NCBI GenBank assembly: GCA_017442185.1 | Contig: JAFSAT010000021.1 | Location: forward strand, 1-64,000 | Origin: Bacteroidaceae bacterium | GTDB lineage: Bacteria > Bacteroidota > Bacteroidia > Bacteroidales > Bacteroidaceae | DNA: 64,000 bases | Reading direction: 5' to 3' | Shown here: one piece after another, positions 1-64,000 of the stretch | Layout: every line of letters starts with the position of its first letter | How positions within the stretch are numbered: the first letter of the stretch is position 1 | The notes under the pieces: generated by a model | What the model was told of the DNA's origin: nothing | The model's input: the letters and a program-made list of their open reading frames with translations, nothing else | Database searches by the model: none | Position numbers and translations under genes: made by a program

Positions 1-23
1 AGAGACAGAACAGAGCAACCCTG

Positions 24-635
24 TCAATCACTCATAAGAGATTCTATAAGCGGTACAAGCACCCTCTTCACAATCTCATCATTAAGACGATGCTCGCCTT
101 TGAACCAAAGACAACGCTCCTCGCCGTAATACTCAGCCATGAGAGGACGAAAATGCACCACCGGGTCTTTATCACCGAAAAGCCCCACCACAAGCCTTTT
201 ATCCTCGTCGGTGATACCATCGAACTGCCCACGCTCCATCAGTTTGAAACGCTCAACAACAGCCTTGTCTATACGAAATTCCGTAGCACCATCCTTGCGC
301 TTAGAGGTGTATTTGTTTCGCCCCATCTTCCCAAAAAGAAGCGACCGCGACATCTCAAACGAGGGATTAACAATAATACGCCGTACACCACGCAACTGCT
401 GCACATACATTCCGCCCATGGAAGTTCCCACCACCACAACAGGATTTTCACGCTCAATCGTAGCATGCAACAAGTCCATAGCCTCAAAAGGGTCGACAGG
501 GAGGTCGGGAGCAACAACACGCCACCCCGGAAAATGACGACGTAGAGCCATCACCGTCCCCGAAGAGCCTGAAGAGGCAAAACCGTGAACATACATCATA
601 CACTTCCTCGCTTCGTCATTATAATTGTGATACAT
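24..635 (-). CDS. YqiA-like alpha/beta hydrolase (esterase)
   Basis: A 203-residue single-domain alpha/beta hydrolase of the YqiA/UPF0227 type. A catalytic triad can be read: the nucleophile elbow GTSMGG with Ser72, an acid at Asp155 or Asp157 (FGDKDP) and His182 (GEHRL). The oxyanion region is near YVHGFASSGSSG. Family members hydrolyse short acyl esters; the physiological substrate is unknown. There is no signal peptide, so it is probably cytosolic. The ATG overlaps the 3' end of the trpB2-type gene by 17 bases, so the two are translationally coupled and share the upstream attenuated transcript. A later start at Met13 or Met14 would still keep the whole fold. Confidence 0.85.
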   Translation of the reverse strand: MYHNYNDEARKCMMYVHGFASSGSSGTVMALRRHFPGWRVVAPDLPVDPFEAMDLLHATIERENPVVVVGTSMGGMYVQQLRGVRRIIVNPSFEMSRSLLFGKMGRNKYTSKRKDGATEFRIDKAVVERFKLMERGQFDGITDEDKRLVVGLFGDKDPVVHFRPLMAEYYGEERCLWFKGEHRLNDEIVKRVLVPLIESLMSD

Positions 636-1974
636 TTTGTTCTATACTTTCATTGGTAATGGTATAATTTGTAAGACTCCCCGAAAGATATTGGTCATAA
701 GCCGACATATCCATAAGACCGTGCCCCGAAAGGCAGAATAATATAACCTCGGGACTACCGCTCAACTTACAACGTTCAGCCTCACGTATTGCGGCGGCGA
801 TGGCATGACAGGATTCGGGAGCAGGCACAATACCCTCGGCCTTGGCAAAAAGAAGTCCGGCCTCAAACGAGGAGAGCTGGCTCACATCCACCGCCTCCAT
901 AAGCCCATCCTTGAGAAGCTGCGACACAACAACCCCGGCTCCATGATAGCGCAATCCTCCGGCATGTATGTTGGCAGGTTTGAATTTATGCCCTAAAGTG
1001 AACATTGGCATGAGAGGGGTATATCCGGCTTCATCACCATAGTCGTAACAGAATTTTCCACGAGTTAGCTTGGGACACGATTCAGGCTCGGCTGCCACAA
1101 AGCGTGTCGACTTGCCGTCGAGAATATTGTGTCGCATAAAAGGAAAAGCTATTCCCGAGAAATTCGACCCGCCGCCGAAGCATCCTATCACAACGTCGGG
1201 ATACTCGCCGGCCATCTGCATCTGACGCTCAGCTTCAAGGCCAATGACTGTTTGATGCAGACTCACGTGGCTCATCACCGAGCCTAACGAATATTTGCAA
1301 CCGGGAGTGGTTAGTGCAAGTTCAACAGCCTCGGAGATTGCCGTTCCCAACGAACCTTGATGGTTGGGATACTTTGTAAGTATATCCTTTCCGGCACGTG
1401 TAGACATCGAAGGAGAGGGAGTAACCTGCGCTCCAAAGGCCTGCATCACGCTGCGACGATAGGGCTTCTGCTCGTAGCTTATCTTCACCTGATACACAGC
1501 ACACTCAAGGCCGAACACCTTTGAGGCATAGGAGAGAGCGCACCCCCATTGCCCTGCACCCGTTTCGGTGGTAATATTCGTAGCTCCCTCCTGCTTGCAG
1601 TAATAGGCTTGCGGCAGTGCCGAATTGAGCTTATGAGAACCTACCGGACTTACACTCTCGTTCTTGAAATATATGTGCGCCGGCGTTCCAAGCGCCTCTT
1701 CAAGAGCATAGGCACGCACTAACGGAGTAGAACGATAATAGCGATACATCTCTAACACCGGCAAAGGAATATCTATCCAGCGGTCAGTGGTATTAAGCTC
1801 CTGACATGCAGCCTCACGGGAAATAAGTCTCGCAAGTTCATCTACTGTTATATCCTCGCCTGTATTCGGGCTTTTCATGGGTGCTGCTTTGTTCACCATG
1901 TCGGCCTGTATGTTATACCAGCGGGTGGGTATCTCACCCTCACCAAGGAAATAGCGTTTCTGTTCTTTAGTCAT
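619..1974 (-). CDS. trpB: TrpB2-type tryptophan synthase beta chain (PLP enzyme)
   Basis: A 451-residue PLP-dependent enzyme of the TrpB2 (TrpB-like) subfamily, which condenses indole with serine to give tryptophan. The PLP lysine is Lys115 in VGSHKLNSA. A glycine-rich phosphate-binding loop (CFGGGSNF) and the ETGAGQWG motif are present. Length is normal for TrpB2, which is longer than the TrpA-partnered TrpB1. No trpA or other trp gene is adjacent, which is usual for TrpB2 copies thought to salvage indole. Upstream is a Trp-codon leader peptide and terminator hairpin, so expression is predicted to respond to charged tRNA-Trp. The family call is firm. Whether it is the cell's main synthase cannot be told from this window. 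Confidence 0.93.
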   Translation of the reverse strand: MTKEQKRYFLGEGEIPTRWYNIQADMVNKAAPMKSPNTGEDITVDELARLISREAACQELNTTDRWIDIPLPVLEMYRYYRSTPLVRAYALEEALGTPAHIYFKNESVSPVGSHKLNSALPQAYYCKQEGATNITTETGAGQWGCALSYASKVFGLECAVYQVKISYEQKPYRRSVMQAFGAQVTPSPSMSTRAGKDILTKYPNHQGSLGTAISEAVELALTTPGCKYSLGSVMSHVSLHQTVIGLEAERQMQMAGEYPDVVIGCFGGGSNFSGIAFPFMRHNILDGKSTRFVAAEPESCPKLTRGKFCYDYGDEAGYTPLMPMFTLGHKFKPANIHAGGLRYHGAGVVVSQLLKDGLMEAVDVSQLSSFEAGLLFAKAEGIVPAPESCHAIAAAIREAERCKLSGSPEVILFCLSGHGLMDMSAYDQYLSGSLTNYTITNESIEQNVSQL

Positions 1975-2004
1975 ATTCTACATACTATTATTATTTGACG
2001 AAAA

Positions 2005-2036
2005 AAGAGCCTGCCACAGTAGTGAGGCAAGCTCTT
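2005..2036 (-). terminator. Attenuator terminator hairpin of the trpB leader
   Basis: An 11-bp stem (arms 2026-2036 and 2005-2015, one G-U pair) with a 10-base loop, followed on the minus strand by six U at 2001-2006. It sits about 30 bases before the trpB2 start, inside the leader transcript, so it acts as an intrinsic terminator in front of the gene. Its 5' arm begins AAGAGC. It can instead pair with GCUCUU at 2062-2067, which lies six bases after the leader-peptide stop. This gives mutually exclusive terminator and antiterminator forms. Confidence 0.85.
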
Positions 2037-2073
2037 GTATACGTTTTTCTGCCGAACAAAAAAGAGCAACGTC

Positions 2074-2130
2074 TCACAACATCTGCCTTGAGCTACGCCA
2101 CCACCAACTATTGTTCGACATTGTATTCAT
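2074..2130 (-). CDS. Trp leader peptide with three consecutive Trp codons
   Basis: An 18-residue open reading frame, MNTMSNNSWWWRSSRQML, on the minus strand ending in TGA. It is too short for routine gene finding. Residues 9-11 are three TGG codons in a row (2098-2106), a strong signature of a Trp attenuation leader peptide. It lies between a good promoter (2179-2208) and a terminator hairpin directly before the TrpB2 gene. Its stop codon is six bases from the antiterminator strand. A ribosome finishing the peptide would mask that strand, while one stalled at the Trp codons would leave it free. The peptide itself probably has no other function. Confidence 0.85.
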   Translation of the reverse strand: MNTMSNNSWWWRSSRQML

Positions 2131-2178
2131 AAATCTATATATTTAGAAGCTGTTTGAAATTTACACCTAATTGATTCG

Positions 2179-2208
2179 CAAAAATAGATATTATTTATTA
2201 TAACGCAA
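2179..2208 (-). promoter_or_regulatory. Bacteroidota-type promoter of the trp leader
   Basis: Read on the minus strand: TTG at 2206-2208, a 19-base spacer, then TATTTTTG at 2179-2186, matching TTG-N19-21-TAnnTTTG. The expected transcript start is near 2172, giving a leader of about 200 bases. A single copy of the dispersed AGAAGCTGTTT motif (2145-2160) lies between promoter and leader peptide. Confidence 0.75.
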
Positions 2209-2244
2209 ACAAATCAGGCAAAAATACGGTAAAAATATGGCAGA

Positions 2245-2955
2245 TTACTCAAAATAGAAAGAAAGCACTATCATTTTGGCAACGGCTTTATCTACTGATT
2301 GTGTAAATTTAAGATAATTCTCGTCGAGGAGGTCGCTGCGGTCTTTCTCGAGAATATCAAGAATGCTGAAGGCAAATTTCAGTTCGGGATTCAACTTAAA
2401 GAAAGGAAGATAAAAATCGCAGCCCAACCCAACCTCAAGCATAAGGTCGAAGCTCTTCACAAGCAACGGGCGCTGCTTCTTAACGGTCAGGTCAATCATA
2501 GGACTTACACCTGCAATAACGTATGGACGATAGTTATTAAAGCGTTCAGCCGCTATTTTAGCCTCAACAGGCAATGAGATGTACGTGGATTTCACCTGCT
2601 GACGCTCCTGCGCTCCACTGTTCTGCTCGCGAAAAATAACGGTCTTATCGCCAAAATGCATTGTGGGTATCGCCCTTAGCGATAAAAAGCTATTGATGCG
2701 AAGGTCGGCAAGCACACCTACGCTGAATCCGGGACTGTACGAGGCCACATCGGCATACCATTGCTCACCCTCGGCAGTGGTAAAGCCGTTATTGGTAAAT
2801 TCAAGATCCTGCATGTGAACACCTATAAAAAAACCATAATGCAAACGACGATAGTCGATATATGGTTTATTCTGCACCTTGCGCTCTTGAGCCGCCATTG
2901 TGAGAGGCAACAGCAAGATAAATAATAAAATATTTATAATCCTTTTGATACTCAT
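2245..2955 (-). CDS. porT: PorT-family type IX secretion outer membrane protein
   Basis: A 236-residue protein with an N-terminal signal peptide (MSIKRIINILLFILLLPLTM, cleavage after AA-Q) and an eight-strand-like beta-barrel pattern. Features such as HYGFFIGVHMQDLEF near residue 40 and the length match PorT/SprT, an inner-leaflet-facing component required for type IX secretion and gliding in Bacteroidota. It stands alone here, as porT often does. It ends in an aromatic residue (SFYFE region), as outer membrane barrels commonly do. Other T9SS genes occur in this window (porG, porV, porU, porP-type). The call rests on recognition of the family; an unassigned porin-like barrel is the alternative. 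Confidence 0.8.
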   Translation of the reverse strand: MSIKRIINILLFILLLPLTMAAQERKVQNKPYIDYRRLHYGFFIGVHMQDLEFTNNGFTTAEGEQWYADVASYSPGFSVGVLADLRINSFLSLRAIPTMHFGDKTVIFREQNSGAQERQQVKSTYISLPVEAKIAAERFNNYRPYVIAGVSPMIDLTVKKQRPLLVKSFDLMLEVGLGCDFYLPFFKLNPELKFAFSILDILEKDRSDLLDENYLKFTQSVDKAVAKMIVLSFYFE

Positions 2956-3106
2956 TTAATAAATACCGCTTATAAGCTGTTTAAATATAACGTTCAATAT
3001 ATAAAGTTATTGCAGGGTAAAGGTAAAAAAGTGAGCCGCAAGGAGATTTAAACTGTAAAATTATGTTAAAAAGGTTATAAAAAATCGGCATATCTGCAAA
3101 AAAGAG

Positions 3107-3114
3107 TATCTTCG
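3107..3114 (+). promoter_or_regulatory. -7 box before the ferredoxin gene
   Basis: TATCTTCG, a common variant of TAnnTTTG, lies 33 bases before the ferredoxin ATG. The -33 element is not clear. The expected transcript start is about 3120. Confidence 0.5.
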
Positions 3115-3146
3115 CAACGGATAATACAAACTAAACAATTACAATT

Positions 3147-3314
3147 ATGGCTTACGTTATTACAGACAACTGTGTTGCATGCGGTACATGCATCGACGAA
3201 TGCCCTCAGGGCGCAATCTCAGAAGGCGAGAAGTATTCTATTAACCCCGAATTGTGCATCGACTGTGGTTCATGCGCAGCCGTTTGTCCTTCAGAGGCAA
3301 TAATAGAGGGCTGA
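3147..3314 (+). CDS. 2[4Fe-4S] ferredoxin
   Basis: A 55-residue protein carrying two classic CxxCxxCxxxCP clusters: CVACGTCIDECP near residues 9-20 and CIDCGSCAAVCP near 37-48. This is the clostridial-type 2[4Fe-4S] ferredoxin, a low-potential electron carrier for pyruvate:ferredoxin oxidoreductase, Rnf and related enzymes. The start is the ATG 33 bases after a TATCTTCG box. The gene is monocistronic, followed by a hairpin terminator at 3352-3383. It faces away from porT. Length is normal for the family. Confidence 0.95.
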   Translation: MAYVITDNCVACGTCIDECPQGAISEGEKYSINPELCIDCGSCAAVCPSEAIIEG

Positions 3315-3351
3315 TATAACAAACGTCTGTCGGCCATAGTGCCGGAAAATG

Positions 3352-3383
3352 ACAAGGGGTAACACGCTGTTGTTATCCCTTGT
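3352..3383 (+). terminator. Terminator after the ferredoxin gene
   Basis: A 13-bp stem (ACAAGGGGTAACA against TGTTATCCCTTGT, one G-U pair) with a short loop, 38 bases after the ferredoxin stop and followed by TTTAATTT. Confidence 0.7.
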
Positions 3384-3498
3384 TTAATTTCCGAGAAAAG
3401 GAGGTTCCACACAAAGATATTATGTAGGAATAGATGAGAGGACGCAGTTTTTAATAGAAATTTAACTTTCTAAAACTGTTTCCAAGAAATAAATGTAA

Positions 3499-3603
3499 AT
3501 GTCAACAACCATGAAACAACTGATTCACATTATGGTAAAGAGCATTATACTTACGTTGGTGGGCGTTGCAGTATATATGCTGTATATGTATTTATTCCAT
3601 TAA
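3499..3603 (+). CDS. 34-residue single-pass membrane peptide
   Basis: A tiny open reading frame, ATG at 3499 and TAA at 3601. After a short basic head (residues 1-14 include MKQLIHIMVK), residues 15-33 form one hydrophobic helix of I, L, V, Y and M. The stop codon abuts a perfect 22-bp terminator palindrome at 3604, as expected for a transcribed gene. An internal Met5 is an alternative start. No family is recognised. Small hydrophobic peptides of this kind act as regulators of membrane complexes or as toxins, but nothing here assigns a role. Confidence 0.45.
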   Translation: MSTTMKQLIHIMVKSIILTLVGVAVYMLYMYLFH

Positions 3604-3650
3604 TTATAAATCACAAAACACCGGCCGAGCCGGTGTTTTGTGATTTATAA
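3604..3650. terminator. Perfect 22-bp bidirectional terminator
   Basis: Arms 3604-3625 and 3629-3650 are exact inverse complements around a CGA loop. The core is GC-rich (ACACCGGC) and A/T-rich flanks give a U-tract in both directions. It separates the 34-residue peptide gene (+) from the rubrerythrin gene (-) and can stop transcription from both sides. Confidence 0.9.
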
Positions 3651-3678
3651 AGAAGTTGTCGCTGACAAACAAATGCAA

Positions 3679-4218
3679 TTAATAATTCTCGGGCTTCAGT
3701 TGGAAATGAGCTTTGGGATGTGCACACACCGGACACATTTCAGGTGCTGCTTTACCAAAATGCAGATGACCGCAGTTGCGGCACTGCCAAACGCAATCAC
3801 CGTCGCGGCTGAACACTAAGTTACCCTCTACATTGGCAAGAAATCTTTTGTAACGCTCCTCATGTGCTTTTTCAACCTTTGCCACCATCTCAAAGAGCGC
3901 TGCAATCTCCACAAATCCCTCTTCGCGTGCTTCCTTTGCCATTGTGGGGTACATATCTGTCCACTCCTCATACTCACCTGCTGCGGCGTCTACAAGATTC
4001 TCGGCTGTACCACTGATGCCATGAACCAACTTGAACCAGATTTTTGCATGTTCTTTCTCTTGGTCGGCTGTTTCCTGGAAGATGGCTGCTATCTGCTCAT
4101 AACCATCTTTCTTGGCTTTGCTTGCATAATATGTATACTTATTGCGTGCCTGACTCTCACCTGCGAATGCTTTCCAAAGATTAGCTTCGGTCTTTGTTCC
4201 TTTCAATGATTTTTCCAT
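3679..4218 (-). CDS. rbr: Rubrerythrin
   Basis: A 179-residue protein with an N-terminal four-helix di-iron ferritin-like domain (ExxH motifs such as EKEHAK and EKAHEERY) and a C-terminal rubredoxin-like domain. The latter binds iron through CRNC near residue 148 and CPVC near 163. Rubrerythrins reduce hydrogen peroxide in the cytoplasm of anaerobes using NAD(P)H-derived electrons. The gene lies 49 bases after the fumarase stop, so read-through from hflX-fumarase is possible; no clear promoter is visible in the gap. It ends at the bidirectional terminator at 3604-3650. Both clusters and the length are intact. Confidence 0.96.
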
Positions 4219-4267
4219 AATTCTGATTGATTTTAGTTACCTTTTATACTTTAATATATCTCTCTGA

Positions 4268-5917
4268 TTATTTTTTGCAGTTACATGGACAAACAGGTTT
4301 AATCTGTTTGAAGAAGTCGTTACCCTTATCGTCTACCAATATGAACGCGGGGAAGTTCTCTACCTCTATTTTCCATATTGCCTCCATCCCAAGCTCGGGA
4401 TACTCGACACACTCGATGCTCTTTATATTATTCTGTGCGAGGATTGCTGCAGGGCCGCCTATTGAACCTAAGTAGAAGCCACCATGTTTGCGGCAGGCAT
4501 CTGTAACCTGCTGCGAGCGGTTGCCCTTGGCAAGCATTATCATGCTGCCGCCATGCTCTTGAAAGAGGTCGACGTATGAGTCCATGCGTCCGGCTGTGGT
4601 GGGGCCCATCGAGCCGCAAGGCATTCCTGTCGGTGTTTTTGCAGGGCCTGCATAGTAAATGGGGTGGTCTTTTATATATTGCGGCAGACCTTCGCCCCTG
4701 TCTATACGCTCTTTCAGCTTGGCATGTGCTATGTCGCGACCTACGATAATGGTGCCGTTGAGCGAGAGACGTGTAGCCACAGGATATAGTGAAAGTTGTT
4801 TGCACACCTCGCTCATGGGGCGGTTAAGGTCGACACTGATAACCTCTCCTTCGCCTGCATTGCGCAGCTCCTCGGGAATAAGTGTTGCAGGAGCGTCGTC
4901 GAGCTTCTCAACCCAGATACCGTCCTTGTTTATTTTAGCTTTTATGTTACGGTCGGCCGAACAACTTACGCCCATACCCACCGGACAGCTTGCTCCATGA
5001 CGGGGCAAACGAATAACGCGTACATCGTGAGCAAGATATTTGCCACCGAATTGTGCTCCAAGACCTATGCGATGCGCCTCTTCCAACAGCTGTTTCTCCA
5101 GCTCTACATCGCGGAATGCACGACCTGTCTCATCGCCTGTGGTAGGCAGAGTATCATAATAGTGTGTAGAAGCCAGCTTCACTGTAAGCAGATTCTTCTC
5201 GGCTGATGTTCCTCCTATCACAAAAGCAATGTGATATGGCGGACATGCTGCCGTACCAAGGCTCTTCATCTTATCGACAAGGAAGGGGATGAGTGTTGCG
5301 GGATTCAACAAGGCTTTGGTCTCTTGATAGAGATAGGTCTTGTTGGCCGAGCCGCCACCTTTGGTGACCATTAGGAATTTATACTCCATGCCCTCGGTTG
5401 CCTCGATATCTATCTGTGCCGGAAGGTTACATTTTGTATTTACCTCATCGTACATTGTAAGAGGGGCATTTTGGCTGTATCGAAGATTCTCTTGAGTATA
5501 TGTGTCATATACGCCGCGTGCCAGAGCCTCCTCGTCGCAAAAGCCTGTCCACACCTGCTGCCCTTTCTCGCCATGAATGATGGCCGTTCCTGTATCCTGA
5601 CAAAGGGGGAGCTGACCTTTTGCTGCTACCTCGGCATTACGCAGGAATGTGAGTGCAACGTATTTATCATTCTCACTTGCTTCGGGGTCGGCAAGGATGC
5701 TCGCAACCTGTTTGTTATGCTCACGACGTAACATAAATGAGACATCGCGGAATGCTGTGCGCGAAAGCAATGTCAATGCTTCGGGAGCGACCTTAAGCAC
5801 AGGAGTACCCTCAAAATCTCCCACCGACACATGCTCTTTTGTCAAAAGATAGTATTCGGTTGTATCTTTGCCCTGTTGGAACATGTGGGCATACTTAAAT
5901 TCGGGATGTGTTGCCAT
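4268..5917 (-). CDS. Class I fumarate hydratase (iron-sulfur)
   Basis: A 549-residue two-domain enzyme of the class I, oxygen-sensitive fumarase family, which interconverts fumarate and malate. The N-terminal domain has [11 protein letters not shown] and the central [10 protein letters not shown] motif, with cysteines for the [4Fe-4S] cluster. The C-terminal beta domain has [11 protein letters not shown] and GSIGGPAAI. Length equals the fused FumA/FumB type. In anaerobic Bacteroidota it serves the fumarate-succinate branch. It starts 30 bases after hflX stops, so the two are probably co-transcribed. A fused tartrate dehydratase-like relative is unlikely given the full-length match. Confidence 0.94.
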
Positions 5918-5947
5918 AGTTCTGTTATTTTAGGTTTATTGTATTCT

Positions 5948-7213
5948 TTATATCTGTTCTTCTTCGTCCATAGTGGGATAGAGAAAGTCGTTATAGGGAT
6001 ATTTCTGCACATGTAGTTCGCACACTCGTTTGTATAGCAGTTCTTTGAGTGTATCAATGTTAAGTTTTTCGCGTGCCGAAATAAATATGCAGTTGTCTGT
6101 AAGTTTGCTCATCCACGTCTGCTTCAATTCTTCGAGTGTGATATTCTCGCGGGTCTTCGGGGTAAGGTCGTCTTCATCCTTAGGGACGTATGTAAAGGCA
6201 TCTACTTTGTTGAAGATTACCATCATTGGTTTATCGCCACACTTAAGGTCGGCAAGCGTTTTATTCACAACCTCTATTTGCTCTTCAAAATCGGGATGCG
6301 ATACGTCAACCACATGCAGCAACAGGTCGGCCTCTCGCACTTCGTCGAGTGTCGATTTAAATGATTCGACAAGGTCGGTTGGAAGTTTGCGTATAAAACC
6401 CACCGTATCAGATAGCAAAAATGGCAGATTGCCTATTATCACTTTTCGCACTGTTGTGTCTAACGTTGCAAAGAGTTTATTCTCGGCAAAGACTTCGCTC
6501 TTGGCCAACAGATTCATTAGGGTTGATTTTCCTACGTTTGTATATCCCACAAAGGCTACTCGTATCAAACGCCCACGATTTTTGCGCTGGGTTGATTTTT
6601 GTCGGTCTATCTGAGCCAACTGCTCTTTGAGCAGCGACATACGCCCGAGGATTATACGGCGGTCCATTTCGAGCTGTGTCTCACCCGGGCCGCGCAATCC
6701 CACGCTGCCTCCTTTTCCGCTTCCGCTGCCCGAGCCGCCGCCTTGTCGCTCAAGGTGCGTCCAAAGACGTTGCAGGCGAGGGAGCATATATTTATATTGT
6801 GCAAGTTCCACCTGAACCTTTGCGTGTGCTGTTTGTGCACGCATTGCAAAGATATCCAGAATAAGGGAGGTTCTGTCGAGTATCTTGATTTTTAGTTCTT
6901 TCTCGATGTTGCGCAATTGCTTTGCCGATAGTTCGTCGTCAAAAATCACCATGCCTATTTCATCGTCGCTATCTTTACGCATCTCGACATACTCGGAAAT
7001 TTCTTTTAGTTTTCCGCTGCCTACGTATGTTACGGGATGAGGATGATCTATACGCTGTGTAAAACGTGCTACCACCTCGGCTCCGGCAGTATGTGCCAAA
7101 AATTCCAATTCATCGAGATACTCATTGGTCTTACGCTCATTCTGCGCAGATGTGATTATCCCGACAAGTATGGCGGTCTCTCTCTTTGTGGTGGATATGA
7201 CAAATTCTTTCAT
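5948..7213 (-). CDS. hflX: GTPase HflX
   Basis: A 421-residue ribosome-associated GTPase. An N-terminal HflX domain (about 1-165) contains a glycine-serine-rich linker (GGGSGSGSGKGG). The G domain follows: G1 GYTNVGKST, G3 DTVGF and G4 NKVD. HflX splits stalled or heat-damaged 70S ribosomes. A TATCTTCG box at 7240-7247 lies 26 bases before the start, making hflX the likely head of an hflX-fumarase(-rubrerythrin) unit. Length and motifs are normal. Confidence 0.96.
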   Translation of the reverse strand: MKEFVISTTKRETAILVGIITSAQNERKTNEYLDELEFLAHTAGAEVVARFTQRIDHPHPVTYVGSGKLKEISEYVEMRKDSDDEIGMVIFDDELSAKQLRNIEKELKIKILDRTSLILDIFAMRAQTAHAKVQVELAQYKYMLPRLQRLWTHLERQGGGSGSGSGKGGSVGLRGPGETQLEMDRRIILGRMSLLKEQLAQIDRQKSTQRKNRGRLIRVAFVGYTNVGKSTLMNLLAKSEVFAENKLFATLDTTVRKVIIGNLPFLLSDTVGFIRKLPTDLVESFKSTLDEVREADLLLHVVDVSHPDFEEQIEVVNKTLADLKCGDKPMMVIFNKVDAFTYVPKDEDDLTPKTRENITLEELKQTWMSKLTDNCIFISAREKLNIDTLKELLYKRVCELHVQKYPYNDFLYPTMDEEEQI

Positions 7214-7239
7214 TCAGTGTAATATCATCTAAATTTCTG

Positions 7240-7267
7240 CGAAGATAATGAATTTTCCTATATACAA
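7240..7267 (-). promoter_or_regulatory. Probable hflX promoter
   Basis: Minus strand: TTG at 7265-7267, a 17-base spacer, then TATCTTCG at 7240-7247. The spacer is two bases shorter than usual, so it is a moderate match. It lies in the only gap between dprA and hflX. Confidence 0.5.
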
Positions 7268-7273
7268 AAATTC

Positions 7274-8404
7274 TTAGGAGAAAAAAACTGCACGATACCT
7301 GCCACCTGCCACTGCTTTTATAAGATTCTTCATCTCCATTTCAAATAGGATGGGCATTATACGGTTTATAGGGATGTCAAGCTCCACAATCAGACTGTTA
7401 ATCTGCATGCCGTCGGAGTATTTTTTCAGCAGGTTCAGAATACGCTGTTCATCGACAGAGAGTGTCGGGAAGAGGTCGGGCATCACAGGTGTCTTTGCCG
7501 GGACTGCTGTGTGCCAATTCATTGCCTCTACAAAGTCTTGTGCCGAGGTTATCAATGCAGCACGATTGCGACTGACTAGTTCGTTGCATCCTGCTGAATT
7601 TTTGTCTGTCACTCTGCCCGGAAAAGCAAAACAATCGCGCGCATAGCTCTGTGCCAAGGAGGCTGTAACAAGCGAGCCTCCGTGCGAGGGCGACTCTATG
7701 ACAACTGTTGCATCGGCCATACCTGCTACTATGCGGTTGCGTTGCAGGAAGTTCTGTTTAAATGGCATGGTGCCGCTCATAAATTCCGTCAACAGACCTC
7801 CGTTTGCCAACATATCTTTCGCTACATTGCGGTGCGTTGCAGGATATATGCGGTCGAGCCCGTGTGCCAACACACCCAACGTGGGCAAACCGGCTTTGAG
7901 TGCAGAGCGATGGGCGCAAACATCTATCCCAAACGCAAGACCGCTCACTATGAGTGTATCGGGTTGCAGGCGAGCCAATTCTGCCACAAAATTGCTGCAT
8001 ATATCTTTGCCATACTCGGTGGCGTGACGTGTGCCCACAATAGAGACTATGCGACGGGCATTTAAATCGGCATTTCCTAATGTATATATTGCTGCGGGAG
8101 CATCTATGCACTCTCGCAACCGAGCGGGGTAGTCATCGTCGGTTATACAATATAGCTTTATATTGTTGCCGGCTATAAATTCCATCTCTTTCTTTGCGTA
8201 ATCAAAAACAGATTTATCGGATAGTGCCGCAATAAGTTCGGGGGTTACACCCGGTAATATATCGTGTATGGAATCTATATTTGCGAACAGTTCCGAAGCA
8301 GTGCCCGCAGCCTCTATAAGTTGTAATATTAAAGTAGCTTTCAGCCCTCGCACACGTGTGAGTGCAAGAACTGAAAGCTGTTCGTTGATGTTACATCCTG
8401 CCAT
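7274..8404 (-). CDS. dprA: DNA-processing protein DprA
   Basis: A 376-residue protein with an N-terminal SAM-like region, a central Rossmann-like DprA/Smf core (IVGTRHATEYG, VSGLAFGID, GLDRIYP, SPSHGGSLVTA) and a C-terminal winged-helix domain (about 300-376). DprA binds single-stranded DNA and loads RecA during natural transformation. It starts 23 bases downstream of the TPR lipoprotein gene and is probably transcribed with it. All core motifs are present. Confidence 0.95.
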   Translation of the reverse strand: MAGCNINEQLSVLALTRVRGLKATLILQLIEAAGTASELFANIDSIHDILPGVTPELIAALSDKSVFDYAKKEMEFIAGNNIKLYCITDDDYPARLRECIDAPAAIYTLGNADLNARRIVSIVGTRHATEYGKDICSNFVAELARLQPDTLIVSGLAFGIDVCAHRSALKAGLPTLGVLAHGLDRIYPATHRNVAKDMLANGGLLTEFMSGTMPFKQNFLQRNRIVAGMADATVVIESPSHGGSLVTASLAQSYARDCFAFPGRVTDKNSAGCNELVSRNRAALITSAQDFVEAMNWHTAVPAKTPVMPDLFPTLSVDEQRILNLLKKYSDGMQINSLIVELDIPINRIMPILFEMEMKNLIKAVAGGRYRAVFFS

Positions 8405-8427
8405 CAGGATTTTCTTCAGACTGTTTC

Positions 8428-10131
8428 TTAATCTAATATTGCCTTAAATGTCTCATTGCCCGCATATTTGGCAAATTCAAGGTCGGCCATTGCTTTTTGT
8501 GCGAGTGAGGGGTCGAGTTTCACCGCTGCTTTCAACCCGTCGTATAGGAGTGAAGCATTGTTGGTGCGTGCTCCAAGAAGCGCCTTTATGTAGTGTGTCA
8601 TTGCATCGGGAGTCTTTATGGACTCTAACGTTGCCTTTGCCGTACTGTAGTCTTTGTTAAGCAGTTGTGCAAGTGCCGCACTGTTGGTGGCCTGTGCACT
8701 CAGGCAGTCGGCAGCACGCATATACTGTCCTTGCGCAATATAAAGGTTTCCTAAAGCCTCGTCGCCCACTTTGGCCGATGAGCCTTTTGCCATGAATGTC
8801 TCGGCATCTGCCACATTGCCTCGGCACAAGGCCAGATAACCTAAATTCACATTTACCTCGGGGGCAGTGGGTGCCAACGAGACGGCCTTTCTTATATACT
8901 CTTCGGCAGCAGCATAGTCGCCTTTGTCAAAAGACAATTTACCCAGATTGTTGTATGCACGATAGTCGTTGGGATAGAGACGTGCGGCGGTTTTATATAT
9001 CTTCTCTTGCTCGTCGGCATCTTCGCTCACAACCGATGCGTAGAGAATTTCCTCGAGAGAGAGCTCTTTGGGGTCTGACGCAAATTGCTCCATAATCTCA
9101 CTGTCGCTGCGGCCTATAAGCTGATAGTTCAGTGTGATGCGTGCGCGACGCAGACGAGGCAGAATTTCGTCGGCAAGGTCGCTGTAAACGGTGGATATAT
9201 TCTTTATTTGAGCCTCGCGCTCCTCAGGCTCATTATACATTGAGAGCACACGCAGAATAATCTCTTTATCGGGGAGATTCGATTGTGATACAAGTTCTCG
9301 GAATCCGTCCCAATCCTCTGCGGTGTAGTCTGTATCAAGATAGCTGTCGAGCTTGGCTCTATCCATCTGCTTTTTAACATATTGTGCTGTGTTTTTCTCA
9401 CGACCGTTGGCTACATCCACATTGAGCAACACTCCACCGTCGGGCGAAGCATAGGCAGCCACTTCGACATTATCCACAATGCGACGTTCAGGGTCGGCTG
9501 CCACAGCCTTCATCGAATCGGCAAGAGCTTTCATCTGTTGAGTGTTTATCTCGCTGCCACGCAGATTTGTCTGTTGTATCAGGAACATTATATTAGCCTG
9601 CTGTGCCTGCTTTATTACACGCTGGAAGGCATCCTCGCCAACTGCGAGATTTGCACTTTTTACCGTTGAACGATAAAGCTGAGATGTGGCAATGCAACCA
9701 TCTGCCACTTTAACATCCGGAAGGGTGTAACTTTTGCTGCCTTTTGTGACTGTAAATGTAAGATAGAGCGCCGATTTTATCATCTCGGGAACATAGTCGA
9801 AATTCATACGCATTGAAAAGTTCCCACCATTTTCGTATGATACGGTGCGGTTGTTTCCTTTCACCTTCTCGCCTTGAAAAACAACAGGTTCTGCTACAGC
9901 CTCGCCACCATCGTAACGAAGCACCGGAGTAATAGAGAGCACAGTCTTTTTATCAAAGAACCTATGGGGGAAGCGTCCATCTATGGTAACAGGAATCTCT
10001 GTACCTACAACTTCAAGCACTTGCGGAGTGACAGTGAAATACTCCGGCTTCAGGGCATCCATTTTTGAGCTGCACGATGATACAATAATCATAACAGCCA
10101 AAGAGAGCATAAAAGTTAATTTCTTTTGCAT
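8428..10131 (-). CDS. TPR lipoprotein with OmpA-like segment
   Basis: A 567-residue lipoprotein: signal peptide with lipobox ending IIVSSC, so Cys20 is the likely lipid anchor. The N-terminal part (about 25-150) is beta-rich and unassigned. Residues about 190-250 resemble an OmpA-like peptidoglycan-binding fold (AAYASPDGG, then NGREKNTAQYV). The C-terminal third holds tetratricopeptide repeats (YRAYNNLGKLSFDKGDYAAA and the following repeats). Similar proteins are widespread in Bacteroidota and probably scaffold periplasmic or outer membrane complexes. The substrate or partner is unknown. A TATCTTTG promoter box lies 57 bases upstream. Confidence 0.75.
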   Translation of the reverse strand: MQKKLTFMLSLAVMIIVSSCSSKMDALKPEYFTVTPQVLEVVGTEIPVTIDGRFPHRFFDKKTVLSITPVLRYDGGEAVAEPVVFQGEKVKGNNRTVSYENGGNFSMRMNFDYVPEMIKSALYLTFTVTKGSKSYTLPDVKVADGCIATSQLYRSTVKSANLAVGEDAFQRVIKQAQQANIMFLIQQTNLRGSEINTQQMKALADSMKAVAADPERRIVDNVEVAAYASPDGGVLLNVDVANGREKNTAQYVKKQMDRAKLDSYLDTDYTAEDWDGFRELVSQSNLPDKEIILRVLSMYNEPEEREAQIKNISTVYSDLADEILPRLRRARITLNYQLIGRSDSEIMEQFASDPKELSLEEILYASVVSEDADEQEKIYKTAARLYPNDYRAYNNLGKLSFDKGDYAAAEEYIRKAVSLAPTAPEVNVNLGYLALCRGNVADAETFMAKGSSAKVGDEALGNLYIAQGQYMRAADCLSAQATNSAALAQLLNKDYSTAKATLESIKTPDAMTHYIKALLGARTNNASLLYDGLKAAVKLDPSLAQKAMADLEFAKYAGNETFKAILD

Positions 10132-10187
10132 TTTTGATATTTTTGTATTATTCTGTGTTTATAATGAAAATTGCATTTATCCTTGTG

Positions 10188-10195
10188 CAAAGATA
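10188..10195 (-). promoter_or_regulatory. -7 box of the TPR lipoprotein gene
   Basis: TATCTTTG on the minus strand, an exact TAnnTTTG match, 57 bases before the start codon. The -33 TTG is not clear. The surrounding 250-base gap to xerD holds no other recognisable feature. Confidence 0.6.
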
Positions 10196-10382
10196 TAACA
10201 AACGAGCGAAATAAAATAAAGCTTGCTTTATTATTTTACAGCGAGTGAATGAGTATTTTCGAGATTTAATCTCAAACATATAACAAAGAGACGAAAGTGA
10301 GTGCAAATAGAGGAAAGAACGTCATCTGTCAATGATTAGAATGTGGCAGCCCTATTCACGCACTTAGATTCTGCATCGTTTT

Positions 10383-11318
10383 TCACTCCGAGGATATGTG
10401 CATATTTTGTTTGTATTTGTTGCGCGGATGATGTTCCATAATCTCTTGTCGCAAGCGTTTGCGATCAATGTGAGCATAAATTTCGGTGGTGGATATACTC
10501 TCGTGCCCAAGCATAGCCTGTATGACACGCAAATTGGCTCCACCCTCCAAAAGATGGGTGGCAAAGGAGTGGCGAAATGTGTGCGGACTGACATTTTTAT
10601 TGATGCCTGCCGCCTGCACAAGCCCCTTAATGATACGAAACACAGTGATACGCGAGAGAGGCTTTCGGCGACGTTCACTCACAAACACATAATCCTGAAA
10701 CCCGGGTTTTATATCTATATAATCGCGGTCGTTGAAATAGAAGTTAAGCTCATTTATCGCACGCTGCGATATTGGCACAAGCCGTTGCTTGTTGCCCTTT
10801 CCCGTCACGCGTATAAATTCTTCGCTCAAATAAAGATTCGAGATACGCAGATTGCACAATTCCGACACACGAAGACCGCAACTATACAGCACCTCAATCA
10901 TGGCTCTGTTACGTTGCCCCTCAAGAAGGTTGGCGTCTATTGCTGCAATTATACGGTCGACCTCTTCGAGTGTAAGCACATCCGGCAGATAACGACCAAT
11001 CTTGGGAGACCTCAACAACTCCGTAGGGTTATGCTCCATATAACCGTCAATCTTCATAAAACCATAGAATGAGCGCAACGAAGAGATAAGGCGAGCCTGG
11101 GTGCGAGGATGAATACCCACATCGTCGAGCATGGCAAGAAACGAGCGAACATCACAGAGTGTAACATCCGTAAGTTCCTTGCCCGATTCTTTCACAAAGG
11201 CATCGAACTTTTCCAAATCACTCATATAAGCCTCAAGAGTAAGAGGTGACAAACCTTTCTCTAATCTCAAATAAATCTTATAACGTTCAAACGGAGTATT
11301 TCTCTTCTTTGCACACAT
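10383..11318 (-). CDS. xerD: Tyrosine recombinase XerD
   Basis: A 311-residue tyrosine recombinase with an N-terminal SAM-like core-binding domain (1-100) and a catalytic domain. Catalytic residues are the Arg in YSCGLRVSEL, HTFRHSFATHLLEGG, GHESISTTEIY and the Tyr nucleophile in IYAHID. Length and context (single housekeeping copy, no adjacent element) fit XerD, which resolves chromosome dimers at dif with XerC. It transcribes away from the O-methyltransferase gene. It is not close to the island ends at 36.2 and 50.9 kb, so it is unlikely to be that element's integrase. Confidence 0.92.
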   Translation of the reverse strand: MCAKKRNTPFERYKIYLRLEKGLSPLTLEAYMSDLEKFDAFVKESGKELTDVTLCDVRSFLAMLDDVGIHPRTQARLISSLRSFYGFMKIDGYMEHNPTELLRSPKIGRYLPDVLTLEEVDRIIAAIDANLLEGQRNRAMIEVLYSCGLRVSELCNLRISNLYLSEEFIRVTGKGNKQRLVPISQRAINELNFYFNDRDYIDIKPGFQDYVFVSERRRKPLSRITVFRIIKGLVQAAGINKNVSPHTFRHSFATHLLEGGANLRVIQAMLGHESISTTEIYAHIDRKRLRQEIMEHHPRNKYKQNMHISSE

Positions 11319-11375
11319 AATTGTTGTTTAAGCAGTAAAGGTAATAAAAAAGATTCAACTTTGCGTTTTTTTACG

Positions 11376-11383
11376 TATCTTCG
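11376..11383 (+). promoter_or_regulatory. -7 box before the O-methyltransferase gene
   Basis: TATCTTCG 29 bases before the chosen ATG at 11412. It overlaps any upstream extension of the reading frame, which argues for the later start. The -33 element is weak. Confidence 0.5.
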
Positions 11384-11411
11384 CGAAATAAATGCCACAC
11401 ATCAAACAGTA

Positions 11412-12047
11412 ATGAGTATAGACGAGAGACTCGATGAATATATAGCAGCGCACAGCAGTCCCGAGGGAGAATACCTCTATCGTCTCTATCGTGCAACAAA
11501 CGTAGAGATATTGAACCCACACATGGCCTCCGGGCACGTACAAGGACGTTTCCTGAAATTACTTGTAAAGATGATACGTCCCAAAAGAATCCTCGAAATA
11601 GGAACATACACAGGCTATTCGGCAATATGTATGGCCGAGGGGCTCGACAACGATGGCAAGCTATATACATACGAAGTTGACGACGAATTGGAGGATTTCA
11701 CACGCAGATGGATAGAAGGCTCTCCTGTGGCAGACAAGATAATATTCACCATAGGAAGTGCCCTGGAAAAAGTTCCCACCCTTGGCGAGACTTTCGACCT
11801 TGTATTCATCGACGGAAACAAACGCGAATATATCGACTACTATGAGATGTCGTTACGACACCTCTCAAAAAACGGTTGGATTATTGCCGATAATACATTG
11901 TGGGACGGACATATAATAGACCCTACATATAAAGATGCACAAACCAAGGGGCTGCGTGCCTTTAACGATTATGTGCACAATGATAACCGCGTAGAGGAGG
12001 TAATACTTCCTTTGCGCGACGGACTTACGATAATAAGAAAAAAATAA
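11412..12047 (+). CDS. O-methyltransferase (catechol type)
   Basis: A 211-residue SAM-dependent O-methyltransferase of the methyltransferase_3 family. The SAM-binding motif is ILEIGTYTGYSAI near residue 60. DLVFIDGNK and ADNTLWDG supply the metal and substrate region. Such enzymes methylate catechol-like hydroxyls in the cytoplasm with Mg2+. A longer frame using TTG at 11361 exists, but it would run through the TATCTTCG promoter box, so the ATG at 11412 is preferred. rbfA begins two bases after the stop, so an operon is likely. The natural substrate is not known. Confidence 0.88.
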   Translation: MSIDERLDEYIAAHSSPEGEYLYRLYRATNVEILNPHMASGHVQGRFLKLLVKMIRPKRILEIGTYTGYSAICMAEGLDNDGKLYTYEVDDELEDFTRRWIEGSPVADKIIFTIGSALEKVPTLGETFDLVFIDGNKREYIDYYEMSLRHLSKNGWIIADNTLWDGHIIDPTYKDAQTKGLRAFNDYVHNDNRVEEVILPLRDGLTIIRKK

Positions 12048-12049
12048 TT

Positions 12050-12385
12050 ATGGATAGTACAAGACAGAACAAGATTGCACGTCTGATACAGAAAGAACTG
12101 AGTGACATCTTTCTGAAGATGGCAAAAGAGACCCGCGGAATAATGGTATCGGTGAGCATTGTACGTGTCAGCCCCGACCTTGGAATAGCCAAAGCCTATT
12201 TGAGCATCTTCCCCTCAGAAAGAGGAAATGAGGTTATTGAACATCTCACAAACAACACAAAGGCTATACGCTATGAGCTTGGCAATCGTGTGAGACACCA
12301 ACTGCGCATAATACCCGAATTGCGTTTCTACCTTGATGATTCACTCGACTACATTGAACATATAGACAATCTGCTCAAATATTAA
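12050..12385 (+). CDS. rbfA: Ribosome-binding factor A
   Basis: A 111-residue KH-fold protein that binds the 30S subunit and helps 16S rRNA maturation. It has typical features: NKIARLIQKELSDIF at the N terminus, VSIVRVSPDLGIAKAYLSIF in the middle and LRIIPELRFYLDDS near the end. It is tightly packed between the O-methyltransferase (2-base gap) and the ABC permease gene, a conserved Bacteroidales order. Confidence 0.95.
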   Translation: MDSTRQNKIARLIQKELSDIFLKMAKETRGIMVSVSIVRVSPDLGIAKAYLSIFPSERGNEVIEHLTNNTKAIRYELGNRVRHQLRIIPELRFYLDDSLDYIEHIDNLLKY

Positions 12386-12410
12386 GAACTTGTTTATAAC
12401 AAGCCGCACA

Positions 12411-13643
12411 ATGAAGTTTTCACTATACATTGCCAAGCGCTATCTTTTCTCTAAGAAAAGCCATCAAGTGATAAACATCATCTCGGGAGTGGCTGTTGCC
12501 GGTGTTGCACTTGCCACGGTGGCAATGGTGTGCACCCTGTCGGTGTTCAACGGATTTCAAGAGCTTGTGGCGATGCAATTTACGGCGTTCGATCCCGAAA
12601 TTAAAATAACAGCATCGCATGGTAAAAGCATCGACATGCAGGATGCTCGCATTGCACATATTATATCAATGCCGCAAATAGAAATTGCCACCAGGTGCAT
12701 CGAAGATAAGGCAATGGTGCAGTACAACGGCCGACAAGTGATGGTGACATTAAAAGGCGTTGAGCAGAATTTCAACAACCTGACAAATATTGAGGAGGCA
12801 CTGATTGGCAATGGAGATTTCATACTAAACGACAACATTGCGCACTATGCCGTTCCCGGAGCCGGACTCACCGCGGCACTCAACTGCGGAATATATTTTG
12901 TGTCGCCACTTGAAATATATGCTCCCAAGCGTGGCAGAAAGGTAAACATAAACAATCCGGCAACAAACTTCAATAAAGGCGAGCTACATGCCTCGGGTGT
13001 TATATTTGCAGTAAATCAACCAAAATACGACGATAATTACATTCTCACATCCTTTGAATTTGCCCGAAAAATATTCGGACGCGACGAGAACGAGGCCGGC
13101 AGCCTTGAAATTCGCCTTTCAAATGGTGCAAACCTCGAAAAGACCCAAAAAGAGATTAAAGAAATTTTAGGCAGCGACTACACCGTACAAAATCGCTACG
13201 AACAACAAGCCGACATTTTCAAGATAATGAAAGTGGAAAAAATAATATCATACATTTTTCTCACATTTATTCTTCTTGTAGCATGCTTTAACATAATAGG
13301 TTCACTGTCGATGCTCATTCTTGATAAAAAACAAGATATTGAGACACTGCGCAGCATGGGAGCCGACAATAAACTCATTGCAAACATATTCATTGGAGAA
13401 GGCTCCATAATATCGGCATTGGGGGCAGCATCAGGTATAGTGATGGGAATTATTTTATGCTTGCTGCAACAATATATCGGATTCCTCACATTGGGCGACG
13501 GTAATTTTGTGGTAAACAGCTATCCTGTGAAATTAGAGGGCAATGACATTCTTATTGTTTTTGCCACAGTGCTTGCAGTGGGCTTTTTCTCAGTGGGTAT
13601 CCCCGTGAGGTTGCTGACGAGGAGAATCTTAAAAACCGTATGA
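12411..13643 (+). CDS. LolC/E-type ABC transporter permease
   Basis: A 410-residue inner membrane protein of the FtsX/MacB family, LolC/LolE-like. There is one N-terminal transmembrane helix (about 20-45), a large periplasmic domain (about 50-270) and three C-terminal helices (about 285-400). The QVINIISGVAVAGVALATVAM start is typical. In Bacteroidota these proteins are annotated as lipoprotein-releasing permeases; the ATPase partner (LolD) is not adjacent. The ATG at 12411 is chosen over a TTG at 12390, because it places the positively charged MKFSLYIAKRY ahead of the first helix. Confidence 0.85.
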   Translation: MKFSLYIAKRYLFSKKSHQVINIISGVAVAGVALATVAMVCTLSVFNGFQELVAMQFTAFDPEIKITASHGKSIDMQDARIAHIISMPQIEIATRCIEDKAMVQYNGRQVMVTLKGVEQNFNNLTNIEEALIGNGDFILNDNIAHYAVPGAGLTAALNCGIYFVSPLEIYAPKRGRKVNINNPATNFNKGELHASGVIFAVNQPKYDDNYILTSFEFARKIFGRDENEAGSLEIRLSNGANLEKTQKEIKEILGSDYTVQNRYEQQADIFKIMKVEKIISYIFLTFILLVACFNIIGSLSMLILDKKQDIETLRSMGADNKLIANIFIGEGSIISALGAASGIVMGIILCLLQQYIGFLTLGDGNFVVNSYPVKLEGNDILIVFATVLAVGFFSVGIPVRLLTRRILKTV

Positions 13644-13647
13644 GGAG

Positions 13648-13787
13648 CCAAGCTTCTGATAACAGGCTGTTAAACCTATTGCAAATATTATGCTCTACAT
13701 TTTTAGCAAATTATACCTGATTTTTTCGTTCTCTTTTTTGCTACGGCTTTTCCCGGCTATGCACCCTTAAAAAAAAGAAAACAGCTA
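13648..13787 (-). repeat. Partial copy of dispersed repeat family A
   Basis: Read on the minus strand, the centre of this interval (TTTTTTAAGGGTGCATAGCC and a following AAAAAAGAGAAC) resembles the centre of the two full copies at 55943-56137 and 63067-63262. The flanks are degraded: AAGCTTCT at the left edge and AACAGCT at 13780-13786. It lies between the converging ABC permease and murI genes. The boundaries are approximate. Confidence 0.45.
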
Positions 13788-13890
13788 AGAAGCTGTTTAA
13801 CTTTTATCCTGCACTCGCCACGAAATAGCAAAGAAAACAGACTTAAAACAGTTCTCAAATAATTCCGAAATAAGATTTAAACAGCTTCTA
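13788..13890. repeat. Dispersed repeat family B, short copy
   Basis: Bounded by AGAAGCTGTTTAA (13788) and the inverse TTTAAACAGCTTCT (to 13889). On the minus strand its inner sequence TTATTTCGGAATTATTTGAG is the same as in the copy at 24031-24222. It lies between convergent genes and adjoins the family A fragment. Confidence 0.65.
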
Positions 13891-13921
13891 AAGCAAAAAT
13901 CAAATAAAACTTTGCAGAATT

Positions 13922-14785
13922 TCAGACAAGATTTATTCGCTGCACCTTTACCGGATGACACAAAAAGCGCGAAGCCTGCTCGCGGAAGCGTTCGGCCGAC
14001 TCGGTTGTATAAAAAGTTGCCCCTCCCCCTTTTGTGCATAAATCTTCAATATCCGCATGACGCATCAGATAGTTCTGCAACGATGTTGCAACCGCCTCTC
14101 CTTGCGTAATAACCTTCACACCTTTTGGAACAAACTGCTCTATTCTTGGAAGCAGCAGAGGGTAATGTGTGCAACCTAAGATTATAGTGTCAATCTCCGA
14201 ATCGCGTGCAAGAAGCGCATCAATATCCCTTTTAACAAAGTAGTCGGCACCGGGAGTAAGATGCTCGTCGGCCTCTACCAGCGACGCCCACATGGGGCAG
14301 GCCTTTCCTGTTACTTTTATATCGGGGAAGAGTTTCTTTATCTCTAACGGATAGGACATTGACCTTATGGTACCCTCGGTGGCCAACACCCCCACATGAC
14401 GACTGCATGTAATATCGCCTATACACTCAACCGTTGGGCGTATAATGCCTAAAACGCGACGCGACGGATCCATGGCCGGCAAGTCTATCTGCTGTATATT
14501 GCGCAAAGCCTTGGCCGATGCTGTATTACATGCAAGAATAACAAGGCGACAGCCCTGTTTGAAGAGAAACTCTACCGCCTGACGGGTAAATTCATATACA
14601 ACATCAAAGGAGCGTGTCCCGTAAGGGGCACGCGCATTATCACCTATATACAGATAATCGTACTGCGGCATCAGTTTCTCTATTTCACTGTATATGGTAA
14701 GCCCTCCGTAGCCCGAGTCGAACACTCCGATGGGGCCGGGGCCTTGGGGCAGATTCATCATCTCCGACATAGCATTTGTTTCCAT
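13922..14785 (-). CDS. murI: Glutamate racemase
   Basis: A 287-residue racemase that makes D-glutamate for peptidoglycan. The two catalytic cysteines sit in ACNTASA (near residue 87) and GCTHYPLL (near 201). The substrate loop GVFDSGYGGLT is near residue 21. It lies 21 bases downstream of the third skp gene, at the end of the porG-uppS-bamA-skp block, consistent with one envelope operon. Internal Met6 or Met9 are alternative starts. Confidence 0.95.
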   Translation of the reverse strand: METNAMSEMMNLPQGPGPIGVFDSGYGGLTIYSEIEKLMPQYDYLYIGDNARAPYGTRSFDVVYEFTRQAVEFLFKQGCRLVILACNTASAKALRNIQQIDLPAMDPSRRVLGIIRPTVECIGDITCSRHVGVLATEGTIRSMSYPLEIKKLFPDIKVTGKACPMWASLVEADEHLTPGADYFVKRDIDALLARDSEIDTIILGCTHYPLLLPRIEQFVPKGVKVITQGEAVATSLQNYLMRHADIEDLCTKGGGATFYTTESAERFREQASRFLCHPVKVQRINLV

Positions 14786-14806
14786 ACAATATAAAAAGGC
14801 TGTTTA

Positions 14807-15463
14807 CTAATGCATTGCTCCTTCGGTAAGAACCTCGTCGGTAGCAGTGGAAGATGCTCCGGCATCTTCAACAGCCTCTTCTTCTGTATCAATAACCTCT
14901 TCTTGCTGATGTTTGTTTGCCTCTTGGGGATATGTGTCGGTGGCATTCAGCGTTTGAGGTTCGCCGCTTGCAGATATTGTGGCAAGTATCGTATTTGTAA
15001 CATCAAATCCATTGGCCGGATTCACAAATACATACCCCGACTTCTCTGTATCTATTATATATGCCAATTTGTTGTGAATACATACACGTGCCGCCGCATC
15101 ATCAATCGTTGCAAAAAGAGGTGCAAACAGAGAGTCGTGAGCCTCGGTGAGCCATATTTTCACTTGGTCGCGAAATTGTATACTTTCGTCTACCAGGTCT
15201 TGCAATTCTTTCTGTCGTTTCCGCAGTATCGGCTCGGGAAAATCGTGTTGCTCATTTAGAAAGGCCACATAGGTACGTGTAAGCTCCTGCTCGTTGCGTT
15301 CAATCTCTTTGTCACAACGTGCCAACAGACTGTCAAAATCGGCTTGCACTATCTTGTATTGTGGCAATTTGTGCAGCACTTCGCTATAATTGAAATATCC
15401 GAACTTTAACTGAGCCGAAGCCGCCAAAGGAAGGAGCATTAATATCAATACTATTTTACGCAT
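14807..15463 (-). CDS. OmpH/Skp-family periplasmic chaperone, third copy
   Basis: A 218-residue Skp-like protein: signal peptide (MRKIVLILMLLPLAASAQ), then KFGYFNYSEVLHKLPQY and a long charged coiled coil (about 40-120). It is longer than the two neighbouring paralogues because of an acidic, low-complexity tail (many Glu, Ala and Thr) over the last 45 residues. Skp proteins hold unfolded outer membrane proteins in the periplasm. The ATG at 15463 begins the signal peptide; the frame extends nine residues further upstream. It is the most divergent of the three. Confidence 0.8.
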   Translation of the reverse strand: MRKIVLILMLLPLAASAQLKFGYFNYSEVLHKLPQYKIVQADFDSLLARCDKEIERNEQELTRTYVAFLNEQHDFPEPILRKRQKELQDLVDESIQFRDQVKIWLTEAHDSLFAPLFATIDDAAARVCIHNKLAYIIDTEKSGYVFVNPANGFDVTNTILATISASGEPQTLNATDTYPQEANKHQQEEVIDTEEEAVEDAGASSTATDEVLTEGAMH

Positions 15464-15490
15464 TTTGTTTTTATTATATTGCAAGGGCAA

Positions 15491-15728
15491 TCTTTACGAT
15501 TAGGAGGGAACCTTCACGGCCCCTCCTACTATTTTGGTTACTGTTTCACATATATTTCAGAGGTTGTTTGAAAAGCGTATCATCAACTGTATGGCTGTTG
15601 GACTTTTCTCTTTTTGATTTCTCTGAAATAACCTTACGACTTATTATAGAGCTGCTCCGCAATTGACAGGGATTGTGGTAATACTTTGTCAAACGTCTGA
15701 TAAGCAGCGCCGTTGTTTTATTCTACTG
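15491..15728. other. Gene-less gap with degraded repeat
   Basis: A 238-base gap between two skp genes. It contains a degraded AGAAGCTGTTT-like piece (AGAGGTTGTTTGAAAA, near 15558) and an inverted pair TTTCAGAG ... CTCTGAAA around it. No coding frame with a plausible start is seen. Confidence 0.4.
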
Positions 15729-16244
15729 TTATTTCGCAGGAGCTGTGAGATTAAGCGCAGCTTTCACCTTGTCGGTTACATCCTCGCAGAGTGTCTCACT
15801 GATGTAGGGTATTCCGCTTGCAATGTCAAATACGCAAACATATCCGCCCTCACGACCAACCTTTTGTATTGCATCGCTAAGCACCTTGCTGACTTCGGCA
15901 AGTTTTTGCTGCTGTGCTTGTGTAAGGTTCTGATAGCTCTCTTGCTCATACTGCTGCATACGGGTATATATCTCTTGAAGTTCGCTCTGACGACGCTGAA
16001 GTATGTTTGCGGGCAGAGAGTCTTTTACCTGCTCAAATTCGGTTCCTTTCTTCTCAAGCTCGGTGCGCATGCGCTCATACTCATCGGCATACTGCTTCTG
16101 AAGTGTATTAAGGTCGTTTTGTGCTTTTGTAAATTCGGGCATCAGTTGCATTATTGCATTTGCGTTTACAAAGCCGAATTTTTGTGTCTGAGCCGCGATA
16201 CTCAAAGGAGCTATCATCAGCAATAAAATCAAAATCTTTTTCAT
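15729..16244 (-). CDS. OmpH/Skp-family periplasmic chaperone, second copy
   Basis: A 171-residue Skp-like protein with a signal peptide (MKKILILLLMIAPLSIAAQ), a short beta core (FGFVNANAIMQLMPEF) and a central coiled coil rich in Q, E and K (about 40-120). The C-terminal segment (YVCVFDIASGIPYIS) returns to the body. It matches the jellyfish-like trimer architecture of Skp, which escorts nascent beta-barrel proteins to BamA. Length is typical. It is in line with bamA upstream. Confidence 0.9.
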   Translation of the reverse strand: MKKILILLLMIAPLSIAAQTQKFGFVNANAIMQLMPEFTKAQNDLNTLQKQYADEYERMRTELEKKGTEFEQVKDSLPANILQRRQSELQEIYTRMQQYEQESYQNLTQAQQQKLAEVSKVLSDAIQKVGREGGYVCVFDIASGIPYISETLCEDVTDKVKAALNLTAPAK

Positions 16245-16360
16245 ACTTTATTTCTTTTAATTATTTAGGAATCTTTTTCATCAATCGTCAAAGCTAACGA
16301 TATAAACCGAACAACTTTTTAAGTTTTTATTAATTGAAAATCGTCGCGAAGTTAGTGTAT

Positions 16361-16876
16361 TTAATTGGAATAACCAAGTTTGGTAAGCACATCGTTGCTG
16401 ATGTCTATCTTGGGAGAGGCGTAGATGATACTTGCAGCAGAGGCTCTGTCAATCACCATTGAGTAGCCTTTTGTGTCGCAAATATCTTTTACGGCATTGT
16501 ATATCTCGTCCTGTATCGGAGCCATGAGACTTTCGCGCTTTTTATACAGCTCGCCATCGGGGCCGAAATAGAGACGTTTCAATTCGCTTGCTTTCTTTTC
16601 GGCATTCAGAATCTCCTCTTCGCGCTGCGTGCGCTGTTCGTCGCTTAAGAACATCGACTCGCTCTGATATTTCTTGTAGAGTGTCTGTGCCTCTTCGGTA
16701 AGTATGTCAATCTCGCCCTGCCAACGTTTAGACTGTTGGTTGAGCTGCTCGTTGGCACGTTCGTATGCCGGTATATTTTTCAAGATATACTCCATGTCTA
16801 TAAGAGCATATTTCTGTGCCTGCACTCCAACTGCGGCAATACACATTAAGAATGTTGTTAGCAATATTTTTTTCAT
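16361..16876 (-). CDS. OmpH/Skp-family periplasmic chaperone, first copy
   Basis: A 171-residue Skp-like protein with a signal peptide (MKKILLTTFLMCIAAVGVQA), YALIDMEYILKNIPAYERA, a coiled coil (about 45-115) and a C-terminal MVIDRASAASIIYASP segment. It is the first gene after bamA (51-base gap), as in other Bacteroidales. The ATG at 16876 starts the signal peptide; an upstream Met at 16924 would add 16 residues of non-signal sequence and is rejected. Confidence 0.9.
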   Translation of the reverse strand: MKKILLTTFLMCIAAVGVQAQKYALIDMEYILKNIPAYERANEQLNQQSKRWQGEIDILTEEAQTLYKKYQSESMFLSDEQRTQREEEILNAEKKASELKRLYFGPDGELYKKRESLMAPIQDEIYNAVKDICDTKGYSMVIDRASAASIIYASPKIDISNDVLTKLGYSN

Positions 16877-16927
16877 AATATTTCTGTTTTTCTGAGACAA
16901 GGTAATTGCCTCACAGTTAATCATTTA

Positions 16928-19573
16928 TTAAAATTCCTGACCCAAAATGAAATGGAACTGACTGCCGCCGTACCTCGACGAGCCGAACAGTTTGTCGAAT
17001 CCGTATGCCCAATCTATACCTATCAGACCTATCATTTGCAGGTATATGCGAACACCCACTCCGGCGCTGCGTTTAAGGTCGAAGAGATTAAATTGGCTCA
17101 CATCGGTCCATGCGTTTCCACCTTCTACAAATGCAAGACCGTAGATGTTGGTTGTAGTTTGCAACATAAAGGGGAAGCGCAATTCCATGCCCAAGCGTGT
17201 GTAGGCATAGCCTTCGTAGCCATAGGGGGTGAGACTTCCGTTGTCGTATCCGCGCAGCGCCACCATATCGGTTGCGTAGTTATATGAATATCCGCTCATG
17301 CCGTCTCCTCCCATGTAGAATGTTTCAAATGGCGATTTCTTGTTTTTGTCGTAACTTCCCAAAAGTCCGAACTCGGCACGTGTCATCAGCACAAGATTGT
17401 AGTTTCCATCCGTAAGCGAAGTATAAGTTTTGCTCTTGAACTTTATCTTATAATACTCTATCCATTTGTGCTTCTCGCGCAGTTCACTCTTGTAGGTGGA
17501 GCTCTTGGGATTTGTTGCCAATTTGGCATAATCTTTTCCATCAAACAGCGAATAGGGAGGTGTGAACGATGCTGTAAGTGAGAATTCCGAGCCTTCGCGA
17601 GGGAAGAATGGGTTAACTACGGATTTTCGTGCCAATGTGAGTGAGAGGTTTATGTTGTTGCAATGTCCGTCGGTGATAAGGAAGTATTGCCAATCCTTCA
17701 GCGAGTAGAGCTGATAGTTAAGCTCGGCCGAGAAGCTGAAGTAGTCGTCGGGCCAACGCAAACGGCGCCCCCATCCTATTGAGAATCCATACATCTTTAT
17801 GTATTTATCGGGGTCGTAGTATGACGACATATTATTATATCCGTAGCCATAGTTATTGTAATTACCATAGCCATACAGATAGTTGTAATAGTTATTATAG
17901 TAGGCCGAGTTGTAGTAACTGCTTGCCACATCTGTTTGTACCGACATAAAGGCCGACACTGAGAATGAGTTCGGACGTTTGCGACCGAACCAAGGGTCGA
18001 AGAACGAGACGCTGTATGCCTGATAGTACTGTCCGTTTGATTGGGCACTTATGGTGAATGTCTGTCCGTCGCCCTGGGGGATTATTCCGCGACGATTGCC
18101 GTTCTTGTTGAACAGATTACGCATAGAGAAGTTTGTGAACTTAAGCGAGAGTTTTCCTATCACGCCTGTCTGTCCCCATCCGGCTGAGACCTCTATCTGG
18201 TCGCTGCTTTTAGATACAAGTTTCCAATCAATATCTACTGTTCCGTTCTGTTCGTTCGGCACTATGTCGGGATTCATCTGTTCGGCATCGAAATGTCCCA
18301 TATTGGCAAGTTCCATGAATGAACGTTTGACGGCACTCATCGAGAAGAGGCTGCCGGGCAGTGTATATAGTTCGCGACGCACCACCTCTTCGTATAGTCG
18401 GTCGTTTCCGCTTATCTTTACACGATTTATGGTAGCCTGTGTTCCCTCTTGCATACGAATCTCAAGGTCGATGGAGTCATTGTCGACGCTCATCTCAACC
18501 GGTACAAGGCGCAGGAACACATATCCATTGTCGTTGTATGTATTTCGCACGGAATTATCATCTTCAAAAAGACGCTCATCGAGATGTTTCTGGTTATATA
18601 CATCGCCCGGTTTCATACCCAAGAGGTAGTCGAGCTGCGCTGTGGAATAGACACTGTTGCCAACCCAACTTATGTTGCGGACATAATATTTGTCACCCTC
18701 GCTTATTTTCAAATATATATCCACATGATTTTCGTCATAGGGAACAACGCTGTCGGAGACTATGTAGGCATCTCGATAACCATGTTCGTTATAAAGGGAT
18801 ATGATATTCTCTTTATCCTCGGAGTAGCGTTCATCGGTAAATTTCTTTGAGCGCAGAAATGTGTGGAAGAAGTTTTTGAGTGTGGTTCCTTCACGTGTCT
18901 TTTTCATTGCATAGCGCACCTTTTTGTCACTCAGTTTCTCTACTCCGTCGATATAAATTCGATGTACTTTTATCTTATCTTTTTTATCTATATTTACGTC
19001 TACGATGACATTATTCTCGGCATTGACATCAGGGCGTTGCGTGATGTTTACCTCGACATTCTTATAGCCTTTATTTTCAAAATAGCGCTCAATGATACGA
19101 CGGGCGCGGCTCTCCATATCCGGGGTAATTTGATTGCCTTTTATGAGACCTATCTGCGTCTCAAGATCCTCGCGCTCGCCCTTTTTCACCCCTTTGATGT
19201 TTATTTGAGATACGCGCGGACGTTGCTTCAGGTGTATTCCCAAGTAAATCTTATTGCCTATTATACTATCGGCTGTGATGCTGACATCGGAAAAGAGTCC
19301 GAACTTCCAATATCGTTTTATGGCAGAGGTTATAGCCTCGCCGGGAACGGTTATCTCGTCGCCAACCGATAAATTGGAGATTCCTATTATCACGTAGGGT
19401 TCTTGATTATCTATACCGGTAAGGTTTATTCCGCCTATCTCATATTTACGCGGAGTGCCCGAATAGAGAATTGTGGGGTTTACCACTTTTGCAGCCTGTG
19501 CCAAAGCCTCTGTTGTAAATAACACAAGCAACATTGCAATGGCAAACGGTCTTATAAGTGACATGTATCTCAT
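16928..19573 (-). CDS. bamA: Outer membrane assembly factor BamA
   Basis: An 881-residue Omp85 protein that folds and inserts beta-barrels into the outer membrane. After the signal peptide (to about residue 26) come POTRA domains (about 40-440) and a C-terminal 16-strand barrel ending in FHFILGQEF. A stretch at residues about 545-590 is almost all Tyr, Asn, Gly and Ser and probably forms a surface loop of the barrel; this is unusual. The gene sits between uppS and skp as in P. gingivalis. A start at Met4 is an alternative. Confidence 0.95.
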   Translation of the reverse strand: MRYMSLIRPFAIAMLLVLFTTEALAQAAKVVNPTILYSGTPRKYEIGGINLTGIDNQEPYVIIGISNLSVGDEITVPGEAITSAIKRYWKFGLFSDVSITADSIIGNKIYLGIHLKQRPRVSQINIKGVKKGEREDLETQIGLIKGNQITPDMESRARRIIERYFENKGYKNVEVNITQRPDVNAENNVIVDVNIDKKDKIKVHRIYIDGVEKLSDKKVRYAMKKTREGTTLKNFFHTFLRSKKFTDERYSEDKENIISLYNEHGYRDAYIVSDSVVPYDENHVDIYLKISEGDKYYVRNISWVGNSVYSTAQLDYLLGMKPGDVYNQKHLDERLFEDDNSVRNTYNDNGYVFLRLVPVEMSVDNDSIDLEIRMQEGTQATINRVKISGNDRLYEEVVRRELYTLPGSLFSMSAVKRSFMELANMGHFDAEQMNPDIVPNEQNGTVDIDWKLVSKSSDQIEVSAGWGQTGVIGKLSLKFTNFSMRNLFNKNGNRRGIIPQGDGQTFTISAQSNGQYYQAYSVSFFDPWFGRKRPNSFSVSAFMSVQTDVASSYYNSAYYNNYYNYLYGYGNYNNYGYGYNNMSSYYDPDKYIKMYGFSIGWGRRLRWPDDYFSFSAELNYQLYSLKDWQYFLITDGHCNNINLSLTLARKSVVNPFFPREGSEFSLTASFTPPYSLFDGKDYAKLATNPKSSTYKSELREKHKWIEYYKIKFKSKTYTSLTDGNYNLVLMTRAEFGLLGSYDKNKKSPFETFYMGGDGMSGYSYNYATDMVALRGYDNGSLTPYGYEGYAYTRLGMELRFPFMLQTTTNIYGLAFVEGGNAWTDVSQFNLFDLKRSAGVGVRIYLQMIGLIGIDWAYGFDKLFGSSRYGGSQFHFILGQEF

Positions 19574-19606
19574 TTTATGTTATTTAATCTTTGAATTATC
19601 TGTTTA

Positions 19607-20368
19607 TTATTTGTTCGTCCGTGCTGTCTCGCTTATCTGCTCGCCTGTCTTTCCGTAACGTCGTTGACGTTGTTGGTAATCATATACAGCCTTGCACAGT
19701 TCGTTATTGTCAAAATCGGGCCACAGCACTTCGGTAAAGTAAAATTCCGAGTAAGCACATTGCCACAGAAGGAAATTGCTCAAACGTTGCTCTTTCCCTG
19801 TGCGTATGAGCAGGTCGGGGTCGGGCATGAAGTTCGTGGTGAGCGATTCATCCAACATCTTATCATCTATATCTTCAATGGCAATGACACCCTCTGTGGC
19901 ACGTTGTGCAATTGTGCGCACAGCCTCGACTATCTCCCATTTGGAGGAGTAGCTGAGTGCAAGCACCATTGTCATTGCATCGTTTTTTGAGGTACGTTCC
20001 TCGCAGGCTCTGAGACGCTCCGACACATTGGACGGCAGTTTATCAATATCACCTATCACACGAAAGCTCACATTGTTTTTCATAAATATCTCCTCTTCGA
20101 TACTCTCGAAAAGCAATACCATCAACGCGGCAACTTCTGCCTGAGGGCGGTTCCAATTTTCTGTGGAGAAAGTGTAGAGCGTGAGATAGCGAACACCTAA
20201 TTTAAGGGCATTCTCTACCAATTTACGAACTGTTGCCGCCCCTGCTTGATGCCCTGCACTACGCTCAAGACCGCGTTGTTGCGCCCATCGTCCGTTACCA
20301 TCCATTATGATGGCTATATGCTGTGGGATGTTACCCTTGTCTATTTTATTGATGTAGTCCATAGTCAT
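19607..20368 (-). CDS. uppS: Isoprenyl transferase (undecaprenyl diphosphate synthase)
   Basis: A 253-residue cis-prenyltransferase making the C55 lipid carrier used for peptidoglycan and surface polysaccharides. Signature motifs are [14 protein letters not shown] (near residue 20), the [15 protein letters not shown] motif and the C-terminal [20 protein letters not shown]. It lies between porG (9-base gap) and bamA (33-base gap), so it is part of the same transcript. Confidence 0.96.
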
Positions 20369-20377
20369 TATCTTGTG

Positions 20378-21079
20378 TCAATTGTTACATTCCCGGTATT
20401 TAGGTGATATATCGTATGTAAGAAATATTGCAAAGAACGAGTAGCTGTCTTTGTTTTTTATTCCGCTGCTTTTAATGCCATAAGGGTCATTCAAAATGGG
20501 AGCGGCTTTATTGGTTACATCGAGCTTGTCACTGAGAGTGAATCTGAACGAAAGTTCGCAACCCAGATTGATACGCGGAGCAATCTTATATTTAACTCCT
20601 GCTCCTATGGGTATATTGGCTGTAAAGACATTATCGACAGGCTCCGGGGCAAATGTAAATCCCAATCCTCCAAACACATAAGGTGTAAGGCGATGTGTTC
20701 GTTTGTAACCTCCGCCTATGCCGTAGGCAAAGAAGTTATATTCAAATTGAGCGCCTAAATCATATAATGTACGTGAGAAATCTGTGTCACCTCCCGGGAA
20801 TTTATTGTCGCCGTCGGCCGTTGCGCCGGAAATTCCGGCTATTGCCAGATTGGCTTTTATTGCCATGCGCAGATTAAGGTTGTAGCGCCACACGGCACCT
20901 CCCATAAGGTTCATATTGTTTAAAAATCCCGAGTAGTTGGCATCTCCGTAATAAAAGCTGCCGCCTGTCATGCCTCCTACCTCGTAGCGATATTCTAATT
21001 CTTCGGCACACATAGGCCCTGCCAGACATAACATTATGCCTGCCACAAGGGCTTTAATTTTATGAGTGTGTCGTGCCAT
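20378..21079 (-). CDS. porG: PorG-type type IX secretion outer membrane protein (DUF6089)
   Basis: A 233-residue beta-barrel protein with signal peptide (cleavage after PMCA). It carries the DUF6089 pattern: EVGGMTGGSFYYGDANYSG at the N terminus and a series of alternating strands ending in YSFFAIFLTYDISPK. PorG anchors the periplasmic PorK-PorN ring of the T9SS to the outer membrane. Gene order porG-uppS-bamA-skp supports the call, because this order is seen around porG in P. gingivalis. It starts the envelope operon; no clear promoter is visible in the 60-base gap upstream. Confidence 0.85.
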   Translation of the reverse strand: MARHTHKIKALVAGIMLCLAGPMCAEELEYRYEVGGMTGGSFYYGDANYSGFLNNMNLMGGAVWRYNLNLRMAIKANLAIAGISGATADGDNKFPGGDTDFSRTLYDLGAQFEYNFFAYGIGGGYKRTHRLTPYVFGGLGFTFAPEPVDNVFTANIPIGAGVKYKIAPRINLGCELSFRFTLSDKLDVTNKAAPILNDPYGIKSSGIKNKDSYSFFAIFLTYDISPKYRECNN

Positions 21080-21139
21080 GCAGATTCTCTCTTTTCTCTT
21101 TACTGTCTGTTTTTTCTTATATGATAATGCTTTTTAAAA

Positions 21140-22507
21140 TTAAAAAGCCAATCTGTTTATTATTCCGCGCCACACCGACGGGTTGTCACCTCCTGTCACA
21201 ATCCAAAGATATTGCTCTGCGTCAACAGCCGAAGCGTAGGGGGCATCAACTCCGCGCAATGCTTCGGGGAGCGCCATCTTACCATTATCATAGGGTTCCC
21301 ATGTCAGGCCGTTATCTCGTGAAAAATAGAGTACCGAAAAGGCTTTTATTGATGTTCCGTCTGCGTTGCCGGCTCTGCCAAATGCCAGCAGACGATTGTC
21401 GTAACGCAACATGCTCAAAGAATGGAGTGCAGGGCAACTGAATTCGGTGCCGCCCGATGGTATAAGCTGCATCCACCCATCTTCGACCGACAAACGGCTC
21501 CACACGCATGGCTCTTTACTTTCGATATTGGGATATCCCACCAACACGCTGCGAATTATATTATTGTTTGTAACTATGGGATATACGGCCGAGGTCACAT
21601 TATGCAAAGGGAAGTCTTTGGGAACATCACCCACTGTCACAAACGAAGTGCCGTCTGTGGTATATGCCAGACATCCATCAACAACAGCCCACATCTTGCC
21701 CTCGGCATCCGATGCCGATATAAGTTTCTCTATGTTTCCGGCGAGATTCGCCTTGTTCCAATTTTCGCCGTCGGATGAAGTATATAATGCTCCGGCAGCC
21801 GTAACATACAGAGTGTTGCCAAAGTGCTGAACAGCTTCAAGGTCGGCTGTTTCCGGCAGAGATAGAACAACGGTACTGCTCCACTCTATACCCTCTTCGA
21901 TGGTTGCAAAGGAGGAAGCAGGCGTTCCATCATCCATAAGTCCAAAGAGTAACATCTTACCATCAAAAGGCAATAATCTCTTGGGCTGCACCTGTGGAGC
22001 AGGCTGCAATTTCTCCCAATACATCGCATCGGGGTCTACTGTATGAACATTAAGGCTCACGGTATATTCCAAGGCATAGTTTCCATCGGTAGAGGCCACG
22101 AGCAATCGACGAGGCGTGGTAAAGTCCAAAGAGTCTGACGAGGAGAGAAGATTATACATCTGTACGCTGTCATTCTCTTCATATATATACGCTATTCCGT
22201 CACATGAAACACCGGTTGTCACTTTGCTGACGTCTGTACCCAAAGGCAATGAATCGGGGTTATAAACAACGCGATTCTTTTGGTCTATTGCAAAGGGGTA
22301 GAGATTGCCGTTTACGGTGGTGGAAAGCAAAGTGTCCTTTCCTTCGGCAGTAGTTGAGCGGGTATATGCTTTCAGGGAACCTATCGAAAATGATTTTAGA
22401 GCCGCATAGGGATATATTACGGTGGTATCGTCGTCGTCGTCGAAACACGATGTGGCCGTTAACGCCACAGTGCATATTGTCAAAAGAGCAGACAAATATC
22501 TTTTCAT
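21140..22507 (-). CDS. DUF6242-like beta-propeller lipoprotein
   Basis: A 455-residue predicted lipoprotein: signal peptide with Cys at ALTATSCFDDDDD. Repeats of the form SxDGxxW (TSSDGENWNK, FSRDNGLTWEP) suggest a BNR/sialidase-like beta propeller in residues about 170-455. The N-terminal part resembles an immunoglobulin-like segment. The architecture matches DUF6242 proteins common in Bacteroidales, whose function is unknown. A promoter box (TACTTTTG at 22673-22680) lies 165 bases upstream. No catalytic residues are recognised. Confidence 0.65.
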   Translation of the reverse strand: MKRYLSALLTICTVALTATSCFDDDDDTTVIYPYAALKSFSIGSLKAYTRSTTAEGKDTLLSTTVNGNLYPFAIDQKNRVVYNPDSLPLGTDVSKVTTGVSCDGIAYIYEENDSVQMYNLLSSSDSLDFTTPRRLLVASTDGNYALEYTVSLNVHTVDPDAMYWEKLQPAPQVQPKRLLPFDGKMLLFGLMDDGTPASSFATIEEGIEWSSTVVLSLPETADLEAVQHFGNTLYVTAAGALYTSSDGENWNKANLAGNIEKLISASDAEGKMWAVVDGCLAYTTDGTSFVTVGDVPKDFPLHNVTSAVYPIVTNNNIIRSVLVGYPNIESKEPCVWSRLSVEDGWMQLIPSGGTEFSCPALHSLSMLRYDNRLLAFGRAGNADGTSIKAFSVLYFSRDNGLTWEPYDNGKMALPEALRGVDAPYASAVDAEQYLWIVTGGDNPSVWRGIINRLAF

Positions 22508-22739
22508 AGATTAAGAAACAGTTTAAATATTACGGAGCTGTCTCATTCTTACCTGTTTGTCTTTCATATTCGCAAAAGCCTGTTTCGGCCTTTTTTTGCT
22601 TAATGAAGAAACAAACAACATAGATTAAACAACTTGTAAATTATAAAATAAATACGGTTTGAATTCAAACTGCAAAAGTAGCAACAATTTTTGGGATGAT
22701 AATTAAAATCGCGCGTTATTTATAATAATTTAGCGATTT
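22508..22739 (-). promoter_or_regulatory. Long leader of the DUF6242-like gene
   Basis: The minus strand carries TACTTTTG at 22673-22680, then a perfect 14-base palindrome GTTTGAATTCAAAC (22657-22670) at the expected transcript start. Further on is an imperfect GC/AT hairpin near 22574-22598 with a T-run. The leader is therefore about 165 bases. The palindrome could be an operator and the hairpin a weak attenuator. Neither resembles a known riboswitch. Confidence 0.4.
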
Positions 22740-23801
22740 TTACTTTGTAAAGGTATATATTTCATTGCCGCAGCACTCTTGGGAGGATGTTTGTGTTGCT
22801 CTATGCAGATGGGGAGCAGGAACACCATCGCCTATAAAGAGAGAGGGGTTGCGCTCTACACGTGCCACGTCCCACAAATCCTCGTCGATGAAACTTTGCA
22901 ACAGTGCTGCCCCACCTTCGACCAACAGGCTGTTTACACCCATTGCAGCCAGATTAACCATAATCTGCCGCAATGTCGAGGATGAAGAATCAAGCAATAT
23001 CCGTTCGACATTTTTACCAAATTTACCATCCTCTGTACACTCGGTATATACAATCGTCGGCACAGTGCCGTCAAAAAGAGATAAAGAGGAGGGCAACACA
23101 CTCTTGCGATCTATCACAAGACGCAGGGGAGAGCGTCCGCCCCACTTGCGAACCGTCAACGACGGATTGTCAAGAAGCGCTGTACGTGTGCCCACAAGAA
23201 TGGCATCTGACTCTGCACGCAGTTTATGAACAGCAGTCATGGAGCAGGTGTTTGATATTGAAAGAGCATTGCCGCCGCTACGTTTATAATCAATAAAACC
23301 GTCGGCAGTTTCGGCCCATTTCAATGTCACAAAGGGGCGTTCAGCACGATGAAGAGTAAAGAATTTTTTATTTAGTTCAACAGCCTCATCAGAGAGCACA
23401 CCCACTGTAACATCTATCCCGGCATCGCGCATACGGGCAATGCCCTGCCCGTTTACTTTGGAATTAAAGTCGGTGGTAGCTATCACTACACGCGGTATTC
23501 CGCACGATATTATAAGGTCGCAACAGGGGGGTGTCTTTCCATAGTGCGAGCATGGTTCAAGTGTCACATACATTGTAGAGACACCAAGCAAATGCTTATC
23601 ACAATTTCTCACCGACCGCACAGCATTAACCTCGGCATGCGGCTCGCCTGCACGTATATGAAACCCCTCACCTATAATGCGCCCATCGGCCACAATCACA
23701 GCACCCACCATGGGATTGGGAGAGGTGCTCCCACTGCCGTTACGTGCAAGCTGCAGAGAACGGTGCATGAAAACCTCGTCATTATAATCAATTCCCTTCA
23801 T
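22740..23801 (-). CDS. ribD: Riboflavin biosynthesis protein RibD (deaminase/reductase)
   Basis: A 353-residue bifunctional enzyme for the second and third steps of riboflavin synthesis. The N-terminal zinc deaminase domain (1-145) has HAEVNA and PCSHYGKTPPC. The C-terminal NADPH reductase domain (150-353) has LKWAETADGFID and VEGGAALLQSF. The ATG at 23801 is preferred over a TTG three codons earlier. No FMN riboswitch-like leader is seen, and no other rib gene is adjacent. A 550-base repeat-filled gap precedes it. Confidence 0.93.
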   Translation of the reverse strand: MKGIDYNDEVFMHRSLQLARNGSGSTSPNPMVGAVIVADGRIIGEGFHIRAGEPHAEVNAVRSVRNCDKHLLGVSTMYVTLEPCSHYGKTPPCCDLIISCGIPRVVIATTDFNSKVNGQGIARMRDAGIDVTVGVLSDEAVELNKKFFTLHRAERPFVTLKWAETADGFIDYKRSGGNALSISNTCSMTAVHKLRAESDAILVGTRTALLDNPSLTVRKWGGRSPLRLVIDRKSVLPSSLSLFDGTVPTIVYTECTEDGKFGKNVERILLDSSSSTLRQIMVNLAAMGVNSLLVEGGAALLQSFIDEDLWDVARVERNPSLFIGDGVPAPHLHRATQTSSQECCGNEIYTFTK

Positions 23802-24355
23802 GAATTTCAATATTACTTTTATATATACGAAATTTAAAACTGTTTAAGAAACCGTTTGAATTTAAAAAGCTGTTTAAATTTTTCTCCTCTGTTTTTATTG
23901 TTCTTTTTTAAACAGCGTCTTATATCTTATGCGATTTTTAAATAAAAATTAAACAGCACCTCACTAAGTTTCTAAAAAACAGCAATAATAATGCGAATAT
24001 AAAAATATTTTCTTAGATGCCATTTAAATTTAGAAGTTGTTTAAGTTTTATTTCGGAATTATTTGAGAACTGTTTAATAGTAGGTTTTCTTTGTCATATT
24101 GCAGGGAATAGCGGGCTGTTTCCAAAAGATAACAAAGAAAAGATGTCTGAAACTGCCTCAAAGAAGCCGAAACAAAGTCGCAAATTTAGGAAACATTACC
24201 AATAAATTTAAACAGCTTCTTAAATTCTTTAGTTTTTACAGAGCATATATAAAGTTGTTTTAACATGGAGCAGAAACGAAAAAGCATAAAAGAGCCTGCG
24301 CATAATATTCTTAACAGAAATTTAACAGCTTATGGATACTTGAAAAAACCTCGAT
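23802..24355. other. Repeat-filled intergenic region
   Basis: No credible gene. The interval has at least seven AGAAGCTGTTTAAA-like motifs in both orientations: AACTGTTTAAGAAACCG near 23838, AAGCTGTTTAAATT near 23868, AAACAGCGTCTTA near 23911, and the complete family B element at 24031-24222. An open frame at 24017-24205 (+) falls entirely inside the repeat and is not considered a gene. Confidence 0.6.
24031..24222 (+). repeat. Dispersed repeat family B, full copy
   Basis: About 190 bases bounded by TAGAAGTTGTTTAAG and the inverse TTTAAACAGCTTCTTA. Its first 60 bases (including TTATTTCGGAATTATTTGAG and AACTGTTTAA) match the copy at 13788-13890 read on the other strand. It has the form of a small inverted-repeat element without a coding gene. 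Confidence 0.65.
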
Positions 24356-25186
24356 TCACTCCCCTGTTCGCAATGTAATCATCACAATCTCGCTGGGTGC
24401 ACAAAAGCGTACTCTTCGACGCGATGTACCCACTCCGTTCGTTGTTACCACAGGCACTGCACTATCTGTAAAATTCATGCCGCTTATAAATCGCATGCCG
24501 TAACGAGAATTTGTTACAGGGGCGTAAAGGCCGAACAGATTCACCTGTCCGCCATGCGTATGGCCGGCAAGCACAAGGTCGGCCTCTGTGTCAATATCCT
24601 GAGCATAATCGGGTGTATGCACCAACAGTATTGTAAAATAATTTTCAAAGATGTCTGCTGCAAGCGAAACAGTGGCAGAATCTGCAGCAAAAGGATTTCC
24701 CACCCCAACGAGCGCAATTTTTTCGCCATTATTGGAGAGATACACCGCACTGTCTTTTAACGCAACGACACCCGAGGCATCCATAGCCTCGGTACAAGCC
24801 TCCGACCACTTAAAATCGTGATTCCCGGGAACGGCATAAATTCCATGAGCTGTTTCAACTGACGACAGAGAATCAAAAAGTTCGGTATAATGGCGTGCCG
24901 AAGTTACATAGTCGCCACCGAGAAGAAAAAGGTCGGGCTCTTCGGAGCGCAGTTTACGCAGCAGTTTACCGAGACGTTTTTTTGTAAACAAGCTCGGATA
25001 GTGTGTATCGGATATAAATGCTATTTTAAAACCGTCAAAATTTTTCGGCAGACATTCGCTCACAACATCGTAACGCCTGACACGCCCCACACCCATGCCC
25101 GACAGCGTGGCACACGAAGATAGCAGCAACAACACCGCGCAGAAACAGGCCGACACCCCGAGCACACGCACCGCTCTCGGAATCAT
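24356..25186 (-). CDS. Membrane-anchored metallophosphoesterase
   Basis: A 276-residue calcineurin-like phosphoesterase of the YaeI type. Metal-binding motifs are in order: AFISDTHYP (near residue 55), GGDYV (near 91), GNHD (near 121) and GHTHGGQ (near 208). The N terminus is a signal anchor or lipoprotein signal (LLLLSSCATLSG). YaeI-type enzymes act on lipid substrates at the membrane; the substrate here is unknown. The start overlaps the ispF stop by four bases (ATGA), so translation is coupled. Confidence 0.88.
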   Translation of the reverse strand: MIPRAVRVLGVSACFCAVLLLLSSCATLSGMGVGRVRRYDVVSECLPKNFDGFKIAFISDTHYPSLFTKKRLGKLLRKLRSEEPDLFLLGGDYVTSARHYTELFDSLSSVETAHGIYAVPGNHDFKWSEACTEAMDASGVVALKDSAVYLSNNGEKIALVGVGNPFAADSATVSLAADIFENYFTILLVHTPDYAQDIDTEADLVLAGHTHGGQVNLFGLYAPVTNSRYGMRFISGMNFTDSAVPVVTTNGVGTSRRRVRFCAPSEIVMITLRTGE

Positions 25187-25656
25187 TTTTCTATAAGAAC
25201 AACGGCATAGGCCGTGATACCCTCTTTGCGACCCTCAAAGCCCAGCTTTTCGGTTGTGGTAGCCTTTATGGAGAGTGCATCGGCATCAATCCCCAACACT
25301 CCGGCCATTGTCTGCTGCATCGACGGAATATAAGGGTTTAACTTAGGTGCTTGGGCAGCTATCGTAGCATCAATGTTACTTATTGCATATCCCTTGCTTT
25401 TGATAAGTTCGTTTGTTCGGTGCAATAATATTTTGCTGTCTATATTCAAAAATTCATCGGAATTGTCGGGAAATTGAAAGCCGATGTCGCGTAAATTCGC
25501 TGCACCTAACAGAGCATCACATATAGCATGAATAAGTACATCTGCATCAGAATGTCCGTCAAGCCCATACTCATAAGGAATCTTGACACCTCCTATCCAC
25601 AGGTCGCGCCCTGCAACAAGGCGATGCACATCCATTCCGTAACCTACACGTATCAT
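25183..25656 (-). CDS. ispF: 2-C-methyl-D-erythritol 2,4-cyclodiphosphate synthase
   Basis: A 157-residue MEP-pathway enzyme that forms the cyclic diphosphate intermediate of isoprenoid synthesis. Zinc ligands and motifs are GYGMDVHRL (Asp and His near residues 8-10) and GHSDADVLIHAICDALLG (near 34). The KATTTEKLGFEGRKEGI segment binds CDP. Length is normal. It follows porV by 38 bases and overlaps the phosphoesterase start. Confidence 0.96.
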   Translation of the reverse strand: MIRVGYGMDVHRLVAGRDLWIGGVKIPYEYGLDGHSDADVLIHAICDALLGAANLRDIGFQFPDNSDEFLNIDSKILLHRTNELIKSKGYAISNIDATIAAQAPKLNPYIPSMQQTMAGVLGIDADALSIKATTTEKLGFEGRKEGITAYAVVLIEK

Positions 25657-25694
25657 AACACCATTCTTTTCATATTCAACAATGTAACACTTAT

Positions 25695-26876
25695 TTATCT
25701 TCCGAACAGGTCGCGTAAACCATCCATATCAAAAGAGAGCGAGAAGCGCAACGTTTGGTCGAGAGGGTTACTCTGGGCTGCCGATATAAGATAGGCTGCA
25801 TCGAGCGAAAAGACGCTCATCTTGAAGCCTGCACCCAAAGTATAATATTTTCTGTTACCCTTATATTCATTTTCATAGTGATAGCCACCTCGCAACGAGA
25901 ATTGTTGATTGTAGCAATACTCCACGCCTATACCTCCATAAATCTCTTTAAGTTCCTCGCTAAAGCCGCCCGGAGCATCACCAAAAGATTTAAATATACC
26001 CGAGATTGAAGATATATCGTTATACCCTTCTGACTCCAACCAACCTTGATACTCCGAGTATTTGGAATTATCATCAGCGTCGTAACCCTCCTCTTCGAGA
26101 AATTGCGAATATGACGGACGTGTGGGAACCATAAGTTTATTAATATCGGCACTGAACGATATTGTATTATACTCGTCTATCGGAACGAGTATGGATGCGC
26201 CCAATCGTAAGTTTGTGGGTATAAATTCATTGGTATTACCACCGTCGTAAGATATTTTACTACCTATATTTGACGCATTGAGGCCGATACCCAGCATACA
26301 CTCTCTGTTGCCTAACATAATGTAGTTATTATAGTACAAGGCCAAGTCGGCAGCAAAGGCTGTTCCGGCCTCCATATCCTCTTCGTAATCATATTGCAAA
26401 TCGCTGTATATGAAACGCAGAGCCACCGCAGCCGAGAATGTTTCGGAAAGCATACGCGAATAGGCTACGTCCAATGCAAATTCATAGGGTTTTATGGTAT
26501 ACTCCTCGGCAAGCACCTCGCCCAACGAGAAATATGTAAGCGAACCGCTTATAGCCGAATAGTCACCTATACGATAAAATCCTGTAAGATAGGCAAGGTC
26601 TATGTCGCTCACCAACTGACGCAACCACGGAGTGTAGGACATTGAAAGTCCTGCACGAGCTATATTGAAAGGGTATTTGGCCGGGTTCCAATATTGCGAA
26701 TTTACATCGGGTTCTGTTGCAACACCTACATCTCCCATGGCACCGGCTCGTGCATCGGGTGCAATGGATAGTGATGTTACGCCTGTATGCACGGGATTAA
26801 ACTGCTCCTTCTGTGCAAGAGCCGGCAACACCATCAGAATCAACATCAGCAGCGATACTATTCTATTCTTTGTCAT
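25695..26876 (-). CDS. porV: Type IX secretion outer membrane protein PorV
   Basis: A 393-residue FadL-like 14-strand barrel with signal peptide (cleavage after PALAQ). The signature TSLSIAPDARAGAMGDVG and QYWNPAKYPF at the N terminus are characteristic of PorV (LptO). PorV shuttles cargo from the Sov translocon to PorU in the attachment complex. It follows porU in the same direction, as in P. gingivalis. The 131-base gap from porU holds an 11-bp inverted repeat (26912-26971). Confidence 0.93.
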   Translation of the reverse strand: MTKNRIVSLLMLILMVLPALAQKEQFNPVHTGVTSLSIAPDARAGAMGDVGVATEPDVNSQYWNPAKYPFNIARAGLSMSYTPWLRQLVSDIDLAYLTGFYRIGDYSAISGSLTYFSLGEVLAEEYTIKPYEFALDVAYSRMLSETFSAAVALRFIYSDLQYDYEEDMEAGTAFAADLALYYNNYIMLGNRECMLGIGLNASNIGSKISYDGGNTNEFIPTNLRLGASILVPIDEYNTISFSADINKLMVPTRPSYSQFLEEEGYDADDNSKYSEYQGWLESEGYNDISSISGIFKSFGDAPGGFSEELKEIYGGIGVEYCYNQQFSLRGGYHYENEYKGNRKYYTLGAGFKMSVFSLDAAYLISAAQSNPLDQTLRFSLSFDMDGLRDLFGR

Positions 26877-26911
26877 ATTTATCGTTTTTTTATTTATGTG
26901 GCTTACGTCGT

Positions 26912-26971
26912 GCAGTTTAAGAAGCAGTTTTTAACTTCATGGAGATAAATTCAAACAGCGTCTTAAACTGC
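26912..26971. repeat. Inverted repeat between porU and porV
   Basis: Perfect 11-bp arms GCAGTTTAAGA (26912-26922) and TCTTAAACTGC (26961-26971). Between them is a second, inner copy of the dispersed AAACAGCGTCTTA motif. As RNA it would form a hairpin between the porU stop and the porV start. There is no U-tract, so it may stabilise or process the transcript rather than stop it. Confidence 0.55.
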
Positions 26972-27007
26972 TTATAAGGTTTTTCTATATTAAAACTTAA
27001 TTTTGTG

Positions 27008-30000
27008 TCATTTATTGTTTAATACTATTATTTTTCGAGATTTTGTGCGCTCGGTGCTGCCATCGGCAGATAGTGTCGCTCGATATATATACACTCCTGT
27101 TGGCAGCGGTTGCCCGCCCGATGTTGTTACATTCCATTCGATTGTGTATAATGCACTGCCCGAGCCTGAGGATTCACGATGCTTCCACAAAAGCTGCCCT
27201 TGACGGTTAAACACCTCCACTGTAATATCAAGTTCACTGTGAGGACGGTTATGTGCAACGGCGAAGAGCGCCTTCTCTCCATATCGCACCGGATTGGGAG
27301 CAACCGACACATCCACCAATTCGGGTGCCAGCCCTTTCACCACAGTAAAACGAAGCGTGTCGGTGGAGGAATTGTTAAACAAATCCCACGCACGCAACAC
27401 AAGTGTGTGCTCTCCCTCGGAAAGCTCATCAATCGGTTGCATGGCAGTACCGCGTCTGTAATCTCCGAGCATCGGCTCAAATATATCGTTGAGATTATAT
27501 GTACGATTATTATCATTGTCCACCATTGCTATAATATCATGCCCGATGCCTGTTCCGACAGTGTTTATGCCACTCTCATCGAAAATCTCCACAAAAAGAC
27601 AGGGGGTTGAATTAACCTCGCCGCCATCTTTAAATTCGGGAGTATTCAGATACATTGTAATTTGCGGCCCACTGCCATCATTATCCATGGCAGACGAAGT
27701 TCCGCCCACAGTAAAATTCCCATAAGTCCCTTGTGCAGAATTGCCAAGGGTGTCAATAGCAAACAGGTTCAACATCCCTTGCAAATTTCTGTAACTTATA
27801 TCAAGAGGCACAGGCATGGTAAGAGAGAAACGGCCGTTCTTTACGGAATCTGTACCGGTGAAGAGCCTTTTGCTGTAAGTTGTATAGTTGAAAGGCTCTG
27901 TATCGGCCTTTTTGTTGTTGCGCGTGGTGACCTCCTCGACACAGTCGAACAGCGTTGGGGAGACAAAGCCTGTGAATCCCGCATGAAGGGTGCCATCGGG
28001 CAATGCAACATATCCCTCGACGGTTACTCTGCCGCCGGCCGACACTTTACCTTCGATTTTGGCATCCTGCCCGTTGAATTTGTCGACCACCACCTTATAT
28101 TGCGGCATTTTCAAACGCAGTGCCGGGTCGCCGATGAGCACATATTGGAGCTTATTTTCGGATAGGTCGCCTCCAGATGTTATTATATCGCATTTGGCCA
28201 GACGCACAGCATCGCCCACTGCAATTTGCTCACCATCGGCAGTGGGCGCCATTAAGCGACGCATGAACTGCTGATTTATTGTTGCATTATAACTTTGCAG
28301 CACTGTGCGTGTTGTGGTAAGCAAGCCAATGGCTGCACCATTGGGGTTGAGCATGGCCGTCTCGGCCAACGAATTATCGCCCATGTCGAACGGGCCGATG
28401 TCGCACGATGCTGTCACCCAGAAAGGTATGCGAGGCGATGATATAGCAGCCATATCTGCTGCCGACCATGCAAGTTCGTGAGAGAACAAATTGGCGCTTC
28501 CATGCCCTGAATAGTTCACAATGAGTGCACCTTCATCAAGACGTTTATATATCGTCTCGGTTACCATGGGATAACTGTCGCCTGTGGCAAGCACTTCCAT
28601 GGGGTAGTTGTCCCAATATATGCGGTCTATCATATATGAAGGATAGCCCGTCTCAAGAATTTTGGCAACATTTTCGGCATCCTGCATGTGCGAATTTTTA
28701 TCTCCGTCGTCACCCATTAGAACAATCATATTCTGCCATGAGCCGGCAGCCTTATTCTCCATATAGCCTATAATCTTATCAACCACGGCATTTGCCTCGG
28801 ATGCGGCCTGAACGGGCAGACGCCCCACTGAGACATCCATTTTATCGCGCAAAAAACTGCTACCCTCATCGTCGTCAAGGAATCCATAATAATCCTCAAG
28901 CACATAGGAGCGCACTGCACTCACCGAATTTTCCGATTGATAGGTGAGCAGAAAATCCTCTTGCCTGCGACGCGGATAGGTTATAAGTCTGTTATCTGTC
29001 AGTCCATCACCAAAAAGCAACAGATAGCGGGGAGCATCAAGGGGGGATGCGGCACGGTCGTACAGCATCTTCATCAGACGGCGATAGGCTGTTGCATCGG
29101 GCGTACCCGAGGAAAATTCATTATAAACCTGCTCGGCTGTAACCACTGCCACGGTAAGAGCGTCGTGCACGCGGTGAGCCTCGGCCAGACGCTCGGCAGC
29201 CGAACGCCACTGATTATTAGATGGAATTATTATCACCATGTCTGTCTGTCCCAGTGCATGCAGATTTTGATTGGGCACTTCGCCCAAGACTGTCACCGAG
29301 GGGAAGGCGGCACTTACATCTACGGCTACAAGTTCTTCGTTACGCGAAGCAGGAGCCACCACAGTGAGTGTTTCATCGGCGAATGTAGAAACCAATTCCT
29401 CTGTTTCCGATGCCTCGGTGACACGCCACACATGTGTATTTGCCGTTGCCGATGCTATTTTAAACGTGGCATTGCCGCCGACGGCATTGCCGCGAAAGTT
29501 TGTGCTTGACGAATACAAAGCCAATGAACGTACAAAATTCAAACGTACAAAGTCGAGAAATCCCGAGAGTGAGGTCTCTTGCACCGTGTGCGTGAGCTTT
29601 ATCGTGGGATTATCGGAAAAGCCCGATGAAACGGCAAACGTACTCTGGGCAATACGCCCATGGTCGGAACTTGACGCCTTGTCGATACTCAACGAACCAA
29701 CCTGCTCGCCATCCACCTCTACCGCCACACGACTGAACGAGGTTGCATTGCTCCCGAAAGAGATGTCGACGGTGGCACGCTCGGCTGTCATTCCCTCAAT
29801 ATCAAAATTATATTTTGCACTGCGTCCGGTGGCATAATCATAGCCGTCGAGCAGTATTCTGCCGTATGTGCTTAAGGATTTTTGTTCCTTTTCATAAAGA
29901 GCATAGTCGGGGTATGTGGTATATACCTGTTCACTTGTCGGACTAACCTCTTTTTTGGGGAAAGGGATAGGGTCGGCATCGCCTTCGTTAAGAAAATAAC

Positions 30001-30769
30001 AAGAGTATTCGGAATAGACATTCTGCCGGTGTACGAAGCGACCTATTTCGTAGCTCCAGCGTATCGTTCCTTCGGCGTAGAAGAGAACGCGGCCGTCGCC
30101 GCGCCATAGCGGAACTTCGCAAAGGTCGTCGGGCAGCAGATGAATATTCTTTTCGGGCAATATTCGCCCCCCGTAACCAAACAGTCTGACTTTTGCAGGA
30201 TTCTTAAAACCCATTTTTCGCAGTTCGGCATCAGTGATTTTGTATACTCCTCGCTCGGGAACGGCTATTTTCACCCAGCGCCCCGTTGATAAAACCGAAT
30301 TTTTGACAGTTCTATCCGCTGTTGCCACATTTGAGGCTACTCGCTTAATTACGGCATGTATATCGGTGGTGCGCCTTATGGCAAGTTTAAAAGAATTTAT
30401 TCGTTGGAATTTTCCATCGCGATAAACCACCGGAATGAAATTCACATCCAACTGTCCTCTCTTGGCCGATACGCCAACCGTGGCCTCTGCCTGCGGATAG
30501 GAGGGCAATGAGTCTCGCATGCAACCGAGATTGTAACGTCTGACTTCATCGGCACTCATTATTTGAAATTCGGGATATTCAATTGCCACCGTATAGTTAT
30601 ATAAGGCATAGTCATCGCCAAGCTCCACCATCTGAGAGTAGCGTGGGAGCAGCGTATCACTGCAGTATTGCGCCCAATCAATCTCTGTGAATTGTGCTTT
30701 TGAGGGCATTATACAGCATAACAAAATTGTCGCAAGTAATATATGTCTGCTATACTTCATTATATTCAT
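27008..30769 (-). CDS. porU: Type IX secretion C-terminal signal peptidase PorU
   Basis: A 1253-residue gingipain-like (C25 family) protease that removes the C-terminal signal from T9SS cargo and attaches the cargo to A-LPS. The catalytic pair is His756 in NYSGHGS and Cys789 in WVTASCDIG. There is an N-terminal signal peptide (MKYSRHILLATILLCCIMPSKA). A CTD-like domain forms the last 90 residues (PNPVRYGEKALF, then GVYIYRATL and SRKIIVL). The start overlaps the preceding hydrolase stop by four bases; Met4 is an alternative start. porV follows. Confidence 0.95.
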   Translation of the reverse strand: MNIMKYSRHILLATILLCCIMPSKAQFTEIDWAQYCSDTLLPRYSQMVELGDDYALYNYTVAIEYPEFQIMSADEVRRYNLGCMRDSLPSYPQAEATVGVSAKRGQLDVNFIPVVYRDGKFQRINSFKLAIRRTTDIHAVIKRVASNVATADRTVKNSVLSTGRWVKIAVPERGVYKITDAELRKMGFKNPAKVRLFGYGGRILPEKNIHLLPDDLCEVPLWRGDGRVLFYAEGTIRWSYEIGRFVHRQNVYSEYSCYFLNEGDADPIPFPKKEVSPTSEQVYTTYPDYALYEKEQKSLSTYGRILLDGYDYATGRSAKYNFDIEGMTAERATVDISFGSNATSFSRVAVEVDGEQVGSLSIDKASSSDHGRIAQSTFAVSSGFSDNPTIKLTHTVQETSLSGFLDFVRLNFVRSLALYSSSTNFRGNAVGGNATFKIASATANTHVWRVTEASETEELVSTFADETLTVVAPASRNEELVAVDVSAAFPSVTVLGEVPNQNLHALGQTDMVIIIPSNNQWRSAAERLAEAHRVHDALTVAVVTAEQVYNEFSSGTPDATAYRRLMKMLYDRAASPLDAPRYLLLFGDGLTDNRLITYPRRRQEDFLLTYQSENSVSAVRSYVLEDYYGFLDDDEGSSFLRDKMDVSVGRLPVQAASEANAVVDKIIGYMENKAAGSWQNMIVLMGDDGDKNSHMQDAENVAKILETGYPSYMIDRIYWDNYPMEVLATGDSYPMVTETIYKRLDEGALIVNYSGHGSANLFSHELAWSAADMAAISSPRIPFWVTASCDIGPFDMGDNSLAETAMLNPNGAAIGLLTTTRTVLQSYNATINQQFMRRLMAPTADGEQIAVGDAVRLAKCDIITSGGDLSENKLQYVLIGDPALRLKMPQYKVVVDKFNGQDAKIEGKVSAGGRVTVEGYVALPDGTLHAGFTGFVSPTLFDCVEEVTTRNNKKADTEPFNYTTYSKRLFTGTDSVKNGRFSLTMPVPLDISYRNLQGMLNLFAIDTLGNSAQGTYGNFTVGGTSSAMDNDGSGPQITMYLNTPEFKDGGEVNSTPCLFVEIFDESGINTVGTGIGHDIIAMVDNDNNRTYNLNDIFEPMLGDYRRGTAMQPIDELSEGEHTLVLRAWDLFNNSSTDTLRFTVVKGLAPELVDVSVAPNPVRYGEKALFAVAHNRPHSELDITVEVFNRQGQLLWKHRESSGSGSALYTIEWNVTTSGGQPLPTGVYIYRATLSADGSTERTKSRKIIVLNNK

Positions 30770-31380
30770 CGTACTTGAAATTCAAGAACTTTTTCATCTC
30801 CCAGAAATCCTTTGAGACGATCGCCCACTTTCACCTCGGAGACACCTGCGGGAGTTCCCGTAAATATCAGGTCGCCGGTCTTAAGCGTGCAGAAGCGGCT
30901 GACATAGGCTATCACCTCGTCCACAGAAAATAGCATTTCAGCACTGTTCCCACGTTGTACCGTTGTACCGTTTATGTCGAGCGAAAATTCTATGTTTTTT
31001 ATATCAAAACCATCTATGGGACGAAATTCGCCCAATACCGCCGAGCAGTCGAACCCTTTGGAGAGTTCCCACGGAGCGCCCTTCTCTATTAAACGGCGCT
31101 GCATGTCGCGTGCGGTAAAATCTATCCCCACCGTCACTGCATCGTAGTATCTATGTGCAAAGCGCTCCGGAATACTGCGCCCCAATTTGTTTATGCGCAC
31201 CACAATCTCGGCCTCATAGTCGATACGCCCGAGCCAATCGGGCAGATAGAAATGCTTGCCATTCTTCAATATCGAAGAATCGGGCTTCATGAATATCATT
31301 GGAGCATCGGGCTTTCCCATTGTACCGTCAAATTCCAATGCGTGCTCTGCATAGTTCTTCCCTACTGCAATTATCTTCAT
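30766..31380 (-). CDS. Fumarylacetoacetate hydrolase-family protein
   Basis: A 204-residue member of the FAH superfamily (YcgM-like). It begins directly with the catalytic domain (KIIAVGKNYAEHA). Metal-binding acids lie in DYEAEIVVRINK (near residue 70), and TGDLIFTGTPAGVSEVKVGD is near the C terminus. Relatives are acylpyruvases or oxaloacetate decarboxylases in the cytoplasm. It ends in a four-base overlap with porU, so the two are translationally coupled despite unrelated roles; that order is known in Bacteroidales. Confidence 0.88.
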   Translation of the reverse strand: MKIIAVGKNYAEHALEFDGTMGKPDAPMIFMKPDSSILKNGKHFYLPDWLGRIDYEAEIVVRINKLGRSIPERFAHRYYDAVTVGIDFTARDMQRRLIEKGAPWELSKGFDCSAVLGEFRPIDGFDIKNIEFSLDINGTTVQRGNSAEMLFSVDEVIAYVSRFCTLKTGDLIFTGTPAGVSEVKVGDRLKGFLGDEKVLEFQVR

Positions 31381-31449
31381 CTTAAAAACTATTATCTTTC
31401 AGTAAACTTAAATTCATCTATCGGCAATCGGGCTTGTTTTATAATAATC

Positions 31450-32097
31450 TTACTCGTCGGCAACGCTGTCGAGGCGGTTGAACATTAGCGACAAATGAGC
31501 ATACAGCGAGGTATTCTGCACCACAATATCATCGGGCACACGTATGCGCAACGGAGTAAAATTCCATATAGCCTTTATGCCCCATGCCACCATCTTATCG
31601 GCCACCTCCTGTGCATTGTCGATAGGAACAGTGAGTATGCCTATCTTTACATTGTATCGGCGCATCTTGGTACCGATGTCGTTTATGTGGTACACAGGAA
31701 TACCCGAAACACTGTGCCCCACCATTTTGGGATTTGTATCAAAGGCAGCCACCACCTCAAGCCCGAACTGCTTGAGACCTTTATCGTTGAGCAATGCTCC
31801 ACCCAAACGTCCTGCACCAAAGAGGAAAGCCTTGTGCAGCGTTGTAAAGCCTAAAAACCTTTCAAGAACATCCAACAGATTGTCAATCTCATAGCCCACA
31901 CGTGTGCGCCCCACTATGTTCACACACGATAAGTCTTTGGCAATTTGCGATGCAACGATATTTGTCTCTTTCGACAAGCGTGTCGATGAAACATACGTCT
32001 CGCCGCGCGACTTTAACAAACGACACACCGAAAGATACCACGGCAGACGGCGCAAAGTAGGTTCGGGCACCTTGTCAATCTTATCAGATACATCCAT
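31450..32097 (-). CDS. rex: Redox-sensing transcriptional repressor Rex
   Basis: A 215-residue repressor with an N-terminal winged helix (about 1-80, including VASQIAKDLSCV) and a C-terminal Rossmann NAD(H) domain (AFLFGAGRLGGAL, FDTNPKMVG). Rex senses the NADH/NAD+ ratio and controls fermentative and respiratory genes. A tandem 11-base repeat (32132-32153) lies in its leader and could be an autoregulatory site. It diverges from the SUI1 gene. Confidence 0.92.
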   Translation of the reverse strand: MDVSDKIDKVPEPTLRRLPWYLSVCRLLKSRGETYVSSTRLSKETNIVASQIAKDLSCVNIVGRTRVGYEIDNLLDVLERFLGFTTLHKAFLFGAGRLGGALLNDKGLKQFGLEVVAAFDTNPKMVGHSVSGIPVYHINDIGTKMRRYNVKIGILTVPIDNAQEVADKMVAWGIKAIWNFTPLRIRVPDDIVVQNTSLYAHLSLMFNRLDSVADE

Positions 32098-32131
32098 CAG
32101 ACTCTGTTTTCATTCGTTCTTAAACATGGTG

Positions 32132-32153
32132 CGCGCAATATACGCGCAATATA
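32132..32153. repeat. Tandem 11-base repeat in the rex leader
   Basis: CGCGCAATATA occurs twice, head to tail without spacer. The repeat unit is one helical turn. It lies between a TAATTTTG box (32163-32170, minus strand) and the rex start. It may be an operator, although it does not resemble the usual Rex palindrome TTGTGAAAN4TTTCACAA. Confidence 0.4.
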
Positions 32154-32244
32154 ATAACGTAGCAAAATTAACCATATTTTGTCATTCTGTAAAATTTGTG
32201 GAAAAAAGATTGTATATTCGCAGCAAACATACATCATAGAAACG

Positions 32245-32586
32245 ATGAAGAATAACGATTGGAAAAGCAGGCTTAACATTGTATACTCTACGAATCCCGA
32301 CTTTCAATACTCGGTAGAGAACGAGGAAAAAGAGACTGAAACCCTGCCCAAACAACAACAGTCGCTGCGTGTGAGCATAGAAAAAAACCACCGCGGAGGA
32401 AAAACCGTGACACTTGTAAAAAACTTTATAGGCACCGGAGACGACCTCAAAGATTTGGGACGGCTTTTAAAAACCCGTTGCGGTGTAGGTGGCAGCACAA
32501 AAGATGGTGAGATACTTATACAGGGCGATTTTAAAAGTAAAATAATTGACATCTTGAAAAAAGAGGGCTATACACAGACAAAATAA
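32245..32586 (+). CDS. SUI1/YciH-type translation initiation factor
   Basis: A 113-residue protein with a C-terminal SUI1 (eIF1-like) domain: RVSIEKNHRGGKTVTLVKNF, LKTRCGVGGSTKDGEI and IQGDFKSKIIDILKKEG. Bacterial YciH proteins check start-codon fidelity on the 30S subunit. The ATG at 32245 lies 25 bases after a TATATTCG box (32213-32220). The frame upstream runs through that box, so the longer version is rejected. Confidence 0.92.
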   Translation: MKNNDWKSRLNIVYSTNPDFQYSVENEEKETETLPKQQQSLRVSIEKNHRGGKTVTLVKNFIGTGDDLKDLGRLLKTRCGVGGSTKDGEILIQGDFKSKIIDILKKEGYTQTK

Positions 32587-32890
32587 CCGTTTTCTTCAAA
32601 TCCAAATGAAAAATATTCAACAGCATCCAAGAAGCCGTTTAAAATTATATCCTTAAAATTTAACAGCTCTTTTTTTTAGAATGTTTTTTCATTTCATAAT
32701 CAAGCACAGCAGACTATGCAACCTAAAAAAAGTAGGAACAGGCTGGTAAAATTCATTCATAATGCAAACATAGTATTTGAAAGAAATTTAAGCAGTTTAT
32801 GAAGATTTGAAAGAAAAAGAAAGCGTTTATAAATACAATTCACTATCTTCGCAAAGATAAACAGACAACAAACCCCAAAAAACAGATACA
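32587..32890. other. Gap with repeat fragments and pyrE promoter
   Basis: About 300 bases without a gene. It holds degraded copies of the dispersed motif (AAGAAGCCGTTTAAAA near 32630 and TTAACAGCTC near 32658). At the right end is a TATCTTCG box (32844-32851), 40 bases before the pyrE ATG. Confidence 0.5.
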
Positions 32891-33535
32891 ATGTCAAGCA
32901 AGTCAAAAGTAATCATGGCAGCCGAACTGCTGAAAATCAAAGCCGTAAAGTTACAACCGACAGAACCTTTCACATGGGCATCAGGTTGGAAATCACCATT
33001 CTACTGCGACAATCGCAAAACCCTCTCATTTCCCGAGCTTCGTACACGTGTAAAACTCGGATTGGCCAACCTCATTCTCGAAGAGTTTCCCGAGGCAGAC
33101 ACCGTGGCCGGTGTTGCCACAGGTGCAATCGCCCAGGGAGCACTTGTAGCCGAAGAGCTGGCAAAGCCATTCGTATATGTACGTCCCAAAGCAAAGGATC
33201 ACGGCCTTGGCAACCTAATCGAAGGTGATGTGCAACCCGGAGCAAAAGTAGTAGTTGTGGAAGACCTTGTATCAACCGGACTCAGCAGTCTGAAAGCCGT
33301 AGACGCCCTGCGAGCAGCCGGAGTGGAAGTTGTGGGAATGGTAGCATCGTTTACATACGGATTCGACGTAGCCAAAGAGGCATTCGACAAAGCCGACGTG
33401 AAACTACTGACACTCACCGACTACGAAGCAGTGCTCGAAGCAGCAAAAGAGACAGGATACATCACAGAAGAGGTTATGCCCACACTGCAAGAGTGGCGTG
33501 CCAACCCCTCGGAGTGGAGAAACGACCTCAAATAA
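32891..33535 (+). CDS. pyrE: Orotate phosphoribosyltransferase
   Basis: A 214-residue type I phosphoribosyltransferase that converts orotate and PRPP to OMP in pyrimidine synthesis. The PRPP-binding motif is VVVVEDLVSTGLSSLKAV (near residue 118). VRPKAKDHGLGNLIEG is the flexible catalytic loop. Length is normal. It is followed after 28 bases by an SRPBCC gene and then argH, all in the same direction. Confidence 0.96.
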   Translation: MSSKSKVIMAAELLKIKAVKLQPTEPFTWASGWKSPFYCDNRKTLSFPELRTRVKLGLANLILEEFPEADTVAGVATGAIAQGALVAEELAKPFVYVRPKAKDHGLGNLIEGDVQPGAKVVVVEDLVSTGLSSLKAVDALRAAGVEVVGMVASFTYGFDVAKEAFDKADVKLLTLTDYEAVLEAAKETGYITEEVMPTLQEWRANPSEWRNDLK

Positions 33536-33563
33536 AAATCATCACAAAAACAGTAAAGCAAAA

Positions 33564-33974
33564 ATGAGCCAATATGAAAGCAGCACAAAGCATATACCCT
33601 ATCCACAAGAGCGGGTATATGCCAAGCTCGAAGACCTAAACAATCTTGCGGCACTAAGCGGTAAACTCCCCGAAGACAAAGTAAAAGAATTCAGTTTCGA
33701 CCACGACCAGGCAACCGTAGATGTACCACCGGTGGGCAAAGTAACCATAAGAGTAGTGGAACGCGAAGCGCCAAAATGTATCAAATTTGAAGCAATAGGC
33801 TCTCCAATACCAATGAACATGTGGATACAGATAATCCCCAATGGTGATGAAGCCTCAAAAATGCGCGTGGTGGCAAAAGCAGAACTGAACTTTATGTTGC
33901 GCAGTATGGTTGAAAAACCCCTGAAAGAGGGACTCGAAAAAATCGCCGACACATTGGCGATGATTCCATACTGA
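33564..33974 (+). CDS. SRPBCC-family (START-like) protein
   Basis: A 136-residue helix-grip protein: IPYPQERVYAKLEDLNNLAAL at the N terminus, then a seven-strand sheet and a long C-terminal helix (EKPLKEGLEKIADTLAMIPY). SRPBCC folds bind hydrophobic ligands. The Bacteroidales copy next to pyrE and argH is conserved, but its ligand is unknown. The ATG at 33564 is chosen; the longer frame overlaps the pyrE 3' end. Confidence 0.85.
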   Translation: MSQYESSTKHIPYPQERVYAKLEDLNNLAALSGKLPEDKVKEFSFDHDQATVDVPPVGKVTIRVVEREAPKCIKFEAIGSPIPMNMWIQIIPNGDEASKMRVVAKAELNFMLRSMVEKPLKEGLEKIADTLAMIPY

Positions 33975-34021
33975 CCCCGCAAAACAGATTCTTAAACAGC
34001 ACGTAAACAGCGTCTCATATT

Positions 34022-35365
34022 ATGGCAAAAAAACTTTGGGAAAAAGCAGGAACCGTAAATCCCGAAATAGAAAAATTCACAGTGGGCAAGGACAGAGAAT
34101 TAGATCTGATGCTTGCCCCCTATGACATATTAGGTTCAATAGCACACAGCACAATGCTTCGCAGCATAGGCATGCTCACCAACGAAGAGACAGAGAGTCT
34201 GCATCGCGAACTACGCGAAATATACACACTCACCGAAAGTGGAGACTTCTGCATAGAAGAGGGGGTAGAAGATGTACATTCACAAGTAGAGCTGATGCTC
34301 ACCCGCAAGCTGGGCGACACAGGCAAAAAAATACACAGCGGACGCTCGCGAAACGACCAAGTGCTCCTCGACCTCAAGCTGTTCATACGTCACGAATTAC
34401 AGCAAGTGTGCCATGACACAAAAGAACTTTTCGACCGTCTGATTGAAAAGAGCAATCGCCACCGCAATATTCTGATGCCCGGCTACACACACCTTCAAGT
34501 GGCAATGCCATCATCATTCGGACTATGGTTCGGAGCATACGCCGAAAGCCTTACCGACGACATGCTGTTCCTCAAAGCGGCCTACTGCATGTGCAACAGA
34601 AATCCCCTGGGGTCGGCAGCCGGATACGGCTCGTCATTCCCACTCGACCGCAGCATGACCACCAATCTGATGGGATTCGACAGCATGAACTACAATGTAG
34701 TATACGCACAAATGGGACGCGGCAAATGCGAAAGAAACGTAGCATACGCTCTTGCCGGAGTTGCAGGCACACTTGCCAAAATGGCCTTCGACGCCTGCCT
34801 GTTCAATTCACAAAATTTTGGATTCATAAAATTGCCGGCCGAATGCACAACAGGCTCAAGCATAATGCCACATAAAAAGAACCCCGACGTATTTGAGCTA
34901 TTACGTGCCAAATGCAACCGTCTGCAAGCCATACCCACGGATATTACACTGATAATGAACAATCTGCCCAGCGGATATTTCCGCGACCTTCAGATAATAA
35001 AAGAGGTTTTTCTACCTGCATTTGAAGAACTTAAGAATTGCCTGAGCATGGCAGCCTACATAATTGAGCGCATTGAGGTAAACGAACATATCTTGGATGA
35101 CAGTCGCTACGACCCCATGTTCAGCGTCGAAGAGGTAAACCGCCTTGCAGCAGAAGGCCTACCTTTCCGCGATGCGTACAAAAAGGTGGGGCTCGACATT
35201 GAAGCAGGAACCTTTATTGCCGATAAAGAGATACACCACACACACGAAGGCAGCATCGGCAACCTATGCAACGACAGTATCTCGACGCTCATGCAAAGTA
35301 TATACGACTCAATGAACTTTGAAAAGGCCATAACCGCCGAAAAAGCATTGTTAGGGCGCATATAA
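34022..35365 (+). CDS. argH: Argininosuccinate lyase
   Basis: A 447-residue member of the aspartase/fumarase superfamily performing the last step of arginine synthesis. The signature GSSIMPHKKNP (near residue 280) and the substrate-binding HSGRSRNDQV (near 103) are intact. Length is typical. It is 47 bases after the SRPBCC gene. A strong hairpin at 35437-35477 follows. Confidence 0.96.
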   Translation: MAKKLWEKAGTVNPEIEKFTVGKDRELDLMLAPYDILGSIAHSTMLRSIGMLTNEETESLHRELREIYTLTESGDFCIEEGVEDVHSQVELMLTRKLGDTGKKIHSGRSRNDQVLLDLKLFIRHELQQVCHDTKELFDRLIEKSNRHRNILMPGYTHLQVAMPSSFGLWFGAYAESLTDDMLFLKAAYCMCNRNPLGSAAGYGSSFPLDRSMTTNLMGFDSMNYNVVYAQMGRGKCERNVAYALAGVAGTLAKMAFDACLFNSQNFGFIKLPAECTTGSSIMPHKKNPDVFELLRAKCNRLQAIPTDITLIMNNLPSGYFRDLQIIKEVFLPAFEELKNCLSMAAYIIERIEVNEHILDDSRYDPMFSVEEVNRLAAEGLPFRDAYKKVGLDIEAGTFIADKEIHHTHEGSIGNLCNDSISTLMQSIYDSMNFEKAITAEKALLGRI

Positions 35366-35436
35366 GACCAGAATAAGGGACACACAACAGTCCACACACA
35401 TTGAAAAGCACGAGAAAAACATCTTTTTAAGAATTT

Positions 35437-35477
35437 ACAACGCAAGGCAAGCAATAGCAACTGCATCCTTGCGTTGT
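35437..35477 (+). terminator. Hairpin after argH
   Basis: Perfect 11-bp arms (ACAACGCAAGG and CCTTGCGTTGT) with a 19-base loop, 71 bases after the argH stop. The U-tract is weak (GTATTATC). It probably ends the pyrE-argH unit. Confidence 0.55.
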
Positions 35478-35534
35478 ATTATCAGAAAGAGGGAACAGCC
35501 CTGCGCAAAAAACAGAAAAGAAACAAAAAAGTCA

Positions 35535-36041
35535 ATGAAAAGAAGCCTTCTTATAATATTGCTGCTAACCACAGGAATTGTATCGTGCGATACCGAATCA
35601 CCCTACTCGGGATATTCGGTATTTTTCACATGCGATGCCGCATTTCATCCATTTAATCAGATAAACAGCTTCGGACAGTTCGTCACCGTAAGACGTAAAA
35701 ATTCAACATCATACGAGGTGACAGACGCAATGGGAAATACAGAGATTCGCCAACTAACCGAACAGGAGGCAAGACAACAGTTCTACTATGGTCTTGGCGG
35801 ACTGATTATAGGCACTCCATCCCTGGAAGATGGCACCATAAAAGCATACGACCTTGCCTGTCCCAACTGCGACATGGCACGCCATCGCCTCACTATAAAT
35901 AATTTAGGATTCGCCATGTGCAACAATTGTGCTGCCAAATTCGATTTAAACAGCGGAGGCATTCCCATCGAAGGAAAATCGCGCACAATGTGGCGCTATC
36001 GTGTATTTACAACCGGAACATTTGTCACCGTACAAAATTAA
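35535..36041 (+). CDS. Small lipoprotein with two CxxC pairs
   Basis: A 168-residue predicted lipoprotein: signal peptide with lipobox TTGIVSC (Cys near 18). The C-terminal half has two CxxC pairs, CPNC near residue 115 and CNNC near 134, with the spacing of a zinc ribbon or a Rieske-like rubredoxin knuckle. The histidine expected of a true Rieske site is absent. No named family is recognised. The ATG at 35535 starts a proper signal peptide, and the frame runs further upstream without one. It ends just before the tRNA-Leu promoter. Confidence 0.6.
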   Translation: MKRSLLIILLLTTGIVSCDTESPYSGYSVFFTCDAAFHPFNQINSFGQFVTVRRKNSTSYEVTDAMGNTEIRQLTEQEARQQFYYGLGGLIIGTPSLEDGTIKAYDLACPNCDMARHRLTINNLGFAMCNNCAAKFDLNSGGIPIEGKSRTMWRYRVFTTGTFVTVQN

Positions 36042-36054
36042 AGTGAAAAGTTTT

Positions 36055-36084
36055 TTGATATTTTCGCGAAACTGCTTATCTTTG
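36055..36084 (+). promoter_or_regulatory. tRNA-Leu promoter
   Basis: TTG at 36055-36057, a 19-base spacer and TATCTTTG at 36077-36084: a full match to the Bacteroidota housekeeping promoter. Transcription should begin near 36090, about 60 bases before the mature tRNA. Confidence 0.8.
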
Positions 36085-36153
36085 CAACCGTTGTAGCAAT
36101 CAAGGATTGGAAACAACCTCCTTGGAGCAACAATATTTCATAATGTTAAGGTC

Positions 36154-36239
36154 GCTCGAATGGTGGAATCGGTAGACACGAAGGACTTAAAATCCTTTGG
36201 CATTTAAACGCCGTGCGGGTTCAAGTCCCGCTTCGAGTA
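36154..36239 (+). tRNA. tRNA-Leu (anticodon UAA)
   Basis: An 86-base class II tRNA. The acceptor stem GCTCGAA pairs with TTCGAGT, and the discriminator base is A. The anticodon loop CTTAAAA holds TAA at 36188-36190. There is a long variable arm, then the T arm GCGGGTTCAAGTCCCGC. CCA is not encoded. The last 17 bases of this gene and five bases beyond are repeated exactly at 50944-50965, the mark of an element integrated at its 3' end. Confidence 0.97.
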
Positions 36240-36244
36240 CTTTC
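36223..36244 (+). repeat. Left attachment repeat of the island
   Basis: 22 bases (the end of tRNA-Leu plus CTTTC) that recur identically at 50944-50965. The sequence just beyond (hairpin 36247-36285) is also related to, but diverged from, that beyond the right copy. Two GTCAACC repeats (36301 and 36311) follow on the island side and could be integrase arm sites. Confidence 0.7.
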
Positions 36245-36246
36245 TC

Positions 36247-36285
36247 AAACGCTAATTGCTTGCACTTCAAACAGTTAGCGTTTTT
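36247..36285 (+). terminator. tRNA-Leu terminator
   Basis: AAACGCTAA (36247-36255) pairs with TTAGCGTTT (36275-36283), followed by TT and ATTTT. It lies eight bases after the tRNA. Confidence 0.8.
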
Positions 36286-36363
36286 ATTTTATCATTTTTT
36301 GTCAACCGTTGTCAACCAAAATAAACTAATATGTTATTTTTGTAGAGTTTAACATTTAATTCT

Positions 36364-36774
36364 ATGAATAAAGAAACAAAGACATCAAAATCATTTTGGG
36401 CAACAGCATTTGAAAGTGAAATTTCAACACTTTTTGACGCAAGTGAAAAAAGTAATATCATAACGAATATAGTCGGCATCATAAATAAAAACAACATAGA
36501 CACAGAATTACTTTATAAAAATTTCTACGATATAATCGTTGTGCTAAAAACACAATACCACGACAATAGGAATTTATACAAAGCGTTTATGAATCACTTA
36601 CAAGATAGATATGTTGACCACTGGGATTTTACAAACAAATACAAAAAAGAAGATGTGCGAGTAATCTATGAGTCAAGCACCTTAGACGAAAACATTGAAT
36701 TATTAAACCACCAAGCTACAGCCCCAAGAGACTGCGGCAAGGTGGTTCTTTTTTTGTTCTTTAAAGAGTATTAA
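36364..36774 (+). CDS. Unknown 136-residue protein
   Basis: No family is recognised. The protein is hydrophilic and mostly helical, with Lys, Asn, Asp and aromatic residues and no signal peptide or membrane segment. A TATTTTTG box (36335-36342) lies 21 bases upstream. A hairpin AACCACC ... GGTGGTT followed by a T-run lies over its last 20 codons, so the C terminus (LFLFFKEY) is read through a terminator-like sequence and may be the result of decay. Its stop overlaps the ATPase stop by four bases on the other strand. Confidence 0.5.
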   Translation: MNKETKTSKSFWATAFESEISTLFDASEKSNIITNIVGIINKNNIDTELLYKNFYDIIVVLKTQYHDNRNLYKAFMNHLQDRYVDHWDFTNKYKKEDVRVIYESSTLDENIELLNHQATAPRDCGKVVLFLFFKEY

Positions 36775-38198
36775 GCCTTGAACAAATCGTCAAGTACAAC
36801 GTTGGAATGAACTATACTTGAATATTTGCCATTTGCAACGCCATAGGTCGTAACGAATGTATTTACAACAGTCTTCTTTGTTCCTGTAACATACTTGAAC
36901 AGCCCGACCCTCTCTCGTATATGCTTATCGTACTCTTTGGTTATGTGATAAACATCTTGCGAGAACTTCATTTCACACAAATGAATGATTCTGTCTGCAC
37001 GCTCAATAATCATATCAATCTGAGCACCTTGCGTACTATCTGTTTCATTTGGAAGAACCTGCCAAGTTGATATTTCTGTCGACATACCTCTTATACCCAA
37101 TGCTTCCTTGATTTGTGCGTGGTGCTTCAAACAAACCAACTCAAAGCTATTACCCATCCACGACTCTATGCTACGTGAATTTAAGTTATTACTCCACCAG
37201 TTTGCATCCTTTGAGTGGTTTTGCTCCACAAACTTATAGAAGAACAAGGTATAGAAATCGGTCAAACGATAGACAGTACCACGTTTCTTATTTCCAAACT
37301 GACGCCACTGTTCTATAATGTCACTCCTTTCAAGGTTCTTTATTATTGAAGAAATTTTGCCACCGTTGAAGTTCAATGCTTTTGCAATTTCAGCGCAAGT
37401 GAGACCTCGTTTATTCTCACTCAGCAGTTTTACCACTGCAAGATATCGGTCGGCGTTATTGAATAGAGCTGTATACAGTTCATCAAACTCAGTCTTTAAT
37501 GTAGCGTCATTACCGAAGAACAATTCATCGATATTTTGGGCAAGGCTCAATGCCGGTGATAGAAGGCTGTAATAGAACGGCACGCCACCAAGGAGCATAT
37601 ATGCTTGGGTAATATGGTATCTGTCCCATTCGATGTTCCTGCGTTCGAGATACTGTTCTGTTTCTTGAAGCGTAAACGGAGATATATGTATTCTCGCTGT
37701 AATACGTGCGTGCAATCCTCCCTTGTTCGCCACAAGTTTATCCCTCATCCAAGAAGTTGCAGAACCTGTTGCTATCAGCATAATATTACGACGAGTCATA
37801 GCCCAACCGTTCCAGAAATTCTCCAACGCACTCACAAAGTTTGAACGGCCGGAATCCATCCAAGGCATTTCGTCGATAAAGACAATAAGTTTCCTATCGG
37901 TGGGCAATTCTGCAAGATAATCTTCAAGGGCATAGAAAGCCTCATCCCAATCCTTAAAATCATATTTCTGTTTGGAATATGAACCAAGAACGTGAGCGAA
38001 GTTGCGAAGCTGACGGCGTGTAGTCATACCGTGAGCACCAACATATCTGAAGTCAAACTGTCTGTTGAAAAACTCCTCTATCAAAAAAGTCTTTCCCACA
38101 CGACGACGACCATAAACAATAATAAGTTCCGACCTGTCCGATGCAACACACCGGGCAAGTTCAGCACACTCTCTGGTTCTTCCAATCAATTCGTTCAT
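36771..38198 (-). CDS. AAA ATPase with C-terminal nuclease-like domain (DUF234 type)
   Basis: A 475-residue STAND-like ATPase. Walker A is YGRRRVGKT (near residue 30), Walker B is LIVFIDEMPWM (near 107), and a sensor-like LIATGSATSWM is near 142. A winged-helix region (about 265-325) follows. A C-terminal DUF234 domain holds QIDMIIERADRIIHLCEMKF, the D-x(n)-ExK pattern of PD-(D/E)XK folds. The role of these ATPases, common in Bacteroidota accessory DNA, is not known. It has its own promoter at 38221-38251 and an inverted repeat just upstream of that. Confidence 0.85.
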   Translation of the reverse strand: MNELIGRTRECAELARCVASDRSELIIVYGRRRVGKTFLIEEFFNRQFDFRYVGAHGMTTRRQLRNFAHVLGSYSKQKYDFKDWDEAFYALEDYLAELPTDRKLIVFIDEMPWMDSGRSNFVSALENFWNGWAMTRRNIMLIATGSATSWMRDKLVANKGGLHARITARIHISPFTLQETEQYLERRNIEWDRYHITQAYMLLGGVPFYYSLLSPALSLAQNIDELFFGNDATLKTEFDELYTALFNNADRYLAVVKLLSENKRGLTCAEIAKALNFNGGKISSIIKNLERSDIIEQWRQFGNKKRGTVYRLTDFYTLFFYKFVEQNHSKDANWWSNNLNSRSIESWMGNSFELVCLKHHAQIKEALGIRGMSTEISTWQVLPNETDSTQGAQIDMIIERADRIIHLCEMKFSQDVYHITKEYDKHIRERVGLFKYVTGTKKTVVNTFVTTYGVANGKYSSIVHSNVVLDDLFKA

Positions 38199-38220
38199 AT
38201 TGACACAATTTTATCCACCG

Positions 38221-38251
38221 CAAATATATGCTCTTTCCTTGCCAAAATCAA
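38221..38251 (-). promoter_or_regulatory. ATPase gene promoter
   Basis: Minus strand: TTG at 38249-38251, a 20-base spacer and TATATTTG at 38221-38228, 23 bases before the ATPase ATG. It is a full match to the Bacteroidota consensus. Confidence 0.75.
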
Positions 38252-38269
38252 ACTTTTTGACCATAAATC

Positions 38270-38305
38270 GTGCATTATCTCGCTTTTTTTACCCACATAA
38301 TGCAC
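38270..38305. promoter_or_regulatory. Inverted repeat upstream of the ATPase promoter
   Basis: Perfect 9-bp arms GTGCATTAT (38270-38278) and ATAATGCAC (38297-38305) with 18 bases between. The arms lie 19 bases upstream of the -33 element, one face of the helix apart, as expected for a dimeric regulator. No cognate regulator is encoded next to it. Confidence 0.4.
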
Positions 38306-38448
38306 TCTGAGTGGTCGAAATTTTCCCCTTTTTCTGTTCCTTAAAAGCCTTATATATGTAATAATCAACAATATAAGAGAAAATAAATAGTAAACAGAGA
38401 AAATAGAGAGAAAAACAACAGTAATAAACAATCAAAACAAACAATCAA

Positions 38449-38622
38449 ATGAGCAAATTTTTAAAAGCACTAAGGGTCGCAGGAGATGTGGCCGAAATTA
38501 TTGTAGCTTCATCAATCGTGGTGGAGTTTATCGAGAGATTCAGGGCAAAGAAGAAAGCCCAAGTACAAACAGTAGAACCGGCAGAAGAGACAGATGACGC
38601 GGCTGAAACACAAACAACATAA
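38449..38622 (+). CDS. 57-residue micro-protein
   Basis: An ATG-started frame. Residues 4-31 are a moderately hydrophobic amphipathic helix with VAEIIVASSIVVEFIERF, then a basic patch RAKKK and an acidic, Thr-rich tail. The preceding leader is extremely A-rich, a usual Bacteroidota ribosome-entry signature. The next micro-ORF begins 15 bases after the stop and looks like a relative. No family is known to me. Confidence 0.5.
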   Translation: MSKFLKALRVAGDVAEIIVASSIVVEFIERFRAKKKAQVQTVEPAEETDDAAETQTT

Positions 38623-38637
38623 AACAGGAAAGCCTAT

Positions 38638-38778
38638 GTGAACGAAAAGAAATTAGAAATAGCAATTACAGTCCTTGAAGTAACAATATCTATATTCAAG
38701 GGAATAAAAAAGCTAAGAGGGCATTACGACTACCTTGCACGCCTCACCCTCACCGGCAAGAGCAGTGCAGCAGAGTGA
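38638..38778 (+). CDS. 46-residue micro-protein (GTG start)
   Basis: The frame starts at GTG 38638, because the overlapping ATG is followed at once by TGA. Its residues 5-28 (LEIAITVLEVTISIFKGIKK) have the same helix-plus-basic-patch pattern as the 57-residue neighbour, suggesting duplication. Its stop lies 21 bases before a perfect 21-bp terminator at 38799. Coding status rests on this pattern and the position only. Confidence 0.4.
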   Translation: MNEKKLEIAITVLEVTISIFKGIKKLRGHYDYLARLTLTGKSSAAE

Positions 38779-38798
38779 CTGAAGCAGGAACCATTGCC

Positions 38799-38843
38799 AT
38801 AAATGAAAGGTGTTGTGCCGTGGGCACAACACCTTTCATTTAT
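38799..38843. terminator. Perfect 21-bp bidirectional terminator
   Basis: Arms 38799-38819 and 38823-38843 are exact complements around a GTG loop, with a GC-rich core and A/T flanks. It ends both the micro-ORF transcript (+) and the fimbrial operon (-), whose last gene stops at 38867. Confidence 0.9.
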
Positions 38844-38866
38844 ATACCAGCACTCAGTAGATGGAA

Positions 38867-41035
38867 TCATTCCTCCTCAAAGACAATGGTATTGCCCGAA
38901 AGCAGTTCTCTCAACGTACACTCGGCGCTGAAGGTCTTGTTGGCAGACCAGCTATAGGAGACTCCGCTCCATAAACCGCCAGACACTTCGGTACACTCCT
39001 TGTCGGTAAACTCCAGCCTTACAATGGAATTCTCGTCACATCCCTGCGGAAGTTCACTTGCAATGCCTGTCGTGACACCCGTCTCATCTATTGATATATC
39101 ACCGACATACACACCGTCCAATGTCACCCTCACAGTCTCCGTACCGTTATCATGCAACTTCTGCGGATAGACATTTACCGTTGTATTTCCACCCCAGGTC
39201 CTGTACTCGTATGTATTGTAAGGCACAGTAACCTTATGTCCTGTGGCAATCGACAGTATAAGCCTGTTCTTCAGCTGGTCTATGCCCCTGTCGAAGTAGT
39301 CATTGTCCACATACACCATTGTGGCATTCCTTGAAGAGTTGGTAAGGAAATTGCAGACGAACGAAACCCTGCCGTCGCTCTCTCTCACCGCATTCTCATA
39401 CTCCTCCTGCGACAGCTCCTTCACAAAGCCGTACTTTCCGTCGCGCACCTCGGTAGAGATATCCTTGCCCGCTACAGGATATAGCGTATTCTCTTCACTG
39501 CTTATGAAGAAGCGCAACGGGAAGAGCGACACCGGGATACCGCTGGGTATGGTCACCTTTATATCAACATGCACATTCTGCTCCGAGGCAACCTCCTCGG
39601 GTGTAACCTCAACCGACATCATATAGGGAGTACGCAGCACAATCTCAATCTGTCGTTGCAGCCCCCCCGCCGCGAATGTTATCGTCTGGCTCTGCGCAAC
39701 AGGCGATGGTTCTTTTGGTGTTACAGTAACCTTGCGCCACCCCTTATGAGGCTCGGCACTCTCATCGCTCCCGGCAACAGCAGCCTGCGACTCAAGCACA
39801 TTGCCCGCAGGAGCAGAGACAACCACATCGGCATTTCTTACCGTGCCAACCTGTATGTCGGGAATATATTTGTAATAGACATCCACTGCACTCTTTTTTG
39901 TAAGCACAAGATAGGTTGTCGAGACGAACAGGCGGCCCACACCATCCGATATGTTGGTGTACTCCTTTGCCACAGCGTCACCACCGATGTTGTTGCTTGC
40001 CGGCTGCCTGATAGCCTCCTGTGGAGTGTCGTAGCCACCGCCACTTACAGAGTTTACATTCATCTTGAAAATGAAATTGCGCAGTAGATTATAGTAGACA
40101 TTGGCACCTGTTCCTTCGTCATAATAAACGAAATCGAGCTTGTAGTAAGTCTCGTCGCCACCATTGAAACGTCCCCTCAAAAGCATGCTCGTAGGCACAG
40201 CAGCCCTTCGGTTGCTTCTCTCATATATGTATGACACAGGTATCGTTCCATCCTGTGCCGGAACAAGCCACTTGAGTTCGGTGTTCAGCAGCGTACCGTC
40301 ATCATAGGGCTCGTTGCCCTCGTACCCCTGCCCCTTGTAAATCTCCTCGTATGTACGGCACGAATAGTTCCCATCTTCGCCACCTATAAAATTGGCAAAA
40401 GAGCCCATTGAAGGGTTATAAGGAGCTACCGTGCCCCTTCTGGGAACATTGTACAGGGCATAGCCTGTAAGTTCAAAGTTCGCCTTGGCCGCATTGCTTA
40501 TCACAAGTTCAACCCTCGCATAGTTCCTGAGCATGGGCACACGCACCAGTTCCCCCTGCATCTCCTCGTCAATCCTTGGCACATTCACGCATGCCCAGTA
40601 GGTATCGTGGTCGGCACCGTCGGCAACAAGACGCCCAATGAGCTGTCCCTCCTCGCCGAATCCCATTGTGAGGCCGGGATAGTTTCCTATCAGGTGTATG
40701 CGCCTTGCATCACTTGTCTTTGACAGCGACGCACCGAATTCCCAGCAGCCTGTTTCGCCGTTCCACTGTGGAGCGGTATTGTCGGCACGTACGAACTCAT
40801 CAAGATAGTACACACCACCCTCTTCAACGAACACCGCAAGGTAAAGGTCATCGAACTCCAACACCGGCTCGGCAAAAGAGCGCGTGGCAGCCGCCTGTAT
40901 ACCCGGCAAGTAAAGCCCCAGCCTCAAGTCCACCTTTTCCTTGTCATCGGCCGGCCATTCCAAATCCCCGTCATTGCAACCTGCAATGAACACAAGGGCA
41001 AACAGTGAATATATTATGTATAGAATACGTCTCAT
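38867..41035 (-). CDS. Large fimbrial lipoprotein, last gene of operon
   Basis: A 722-residue predicted lipoprotein: lipobox LVFIAGC (Cys near 20). The N-terminal half has the fimbrillin-like beta-sandwich pattern: a TRSFAEP site after the N terminus, as in Arg-processed fimbrillins. The C-terminal half repeats beta domains (VTVTPKEPSP, then EVTPEEVASEQ). By position it is a minor or tip-associated subunit. The ATG at 41035 is used; a TTG two codons earlier is rejected. It starts 15 bases after the DUF4906-like gene stops. The exact family is not certain. Confidence 0.65.
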   Translation of the reverse strand: MRRILYIIYSLFALVFIAGCNDGDLEWPADDKEKVDLRLGLYLPGIQAAATRSFAEPVLEFDDLYLAVFVEEGGVYYLDEFVRADNTAPQWNGETGCWEFGASLSKTSDARRIHLIGNYPGLTMGFGEEGQLIGRLVADGADHDTYWACVNVPRIDEEMQGELVRVPMLRNYARVELVISNAAKANFELTGYALYNVPRRGTVAPYNPSMGSFANFIGGEDGNYSCRTYEEIYKGQGYEGNEPYDDGTLLNTELKWLVPAQDGTIPVSYIYERSNRRAAVPTSMLLRGRFNGGDETYYKLDFVYYDEGTGANVYYNLLRNFIFKMNVNSVSGGGYDTPQEAIRQPASNNIGGDAVAKEYTNISDGVGRLFVSTTYLVLTKKSAVDVYYKYIPDIQVGTVRNADVVVSAPAGNVLESQAAVAGSDESAEPHKGWRKVTVTPKEPSPVAQSQTITFAAGGLQRQIEIVLRTPYMMSVEVTPEEVASEQNVHVDIKVTIPSGIPVSLFPLRFFISSEENTLYPVAGKDISTEVRDGKYGFVKELSQEEYENAVRESDGRVSFVCNFLTNSSRNATMVYVDNDYFDRGIDQLKNRLILSIATGHKVTVPYNTYEYRTWGGNTTVNVYPQKLHDNGTETVRVTLDGVYVGDISIDETGVTTGIASELPQGCDENSIVRLEFTDKECTEVSGGLWSGVSYSWSANKTFSAECTLRELLSGNTIVFEEE

Positions 41036-41049
41036 AATCAATGAATCAT

Positions 41050-43440
41050 TTACAGTCCACCGGCCTTGTCTCCCAACGTATATGTACTGCGGTTACACTT
41101 GTCCTGCCAGTACCACACGTCGTAAACACAGCGTACCGCAGCGCTTGTCACCTTGCCCGCGGCAGGCACCTGCACCGAGCCGCTCCTTGAGTTTACCACA
41201 ACAGCATTGTTTGAGCTCCAGTACTCGGCATCCTGTCCATAGCTGCTGCTGCCACTCACATAACCGAACAGGATAGGTATCACACCTTTGGCCGAAAGAC
41301 CAACAAGATACTCCACCTCGGCCTGTGTAGGCACTCTCCAGCGCCCTGCCGGATAGCCGTCCTCCTGGTAAGTGGCACATCTGCGCTCCGCATTTTCCTT
41401 TGAGACGTCGGATGTCACGCCATAAGAGGATGCAATCATGAAACGGGGCGAAATCATACTCTCCGTCCTGCCGCCATCCTCGGTGGGGTGATAATACTTG
41501 AGGGAACGGTTATTGGTATCGCCGCTATATTTCATGGTAGGCTTGTTGGTTGCAAGACTTGCACCACTGCCCCATGTAAGATTGTCGACATTGACTGTAC
41601 GCGGGTCACCTATAATGTAATCGTCATCAGTAAGGGATGTTACCGAAATTATATAACGGTTAGGGTTCTTGTTGCCGGCATTGGAGGAGATACCGTTGGC
41701 CGAACCGAACATGCTTCCACCGTCATTGACATACACATATCCCTTATTGCTGTTGTAGTTGTTGGGGCTGTCCACATAATTTGAGTTCAGTTCGGCAGTA
41801 ACAAGAATCATTGGGTTCTGCACCACCTTGATATCGTCGTTGTAACGTGTATCGCCATCGTGGTGCACATTGAACGTTATGGTGTACTGCGAGTAGTCTG
41901 CATCGGCGCTCATGTCATTGAGCAAGGCATGCTCAACATATATGTAGCTGCGGTCATCACCATCACCGCCCGTCACATTGTGCACTCTCAGCCTCAAGGG
42001 TCTTGAGCCCAACCTGTTCTTCGAGTCGCTGCTACTGTTCACCTCATATATTATATCACCGTTTGCATCAACGGTGTACGATGGCGATGCCACACTCGCA
42101 ATGGTCTTCACCTCGGCAATGGTCTGGTTTGTATCGTCCCATTTGACAACAATATCGGATATTCTCACCGGATGGCTGCTGAAGAGCGGTATCTCGTAGC
42201 TCCCGCGGTTGTGCAGTGTGATGTCGGTCTTGTCCACCACAAGATACCTGATATTGTTGAGGTCGGCACCGGTCTCGGTCTCTGCATTGGTAAAATCCCT
42301 GGTCATTCCCCAGTCGAGAATCACATAGCTGCTTGGCAACAACACCAGAGGCGACTCCTCCTCGGGGCTGCCAAGCACCTTAATCTCCTGGTAAATCCTG
42401 TAATAGGTATTACGTTTTGTGTATGTACCCGCAGCATTCACATTGGTCTCGTAATAGGTAATCATCCTCTCGGCAGGGTTCTCCTTCTTTGTCCACTCCA
42501 CCACAAGCATGAAGTGCGTGTGAGAGTTCTTGTCATTCTCCCAGTTCGTAGGGTATGTATAGAACGGTACACGTGTCGTCAAACCGCCGTCGCCTGTCTC
42601 ACTATCGATGCTGAGTGCATTCAGGTTGAATATATCCCTTTCATTGTCGGCCTTGTATATGTACTCAGTAGGTGTAGTTCCCAATTTAGTGCGGCAGTTT
42701 CCTCGTCTCAGCGACAGGCGCATGCTCGACTTGTCGGAGCACCACACCACACCATAGTCATCGGTCACCTCATCGGCCACACCCTTTATCACAAGGCTTA
42801 TTTTCGATGCCACACGCTCCACCTTCACGGTACCCGACAGGGAGAGACCGTTGCGGGAAACTGGAGCCCATCCCTCCATCACAAAACTCTCCTGAACGGC
42901 AGGGCTGTACATGCCATCTGCGCTGTCCACCACCCTTTTCCTGAACCCGTCGGCATAGAGCACCGTGTTCTCCTTTAGCGAAGCTACGCTCATATCCCCG
43001 GCCGGCAACGCGTTATCGCTGCCTGCGGCCGCAGGGCGGTTCGCTATCACATAGGCATCGCAGGCAGTATCGGTATCCTTCGGGAAAAGCGCCTTGAAAC
43101 TGCTCAATGGCAATGCCACTGTCAGTTCGGCGGTGTGTGTCGCAGGGTCGTACTTGCTCACCTGAATAGTCTTTTCAACAAACAAGGGTTGCTCGCCCGC
43201 CTCAATGCCGCCCGACTTGTAGAGAAAAAGGTCGACACTCTTTATGACGTTCTCGTTCAGCTCATCTATACCCGTATCCGTAGCTCTTGTGCCGCTCCTT
43301 GTGGTGCGCCCCAACTGCAATGTCAGTTTCACCGGCATATCATTGCCCGGCTGCACGGGTTCATCCTCCACACACGAGGAGAATATCCCCAGGCATAGAA
43401 AAAGCATTGAAGCCAATAGATATATGTTAGTCCTTGTCAT
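41050..43440 (-). CDS. DUF4906-like fimbrial tip lipoprotein
   Basis: A 796-residue predicted lipoprotein (lipobox GIFSSC). Domains in order: an N-terminal fimbrillin-like beta sandwich with TRSGTRATD, central beta domains (about 230-560) and a C-terminal domain around WRVPTQAEVEYLVG and EYWSSNNAVVV. The last resembles the formylglycine-enzyme-like or C-type-lectin-like modules found at fimbrial tips. DUF4906 proteins close many Bacteroidales fimbrial operons. The ATG at 43440 lies five bases after the preceding stop. It may bind a surface or polysaccharide ligand; this is inference. Confidence 0.72.
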   Translation of the reverse strand: MTRTNIYLLASMLFLCLGIFSSCVEDEPVQPGNDMPVKLTLQLGRTTRSGTRATDTGIDELNENVIKSVDLFLYKSGGIEAGEQPLFVEKTIQVSKYDPATHTAELTVALPLSSFKALFPKDTDTACDAYVIANRPAAAGSDNALPAGDMSVASLKENTVLYADGFRKRVVDSADGMYSPAVQESFVMEGWAPVSRNGLSLSGTVKVERVASKISLVIKGVADEVTDDYGVVWCSDKSSMRLSLRRGNCRTKLGTTPTEYIYKADNERDIFNLNALSIDSETGDGGLTTRVPFYTYPTNWENDKNSHTHFMLVVEWTKKENPAERMITYYETNVNAAGTYTKRNTYYRIYQEIKVLGSPEEESPLVLLPSSYVILDWGMTRDFTNAETETGADLNNIRYLVVDKTDITLHNRGSYEIPLFSSHPVRISDIVVKWDDTNQTIAEVKTIASVASPSYTVDANGDIIYEVNSSSDSKNRLGSRPLRLRVHNVTGGDGDDRSYIYVEHALLNDMSADADYSQYTITFNVHHDGDTRYNDDIKVVQNPMILVTAELNSNYVDSPNNYNSNKGYVYVNDGGSMFGSANGISSNAGNKNPNRYIISVTSLTDDDYIIGDPRTVNVDNLTWGSGASLATNKPTMKYSGDTNNRSLKYYHPTEDGGRTESMISPRFMIASSYGVTSDVSKENAERRCATYQEDGYPAGRWRVPTQAEVEYLVGLSAKGVIPILFGYVSGSSSYGQDAEYWSSNNAVVVNSRSGSVQVPAAGKVTSAAVRCVYDVWYWQDKCNRSTYTLGDKAGGL

Positions 43441-43445
43441 AGACA

Positions 43446-44996
43446 CTATTTATTGATATTCTGTACTATTACATAGTTTCTGTCGCCACTCAAAGGAGTG
43501 AGGATATCCACGGGAAGTATCATACCGTTAGCGTGAACCACGAACATAAGCTCGGCCTCGTTACTCACCGATGTAAGGTTATCCTTTGTTGCATGCACGC
43601 GCAGCGTAACATCCTCGCCCACGGCACCGTTGTTCTTTAGGTTACCATTGACATCGCGCAACTCAAATGCACCCGGGTCACCGTTCTTTGTACGGAAGAT
43701 GGCGAACCATGTACCACCGAGCGGGCTGGATATCCTGAACTTAAACTCGGCGGGTTGCGAAATATCTCCCAGAAGCACCACCTTGTCATCGTCAATTTTC
43801 TCATAAGTACCGCCGGTCCATGCTATGCGGTCCTCGCGGTCAACGGCAACGGTGCTGCTGAACTCGTTGGTAAACTCCACGAGTTCCCATGGCTGCACCT
43901 CGGCTACAAGTTCAACCGAGCCGCCCGGCTCAATCACAAGCCTGTACTTTATATATTTGTTAATGCCCCATTTCTCAATGCCTGCAGAGTATAATGGAAG
44001 CGCGACCGTGTACGTTGTAATCTTTGTTGCTCCAGCCGTAGTTGTGCTCAGCCTGTATACCATTGTCAGTGTCTGCACGAACTCGCTGCTGCCACTGCCG
44101 TACAGCAACTGCGGCATCACGTAGAGAGCATCGTCAATCTCCCTTTCATATGTGTTGGCAAGGTGCAGCGAGGCGTTGTTCACCTCAATGCCCGAGAGAT
44201 ACTCGCTGTCATGCACAGCCCCTGCGGGGAACTCCTTGGTATTCCACACCTCATGGTCATTGCTCACCCAGTTGTTGGCAGCACCTGCGGCAACGACATC
44301 GGCATATCCGGTCTCGCCGCCATGTGTAAACTGTATATCGCCCTTGCACCTTATGTTGTCGAGCCTTATCGACACTACATCCACGCTCCATGTTGTGGCA
44401 CCGTCCTGCACTGTCGACAGCCTCACCGTAAAGCCAAGTTTCGTTGTCGCATGGCGGAACAGAAGAGGAACGCGCCCACCGGGAAAATCCCCGTAACCTC
44501 CAATGCGTTCGTCCGAGAACATGTAGTCGGTGCGCCCGTCCAGCGTGCCGCTGAACGCATAGCCATCATAAGGCATCTGTGGCACTGTCACCTCCATTGC
44601 AGCAACCGCAGGGTCGCCCACATAAGGTGAGTAAGCCGCAAAGTGTGTATCTCCCTTCATCCAGTAGTACGACTCCTCTGTAGTGCACACTGCACCATCG
44701 AACATCACCCTCACGTTATCCATGAACAGGTTGCCACGGCCAAGCGCAGTCTCGCAGTCGGGGCTGTAGTGCGAGGCAAAAACACCGAACTCCGTTCCTG
44801 CATAATCCATTACATCGCCCGATGCCCTTGTAACATCAGCCGCCCCGAACTCGAAGCCCAAAGGCATATCGTGCTGCTGCCCGCCAACGTTCTCTTCGTA
44901 GCACGACGACAGTAGCGGCAAGGCGCATAGAAGGCACATGAGCAATAGCCCTGTGCAACGGGACAGTATCTTATAGCGGTCTGTTTTCATAATCAT
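43446..44996 (-). CDS. Fimbrillin-family lipoprotein, third subunit
   Basis: A 516-residue predicted lipoprotein (lipobox LPLLSSC near residue 32) with a fimbrillin_like pattern. After the N terminus comes ADVTRASGDV, a probable Arg-type processing site. The first beta sandwich (about 60-260) includes SYYWMKGDTHFAAYSPYV, followed by LLFRHATTKLGFTV. The second lies at about 300-450. The order and length suggest an accessory subunit between the shaft and tip. Confidence 0.72.
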   Translation of the reverse strand: MIMKTDRYKILSRCTGLLLMCLLCALPLLSSCYEENVGGQQHDMPLGFEFGAADVTRASGDVMDYAGTEFGVFASHYSPDCETALGRGNLFMDNVRVMFDGAVCTTEESYYWMKGDTHFAAYSPYVGDPAVAAMEVTVPQMPYDGYAFSGTLDGRTDYMFSDERIGGYGDFPGGRVPLLFRHATTKLGFTVRLSTVQDGATTWSVDVVSIRLDNIRCKGDIQFTHGGETGYADVVAAGAANNWVSNDHEVWNTKEFPAGAVHDSEYLSGIEVNNASLHLANTYEREIDDALYVMPQLLYGSGSSEFVQTLTMVYRLSTTTAGATKITTYTVALPLYSAGIEKWGINKYIKYRLVIEPGGSVELVAEVQPWELVEFTNEFSSTVAVDREDRIAWTGGTYEKIDDDKVVLLGDISQPAEFKFRISSPLGGTWFAIFRTKNGDPGAFELRDVNGNLKNNGAVGEDVTLRVHATKDNLTSVSNEAELMFVVHANGMILPVDILTPLSGDRNYVIVQNINK

Positions 44997-45025
44997 TCAT
45001 CCATTTATGCGGCACAAAGCCATCA

Positions 45026-45931
45026 TCAGATGTCGAACCTCTTGAGCACATCGCTGTCGGTGTATGCCGACGATGCCGTAAGGTTCAACACATACCTGTT
45101 ATATTTGCCGGCGCTCCACAAGTCCACAAAGACGGGCACCTCAATCCTGCGCCCCGGTTCCACTATGTCACCCTTCTTGTCGATGACATCCACAAGAAGC
45201 ACCACCTTGCAGTCTATTCTCTGCCCCATGAGCATTTGAACACCCACACTCTTGGCCACACGCCCGGCCACAAGAGGCTCGCTGCAGAACTCAACGCACA
45301 TCTTCTCGTCATCCGGCTCCCAATGCGGGAATGGCAACGAAGCAAAACATCCCTTGTACTTCACGCCGTCGACAGTGAGGCTTTTTACAATTATGGTACT
45401 GTCCGACACCGAGCGCACACAGAACTCCACCTTTGACAATGCATGCACAAAAGGAAGCACAATGCAGCCTTGTGTGTTGTAGGCAGTGCAATCGGCAATG
45501 GGCCCGGCGAACATAGGCTGTATGCCAGATGTCGCATCGAAATCCTCAATGGTAATACCGTCCATCAACGAGAAACCCGATGCAATGCCCCCGGGTGCAA
45601 CTGCAAAACATGTAAGATTGTTTTCCCGTGGCCACTCAACTGCCGGCACGGGCACCCACCCCTCGCCATTGAACTCCACACTGCAACCCTCGGCCAACGG
45701 TGCAGCATCGGCCGCATTGCTATCCCAACGCTTGTCCCCCGGCAGAGCAAAAGCCCACACCGTGAAAGGCTCGTCTGCGGGATACACACCTTCAAAGGCA
45801 CGCGTACTCGCATTTATTGCAGGGCTGAAGGATAGCTCCACAGCAGGCCATACCGCTCTCTCCTCATCGGTACACGCAAGGAGAAAGAGAGAGAAAAAAA
45901 GTGCCGCTAAACTTCGGGTAAGTGTCTTCAT
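45026..45931 (-). CDS. Fimbrillin-family lipoprotein, second subunit
   Basis: A 301-residue predicted lipoprotein (lipobox LFLLAC) with fimbrillin-like features: SINASTRAFEG-type processing site (here ASTRAF), WPRENNLTCFAVAP and VLPFVHALSKVEF. It is transcribed after the main fimbrillin; the 112-base gap between them carries a stable hairpin (46008-46033). The ATG at 45931 begins the signal peptide, while the frame extends five residues to a TTG. Confidence 0.7.
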   Translation of the reverse strand: MKTLTRSLAALFFSLFLLACTDEERAVWPAVELSFSPAINASTRAFEGVYPADEPFTVWAFALPGDKRWDSNAADAAPLAEGCSVEFNGEGWVPVPAVEWPRENNLTCFAVAPGGIASGFSLMDGITIEDFDATSGIQPMFAGPIADCTAYNTQGCIVLPFVHALSKVEFCVRSVSDSTIIVKSLTVDGVKYKGCFASLPFPHWEPDDEKMCVEFCSEPLVAGRVAKSVGVQMLMGQRIDCKVVLLVDVIDKKGDIVEPGRRIEVPVFVDLWSAGKYNRYVLNLTASSAYTDSDVLKRFDI

Positions 45932-46007
45932 TGTCAATGACTGCAAGCCGTTTTTCTATTTTTTGCGGGAAGAGCAACATAAAAAGAGCCGCTATCCCAT
46001 TTTGTGA

Positions 46008-46033
46008 CTATGGAGGGTTTCAATCCTCCATAG
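46008..46033 (-). terminator. Hairpin after the main fimbrillin gene
   Basis: Perfect 9-bp arms CTATGGAGG and CCTCCATAG with an 8-base loop, 11 bases after the fimbrillin stop. No U-tract follows on the minus strand, so it is more likely a partial terminator or an mRNA-stabilising hairpin that sets subunit ratios. Confidence 0.55.
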
Positions 46034-46043
46034 CCTGAAATTT

Positions 46044-47093
46044 TTACATTGTGTGGTTAATATCCCATGAACCATTCTGAGAGCCCCACTCCTCAACATC
46101 GAAGTCGAAGGAAATCTTCTGGTTCTCCTCAAGAGGGTTGATATTGATAATGTAGGTAATGTTCTTGTTCATTGCCCAGTGCTGAATGCTTGCAGCAATC
46201 TCCTTCAATTGAATTGTTCTTGTGATTTCCTCTGTAACAGCAGGCTGACCGTTCAAGTACTCGGTAAGAACTGTATACTTGATATAGAGTTCCTGACCAT
46301 AGGTCAAGTCCTGAGGAAGCACAAATTTAGATGTCGCTGTCTCGAAGTTTGTCACACCACCCAAAGACGGGTCAATATTTGCACACAAAGGATAGTTTTC
46401 AGTGACTACATCCCATGTACCATCTCCATTGGTGGCATCCCACTTGCAGTCATTGCCACCGTTCACAGCTGTCCAATCCTGGTCAAGAGTAACGCTACCA
46501 TTAATGTGAGCCTTACGAATCTGAAGGTCATTCAAAGTTACAAGACATCGTGTAGCATCATTGAATCGTGCTGTCTGCTGCACGCGGATGTTCAGTTTAG
46601 CCATAAGGTGACGGAGAATCATCGCTACAGTACCGCTGTTCTGTGTAACAACCTCTGTTGTCATTGCATCGGTCATGTGGTTTGCAATACCGGTAGGTGT
46701 AGTAAAATCCATTGTTGTCTTGCCGTCAGCAGTTCTTACCGGAGCAGTGAAATAGCTTTCATCGATGGTTTCAACAGGAACAGCTACGAAATCGACATTA
46801 TCGCCATCGGCAGGATAATAATAGCTTTTGCCGCTTGCGAAAGTCTTGTTCGCTGCATCATACACGTCACCGTTGATGATAGCCTCGTCAGTACCTGCTT
46901 CCCAAGCCCAGATTTTCACCTCGCCAGTGAAAGGAACGTCAATGTCATGCTCAGCACGGGTCTGTGCAGTCTGCGGAGCCATTGCAAAACGAATCTCCTT
47001 ACCTCTCATGGCATCGTCGAACATCTGTTCGTCGTTTGTACAGCCTGCAAACATCAAGCCTGCAATTGCTGCTAATAAGAAAGTTTTTTTCAT
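46044..47093 (-). CDS. Main fimbrillin-family lipoprotein
   Basis: A 349-residue fimbrillin-like protein: signal peptide (MKKTFLLAAIAGLMFAGC) with Cys at the lipobox and TAQTRAEHD, an Arg-containing processing site. Two beta-sandwich domains follow: KSYYYPADGDNVDFVAV in the first, ILRHLMAKLNIRV, and WAMNKNITYIININPL in the second. It alone in the operon has a strong private promoter (47118-47147) and a following hairpin, so it is the best candidate for the fimbrial shaft. The ATG at 47093 is used; the upstream Met is rejected since it lies at the promoter. Confidence 0.85.
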   Translation of the reverse strand: MKKTFLLAAIAGLMFAGCTNDEQMFDDAMRGKEIRFAMAPQTAQTRAEHDIDVPFTGEVKIWAWEAGTDEAIINGDVYDAANKTFASGKSYYYPADGDNVDFVAVPVETIDESYFTAPVRTADGKTTMDFTTPTGIANHMTDAMTTEVVTQNSGTVAMILRHLMAKLNIRVQQTARFNDATRCLVTLNDLQIRKAHINGSVTLDQDWTAVNGGNDCKWDATNGDGTWDVVTENYPLCANIDPSLGGVTNFETATSKFVLPQDLTYGQELYIKYTVLTEYLNGQPAVTEEITRTIQLKEIAASIQHWAMNKNITYIININPLEENQKISFDFDVEEWGSQNGSWDINHTM

Positions 47094-47117
47094 AACAAAT
47101 AAGTTAAAAAAGTTAAA

Positions 47118-47147
47118 CAAATATAGTGTTTTTTAATCACTTTCCAA
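47118..47147 (-). promoter_or_regulatory. Internal promoter of the main fimbrillin gene
   Basis: Minus strand: TTG at 47145-47147, a 19-base spacer and TATATTTG at 47118-47125. It overlaps the last codons of the DUF5119-like gene and lies 25 bases before the fimbrillin ATG. Confidence 0.75.
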
Positions 47148-48168
47148 TTTCTATCTCGCCAATTTTCTCGTCCCATCCCTCGACACCGGGCTTGAAACCG
47201 CCGCTCTCGGGCTTGGGCAGCACAATCTCCTTGTCAATGAGCAACCAGTGTTTCTCCCTTGCCTGGGGAGTCATGAAAATTGAGTCCATATCAAGCGTCA
47301 TCTCCACGCTGTTGCCGTCACGGGTGAGCACATTGAAGGAGATATAGAACTGGCTCTCCACGGTGGGTGCAATGTGGTCGGGGCGCTTGCCAAAGGTATT
47401 GAACACGGCACACAGGACATCGTTATCGCCGGCGCGAATGCGCGCATCCACACTGCGGTACATCTCGAAATAGGTTCCGGCATAACGGCCAAACTCGGGC
47501 TCACCCATACCGAAACGGTTTGAAGGAGCAAGGTCGGTAATCATTGCCACGGCATTTGAGGCATACTGCCCGTTCACAAGACGCAACTGTATATAATAGG
47601 TATCGATGATGGTGCGTGCCTCGGTGGTTATGAGATACTCGTCGTTGACACCGGGGATGGACACCTCTTCGCGTGCCACGAACAGATGGTCGGGCTCGTA
47701 GTAGAGAACAGGCTCGGGTGCATCGGCACGGCTTTTGAACCTTGAATAGATGTTATCGGTAATCTCCGATGTGAAGGCCTCAAGGCTACTCTTGTAGTTC
47801 TCGCCGCGCACAAGCGTAGATGGAGTGTCGAAATTATAGCACACCATGTCATAGGAACCGGGATTCACGAACACCTTACCTTCGTAGTAGACCCTGCCGT
47901 CGGCATCAATGCCACCCTTTGTGATGAATGCCTGGGATACAGCCTCCTGCGTGTTGCGCTCGTAGAACATTACACGGAATATGTCCGGCATATCCAAAGA
48001 GGGCACTACCCTGTCGTTATATATGCCACAGGTGACATTGGCAATGCTGTCGGTGTTCAGCACTACACGCACCCTCACCTTGCCCTGGTCCTCGACAAGC
48101 GGACGGCGCTCGCACGAACATAGAAGGCATGGAAGGGACAGTAAGAGGAACTTAAGAATACTACTCAT
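47137..48168 (-). CDS. DUF5119-like fimbrial operon lipoprotein
   Basis: A 343-residue predicted lipoprotein (lipobox LPCLLCSC). It shows the DUF5119/FimB-Mfa2-like pattern: an N-terminal VRVRVVLN strand, FRVMFYERNT, PGSYDMVCYNFD and later TIIDTYYIQLRLV. Such proteins are cell-surface anchors or assembly factors. Its start overlaps the DUF3575-like stop by eight bases, so translation is coupled. A frameshift in the upstream poly-C tract would therefore affect it. Confidence 0.75.
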   Translation of the reverse strand: MSSILKFLLLSLPCLLCSCERRPLVEDQGKVRVRVVLNTDSIANVTCGIYNDRVVPSLDMPDIFRVMFYERNTQEAVSQAFITKGGIDADGRVYYEGKVFVNPGSYDMVCYNFDTPSTLVRGENYKSSLEAFTSEITDNIYSRFKSRADAPEPVLYYEPDHLFVAREEVSIPGVNDEYLITTEARTIIDTYYIQLRLVNGQYASNAVAMITDLAPSNRFGMGEPEFGRYAGTYFEMYRSVDARIRAGDNDVLCAVFNTFGKRPDHIAPTVESQFYISFNVLTRDGNSVEMTLDMDSIFMTPQAREKHWLLIDKEIVLPKPESGGFKPGVEGWDEKIGEIEIGK

Positions 48169-49402
48169 GCGCACCTCCCCTCCTGCTCTTATAAGTAAAC
48201 CTCAAAGGAAGCACAAGCGACACCTCAACCTTTGTGGGACCATAATAGCTCTTGCGGCCCCACTTATACGGGTCGCGCACAAGTTCCTCCCAACCCGGCG
48301 AAGGGTTGTAGTGACGATAGTGAATAGACGCATATCCCACCGATGCCGAGAACTCGAGATTGAAATACTTGCCAAGCGGCATCGAATAGCCATAGGTCAG
48401 GCCGGTTGACCAGTACTCGCCCTGATAGTTGAATTCACGCAGATACTGCAAATCGAACTTCGCCGACATCAGATACAAACCGACAAAGTGCCCCCTGAGC
48501 AAGTTGGGCTGCTTGCCATCCTCGAACCAGTAGCGTCCCTCGACACCCATCTGCCACACCTGGAAAGCCCATTTGTTACCACCATGCCACCACGGGAAAA
48601 GGTCCTCGAAGGCAATGGAGAAACTACTGCCCAACGGCACCTCCACCTCAAAGTTCAAGGCTGTGACAACATCATAGAGCAAATTGGTTTTCAGCGCCGC
48701 AACCATCACCTTTCTCTCGACCGGTGTCTGTTCCTTGAGCTGCATGTCAATGAAAGACAAGGTCTTAGGCTTCTCAATGGGGGGGGGGGGGGCGAACTGC
48801 ACCTTGCGGCTGTAATAGAGAATACAGAACATCGAGTTTCTTATGCGCGGATAGTAGTTACGATAAAGGTACTTGTATGTCGGCAGGCGGTTCATGCGCC
48901 ACTTCTTGGTAGCCATGTTCACATCGGCATCAATCACGGCATAAATCTGCTGCTTTGCCTCATCGCTGAGAACGGTATCGCGCTCCACATACCTGCGCAG
49001 TTGCTCCCACGACTCTCCGTCGGGGTGCACATGAAGTTTGCCCTCGAGCTCGGGGAACTCACTCATCACATAGTTTCGCATGGTAGCGGCACGTCTCTTT
49101 GAGAGGCGTACATTGTATTCATAGGGTCCCTCGGGCGATGACTGCGAGACAATGACAACCGAGTCGATATATTCCAGGCCTATAATGTCAATTATGTGGG
49201 CAAAACGTGCCAAAGCAGAGTCATTGCCCATGTAACCCATATCCAGATAATGCTTGTCCCAACGGAAATGGACCTCAAGGTCAACAATTCTCTTATGCTC
49301 GGCGGGGAGATATCTGTATCCGGGTTGGGAAAGAGCTGCCAAGGAAGAGAATAAAAGGAGTATTATGTAAAGTACTTTGCGCACTTTCAGTATACCATGC
49401 AT
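48161..49402 (-). CDS. DUF3575-like outer membrane protein with poly-C tract
   Basis: A 413-residue protein heading the fimbrial operon. It has a signal peptide (MHGILKVRKVLYIILLLFSS), then an OmpA-like segment (VVIVSQSSPEGPYEYNVRLS, RRAATMRNYV; about 60-190) and a linker of four prolines encoded by 14 consecutive C (48779-48792). The C-terminal barrel is DUF3575-like (about 215-413, TNLLYDVVTALNFEVEVPL). Slippage in the C run would cut the protein at the linker. The ATG at 49402 is chosen for its signal peptide. A Met six codons earlier is an alternative. Confidence 0.78.
   Translation of the reverse strand: MHGILKVRKVLYIILLLFSSLAALSQPGYRYLPAEHKRIVDLEVHFRWDKHYLDMGYMGNDSALARFAHIIDIIGLEYIDSVVIVSQSSPEGPYEYNVRLSKRRAATMRNYVMSEFPELEGKLHVHPDGESWEQLRRYVERDTVLSDEAKQQIYAVIDADVNMATKKWRMNRLPTYKYLYRNYYPRIRNSMFCILYYSRKVQFAPPPPIEKPKTLSFIDMQLKEQTPVERKVMVAALKTNLLYDVVTALNFEVEVPLGSSFSIAFEDLFPWWHGGNKWAFQVWQMGVEGRYWFEDGKQPNLLRGHFVGLYLMSAKFDLQYLREFNYQGEYWSTGLTYGYSMPLGKYFNLEFSASVGYASIHYRHYNPSPGWEELVRDPYKWGRKSYYGPTKVEVSLVLPLRFTYKSRRGGAHE
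48779..48792. repeat. Homopolymer run of 14 G/C
   Basis: 14 G on the plus strand (C on the coding strand) inside the DUF3575-like gene, coding for Pro at residues about 204-207. The present length keeps the frame open. Confidence 0.9.
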
Positions 49403-49457
49403 ATCTATTTTTATTTCCATGCCGGGCCATTTTTCAAGACTCGGGCAAACAAACATA

Positions 49458-49489
49458 CAAAGGTATGCAATTTATTGATAACTTGTCAA
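49458..49489 (-). promoter_or_regulatory. Fimbrial operon promoter
   Basis: Minus strand: TTG at 49487-49489, a 21-base spacer and TACCTTTG at 49458-49465, a full match. Transcription is predicted to start near 49451, about 50 bases before the DUF3575-like ATG. Confidence 0.75.
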
Positions 49490-49586
49490 CACTTTTTAAG
49501 TAAAAATCATCACAAGAACCGGCAAAAAAGGCGAAATTATACAAAAATCTTTAAAATTGTACAAAAACAGCAAAGTACAGCACATT

Positions 49587-50492
49587 TCAGATAGATGACA
49601 ACACCTCCCTCAGATGCCACACGGGGGCATCCTTGAGCAACACACGCTTATCGCCGTTGAGCAGATAAAAAGATGGCATTGCCGGCAGGTGATAGAGACG
49701 ACCGTCGATGATTTCGGAGCCGGCATCATGTACATCGAGCCAATTGCCCGGCATAGGTGTGGCACACTCCCTCCACAGTGCGGCATCGTCATAGGGATAG
49801 ACCGAGAGGACAAGCAGCCCCTCAGAAGCAAACAGCGGGTCGGCAAGAAGCGAAGGCATCATCTCCCGGCATTTGTCGCAACCAGGGTCGTTGAACACAA
49901 GCAGAATTAGCCGGGCATCGAGCGAATGGAGCGTTCCGGCACGGCCATTGCGGTCGACGAAACCAAAATCGGCAGCCACTGTGCCCGGCCGGTTACGGGA
50001 TATCATGTCGAGCATGTAACGGGCACGGCCCGACAAGGCCTCGTCACTGCAACTTGCAATGAAAACGGTGAGAAAATGCGCATATACGGCATCGTTGCGG
50101 AATGGGGAGTCGGGATTGGCAAGGTAGTGGTCCACTGTAGCATGGCACCAGCTGCGCGATGACTCATGAGCCGAAGCCTTGCCATAGAACGAGGCAACGG
50201 CATTGGATGCCGTTGCAGAATCGGCATATTGAAGAATGTATATGAAGTTGGAAAAGAGCTGCTCGCCGGCATCGCGGTTTTCCTGAGCGGAATTTGCGAA
50301 GTCATACCCCTCCCACATGGCAGCGAGCCTGCCCGCAAGCGTCTCCGACACAGATGGCAAAGTGGCAGCCTGCACCCCGTCCACAGTACCTGCAGCATCA
50401 CTTTTTGCAGCCGAGCCACCTTGGCAAGCAAACAGCAGCGACAGCACTGCTAAAAAAGAGAGGGAACGGAGCAGTTTCATGGTCGCAGTCAT
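49587..50492 (-). CDS. DUF5106-type thioredoxin-like lipoprotein
   Basis: A 301-residue predicted lipoprotein (lipobox LSLLFAC near residue 23). The middle (about 60-180) is helical and matches DUF5106-type proteins. The C-terminal thioredoxin-like domain has DPGCDKCREMMP as its active site (CxxC) and PAMPSFYLLNGDK with the cis-Pro. It is likely a periplasmic or surface disulfide or thiol protein. It reads from the promoter at 50741-50772 that once served the truncated ATPase gene. The start is the ATG at 50492 (purine-rich site upstream), with 50480 an alternative. Confidence 0.75.
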   Translation of the reverse strand: MTATMKLLRSLSFLAVLSLLFACQGGSAAKSDAAGTVDGVQAATLPSVSETLAGRLAAMWEGYDFANSAQENRDAGEQLFSNFIYILQYADSATASNAVASFYGKASAHESSRSWCHATVDHYLANPDSPFRNDAVYAHFLTVFIASCSDEALSGRARYMLDMISRNRPGTVAADFGFVDRNGRAGTLHSLDARLILLVFNDPGCDKCREMMPSLLADPLFASEGLLVLSVYPYDDAALWRECATPMPGNWLDVHDAGSEIIDGRLYHLPAMPSFYLLNGDKRVLLKDAPVWHLREVLSSI

Positions 50493-50566
50493 AGTCACTT
50501 TCTCTCCGGTTCGCTCAGCTCCTCCATCTTTTTGCGGCAAGGAATTCATATACTCCACACAGAAGC

Positions 50567-50680
50567 TCACGCACCTTGCCATGGCTCCTTCAAAAAAGTT
50601 GATTTGCCTGTCTGACGTGCTCCTAACAAGAAATTTGCATCGTCTATGCGATTCTGAATATCTATAATACGTTTATACAT
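50567..50680 (-). pseudogene. Truncated ATPase N terminus
   Basis: A frame of 37 codons from ATG 50680 gives an N-terminal ATPase start (MYKRIIDIQNRIDDANFLLG) followed at once by the Walker A motif GARQTGKST. This resembles the beginning of AAA_14/DUF4143-type ATPases, which are about 400 residues long. The frame then falls into unrelated sequence and stops, so only the first tenth of the gene remains. The remnant lies at the island edge. Confidence 0.6.
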
Positions 50681-50740
50681 AATTGGCGCACAAATTAGTC
50701 TTTTCGTTTCTAAATATATTGAAAAATCCGAATTGCAATA

Positions 50741-50772
50741 CAAATATAAAAACTATTTCTATTATCAATCAA
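50741..50772 (-). promoter_or_regulatory. Promoter of the truncated ATPase and downstream lipoprotein
   Basis: Minus strand: TTG at 50770-50772, a 21-base spacer and TATATTTG at 50741-50748. With the ATPase gene truncated, the next full gene downstream is the DUF5106-type lipoprotein. Confidence 0.55.
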
Positions 50773-50812
50773 TTATATCATCTAAAATTTAAACAACGTT
50801 TGTCGAAAAAAC

Positions 50813-50842
50813 GGTTGACAAAAAATCAAAATTTTGTCAACC
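50813..50842. repeat. Inverted GGTTGACAAAA repeat near the right island end
   Basis: Perfect 11-bp arms GGTTGACAAAA and TTTTGTCAACC with 8 bases between. The GTCAACC half also occurs twice in tandem at 36301-36317 by the left end. The shared 7-mer at both ends suggests recombinase arm-binding sites. Confidence 0.5.
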
Positions 50843-50943
50843 AAACGGAATCCTAAAGAAAATCAACGAAATTCAAACAAACCCAATTTGTTGAAAAACA
50901 GACACTTATAAACATCATTAAAACTCATTGAAACCCATCATTA

Positions 50944-50965
50944 AGTCCCGCTTCGAGTACTTTCA
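50944..50965 (+). repeat. Right attachment repeat of the island
   Basis: An exact 22-base copy of the end of tRNA-Leu and the following CTTTC. Only the 3' end is present, so it is not a second tRNA gene. It is followed by a diverged version of the tRNA terminator. Confidence 0.7.
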
Positions 50966-51006
50966 AAAATGCTGATTACTTGCTCATCAAGTGGTTGGCA
51001 TTTTTT
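50966..51006. terminator. Displaced tRNA-Leu terminator
   Basis: AAAAATGCTGATTACTTG pairs throughout with CAAGTGGTTGGCATTTTT (Watson-Crick and G-U) around a CTCAT loop. It ends in T-runs and resembles the hairpin at 36247-36285. It now also lies behind the nuclease-like gene on the other strand. Confidence 0.7.
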
Positions 51007-51035
51007 GTTTATCCGGCCTTTTGCCCACCCTGCCA

Positions 51036-52340
51036 TCATTTAAGATATCCAAGTTCGCGTGCAGCAACGTAAAGGTCATTACAACGTTCATCGCCATGCC
51101 ATGTATAATACCATGCAATCCAGCCGGGTTCAGGCTTGGCAGATGTATTCCCAACTTTTTCAAGTATTCTGTTTACCATCTCTATTTGTTCTTGGGTAGG
51201 AGAGTCGCATTGAAATCCCCAATATGGTTTTGCTCCGCTGCCGTCATCACACCAACAACCACACCAAACGCCTTGGATGTTTATGCCAAACGATTTTCTA
51301 TTTTCACACTTTAGCCATTGCCCCCATTTAGGCATAAGCAAATCCCTCCATGTGTCGATTTGCTCCTTACCGATTGAAGTTTGCAAATTCTCAAGACCTG
51401 AAATAAGTTTTTGAACCTCTTGTCTCTTATTTTCAATGGTTTTCCATTGCTCAATCAGAGGCTTGTCAGCATCAATCAACTGCTCACGCAAGAATTCTAC
51501 TATCTCCATAACCAATTTATGATTTAATCTATTATTAAAAACACCTTTTAAAAAATCCACAAATTGAATAATCGCTGAACGTAATAAACACTCATCGACA
51601 GGAATTAACGATAAACATCTATTCTCTAACCAATTTATAAAATCCAAATCAAGAATAACAGTCCGAGGAGTAAATTTTTGTCGGAAGTCTTTATTACAAT
51701 CTTTGCAAAGCGGAGATGCTTCTCCGGAATCACACAAACAACTGTACTCATCTTTATAACACCTCTGTTCACGATTGGGAGCCTTCCAATCCTTTGGAAG
51801 ATACCAAACAGATTGCTTTATGTGGTCAAAAAACAACCTATCGACATAATCAGGTAGTACTACTATAAATATTCTATCATCCGGATAGCCGGAATCCTTC
51901 ATTTTTTGAATATAACGAGCTATCTGATTACGTCGGAAAGGGGCACCTTTCAGTTTATTTTCTATTATAATTGTGTATTTGCCTTCTTCCCACACTTTGA
52001 CATCAATTCTATCTCTCTCTGCTTTAATTGACGGACTTTTTATCCATTTTGAATCAAACCCGCAATTCACTAAAAATTCTTCGATGAATGAACGACATAG
52101 AATATAATCGTTGCCTATTTTGTAATTAAATATCAACGAAACGATTCTGCTTGTCAAAGTTTCTTTAACACCTACAATATCAAGTAAATTCAATTGATAC
52201 GGAGGTCTATATTCAGAGCTTTTTATTAAATTATTTAATTTGTTTGATAATGAAAGATACGAACAGATTTCATCTTTCATCACCCCCTCATAAACATTCA
52301 GCAATTCAAATATTTTTTTTACTCTGTTTAGTTCAGACAT
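51036..52340 (-). CDS. PD-(D/E)XK nuclease-superfamily protein
   Basis: A 434-residue protein resembling the PDDEXK_4 family. The catalytic core is RDRIDVKVWEEG (Asp near residue 112) and YTIIIENKLKGAP (ExK near 125), followed by QIARYIQKM. After it comes a Cys-rich insert (CYKDEYSCLCDSG, PLCKDC; about 194-218), possibly a zinc site. The C-terminal part (about 340-434) has WCGCWCDDG. No partner gene is adjacent on the same strand. It lies immediately outside the right attachment repeat, in accessory DNA. A defence role is possible but unproven. Confidence 0.72.
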   Translation of the reverse strand: MSELNRVKKIFELLNVYEGVMKDEICSYLSLSNKLNNLIKSSEYRPPYQLNLLDIVGVKETLTSRIVSLIFNYKIGNDYILCRSFIEEFLVNCGFDSKWIKSPSIKAERDRIDVKVWEEGKYTIIIENKLKGAPFRRNQIARYIQKMKDSGYPDDRIFIVVLPDYVDRLFFDHIKQSVWYLPKDWKAPNREQRCYKDEYSCLCDSGEASPLCKDCNKDFRQKFTPRTVILDLDFINWLENRCLSLIPVDECLLRSAIIQFVDFLKGVFNNRLNHKLVMEIVEFLREQLIDADKPLIEQWKTIENKRQEVQKLISGLENLQTSIGKEQIDTWRDLLMPKWGQWLKCENRKSFGINIQGVWCGCWCDDGSGAKPYWGFQCDSPTQEQIEMVNRILEKVGNTSAKPEPGWIAWYYTWHGDERCNDLYVAARELGYLK

Positions 52341-52382
52341 ATTGTTATAACACTTTTACTTGAAAAATGAATTTTGGTAGAT

Positions 52383-52499
52383 TTATTTTATTAAATCACA
52401 AAGAAAATTTATAATGTTGAATCTATCACACACTGTTTTCTCGGCTTTTTCTTTACTCGACCATAATGGTTCTATCGGCTCTGCATCGTTGCCATTCAT
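52383..52499 (-). CDS. Possible 38-residue small ORF
   Basis: A frame from ATG 52499 to TAA: 38 hydrophilic residues with an acidic N terminus (MNGNDAEPIEPLWSSKEKAE). Amino-acid composition looks protein-like, but it has no recognisable relative. It could be the remnant of a longer gene. Weak evidence. Confidence 0.25.
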   Translation of the reverse strand: MNGNDAEPIEPLWSSKEKAEKTVCDRFNIINFLCDLIK

Positions 52500-52819
52500 C
52501 AGTTTATTTCGTTAAAAATCAAATGTCTTATACAGCTCACATTGAAGTATGCAGTGTTTTTTCGTTTTTTGACGTGTTCAATCTTTTGCTGTGAGCCATG
52601 TAATGATGAATCTCCGAAACATATCTCTTTTCGCGGCAAAAGTATAGAAAAAATGCGAATTATGTGGGCATAGGTATCATTGTTTATGAAATCAAGTATC
52701 ATTTATGATGAGACTTTCTTTTAATATGGATGCGATGGAGACCTTATATAATATGAGAATATTGATATATTAACAACCGATTAATAGATTTTATCAATAA
52801 AGCCATAGATTTAATCGTT

Positions 52820-52849
52820 TTGATAAATAACTAATAAGGCTTATTTTTG
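52820..52849 (+). promoter_or_regulatory. Thioredoxin promoter
   Basis: TTG at 52820-52822, a 19-base spacer and TATTTTTG at 52842-52849, 38 bases before the thioredoxin ATG. It is a full consensus match. Confidence 0.75.
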
Positions 52850-52887
52850 CACCGAAAGAAATATGAACACTTTAAATACAATAAATT

Positions 52888-53244
52888 ATGGCAACAATAA
52901 ATTTAACAAAAGATGGCTTTGAGAAAAGAATATCCAGCATAGAGAGTATGGAAAATAGTTGGCAATACTTAGGTGACAAACCCGCCGTAATTGATTTTTA
53001 TGCTTCGTGGTGCGGCCCCTGCAAAATGCTTTCTCCCATTCTTGAAGATTTATCTGAGGAGTATTCGGGGAAAATAGACATATACAAAGTAAATGTAGAC
53101 AGCGAAGAGGAACTATCTGCTTTATTCGGAATCAGAAGTGTACCGACACTGCTTTTCATTCCAATGCACGGACAACCGCAAAAAGCCGTTGGAGTACCGT
53201 CCAAGCAACAGCTAAAAAACATTTTTGAAGATTTTTTGCTGTAA
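52888..53244 (+). CDS. trxA: Thioredoxin
   Basis: A 118-residue thioredoxin with the active site ASWCGPCKM (near residues 36-44) and cis-Pro SVPTLLF (near 88). It reduces cytoplasmic disulfides. It is slightly longer than E. coli Trx because of an N-terminal helix. It lies 84 bases before the CoA-disulfide reductase fusion in the same direction, and the two are probably co-transcribed. Confidence 0.95.
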   Translation: MATINLTKDGFEKRISSIESMENSWQYLGDKPAVIDFYASWCGPCKMLSPILEDLSEEYSGKIDIYKVNVDSEEELSALFGIRSVPTLLFIPMHGQPQKAVGVPSKQQLKNIFEDFLL

Positions 53245-53328
53245 CATCAAGGCAATATGCAACAAACAGCTAAAAACAAATCAAATAAACGTCGACTCAT
53301 TAATTAAAACCCAAAGACATATTAAAAT

Positions 53329-55797
53329 ATGAAAGCCAATTTAAATAAAAAATATATCATAATAGGCGGTGTAGCCGGTGGTGCCACAGCCGCTGCACGC
53401 ATACGCAGAAATTCCGAACAGGCAAACATTATTCTTTTTGAGAAAGGTGAACACATCTCATACGCCAACTGTGGTTTACCATATTACATTGGAGGTGTAA
53501 TCGAAGAGCGCGAGCGCCTGTTTGTTCAAACCCCCGAAGCATTCGGCAAACGATTCAATATAGATGTACGGGTAAATAGCGAGGTAACAAGCATTGAGCC
53601 TGACAAGAAGTTGATACATGTATGCACATCCGACGGACGCGAATATACAGAATCGTACGACAAACTTCTGCTCTCTCCGGGAGCTTCACCTGTGCGCCCC
53701 CCTTTGCCCGGTATTGACAGCGAGGGAATATTCACCCTTCGCAACGTTGCCGACACGGACAGAATCAAAAACTACATGCAACAACATCAAGTAAAACGAG
53801 CGGTAATAGTGGGTGGCGGATTCATAGGCATGGAGATGGCAGAAAACATACATCATAGCGGTGCAGAGGTGATGGTTGTTGAGATGGCCGATCAAGTGAT
53901 GACACCCATCGACTTCTCGATGGCATCCATAGTTCACCAACATCTGCAAGAAAAAGGCATACAGTTATATCTGAATCAAGCAGTGGAATCCTTCACACGC
54001 GAAGGCGGAACGGTGAAAGTAAAACTTAAATCAGGTATCGAAATAGAAGCAGACCTTGTTCTGCTCTCGATAGGAGTACGCGCTCGAACAGAATTGGCCC
54101 GAGGAGCCGGCCTAAGATTGGGAGAGATGCAGGGTATTTATGTGAATGAATTTTTGCAGACATCAGACGAATCCATCTATGCAGTTGGTGACGCCATCGA
54201 ATACCCCCATCCCATAACCGGAAAGCCTTGGTTAAATTTTCTTGCAGGGCCGGCAAACCGACAGGCTCGCATCGTTGCAGACAACATGGTATTCGGGAAC
54301 ACACAGACATACGAAGGCTCTATCGGCACATCCATAGCCAAGGTTTTTGACCTTACCATAGCCTCGACAGGCCTTCCTGCCAAACGGCTTAAACAGATGA
54401 ACATTCCATATCTCTCGACAACCATACATGCAGGCTCGCACGCAGGCTACTATCCCGGAGCCTTGCAAATGGATATTAAGATAACCTTCTCGCCAAGCGA
54501 CGGAGTGCTGTACGGAGCACAGATTGTGGGATATGATGGAGTTGACAAACGTATCGACCAATACTCCCTTGCCATAAAAAACAGAGCCACGATAGAAAGC
54601 CTCACCAGACTTGAACACGCCTATGCACCACCTTTCTCTTCGGCCAAAGACCCTGTGGCAATATCGGGGTACGTAGCCGGAAACATTCTGAGCGGCAAGA
54701 TGACGCCACTTTATTGGCGAGATATGCAAAAAGCCGACCCCTCAAAAGTGACTCTTGTGGATGTTCGCACGCCCGATGAGGCAGCACTTGGAAGCATCCC
54801 GGGAGCAGTGAACATCCCCTTGGACGATTTGCGCGAACGAATGAACGAAATCCCCAGAGACCAACCCATATACCTCTTTTGCGAAGTAGGCTTACGCGGT
54901 TACTTAGCCTCCAACATTTTGAAAGGGCATGGATATAAAAATGTATACAATCTCATCGGAGGTCTTAAAACATACGAAACAGCAACCAAACCTATCGCTG
55001 CTCCCACAAAAACAACCGACGCTGAGAAAAAAGATTGTGACAGAATAAATGCAATCTCGGCAGAAGCAACTGTAATACGAGTGGATGCTTGCGGAATCCA
55101 ATGCCCCGGCCCTATACTGAAATTGAAGAGACAGATGGAATCCCTACAATCGGGACAACAGATTGAGGTTCGCTCCACCGACGCAGGTTTTCCACGCGAT
55201 GCAGAATCATGGTGTAATACCACAGGAAATAAATTCATAAGCAGGCGCACAGAGAAAGGAATACATTATGTTCTGATAGAAAAATCGACATCTTGCGACA
55301 CAAAAACCGAAAGAGAGACAAGCTCGGATAAAGGCAAAACTTTTATCCTCTTCAGCGACAATCTCGACAAAGCGTTAGCAACCTTTGTGCTGGCCAACGG
55401 AGCGGCTGCAACAGGCAAGAAAGTGTCAATATTCTTCACATTCTGGGGACTGAACGCCATAAAGAAGCAACAAAAGCCAAAAGTGAAAAAAGACTTTTGG
55501 GGGCGTATGTTCGGATGGATGCTGCCGTCCGACTCCACAAGGTTATCTCTTTCACAAATGAACATGATGGGCATAGGTGCCAAAATGATGCGTTTTTTAA
55601 TGAAGCGCAAAGGAGTGGAATCGTTGGAAAGCCTGCGCCGACAGGCCATTGACAACGGAGTAGAATTCATTGCCTGCCAAATGTCAATGGATGTAATGGG
55701 AATAAAACAAGAGGAGCTGCTCGATGGAGTTACAATAGGCGGTGTCGCCACCTACATGGAGAGAGCCGAGCAGGCCAACGTAAACTTATTCATCTGA
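53329..55797 (+). CDS. CoA-disulfide reductase-rhodanese-TusA-DsrE fusion
   Basis: An 822-residue cytoplasmic fusion. Residues 1-450 are a FAD/NAD(P)H CoA-disulfide reductase: GGVAGGATAAAR, redox Cys48 in SYANCGLPY, and a dimerisation domain. Residues about 465-555 are a rhodanese with Cys518 in LFCEVGLRG. Residues about 583-655 are TusA, with Cys588 and Cys592 in DACGIQCPGP. Residues about 668-822 are DsrE-like (FILFSDNLDKALATFVLANG). It could reduce CoA polysulfides and pass sulfane sulfur from rhodanese to TusA to DsrE. Thioredoxin precedes it and OxyR and a TauE-type exporter follow. Confidence 0.93.
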   Translation: MKANLNKKYIIIGGVAGGATAAARIRRNSEQANIILFEKGEHISYANCGLPYYIGGVIEERERLFVQTPEAFGKRFNIDVRVNSEVTSIEPDKKLIHVCTSDGREYTESYDKLLLSPGASPVRPPLPGIDSEGIFTLRNVADTDRIKNYMQQHQVKRAVIVGGGFIGMEMAENIHHSGAEVMVVEMADQVMTPIDFSMASIVHQHLQEKGIQLYLNQAVESFTREGGTVKVKLKSGIEIEADLVLLSIGVRARTELARGAGLRLGEMQGIYVNEFLQTSDESIYAVGDAIEYPHPITGKPWLNFLAGPANRQARIVADNMVFGNTQTYEGSIGTSIAKVFDLTIASTGLPAKRLKQMNIPYLSTTIHAGSHAGYYPGALQMDIKITFSPSDGVLYGAQIVGYDGVDKRIDQYSLAIKNRATIESLTRLEHAYAPPFSSAKDPVAISGYVAGNILSGKMTPLYWRDMQKADPSKVTLVDVRTPDEAALGSIPGAVNIPLDDLRERMNEIPRDQPIYLFCEVGLRGYLASNILKGHGYKNVYNLIGGLKTYETATKPIAAPTKTTDAEKKDCDRINAISAEATVIRVDACGIQCPGPILKLKRQMESLQSGQQIEVRSTDAGFPRDAESWCNTTGNKFISRRTEKGIHYVLIEKSTSCDTKTERETSSDKGKTFILFSDNLDKALATFVLANGAAATGKKVSIFFTFWGLNAIKKQQKPKVKKDFWGRMFGWMLPSDSTRLSLSQMNMMGIGAKMMRFLMKRKGVESLESLRRQAIDNGVEFIACQMSMDVMGIKQEELLDGVTIGGVATYMERAEQANVNLFI

Positions 55798-56207
55798 TTG
55801 GAAACAGTTTTGATATTTCTTGGAAATGGCGTATATTCGCATCGTTGTTCAGACTTATCAGAATAGATTATTGAGTAGATATTCTTTCTCTATCTTTTGG
55901 AAGCTACATATATATAACCTCTGCAAGATAAGAAAGAATATATAGAAGCTGTTTAAATTTATATGGCTAAATTTTTATGGAGCAAAAATAGGATGTTTAT
56001 TTATTCTTTAAAGACGCATGGCGAGCCAAGCAACCGCAAAAAAGAGATAAACAGACAGTTTTGAATATAAAAATGGCGAAACAAATAATAGAGTTTCTTT
56101 TAAGAAAATATTTTTTGGAAATTCAAACAGCTTCTTACTCATGATTATTCTCAAATAGTTCAAAAATAAATTCCAAACAGTTTCTAAACAGAATCATTAA
56201 AATTTGT
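55798..56207. other. Intergenic gap occupied by a family A repeat
   Basis: About 410 bases between the sulfur-fusion gene and oxyR. No gene is seen. Most of it is the repeat at 55943-56137; further AAACAGTTTCT-like motifs occur at 55800-55810 and near 56175. Confidence 0.6.
55943..56137 (+). repeat. Dispersed repeat family A, full copy 1
   Basis: About 195 bases bounded by TAGAAGCTGTTTAAATTTAT and the inverse AAATTCAAACAGCTTCTTA. It aligns over its whole length with the copy at 63067-63262 (shared inner stretches such as CAAAAATAGGATGTTTAT and TTTTGAATATAAAAATGG). It has no coding frame of note. Confidence 0.8.
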
Positions 56208-57134
56208 ATGACACTTCAACAGATGGAATATATTGTGGCTGTTGACAAATATCGTCACTTTGCACGTGCCGCCGAATCGTGTGGCATCACACAATCCACG
56301 CTATCTTCTTTAATACAGAAATTAGAAACAGAATTGGATGTAACGATTTTCGACCGTAACAGCCACCCGATTAAACCTACAAAGTTAGGCGAAGAGATTA
56401 TCAATCAAGCGAAGGTGTTGCTTTTCAATGTATCGCAGATAGAGGAGCTTGTCTCTGCACACAAAGGAGAATCAACAGGCAAAGTGCGCATGGGCATAGC
56501 ACCTACCATTGCACCATATATTCTTCCGAAAATGTTCAAGCACCTCTCCAAAGAACATCCCGACATAGACCTCTATGTCGAAGAAGCCCGCATAGCAACA
56601 ATCATAAAAAAATTAGAACGCGGCGAGCTTGATCTTGCTCTGCTTGCAACACCCTTGAATAACAGCGAACTTTTAGAGATACCCATCTATACGGAACACT
56701 TCGTTGCGTATGTCTCACCAAACGAGAAAATGTATCAACACAAGGTGCTGGACACATCCGCACTGCCGGTTGAAAGCATTTGGGTGCTACGCGAGGGCTA
56801 TTGCCCCAATCGCGGTATTTTTCCGTTTTGTCAATCAAACGGCGGAAAGCGTGCAACATACGAGGCCGGAAGCATCGAGACACTTGTCAAAATTGTAGAT
56901 GAGAATGGAGGCTACACAATTATTCCCGAGTTGCACGTTCCACTGCTTCATCGCAGCCAACAAAACCATATCAGGCATTTGCACAATCCACAACCGGCAC
57001 GCGAGATTGCTTTTGTTATACGTCGCGACTATGTACGCGAGCGCCTGCTCAATATATTGGTGGATGCAATAAAAACCGTAATTCCACAAAATATGATTTA
57101 CGAAAGACTGAAAAAATTCACGATAAAACTATAA
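56208..57134 (+). CDS. oxyR: Peroxide-sensing regulator OxyR
   Basis: A 308-residue LysR-type regulator. The N-terminal helix-turn-helix is at about 1-60 (HFARAAESCGITQSTLSSLI). The effector domain contains Cys199 and Cys208, nine residues apart, in EGYCPNRGIFPFC, the same spacing as the redox switch of E. coli OxyR. It is thus a peroxide sensor controlling genes such as rubrerythrin and catalase. The TauE-type gene starts 31 bases after its stop. Confidence 0.93.
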   Translation: MTLQQMEYIVAVDKYRHFARAAESCGITQSTLSSLIQKLETELDVTIFDRNSHPIKPTKLGEEIINQAKVLLFNVSQIEELVSAHKGESTGKVRMGIAPTIAPYILPKMFKHLSKEHPDIDLYVEEARIATIIKKLERGELDLALLATPLNNSELLEIPIYTEHFVAYVSPNEKMYQHKVLDTSALPVESIWVLREGYCPNRGIFPFCQSNGGKRATYEAGSIETLVKIVDENGGYTIIPELHVPLLHRSQQNHIRHLHNPQPAREIAFVIRRDYVRERLLNILVDAIKTVIPQNMIYERLKKFTIKL

Positions 57135-57165
57135 AAGATACGGAGAGGCGTATATCATTAATCAC

Positions 57166-57888
57166 ATGATGACCACACTGCTGCTTATACTGACGCTCGC
57201 CATGTGCGCAAGTCTCATTCAAAGAGTGAGCGGATTCGGCTTCGGTATTTTCGTAATGATGTTCTTTCCCTATATCCTTCCCTCCTATTCTGTTTCAACA
57301 ACACTGTCGGGAGTACTGGCCGGCACCACAGCCCTTATAATCGCCATACAAGGATGGCGCCACATACAATGGCGGCTTATGATGCCGCTGCTTGCGGTGA
57401 ACATCGCAGTCTCTTTCATAGCCATAGAGTACATGTCTTCATTAGCCGATGGCACAATAAAGAAATGCTTCGGCGCAATGTTCATAGCAATAGCAATCTA
57501 TTTTCTGCTTCGCGGAAACAAGGCTCATGTTCCGCAAACATGGTGGATAAAAGGAGGGCTTGGTGCACTAAGCGGCGTAATGGGCGGAATGTTTGCAATG
57601 CCCGGGCCGCCGCTGGTGCTTTACTGCATAAGCCACATTAACGACAAAAAAGAGTATATTGCAACGTTGCAAGCCTTTTCGGTGATACTCAACATTTTCT
57701 ACACGATATTTCGCGCCAAGGTTGGCTTTTTCGACGACGAAATGCCACTGTGGTGGTGCGCAGGAGTGTCGGGTGCACTGATAGGTACAGCCATCGGCAA
57801 ACGCATCATGGAGCGCATAAACGGCGAAGTCCTGAAAAGGATAATATATGCCATGCTTCTCATCAGCGGAACTGCCGCCATGGTGTAA
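57166..57888 (+). CDS. TauE/SafE-family (TSUP) exporter
   Basis: A 240-residue inner membrane protein with about seven hydrophobic helices and two TSUP half-repeats: VSGFGFGIFVMMFFP in the first and ALSGVMGGMFAMPGPPLVLY in the second. TSUP proteins export sulfite, sulfoacetate or other sulfur organics. Beside a sulfur-transfer enzyme and OxyR, export or uptake of a sulfur anion is a reasonable inference. A perfect AT-rich hairpin (57895-57923) follows. Confidence 0.85.
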   Translation: MMTTLLLILTLAMCASLIQRVSGFGFGIFVMMFFPYILPSYSVSTTLSGVLAGTTALIIAIQGWRHIQWRLMMPLLAVNIAVSFIAIEYMSSLADGTIKKCFGAMFIAIAIYFLLRGNKAHVPQTWWIKGGLGALSGVMGGMFAMPGPPLVLYCISHINDKKEYIATLQAFSVILNIFYTIFRAKVGFFDDEMPLWWCAGVSGALIGTAIGKRIMERINGEVLKRIIYAMLLISGTAAMV

Positions 57889-57894
57889 AAAGTT

Positions 57895-57923
57895 AGATTT
57901 TTCTTAAACCTTAAGAAAAATCT
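57895..57923. terminator. 13-bp convergent terminator
   Basis: AGATTTTTCTTAA and TTAAGAAAAATCT around an ACC loop, between the converging TauE-type and DUF5009-type genes. It overlaps the last seven codons of the latter. Confidence 0.6.
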
Positions 57924-59019
57924 TATGCTTGTAAAGAAAATACAAAAACATCCAACATACTGCAATATATGACAACCAATAGAGAACCGAATACCACGAA
58001 TCGGGAAAAAGCGATATCAGCCCTCCGAAAAAAGCCTTTGCAGGCTTCCCAAAATCAAAGAATTGCTGTGCAAGATATATAGTGATAGAATTCATGCCTA
58101 CCACTTTAAAGAAAAAAGCCCATCGTCGCCACTGCAACACATCAACAATAAAATAGAAAAGAGCAAAAAGACCCATTGAAAGGCCGCCGGCAAGGCAAAC
58201 AAAAGAGCTGCTCCACAGATTTTTATTTACAGGCAAAAGAAAATTCCAAAGCAGTCCCAAAGCAATCAAAAGCAACGAGACACAAACAAGGGCGCCTGCC
58301 CTTTCATATCCCGAAAATCTTTTACTCGACATAATAAATTTTCCGGTAAAAATTCCCAACATAGCAGTAACAATGGCCGGGAGTGTAGAAAGCAATCCTT
58401 CGGGGTCGTGTATAGTATTATGCAACCTGCCCGGAAGCAACATTCTATCGACATATCCCACAACACTCCCCTCCATAGACAAACCCGATGCACCATTAGC
58501 ATCGGGAGCTGTAACAAAAGCAAGCAAAGCCCAATATCCAAGCAATATAACAACAGAGAGCAATATGCACCGGCGCCAACCCAGCCACATGTATAAAAGT
58601 GCAGCAAACATCCATGCCGCCCCTATACGCCCAAGCACACTTGCATAGCGCAAATTTTCAAAATCAAATTGAAGAAAACCATTATATATCATTCCCATAA
58701 AGATAAGCATAATGCCACGACGTACTATTCTCAGAATAATACGAGAATCGCTACATCCTAAACTACGTTGCTTCGACAAAGAGAAAGGGAAAGATACACC
58801 GGCCAAAAAAAGAAACAATGGAAAAATCAAATCCTCAAAGGCAAAGCCATCCCACGCAACATGAAGCATCTGAGCCCCACACTTCTCAAACAAAGAACCC
58901 GGCAACAAAGTACCCAGACAAAGAAAAAGGGCATCACCACCCATGATAAAAAACATATCAAATCCACGCAAAGCATCAAGAGACTGCAAGCGAGTATTAA
59001 TTTTTGTATCATCTTTCAT
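57904..59019 (-). CDS. DUF5009/heparan acetyltransferase-like membrane protein
   Basis: A 371-residue membrane protein with about ten helices. It begins with SLDALRGFDMFFIMGGDALF, the signature of DUF5009/NagX proteins, which relate to heparan-alpha-glucosaminide N-acetyltransferase. Such proteins may acetylate glucosamine in the envelope. A second motif GMNSITIYLAQQF is near the C terminus. The ATG at 59019 lies 40 bases after a TATATTCG promoter box (59059-59066, TTG at 59087-59089, 20-base spacer); the longer frame reaches into the promoter. Confidence 0.85.
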   Translation of the reverse strand: MKDDTKINTRLQSLDALRGFDMFFIMGGDALFLCLGTLLPGSLFEKCGAQMLHVAWDGFAFEDLIFPLFLFLAGVSFPFSLSKQRSLGCSDSRIILRIVRRGIMLIFMGMIYNGFLQFDFENLRYASVLGRIGAAWMFAALLYMWLGWRRCILLSVVILLGYWALLAFVTAPDANGASGLSMEGSVVGYVDRMLLPGRLHNTIHDPEGLLSTLPAIVTAMLGIFTGKFIMSSKRFSGYERAGALVCVSLLLIALGLLWNFLLPVNKNLWSSSFVCLAGGLSMGLFALFYFIVDVLQWRRWAFFFKVVGMNSITIYLAQQFFDFGKPAKAFFGGLISLFPDSWYSVLYWLSYIAVCWMFLYFLYKHKIFLKV

Positions 59020-59058
59020 AAAGACACCTTGATTATTACGTTTGCAAAATAGCACCAA

Positions 59059-59089
59059 CGAATATAGCAAAGATTTGCCATTTATGCAA
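59059..59089 (-). promoter_or_regulatory. Promoter of the DUF5009-type gene
   Basis: Minus strand: TTG at 59087-59089, a 20-base spacer and TATATTCG at 59059-59066. Confidence 0.65.
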
Positions 59090-59228
59090 ACACAAACAGT
59101 AACAAAACAATAAAAAAGTGACTAAACCCCAATTAAGAAGCTGTTTAAATTTATCAAAATTCTTTTTTATTGTTAAATTTGCACACTATATGCAAACAAA
59201 AAGAGATAGAGTGATTAAAAGTAAAGTA

Positions 59229-62200
59229 ATGAAGAGAATTATCGCTACACTTCTGCTTCTGCTCCCAATAGCCGTTGCAGCACAAAACGACATAGAAGAG
59301 ACCGCACGCCGTGCCCTCATAGTGGGACGCAACCTGCCACAGGAGCGCGTCTACTTGCAATTCGATAATGACTCCTATTATCTTGGCGAGACAATGTGGT
59401 TCAAAGCCTACGTGACCAGCAACAACGACGACAGGGCAAGCTCCATCAGCAAAGTACTGTATGTGGAGATAGTTGCACCCGAGGGCTATGTGGTTGAAAC
59501 AAAGAAATACAAGCTCGACGAAAATGGCACCTGCCATGGCGAGTTTGACCTTAACGTGCTGCTACTGTCGGGATATTACGAAATACGCGCCTACACACGC
59601 TACATGCTGAATTGGGGCGACGAGTCAATCTTCAGTCGCGTACTTCCCGTATACGACAAAGTAAACGGCAACAATTGGGACTTCCGCAATATGCTCGACA
59701 GAAAACGAGGATTCATGTATCGTGGCGAATGGAAAAGTTCCAAACAGCCCGATTGCAACCTTAAATTCTACCCCGAAGGCGGACACCTTGTGGAAAATAT
59801 CACAAGCACGGTAGCCTATGAATTGCGCAGCATCGACGGAGCCTTCGGAAAAGACACTGTAACAATATACGAAGATAACAAGGCAATACTGACCACAATA
59901 CCCTCACACAATGGAAAAGGCACATTCAGGCTGACCCCTGAACCGGGCAAAAGATATAGCGCCAAAGTACTTGCCGACACCGAAAACGGAAAGAAAAAAC
60001 TATTCTCCTTTGAACTTCCCAAGGTAAACATCCACGGCGTTGCACTTGCAATAGAACAGAGCCACGACAGCATAAAAATAAGAGTCACCAACAACTATAC
60101 AGAGCAAACACACCTTGGCCTTGCCATACTGCACCGCGGAGTAATGGGCTTCTACAAAAAATTCACCTCAGACAAGAAAAACCAAATATTCACACTGCAC
60201 AAGAACGCACTGCTCGAAGGAGTAAGCCGCGCCGTCATTTTCAAAGAAGAGATACCTCTTGCCGAGCGACAATTCTTTGTGCAACACAACACACTGCAAA
60301 AAGGCGACCGCCAAACAGTTAAACTAAACACAAAAGCCAACAATTATCAAATACGAAATCTAAAGCCCGACGCGCACAAAAAGATAACCCTCACCATAGA
60401 AAGAGAGGATGGCAAACCCATAGACAAAGACGCCGAGTTTACAGTATCCGTCACCGACGCATCGGGAAGCCAAGAAACATCGTGGGACTACAACATGTAT
60501 ACCTATCTGCTACTCGGCTCCGAACTTAAAGGCTACATACCGGGAGCATCACAATACTTTGAACCCACCAATGAAAATCGCACAGAGCAGCTCGACCTTC
60601 TGATGCTGACACACGGGTGGACATCATACGATTGGAGCAAACTGACCACCATAGATATAAGCAACATGCAGCCCGTAGAGAAAGGCATCACACTAAAAGG
60701 CACATTCTACGAAAAACGTAAAGACAACCGCATGGGAGACAAAGGCAGCTTCATCCTAAAACCCGATAAAAACAATCTTACCGCCTTTAACATCTCATAC
60801 GATAACAAAGAGATAGAGCAGACAACGTTTCGCACCGACAGCACCGGAAGTTTCATGCTCTTGCTCGACGACTTTTATGGGAAACGCATAGGACAACTTA
60901 TCCCCACCCGACGATATATGCACACCGAACAAGTGTGGTACGGATATTCACTCGACCGATACTTCTCGCCACGCTTCCGTCTCTACGACTATTGGGAACG
61001 TCGGCAGGGCAGCCCTCTTGAACAAAAAAGCAACGGCGAGCCCGTACACATAAGCCCATTCGACTATCTGCTGTCACCCGTAGAGGTAACAGCAAAGAGA
61101 ATAGAAGAGCGCAACACACGTCCACCCCACAGCGAAATGCGCTTCGACTATCTCGACGAATGGGAATATGCACAAGACATCACCTTTCTTAAAAAATCGA
61201 GCTTACAGGACAACGTCTCAGAATATGCACTCGACGAACTGATAATGAACAACATCATGGACAGCGAGATGGAAAATTTCCGTTCCGAGAACAGCCACGA
61301 CACCGACATGCTCGAAAACGAAGAGGAGAAGAACAGCAACATCAACATACTCGACAATATCACCCCATCGGGTATAATCCTGATGCCCACCAACGGTTAC
61401 AGCAAATATATCGGGCGAATGAGATTCTCCAAAGAGCCGTTCATAGGCTCAAACGACCGCACACACGACCGCATCCTCACAGCCGAAGATGTAGTGAAGA
61501 GCGCCATGTATCGTCATAACTACAATTGGGCCTATTGGGTGCAACTGATGGCAGTGTCGGGAGAGTACAATTCCGACTCGGTACCAACCCCCGACAACAA
61601 CTACTACAAAGGAAAAGATGCAGCAAAAATGGTAAACTTCAAAGAATTTGTAATACGAAGCGATGCCAAAACCCGCTCACAATTCCAAAATATAGCAACA
61701 AGCTGGGAAAGAAAAACAAGCTCACTCGACAACAAAGCCCCCGACACAAAATTCTATTTGGGATTCCTATCACAAACCTACCTGATAGCCGAAGAAGGCA
61801 TCGACGACGCACCGGCACCCCCGATATTTCTGCAACGTCTGCGCTCGGGCGAAAATACAGGTCGCAGCTTCCCACATAATCCCAACTACGTAGCCTGCAT
61901 GATACCATACAGCGATGAAGAGAACAACAACACAAAAATAATCCCCGATTTTTTGAACACCGGTTCATCGCGCTATACCTCCATCCAAGGTTACAGCAAG
62001 AGCAAACAATTCTACTCACCCGATTACAGCAACATGCTCCCCACCGGCAACAACGACCACAGGCGCACCCTGCTATGGTGTCCCGAAGCAAAAGTTGACG
62101 ATGGCAAGCTCTGCATCGAACTATACAACAGTTCAACATGCAACGCGATAAAGGTAAATGTAGACGGAGTGTGCGGCAACACCTATTACAGCAACAACAT

Positions 62201-63026
62201 GCACACACGCACCTCCAACGAAGCAACGGCACAAACACACCATCATACGGCACAAGACAGAAAAAAAGAGCCCACATTCAAGGCCGACTCTGCCACCATG
62301 GCACAGCTTGCCTATGAATATGAACTTGGCGAGGTCTATTTCAATCAAAAGAAATACAGACAGGCCGTGCAGGTGTTTGCCGAATTGGTACAATACAACT
62401 ACCCTCCTGCACTGCGCAGCATAGCTATATGTTACCTCAACGGATATGGTCTCAAGAAGAACTACACCCAAGCAACAAAATTCTTCGCAGCAGCAGCCGA
62501 GGCCGGCGATGCCGCATCAATGTACGAAACAGCCATGCAATATAAAAATGGAACAGGAACAGAAAAAAGCCTCTCCACAGCCGTTGAATGGCTTACGCAG
62601 GCAGCCGAGCTTCAAGAGCCACGCGCCCAGGCCGAACTTGGGAAATATTATCTAACCGTTGAGAAAGACACAGCGCGTGCGGTTGCGCTTTATCGCGCAT
62701 CGGCACAACAGAATAACGCCGAAGGATTATACCTCTACGGCTTATACATGCTCGAAAAAAACACAGCCGATGAAACAGAAGCCCAATCGGCACTCGCATA
62801 CATAAAAAATGCAGCCGAAAAACAACACACCAAGGCAATGCTGCACATGATGCACCACTACGACAAAGCTCAAGATTTTAAAGCCGCCTATGAATGGTCC
62901 TACAAGCTCTACCTGCAAGGCAATAAAGAAGGGACACTCTATATGGCCGAATGTTATAAAAACGGACGAGGTGTGAAAAAAGACAAACAAATGGCCGAAG
63001 ATTTATATCGCGAAGCTGAGAAATAA
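59229..63026 (+). CDS. MG2-like surface protein with C-terminal Sel1 repeats
   Basis: A 1265-residue exported protein: signal peptide (MKRIIATLLLLLPIAVAAQ), then an MG2-like domain of the alpha-2-macroglobulin type (RVYLQFDNDSYYLGETMWFKAYV; about 30-140). Further beta domains follow, including a TonB-plug-like phrase LSPVEVTAKRIEERN near 620. The last 250 residues are Sel1-type TPR repeats (SIAICYLNGYGLKKNYTQA and four more). This pairing is unusual. TAAATTTG (59174-59181) is the likely -7 box. Function unknown. The frame upstream of 59229 covers the promoter, so the ATG giving a signal peptide is used. Confidence 0.75.
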   Translation: MKRIIATLLLLLPIAVAAQNDIEETARRALIVGRNLPQERVYLQFDNDSYYLGETMWFKAYVTSNNDDRASSISKVLYVEIVAPEGYVVETKKYKLDENGTCHGEFDLNVLLLSGYYEIRAYTRYMLNWGDESIFSRVLPVYDKVNGNNWDFRNMLDRKRGFMYRGEWKSSKQPDCNLKFYPEGGHLVENITSTVAYELRSIDGAFGKDTVTIYEDNKAILTTIPSHNGKGTFRLTPEPGKRYSAKVLADTENGKKKLFSFELPKVNIHGVALAIEQSHDSIKIRVTNNYTEQTHLGLAILHRGVMGFYKKFTSDKKNQIFTLHKNALLEGVSRAVIFKEEIPLAERQFFVQHNTLQKGDRQTVKLNTKANNYQIRNLKPDAHKKITLTIEREDGKPIDKDAEFTVSVTDASGSQETSWDYNMYTYLLLGSELKGYIPGASQYFEPTNENRTEQLDLLMLTHGWTSYDWSKLTTIDISNMQPVEKGITLKGTFYEKRKDNRMGDKGSFILKPDKNNLTAFNISYDNKEIEQTTFRTDSTGSFMLLLDDFYGKRIGQLIPTRRYMHTEQVWYGYSLDRYFSPRFRLYDYWERRQGSPLEQKSNGEPVHISPFDYLLSPVEVTAKRIEERNTRPPHSEMRFDYLDEWEYAQDITFLKKSSLQDNVSEYALDELIMNNIMDSEMENFRSENSHDTDMLENEEEKNSNINILDNITPSGIILMPTNGYSKYIGRMRFSKEPFIGSNDRTHDRILTAEDVVKSAMYRHNYNWAYWVQLMAVSGEYNSDSVPTPDNNYYKGKDAAKMVNFKEFVIRSDAKTRSQFQNIATSWERKTSSLDNKAPDTKFYLGFLSQTYLIAEEGIDDAPAPPIFLQRLRSGENTGRSFPHNPNYVACMIPYSDEENNNTKIIPDFLNTGSSRYTSIQGYSKSKQFYSPDYSNMLPTGNNDHRRTLLWCPEAKVDDGKLCIELYNSSTCNAIKVNVDGVCGNTYYSNNMHTRTSNEATAQTHHHTAQDRKKEPTFKADSATMAQLAYEYELGEVYFNQKKYRQAVQVFAELVQYNYPPALRSIAICYLNGYGLKKNYTQATKFFAAAAEAGDAASMYETAMQYKNGTGTEKSLSTAVEWLTQAAELQEPRAQAELGKYYLTVEKDTARAVALYRASAQQNNAEGLYLYGLYMLEKNTADETEAQSALAYIKNAAEKQHTKAMLHMMHHYDKAQDFKAAYEWSYKLYLQGNKEGTLYMAECYKNGRGVKKDKQMAEDLYREAEK

Positions 63027-63066
63027 CAGATACAGAGTATAATAAGAATAAAAAATTCACGTTATT

Positions 63067-63262
63067 TAAGAAGCTGTTTGAATTTATATCGCAAATTTTT
63101 TATAGAACAAAAATAGGATGTTTATCTATTTTTTTAGGGCGCATAGCGGGCTATGCAACCGCGAAAAAGAGAGAAACAGACATTTTTGAATATAAAAAAT
63201 GGTGAAACTGACAATACAATTTTATTAAGAAAATATCTTTTAGAAATTCAAACAGCTTCTTA
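63067..63262 (+). repeat. Dispersed repeat family A, full copy 2
   Basis: About 195 bases bounded by TAAGAAGCTGTTTGAATTTAT and the inverse AAATTCAAACAGCTTCTTA, homologous throughout to 55943-56137. It fills the gap between the MG2/Sel1 gene and porP. Confidence 0.8.
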
Positions 63263-63272
63263 GAAGCTGTTT
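63250..63272. repeat. Perfect 11-bp palindrome directly before porP
   Basis: AAACAGCTTCT-T-AGAAGCTGTTT, formed by the end of the family A repeat and another motif copy. It ends five bases before the porP ATG, over the ribosome-entry region. Confidence 0.7.
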
Positions 63273-63277
63273 AAGTG

Positions 63278-64000
63278 ATGAGAAAGTTCCTGTATATATC
63301 AATAGTTTTAAGCCTGTGTACCCTCGGCAAGGTGTATGCACAATACGATGTGCACTTCACCCACTATTGGAACATGCAGAACTTCTACAATCCCGCCGGA
63401 GCCGGAGCCACCGGTAAACTGCACGCTTTTGGAGCATACAGCAATCAATTGAGCGGCTTCACAGGCAGTCCCAAGAGTATGCTCATAAATGCAGACATGC
63501 CTCTGTCCATGTTTCGCGGCGACCACTCCATAGGCCTTGGCGTGCTGAACGACGAGATAGGAATGTTCACTAACCAGCATCTGTTCATAAACTACGCCTA
63601 CGCCATGAAACTCTTTGGCGGACGTTTTGCCATAGGCGCACAGATAGGCCTGTTAAACGCAAAATTCGACCCCTCGGATATAAACCTTGGCGAGAATAGC
63701 GACGACCCAGCTTTCCCCTCAAGCGCCGTTGATGGCAACAAGTTCGATTTTGGAGCAGGAATACTCTATCAACACAAATATTTCTATACAGGAATTTCAT
63801 CGCTCCATCTGAATGCCCCCCTCATCGAAATGGGCGAAACAAACGAAATACAGATAGACCCATATTTTAATTTTATGGCCGGAGGCAATATACCGTTAAA
63901 AAATCCGTTAATAACCATACAGCCATCGGTACAAGTGATGACCGATTTTGTGTCATACCGCACCGACATCACCGCAAGGGGCAGCTACAACTACAACAAT
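63278..64000 (+). CDS. porP: PorP/SprF-family type IX secretion protein, partial
   Basis: Cut by the window end; 241 residues visible. A signal peptide (MRKFLYISIVLSLCTLGKVYA, cleavage before Q) leads into QYDVHFTHYWNMQNFYNPA, the hallmark start of PorP/SprF proteins. Then come GLGVLNDEIGMFTNQH and a beta-barrel pattern. PorP-type proteins are outer membrane components linked to PorK-PorN or to export of particular cargos. The porKLMN genes may lie just beyond. Specialised SprF-like paralogues exist, so this may not be the core PorP. Confidence 0.85.
   Translation, partial: MRKFLYISIVLSLCTLGKVYAQYDVHFTHYWNMQNFYNPAGAGATGKLHAFGAYSNQLSGFTGSPKSMLINADMPLSMFRGDHSIGLGVLNDEIGMFTNQHLFINYAYAMKLFGGRFAIGAQIGLLNAKFDPSDINLGENSDDPAFPSSAVDGNKFDFGAGILYQHKYFYTGISSLHLNAPLIEMGETNEIQIDPYFNFMAGGNIPLKNPLITIQPSVQVMTDFVSYRTDITARGSYNYNN

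Follow-up and report, generated by a model that had tools for sequence, protein, structure and literature searches.

In Escherichia coli, trpL attenuates transcription through Trp codons in a leader peptide, the alternative 1:2, 2:3 and 3:4 pairings of the leader RNA, and an intrinsic terminator. In Bacteroidetes, the Bacteroid-trp motif (RF01692) has been described as a probable cis-regulatory RNA (Weinberg et al. 2010, PMC2864571). Two further settings concern the enzyme rather than the RNA. TrpB2_o proteins mostly accompany an operon-based TrpB1 (Merkl 2007, PMC1854888), and the gut Trp auxotroph variant A1 has the last step only, performed by TrpA and TrpB (PMC9026213). For Thermococcus kodakarensis, PMC11085991 cites Hiyama 2014 for roles of both TrpB1 and TrpB2 in making Trp and in salvaging indole, and the same paper reports Bacteroides and others as gut indole makers. 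Trp attenuation as such is already known, also in Bacteroidetes; what is unusual in the locus described here is its placement before a lone TrpB2 gene. In our search of the open-licence literature, we met no description of this element ahead of trpB2 and none of a lone tryptophan-synthase beta gene placed under its control.

The window analyzed is a 64,000-nt stretch from a Bacteroidaceae bacterium (GCA_017442185.1, contig JAFSAT010000021.1, positions 1-64,000). Its minus strand carries, in this order, a promoter, a leader ORF, a terminator, trpB2 and an esterase gene. Bacteroidetes promoters follow the consensus TTTG-19-TAnnTTTG, and the promoter found here agrees with it at 10 of the 10 specified bases: an exact -33 box TTTG (2206..2209) lies 19 nt ahead of the -7 box TATTTTTG (TAnnTTTG, 2179..2186). 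This promoter, which a sigma-70 scan of the window missed, is retained in nearly all related leader loci. The leader ORF (2074..2130; ATG at 2130, TGA at 2076-2074) encodes the 18-aa peptide MNTMSNNSWWWRSSRQML, which aligns to Bacteroidales Trp leaders and contains three consecutive Trp codons, UGG UGG UGG (2098..2106). It is followed by a terminator hairpin (2005..2036) with an 11-bp stem, in which 2036-2026 pair with 2015-2005 (-18.7 kcal/mol), and by a U tract of six U (2001..2006). A generic terminator scan did not output this hairpin, probably owing to its loop-size limit and to scan rules that tolerate no stem interruption. The initial annotation had named these elements on the minus strand together with TrpB2, and we found all of them where it had placed them; the consensus promoter that it had proposed is exact and of the Bacteroidetes type.

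The structural genes behind the terminator were assigned as follows. The trpB2 gene (619..1974, minus strand) encodes a TrpB-like PLP enzyme that exceeds the curated cut-offs (NF009057 / TIGR01415; 675 bits against a cut-off of 366 and 575 against 519) and that retains the catalytic motifs GSHK, with the PLP lysine, GGGSN and SGHG when compared with solved TrpB2 structures. The start of the esterase gene (24..635, minus strand), which encodes a YqiA-like alpha/beta hydrolase (UPF0227) scoring over the Pfam cut-off and under the NCBIfam YqiA cut-off, overlaps the trpB2 stop. As a YqiA-like gene also adjoins trpB2 in the closest relatives, the arrangement suggests that the esterase is probably on the same transcript as trpB2.

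A leader ORF with WWW is expected 0.04 times per shuffled 64-kb window, or about 9e-5 times per 300-nt stretch of one strand, and the sole one in our window is that before trpB2. Thus, this short ORF with consecutive Trp codons, a defining part of a classical ribosome-stalling Trp attenuator, is far beyond chance. A different explanation of the hairpin is that it terminates upstream (porT) transcripts, or acts in translation-level control, and that the short ORF is incidental. The terminator does sit between porT and trpB2, and the closest clade keeps the gene order porT - attenuator - trpB2 - yqiA, with porT as the neighbour upstream. However, the interval from porT to the hairpin contains a separate, perfect promoter and the WWW leader, and the same layout occurs with no porT neighbour in L009, L036, L073 and the trp operons. 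We consider this explanation very improbable. Upstream of porT, the window also contains a small, divergent ferredoxin-like gene (3126-3302, plus strand).

Next to these local features stands the relationship of the element to the leaders of trp operons. At gathering cut-offs, no Rfam family matched the window element. RF01692 was found by lowering the threshold and by searching operon loci: among 4227 Rfam families it was the best for the window element, which it aligns over the full length of the model at 34.7 bits (E=0.017), below its gathering score of 49 bits, and it matches the operon leaders L121-L123 above its cut-off. The same kind of leader lies upstream of the trp operon, with TrpB1 first, in 15 related genomes, and four genomes carry leaders at both the trp operon and TrpB2. 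A covariance model built solely from trp-operon leaders (R2) ranked the window element first in the 64 kb, with a full-length match of 41.8 bits (E=2.6e-9). As only operon leaders entered this model, homology is shown without circularity, and the window copy is a divergent relative of Bacteroid-trp homologous to the Bacteroidales trp-operon leaders. It precedes trpB2, a Trp-synthase paralogue, rather than a trp operon. The initial annotation had called attenuation well known for proteobacterial trp operons; it is not new for Bacteroidetes either, since RF01692 exists and trp operons across the whole order have the element in front of them.

A second model, R1, gave matches at E<=0.01 in 182 of 295 genomes of the order, part of them being partial, terminator-like hits. 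Nearly all the strong R1 matches that we examined precede trpB1, trpE-like or trpD-like genes, the last two assigned by eye. Elsewhere in the genome that carries the window, the search for a second attenuator returned partial, weak, terminator-like matches only. At its gathering cut-off, RF01692 misses clear operon leaders outside Bacteroides (L112, L114-L116, L124). The Rfam model is thus too narrow, and a wider seed would recover leaders across the order. We also observed tandem Trp leader peptides in other Bacteroidales families (L192, L193, L194 and L195, in G288, G274, G276 and G098, respectively), each with its own attenuator-model match and about 140 nt apart; these could possibly be two-step Trp attenuators.

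We then consider how the RNA might switch. From the leader to the terminator, it is more stable than its shuffles (z = -3.5). In the MFE fold, an outer protector helix of 10 bp forms between its 5' strand (2111..2120) and its 3' strand (2050..2059), and a matching outer helix is present in the RF01692 alignment. Within this helix, the predicted ribosome-free fold pairs strand 1 (2089..2102), comprising Trp codons and CTCA, with strand 2 (2102-2095 with 2072-2065, and 2092-2089 with 2076-2073). The antiterminator core of strand 2, GTGAG (2073..2077), holds the leader stop codon; our alignments show that the strand-2 core of RF01692 is likewise a conserved (T)CGTGAG/(T)CGTAAG at this stop. Strand 3 (2022..2036) consists of the terminator 5' arm plus CTCAC (2022-2026). 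With a ribosome stalled at the Trp codons, the predicted fold contains GTGAG:CTCAC together with GCTCTT:AAGAGC (-15.6 kcal/mol) until the terminator 3' arm is made, while a ribosome at the leader stop leaves the terminator as the predicted fold. Thus, by sequence and folding, the antiterminator strand is mutually exclusive with both the protector and the terminator and would be hidden by a terminating ribosome. Even with the leader masked, no fold of the full-length RNA is more stable than the terminator, and therefore the switch must be kinetic.

In the stalled state, the distal antiterminator strand GCTCTT (2062..2067), six bases after the leader stop, pairs with 2031-2036. It is present as the initial annotation had described, which had taken this strand as the antiterminator. 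Our results support that role in the predicted stalled-state fold, but they place the conserved core at GTGAG (2073-2077) and CTCAC (2022-2026), with 2062-2067 being specific to the window. The helix 2067-2062:2036-2031 was found in the window copy alone among the 33 leaders searched, and 2062-2067 as sole antiterminator was rejected.

The comparison of relatives sampled 80 loci from genome contigs and 30 from the family, and a locus was called leader-bearing if it had WW or WWW. Such a leader, followed by a terminator, precedes TrpB2 in 18 different genomes: in the clade of the window itself (L001-L006, L083), in L009/L011/L012/L086, in L036/L059/L071/L073, in L091 and in L049/L072. In ordinary Bacteroides, B. 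fragilis and B. xylanisolvens among them, TrpB2 lacks this leader. The model built from operon leaders barely sees the divergent L003 and L049/L072. The leader is unusual in L049 (2819-2971), L072 (2811-2962) and upstream in L110, with spread Trp codons (FWWQSEWCTVRWRGVA), poor model scores and an antiterminator strand within the coding part.

In an alignment of 27 leaders (A1), compensatory changes on both sides occurred at 12 of the 13 aligned pairs of the terminator stem, 90% of cells were paired, and 0 of 500 shuffles were as good in cells paired and covariation score. An intrinsic terminator conserved by compensation therefore lies between the leader and the structural gene. The six closest leaders all share an unchanged GTGAG, which sits at the leader stop, and an unchanged CTCAC, which belongs to the terminator, although the surrounding stem varies. 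The antiterminator pair became TGAGCA(C):(G)TGCTCA in L009/L011, TCGTGAGAA:TTCTCGCGA in L036 and GCGTGG:CCACGC in L049. In a single common, operon-type register across the 27 leaders, the antiterminator pairing shows little covariation, partly because pairing registers vary from group to group. A swap test was used in place of a common-register covariation count: in 11 representatives, strand 2 pairs better with the terminator of the same leader than with one taken from another leader (permutation p=1e-4). The comparison upstream of TrpB2 in relatives that the initial annotation had proposed thus bears out its reading of classical ribosome-stalling attenuation: the leader is conserved, with Trp codons in the 18 genomes, the terminator covaries, and strand 2 fits its own terminator.

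On the TrpB2 tree, leader presence requires 8 changes, at least 5 of them on starred branches, which amounts to at least five gains or losses of the leader by TrpB2. This history matters for the alternative that the leader is a recent relic: trpB2 would have come to stand behind what remained of a lost trp operon, its leader, which would have stayed in place with no useful regulation. Consistent with a relic, the searched trp genes are missing from the genome, the leader is a homologue of the operon leaders, and the leader of the close relative L003 is degraded, with WW only and no GTGAG. However, six diverged loci retain the Trp codons, GTGAG/CTCAC and the covarying terminator, and a single relic explains neither the at least five gains or losses on starred branches nor the four genomes with leaders on both operon and TrpB2. 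We regard a relic as improbable.

What the attenuator would control depends on which Trp genes remain. The genome that carries the window is a MAG (G000) with a completeness of 94.5%. Its single member of the trpB family is this TrpB2, and trpA, trpC, trpD and trpB1 were not found in this MAG. By gene content, no Trp-forming enzyme other than TrpB2 is recognised in it; here and in the relatives, calls of absent Trp genes rest on MAGs. Both trpA and trpC are missing in 14 of 18 genomes with a leader-bearing TrpB2 and in 9 of 21 chosen genomes with an unled TrpB2, a sample that is not random and whose genomes are not independent by descent. A strict rule equating the leader with pathway loss proved inexact: four leader-bearing genomes keep the pathway, and the nine unled ones lack trpA and trpC.

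A sister lineage (L007/L008/L010) is without trpA, trpC and trpD. Its TrpB2 is leaderless, and its attenuator stands before trpB1, with no other trp gene seen alongside. Because the leader changed 8 times on the TrpB2 tree and precedes a lone trpB1 in this lineage, the association with TrpB2 is repeated, and the leader accompanies whichever beta subunit remains. A lone trpB1 under a Trp attenuator was seen at L140/L190, L145/L191 and L148/L189, in genomes lacking trpA, trpC and trpD; at L190, an indolepyruvate oxidoreductase-like gene pair lies convergent to it.

We hypothesize the following mechanism. When Trp-tRNA is plentiful, the leading ribosome would pass UGG-UGG-UGG to the UGA at 2076-2074 and cover GTGAG; the terminator (2036-2005) would then form, and transcription would end before trpB2. 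When Trp-tRNA is scarce, the ribosome would stall at the Trp codons, open the protector structure (2120-2050) and free strand 2 (2077-2062), which would pair with 2036-2022 before the terminator 3' arm is made, allowing RNA polymerase to read through. Such a switch in vivo is what we infer from these elements. The induced TrpB2 would make Trp from indole supplied by the gut community and from serine or phosphoserine; as the genome is without trpA, trpC, trpD and trpB1, synthesis from indole is its most likely role. The claim in the initial annotation that TrpB2 has a Trp-responsive role is hereby sharpened to indole salvage. In short, we consider it highly probable that a ribosome-stalling, Bacteroidales trp-type transcription attenuator controls the lone TrpB2 and the overlapping esterase gene, indole salvage being the likely function. 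Starvation-controlled indole salvage is the simplest and best reading of an attenuator that is otherwise found before trp operons.

It could also be that attenuation is real and that TrpB2 performs another reaction, such as serine deamination or another beta-replacement, instead of forming Trp from indole. We found no test of a Bacteroidota TrpB2 in the open-licence literature, no indole-producing enzyme is tied to the trpB2 locus, and the genome's tryptophanase-superfamily lyase resembles tyrosine phenol-lyase more than tryptophanase. Against this, TrpB2 is under Trp-codon control, this attenuator precedes a TrpB1 that stands alone in the sister lineage, and the T. kodakarensis TrpB1 and TrpB2 are described in PMC11085991, after Hiyama 2014, as acting in Trp synthesis and indole salvage. 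We judge another reaction to be unlikely. The lyase itself is encoded on contig C47 (L127:1657-3108, minus strand) and is above no equivalog cut-off, passing only the broad tryptophanase subfamily model. Lyases of this type occur in most of the pathway-less genomes with a leader-bearing TrpB2 and are absent from the trp-operon genomes tested. A futile cycle between tryptophanase and TrpB2 was considered and dropped, since models and structures of tyrosine phenol-lyase give the lyase the higher scores. Formation of Trp from indoleacetate via an IOR-type enzyme was also rejected, as no full-length IOR-alpha was detected in G000 and its nearest kin.

Beyond this locus, we lean slightly towards a general model in which, in host-associated Bacteroidales that have lost the Trp pathway, the order-wide trp attenuator repeatedly moved onto a lone beta subunit, TrpB2 here and TrpB1 in the sister lineage, giving starvation-inducible scavenging of indole. 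If this is true, such cells would be conditional Trp prototrophs on community indole, and a regulatory RNA would have outlived its pathway, so that an Rfam-listed Bacteroidetes RNA is tied to what became of the pathway after its loss. The enzyme still used against Trp starvation would be marked by the attenuator, offering a direct clue to the role of the enigmatic TrpB2 of gut Bacteroidales. Likewise, if indole salvage is right, reconstructions that treat these species as plain Trp auxotrophs would be incomplete, and indole would count as a nutrient for them.

Compared with known systems, the locus resembles TrpB2_o and lone TrpB salvage in that trpB2 lies outside any trp operon and that indole salvage by archaeal TrpB2 has been reported; in contrast to TrpB2_o, no other trpB was found here, and the gene is under an attenuator. 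As in variant A1, only the final tryptophan synthase step is retained, but TrpA is also missing here and the enzyme is TrpB2. The element follows the same logic as the E. coli trp attenuator (trpL, RF00513), although RF00513 (Trp_leader) gave no match in the window at the gathering cut-off, nor in 1960-2260 up to E=10, and the leader stop of the window copy, unlike that of trpL, sits inside strand 2. With Bacteroid-trp (RF01692) it has in common the Trp leader peptide, the protector helix and the strand order; the operon leader L114, like the window copy, also fails the narrow RF01692 cut-off. The two differ in that the antiterminator meets the terminator 5' arm and loop in the window copy and the loop and 3' arm in operon copies, and in that the window copy precedes trpB2 and the esterase gene instead of a trp operon.
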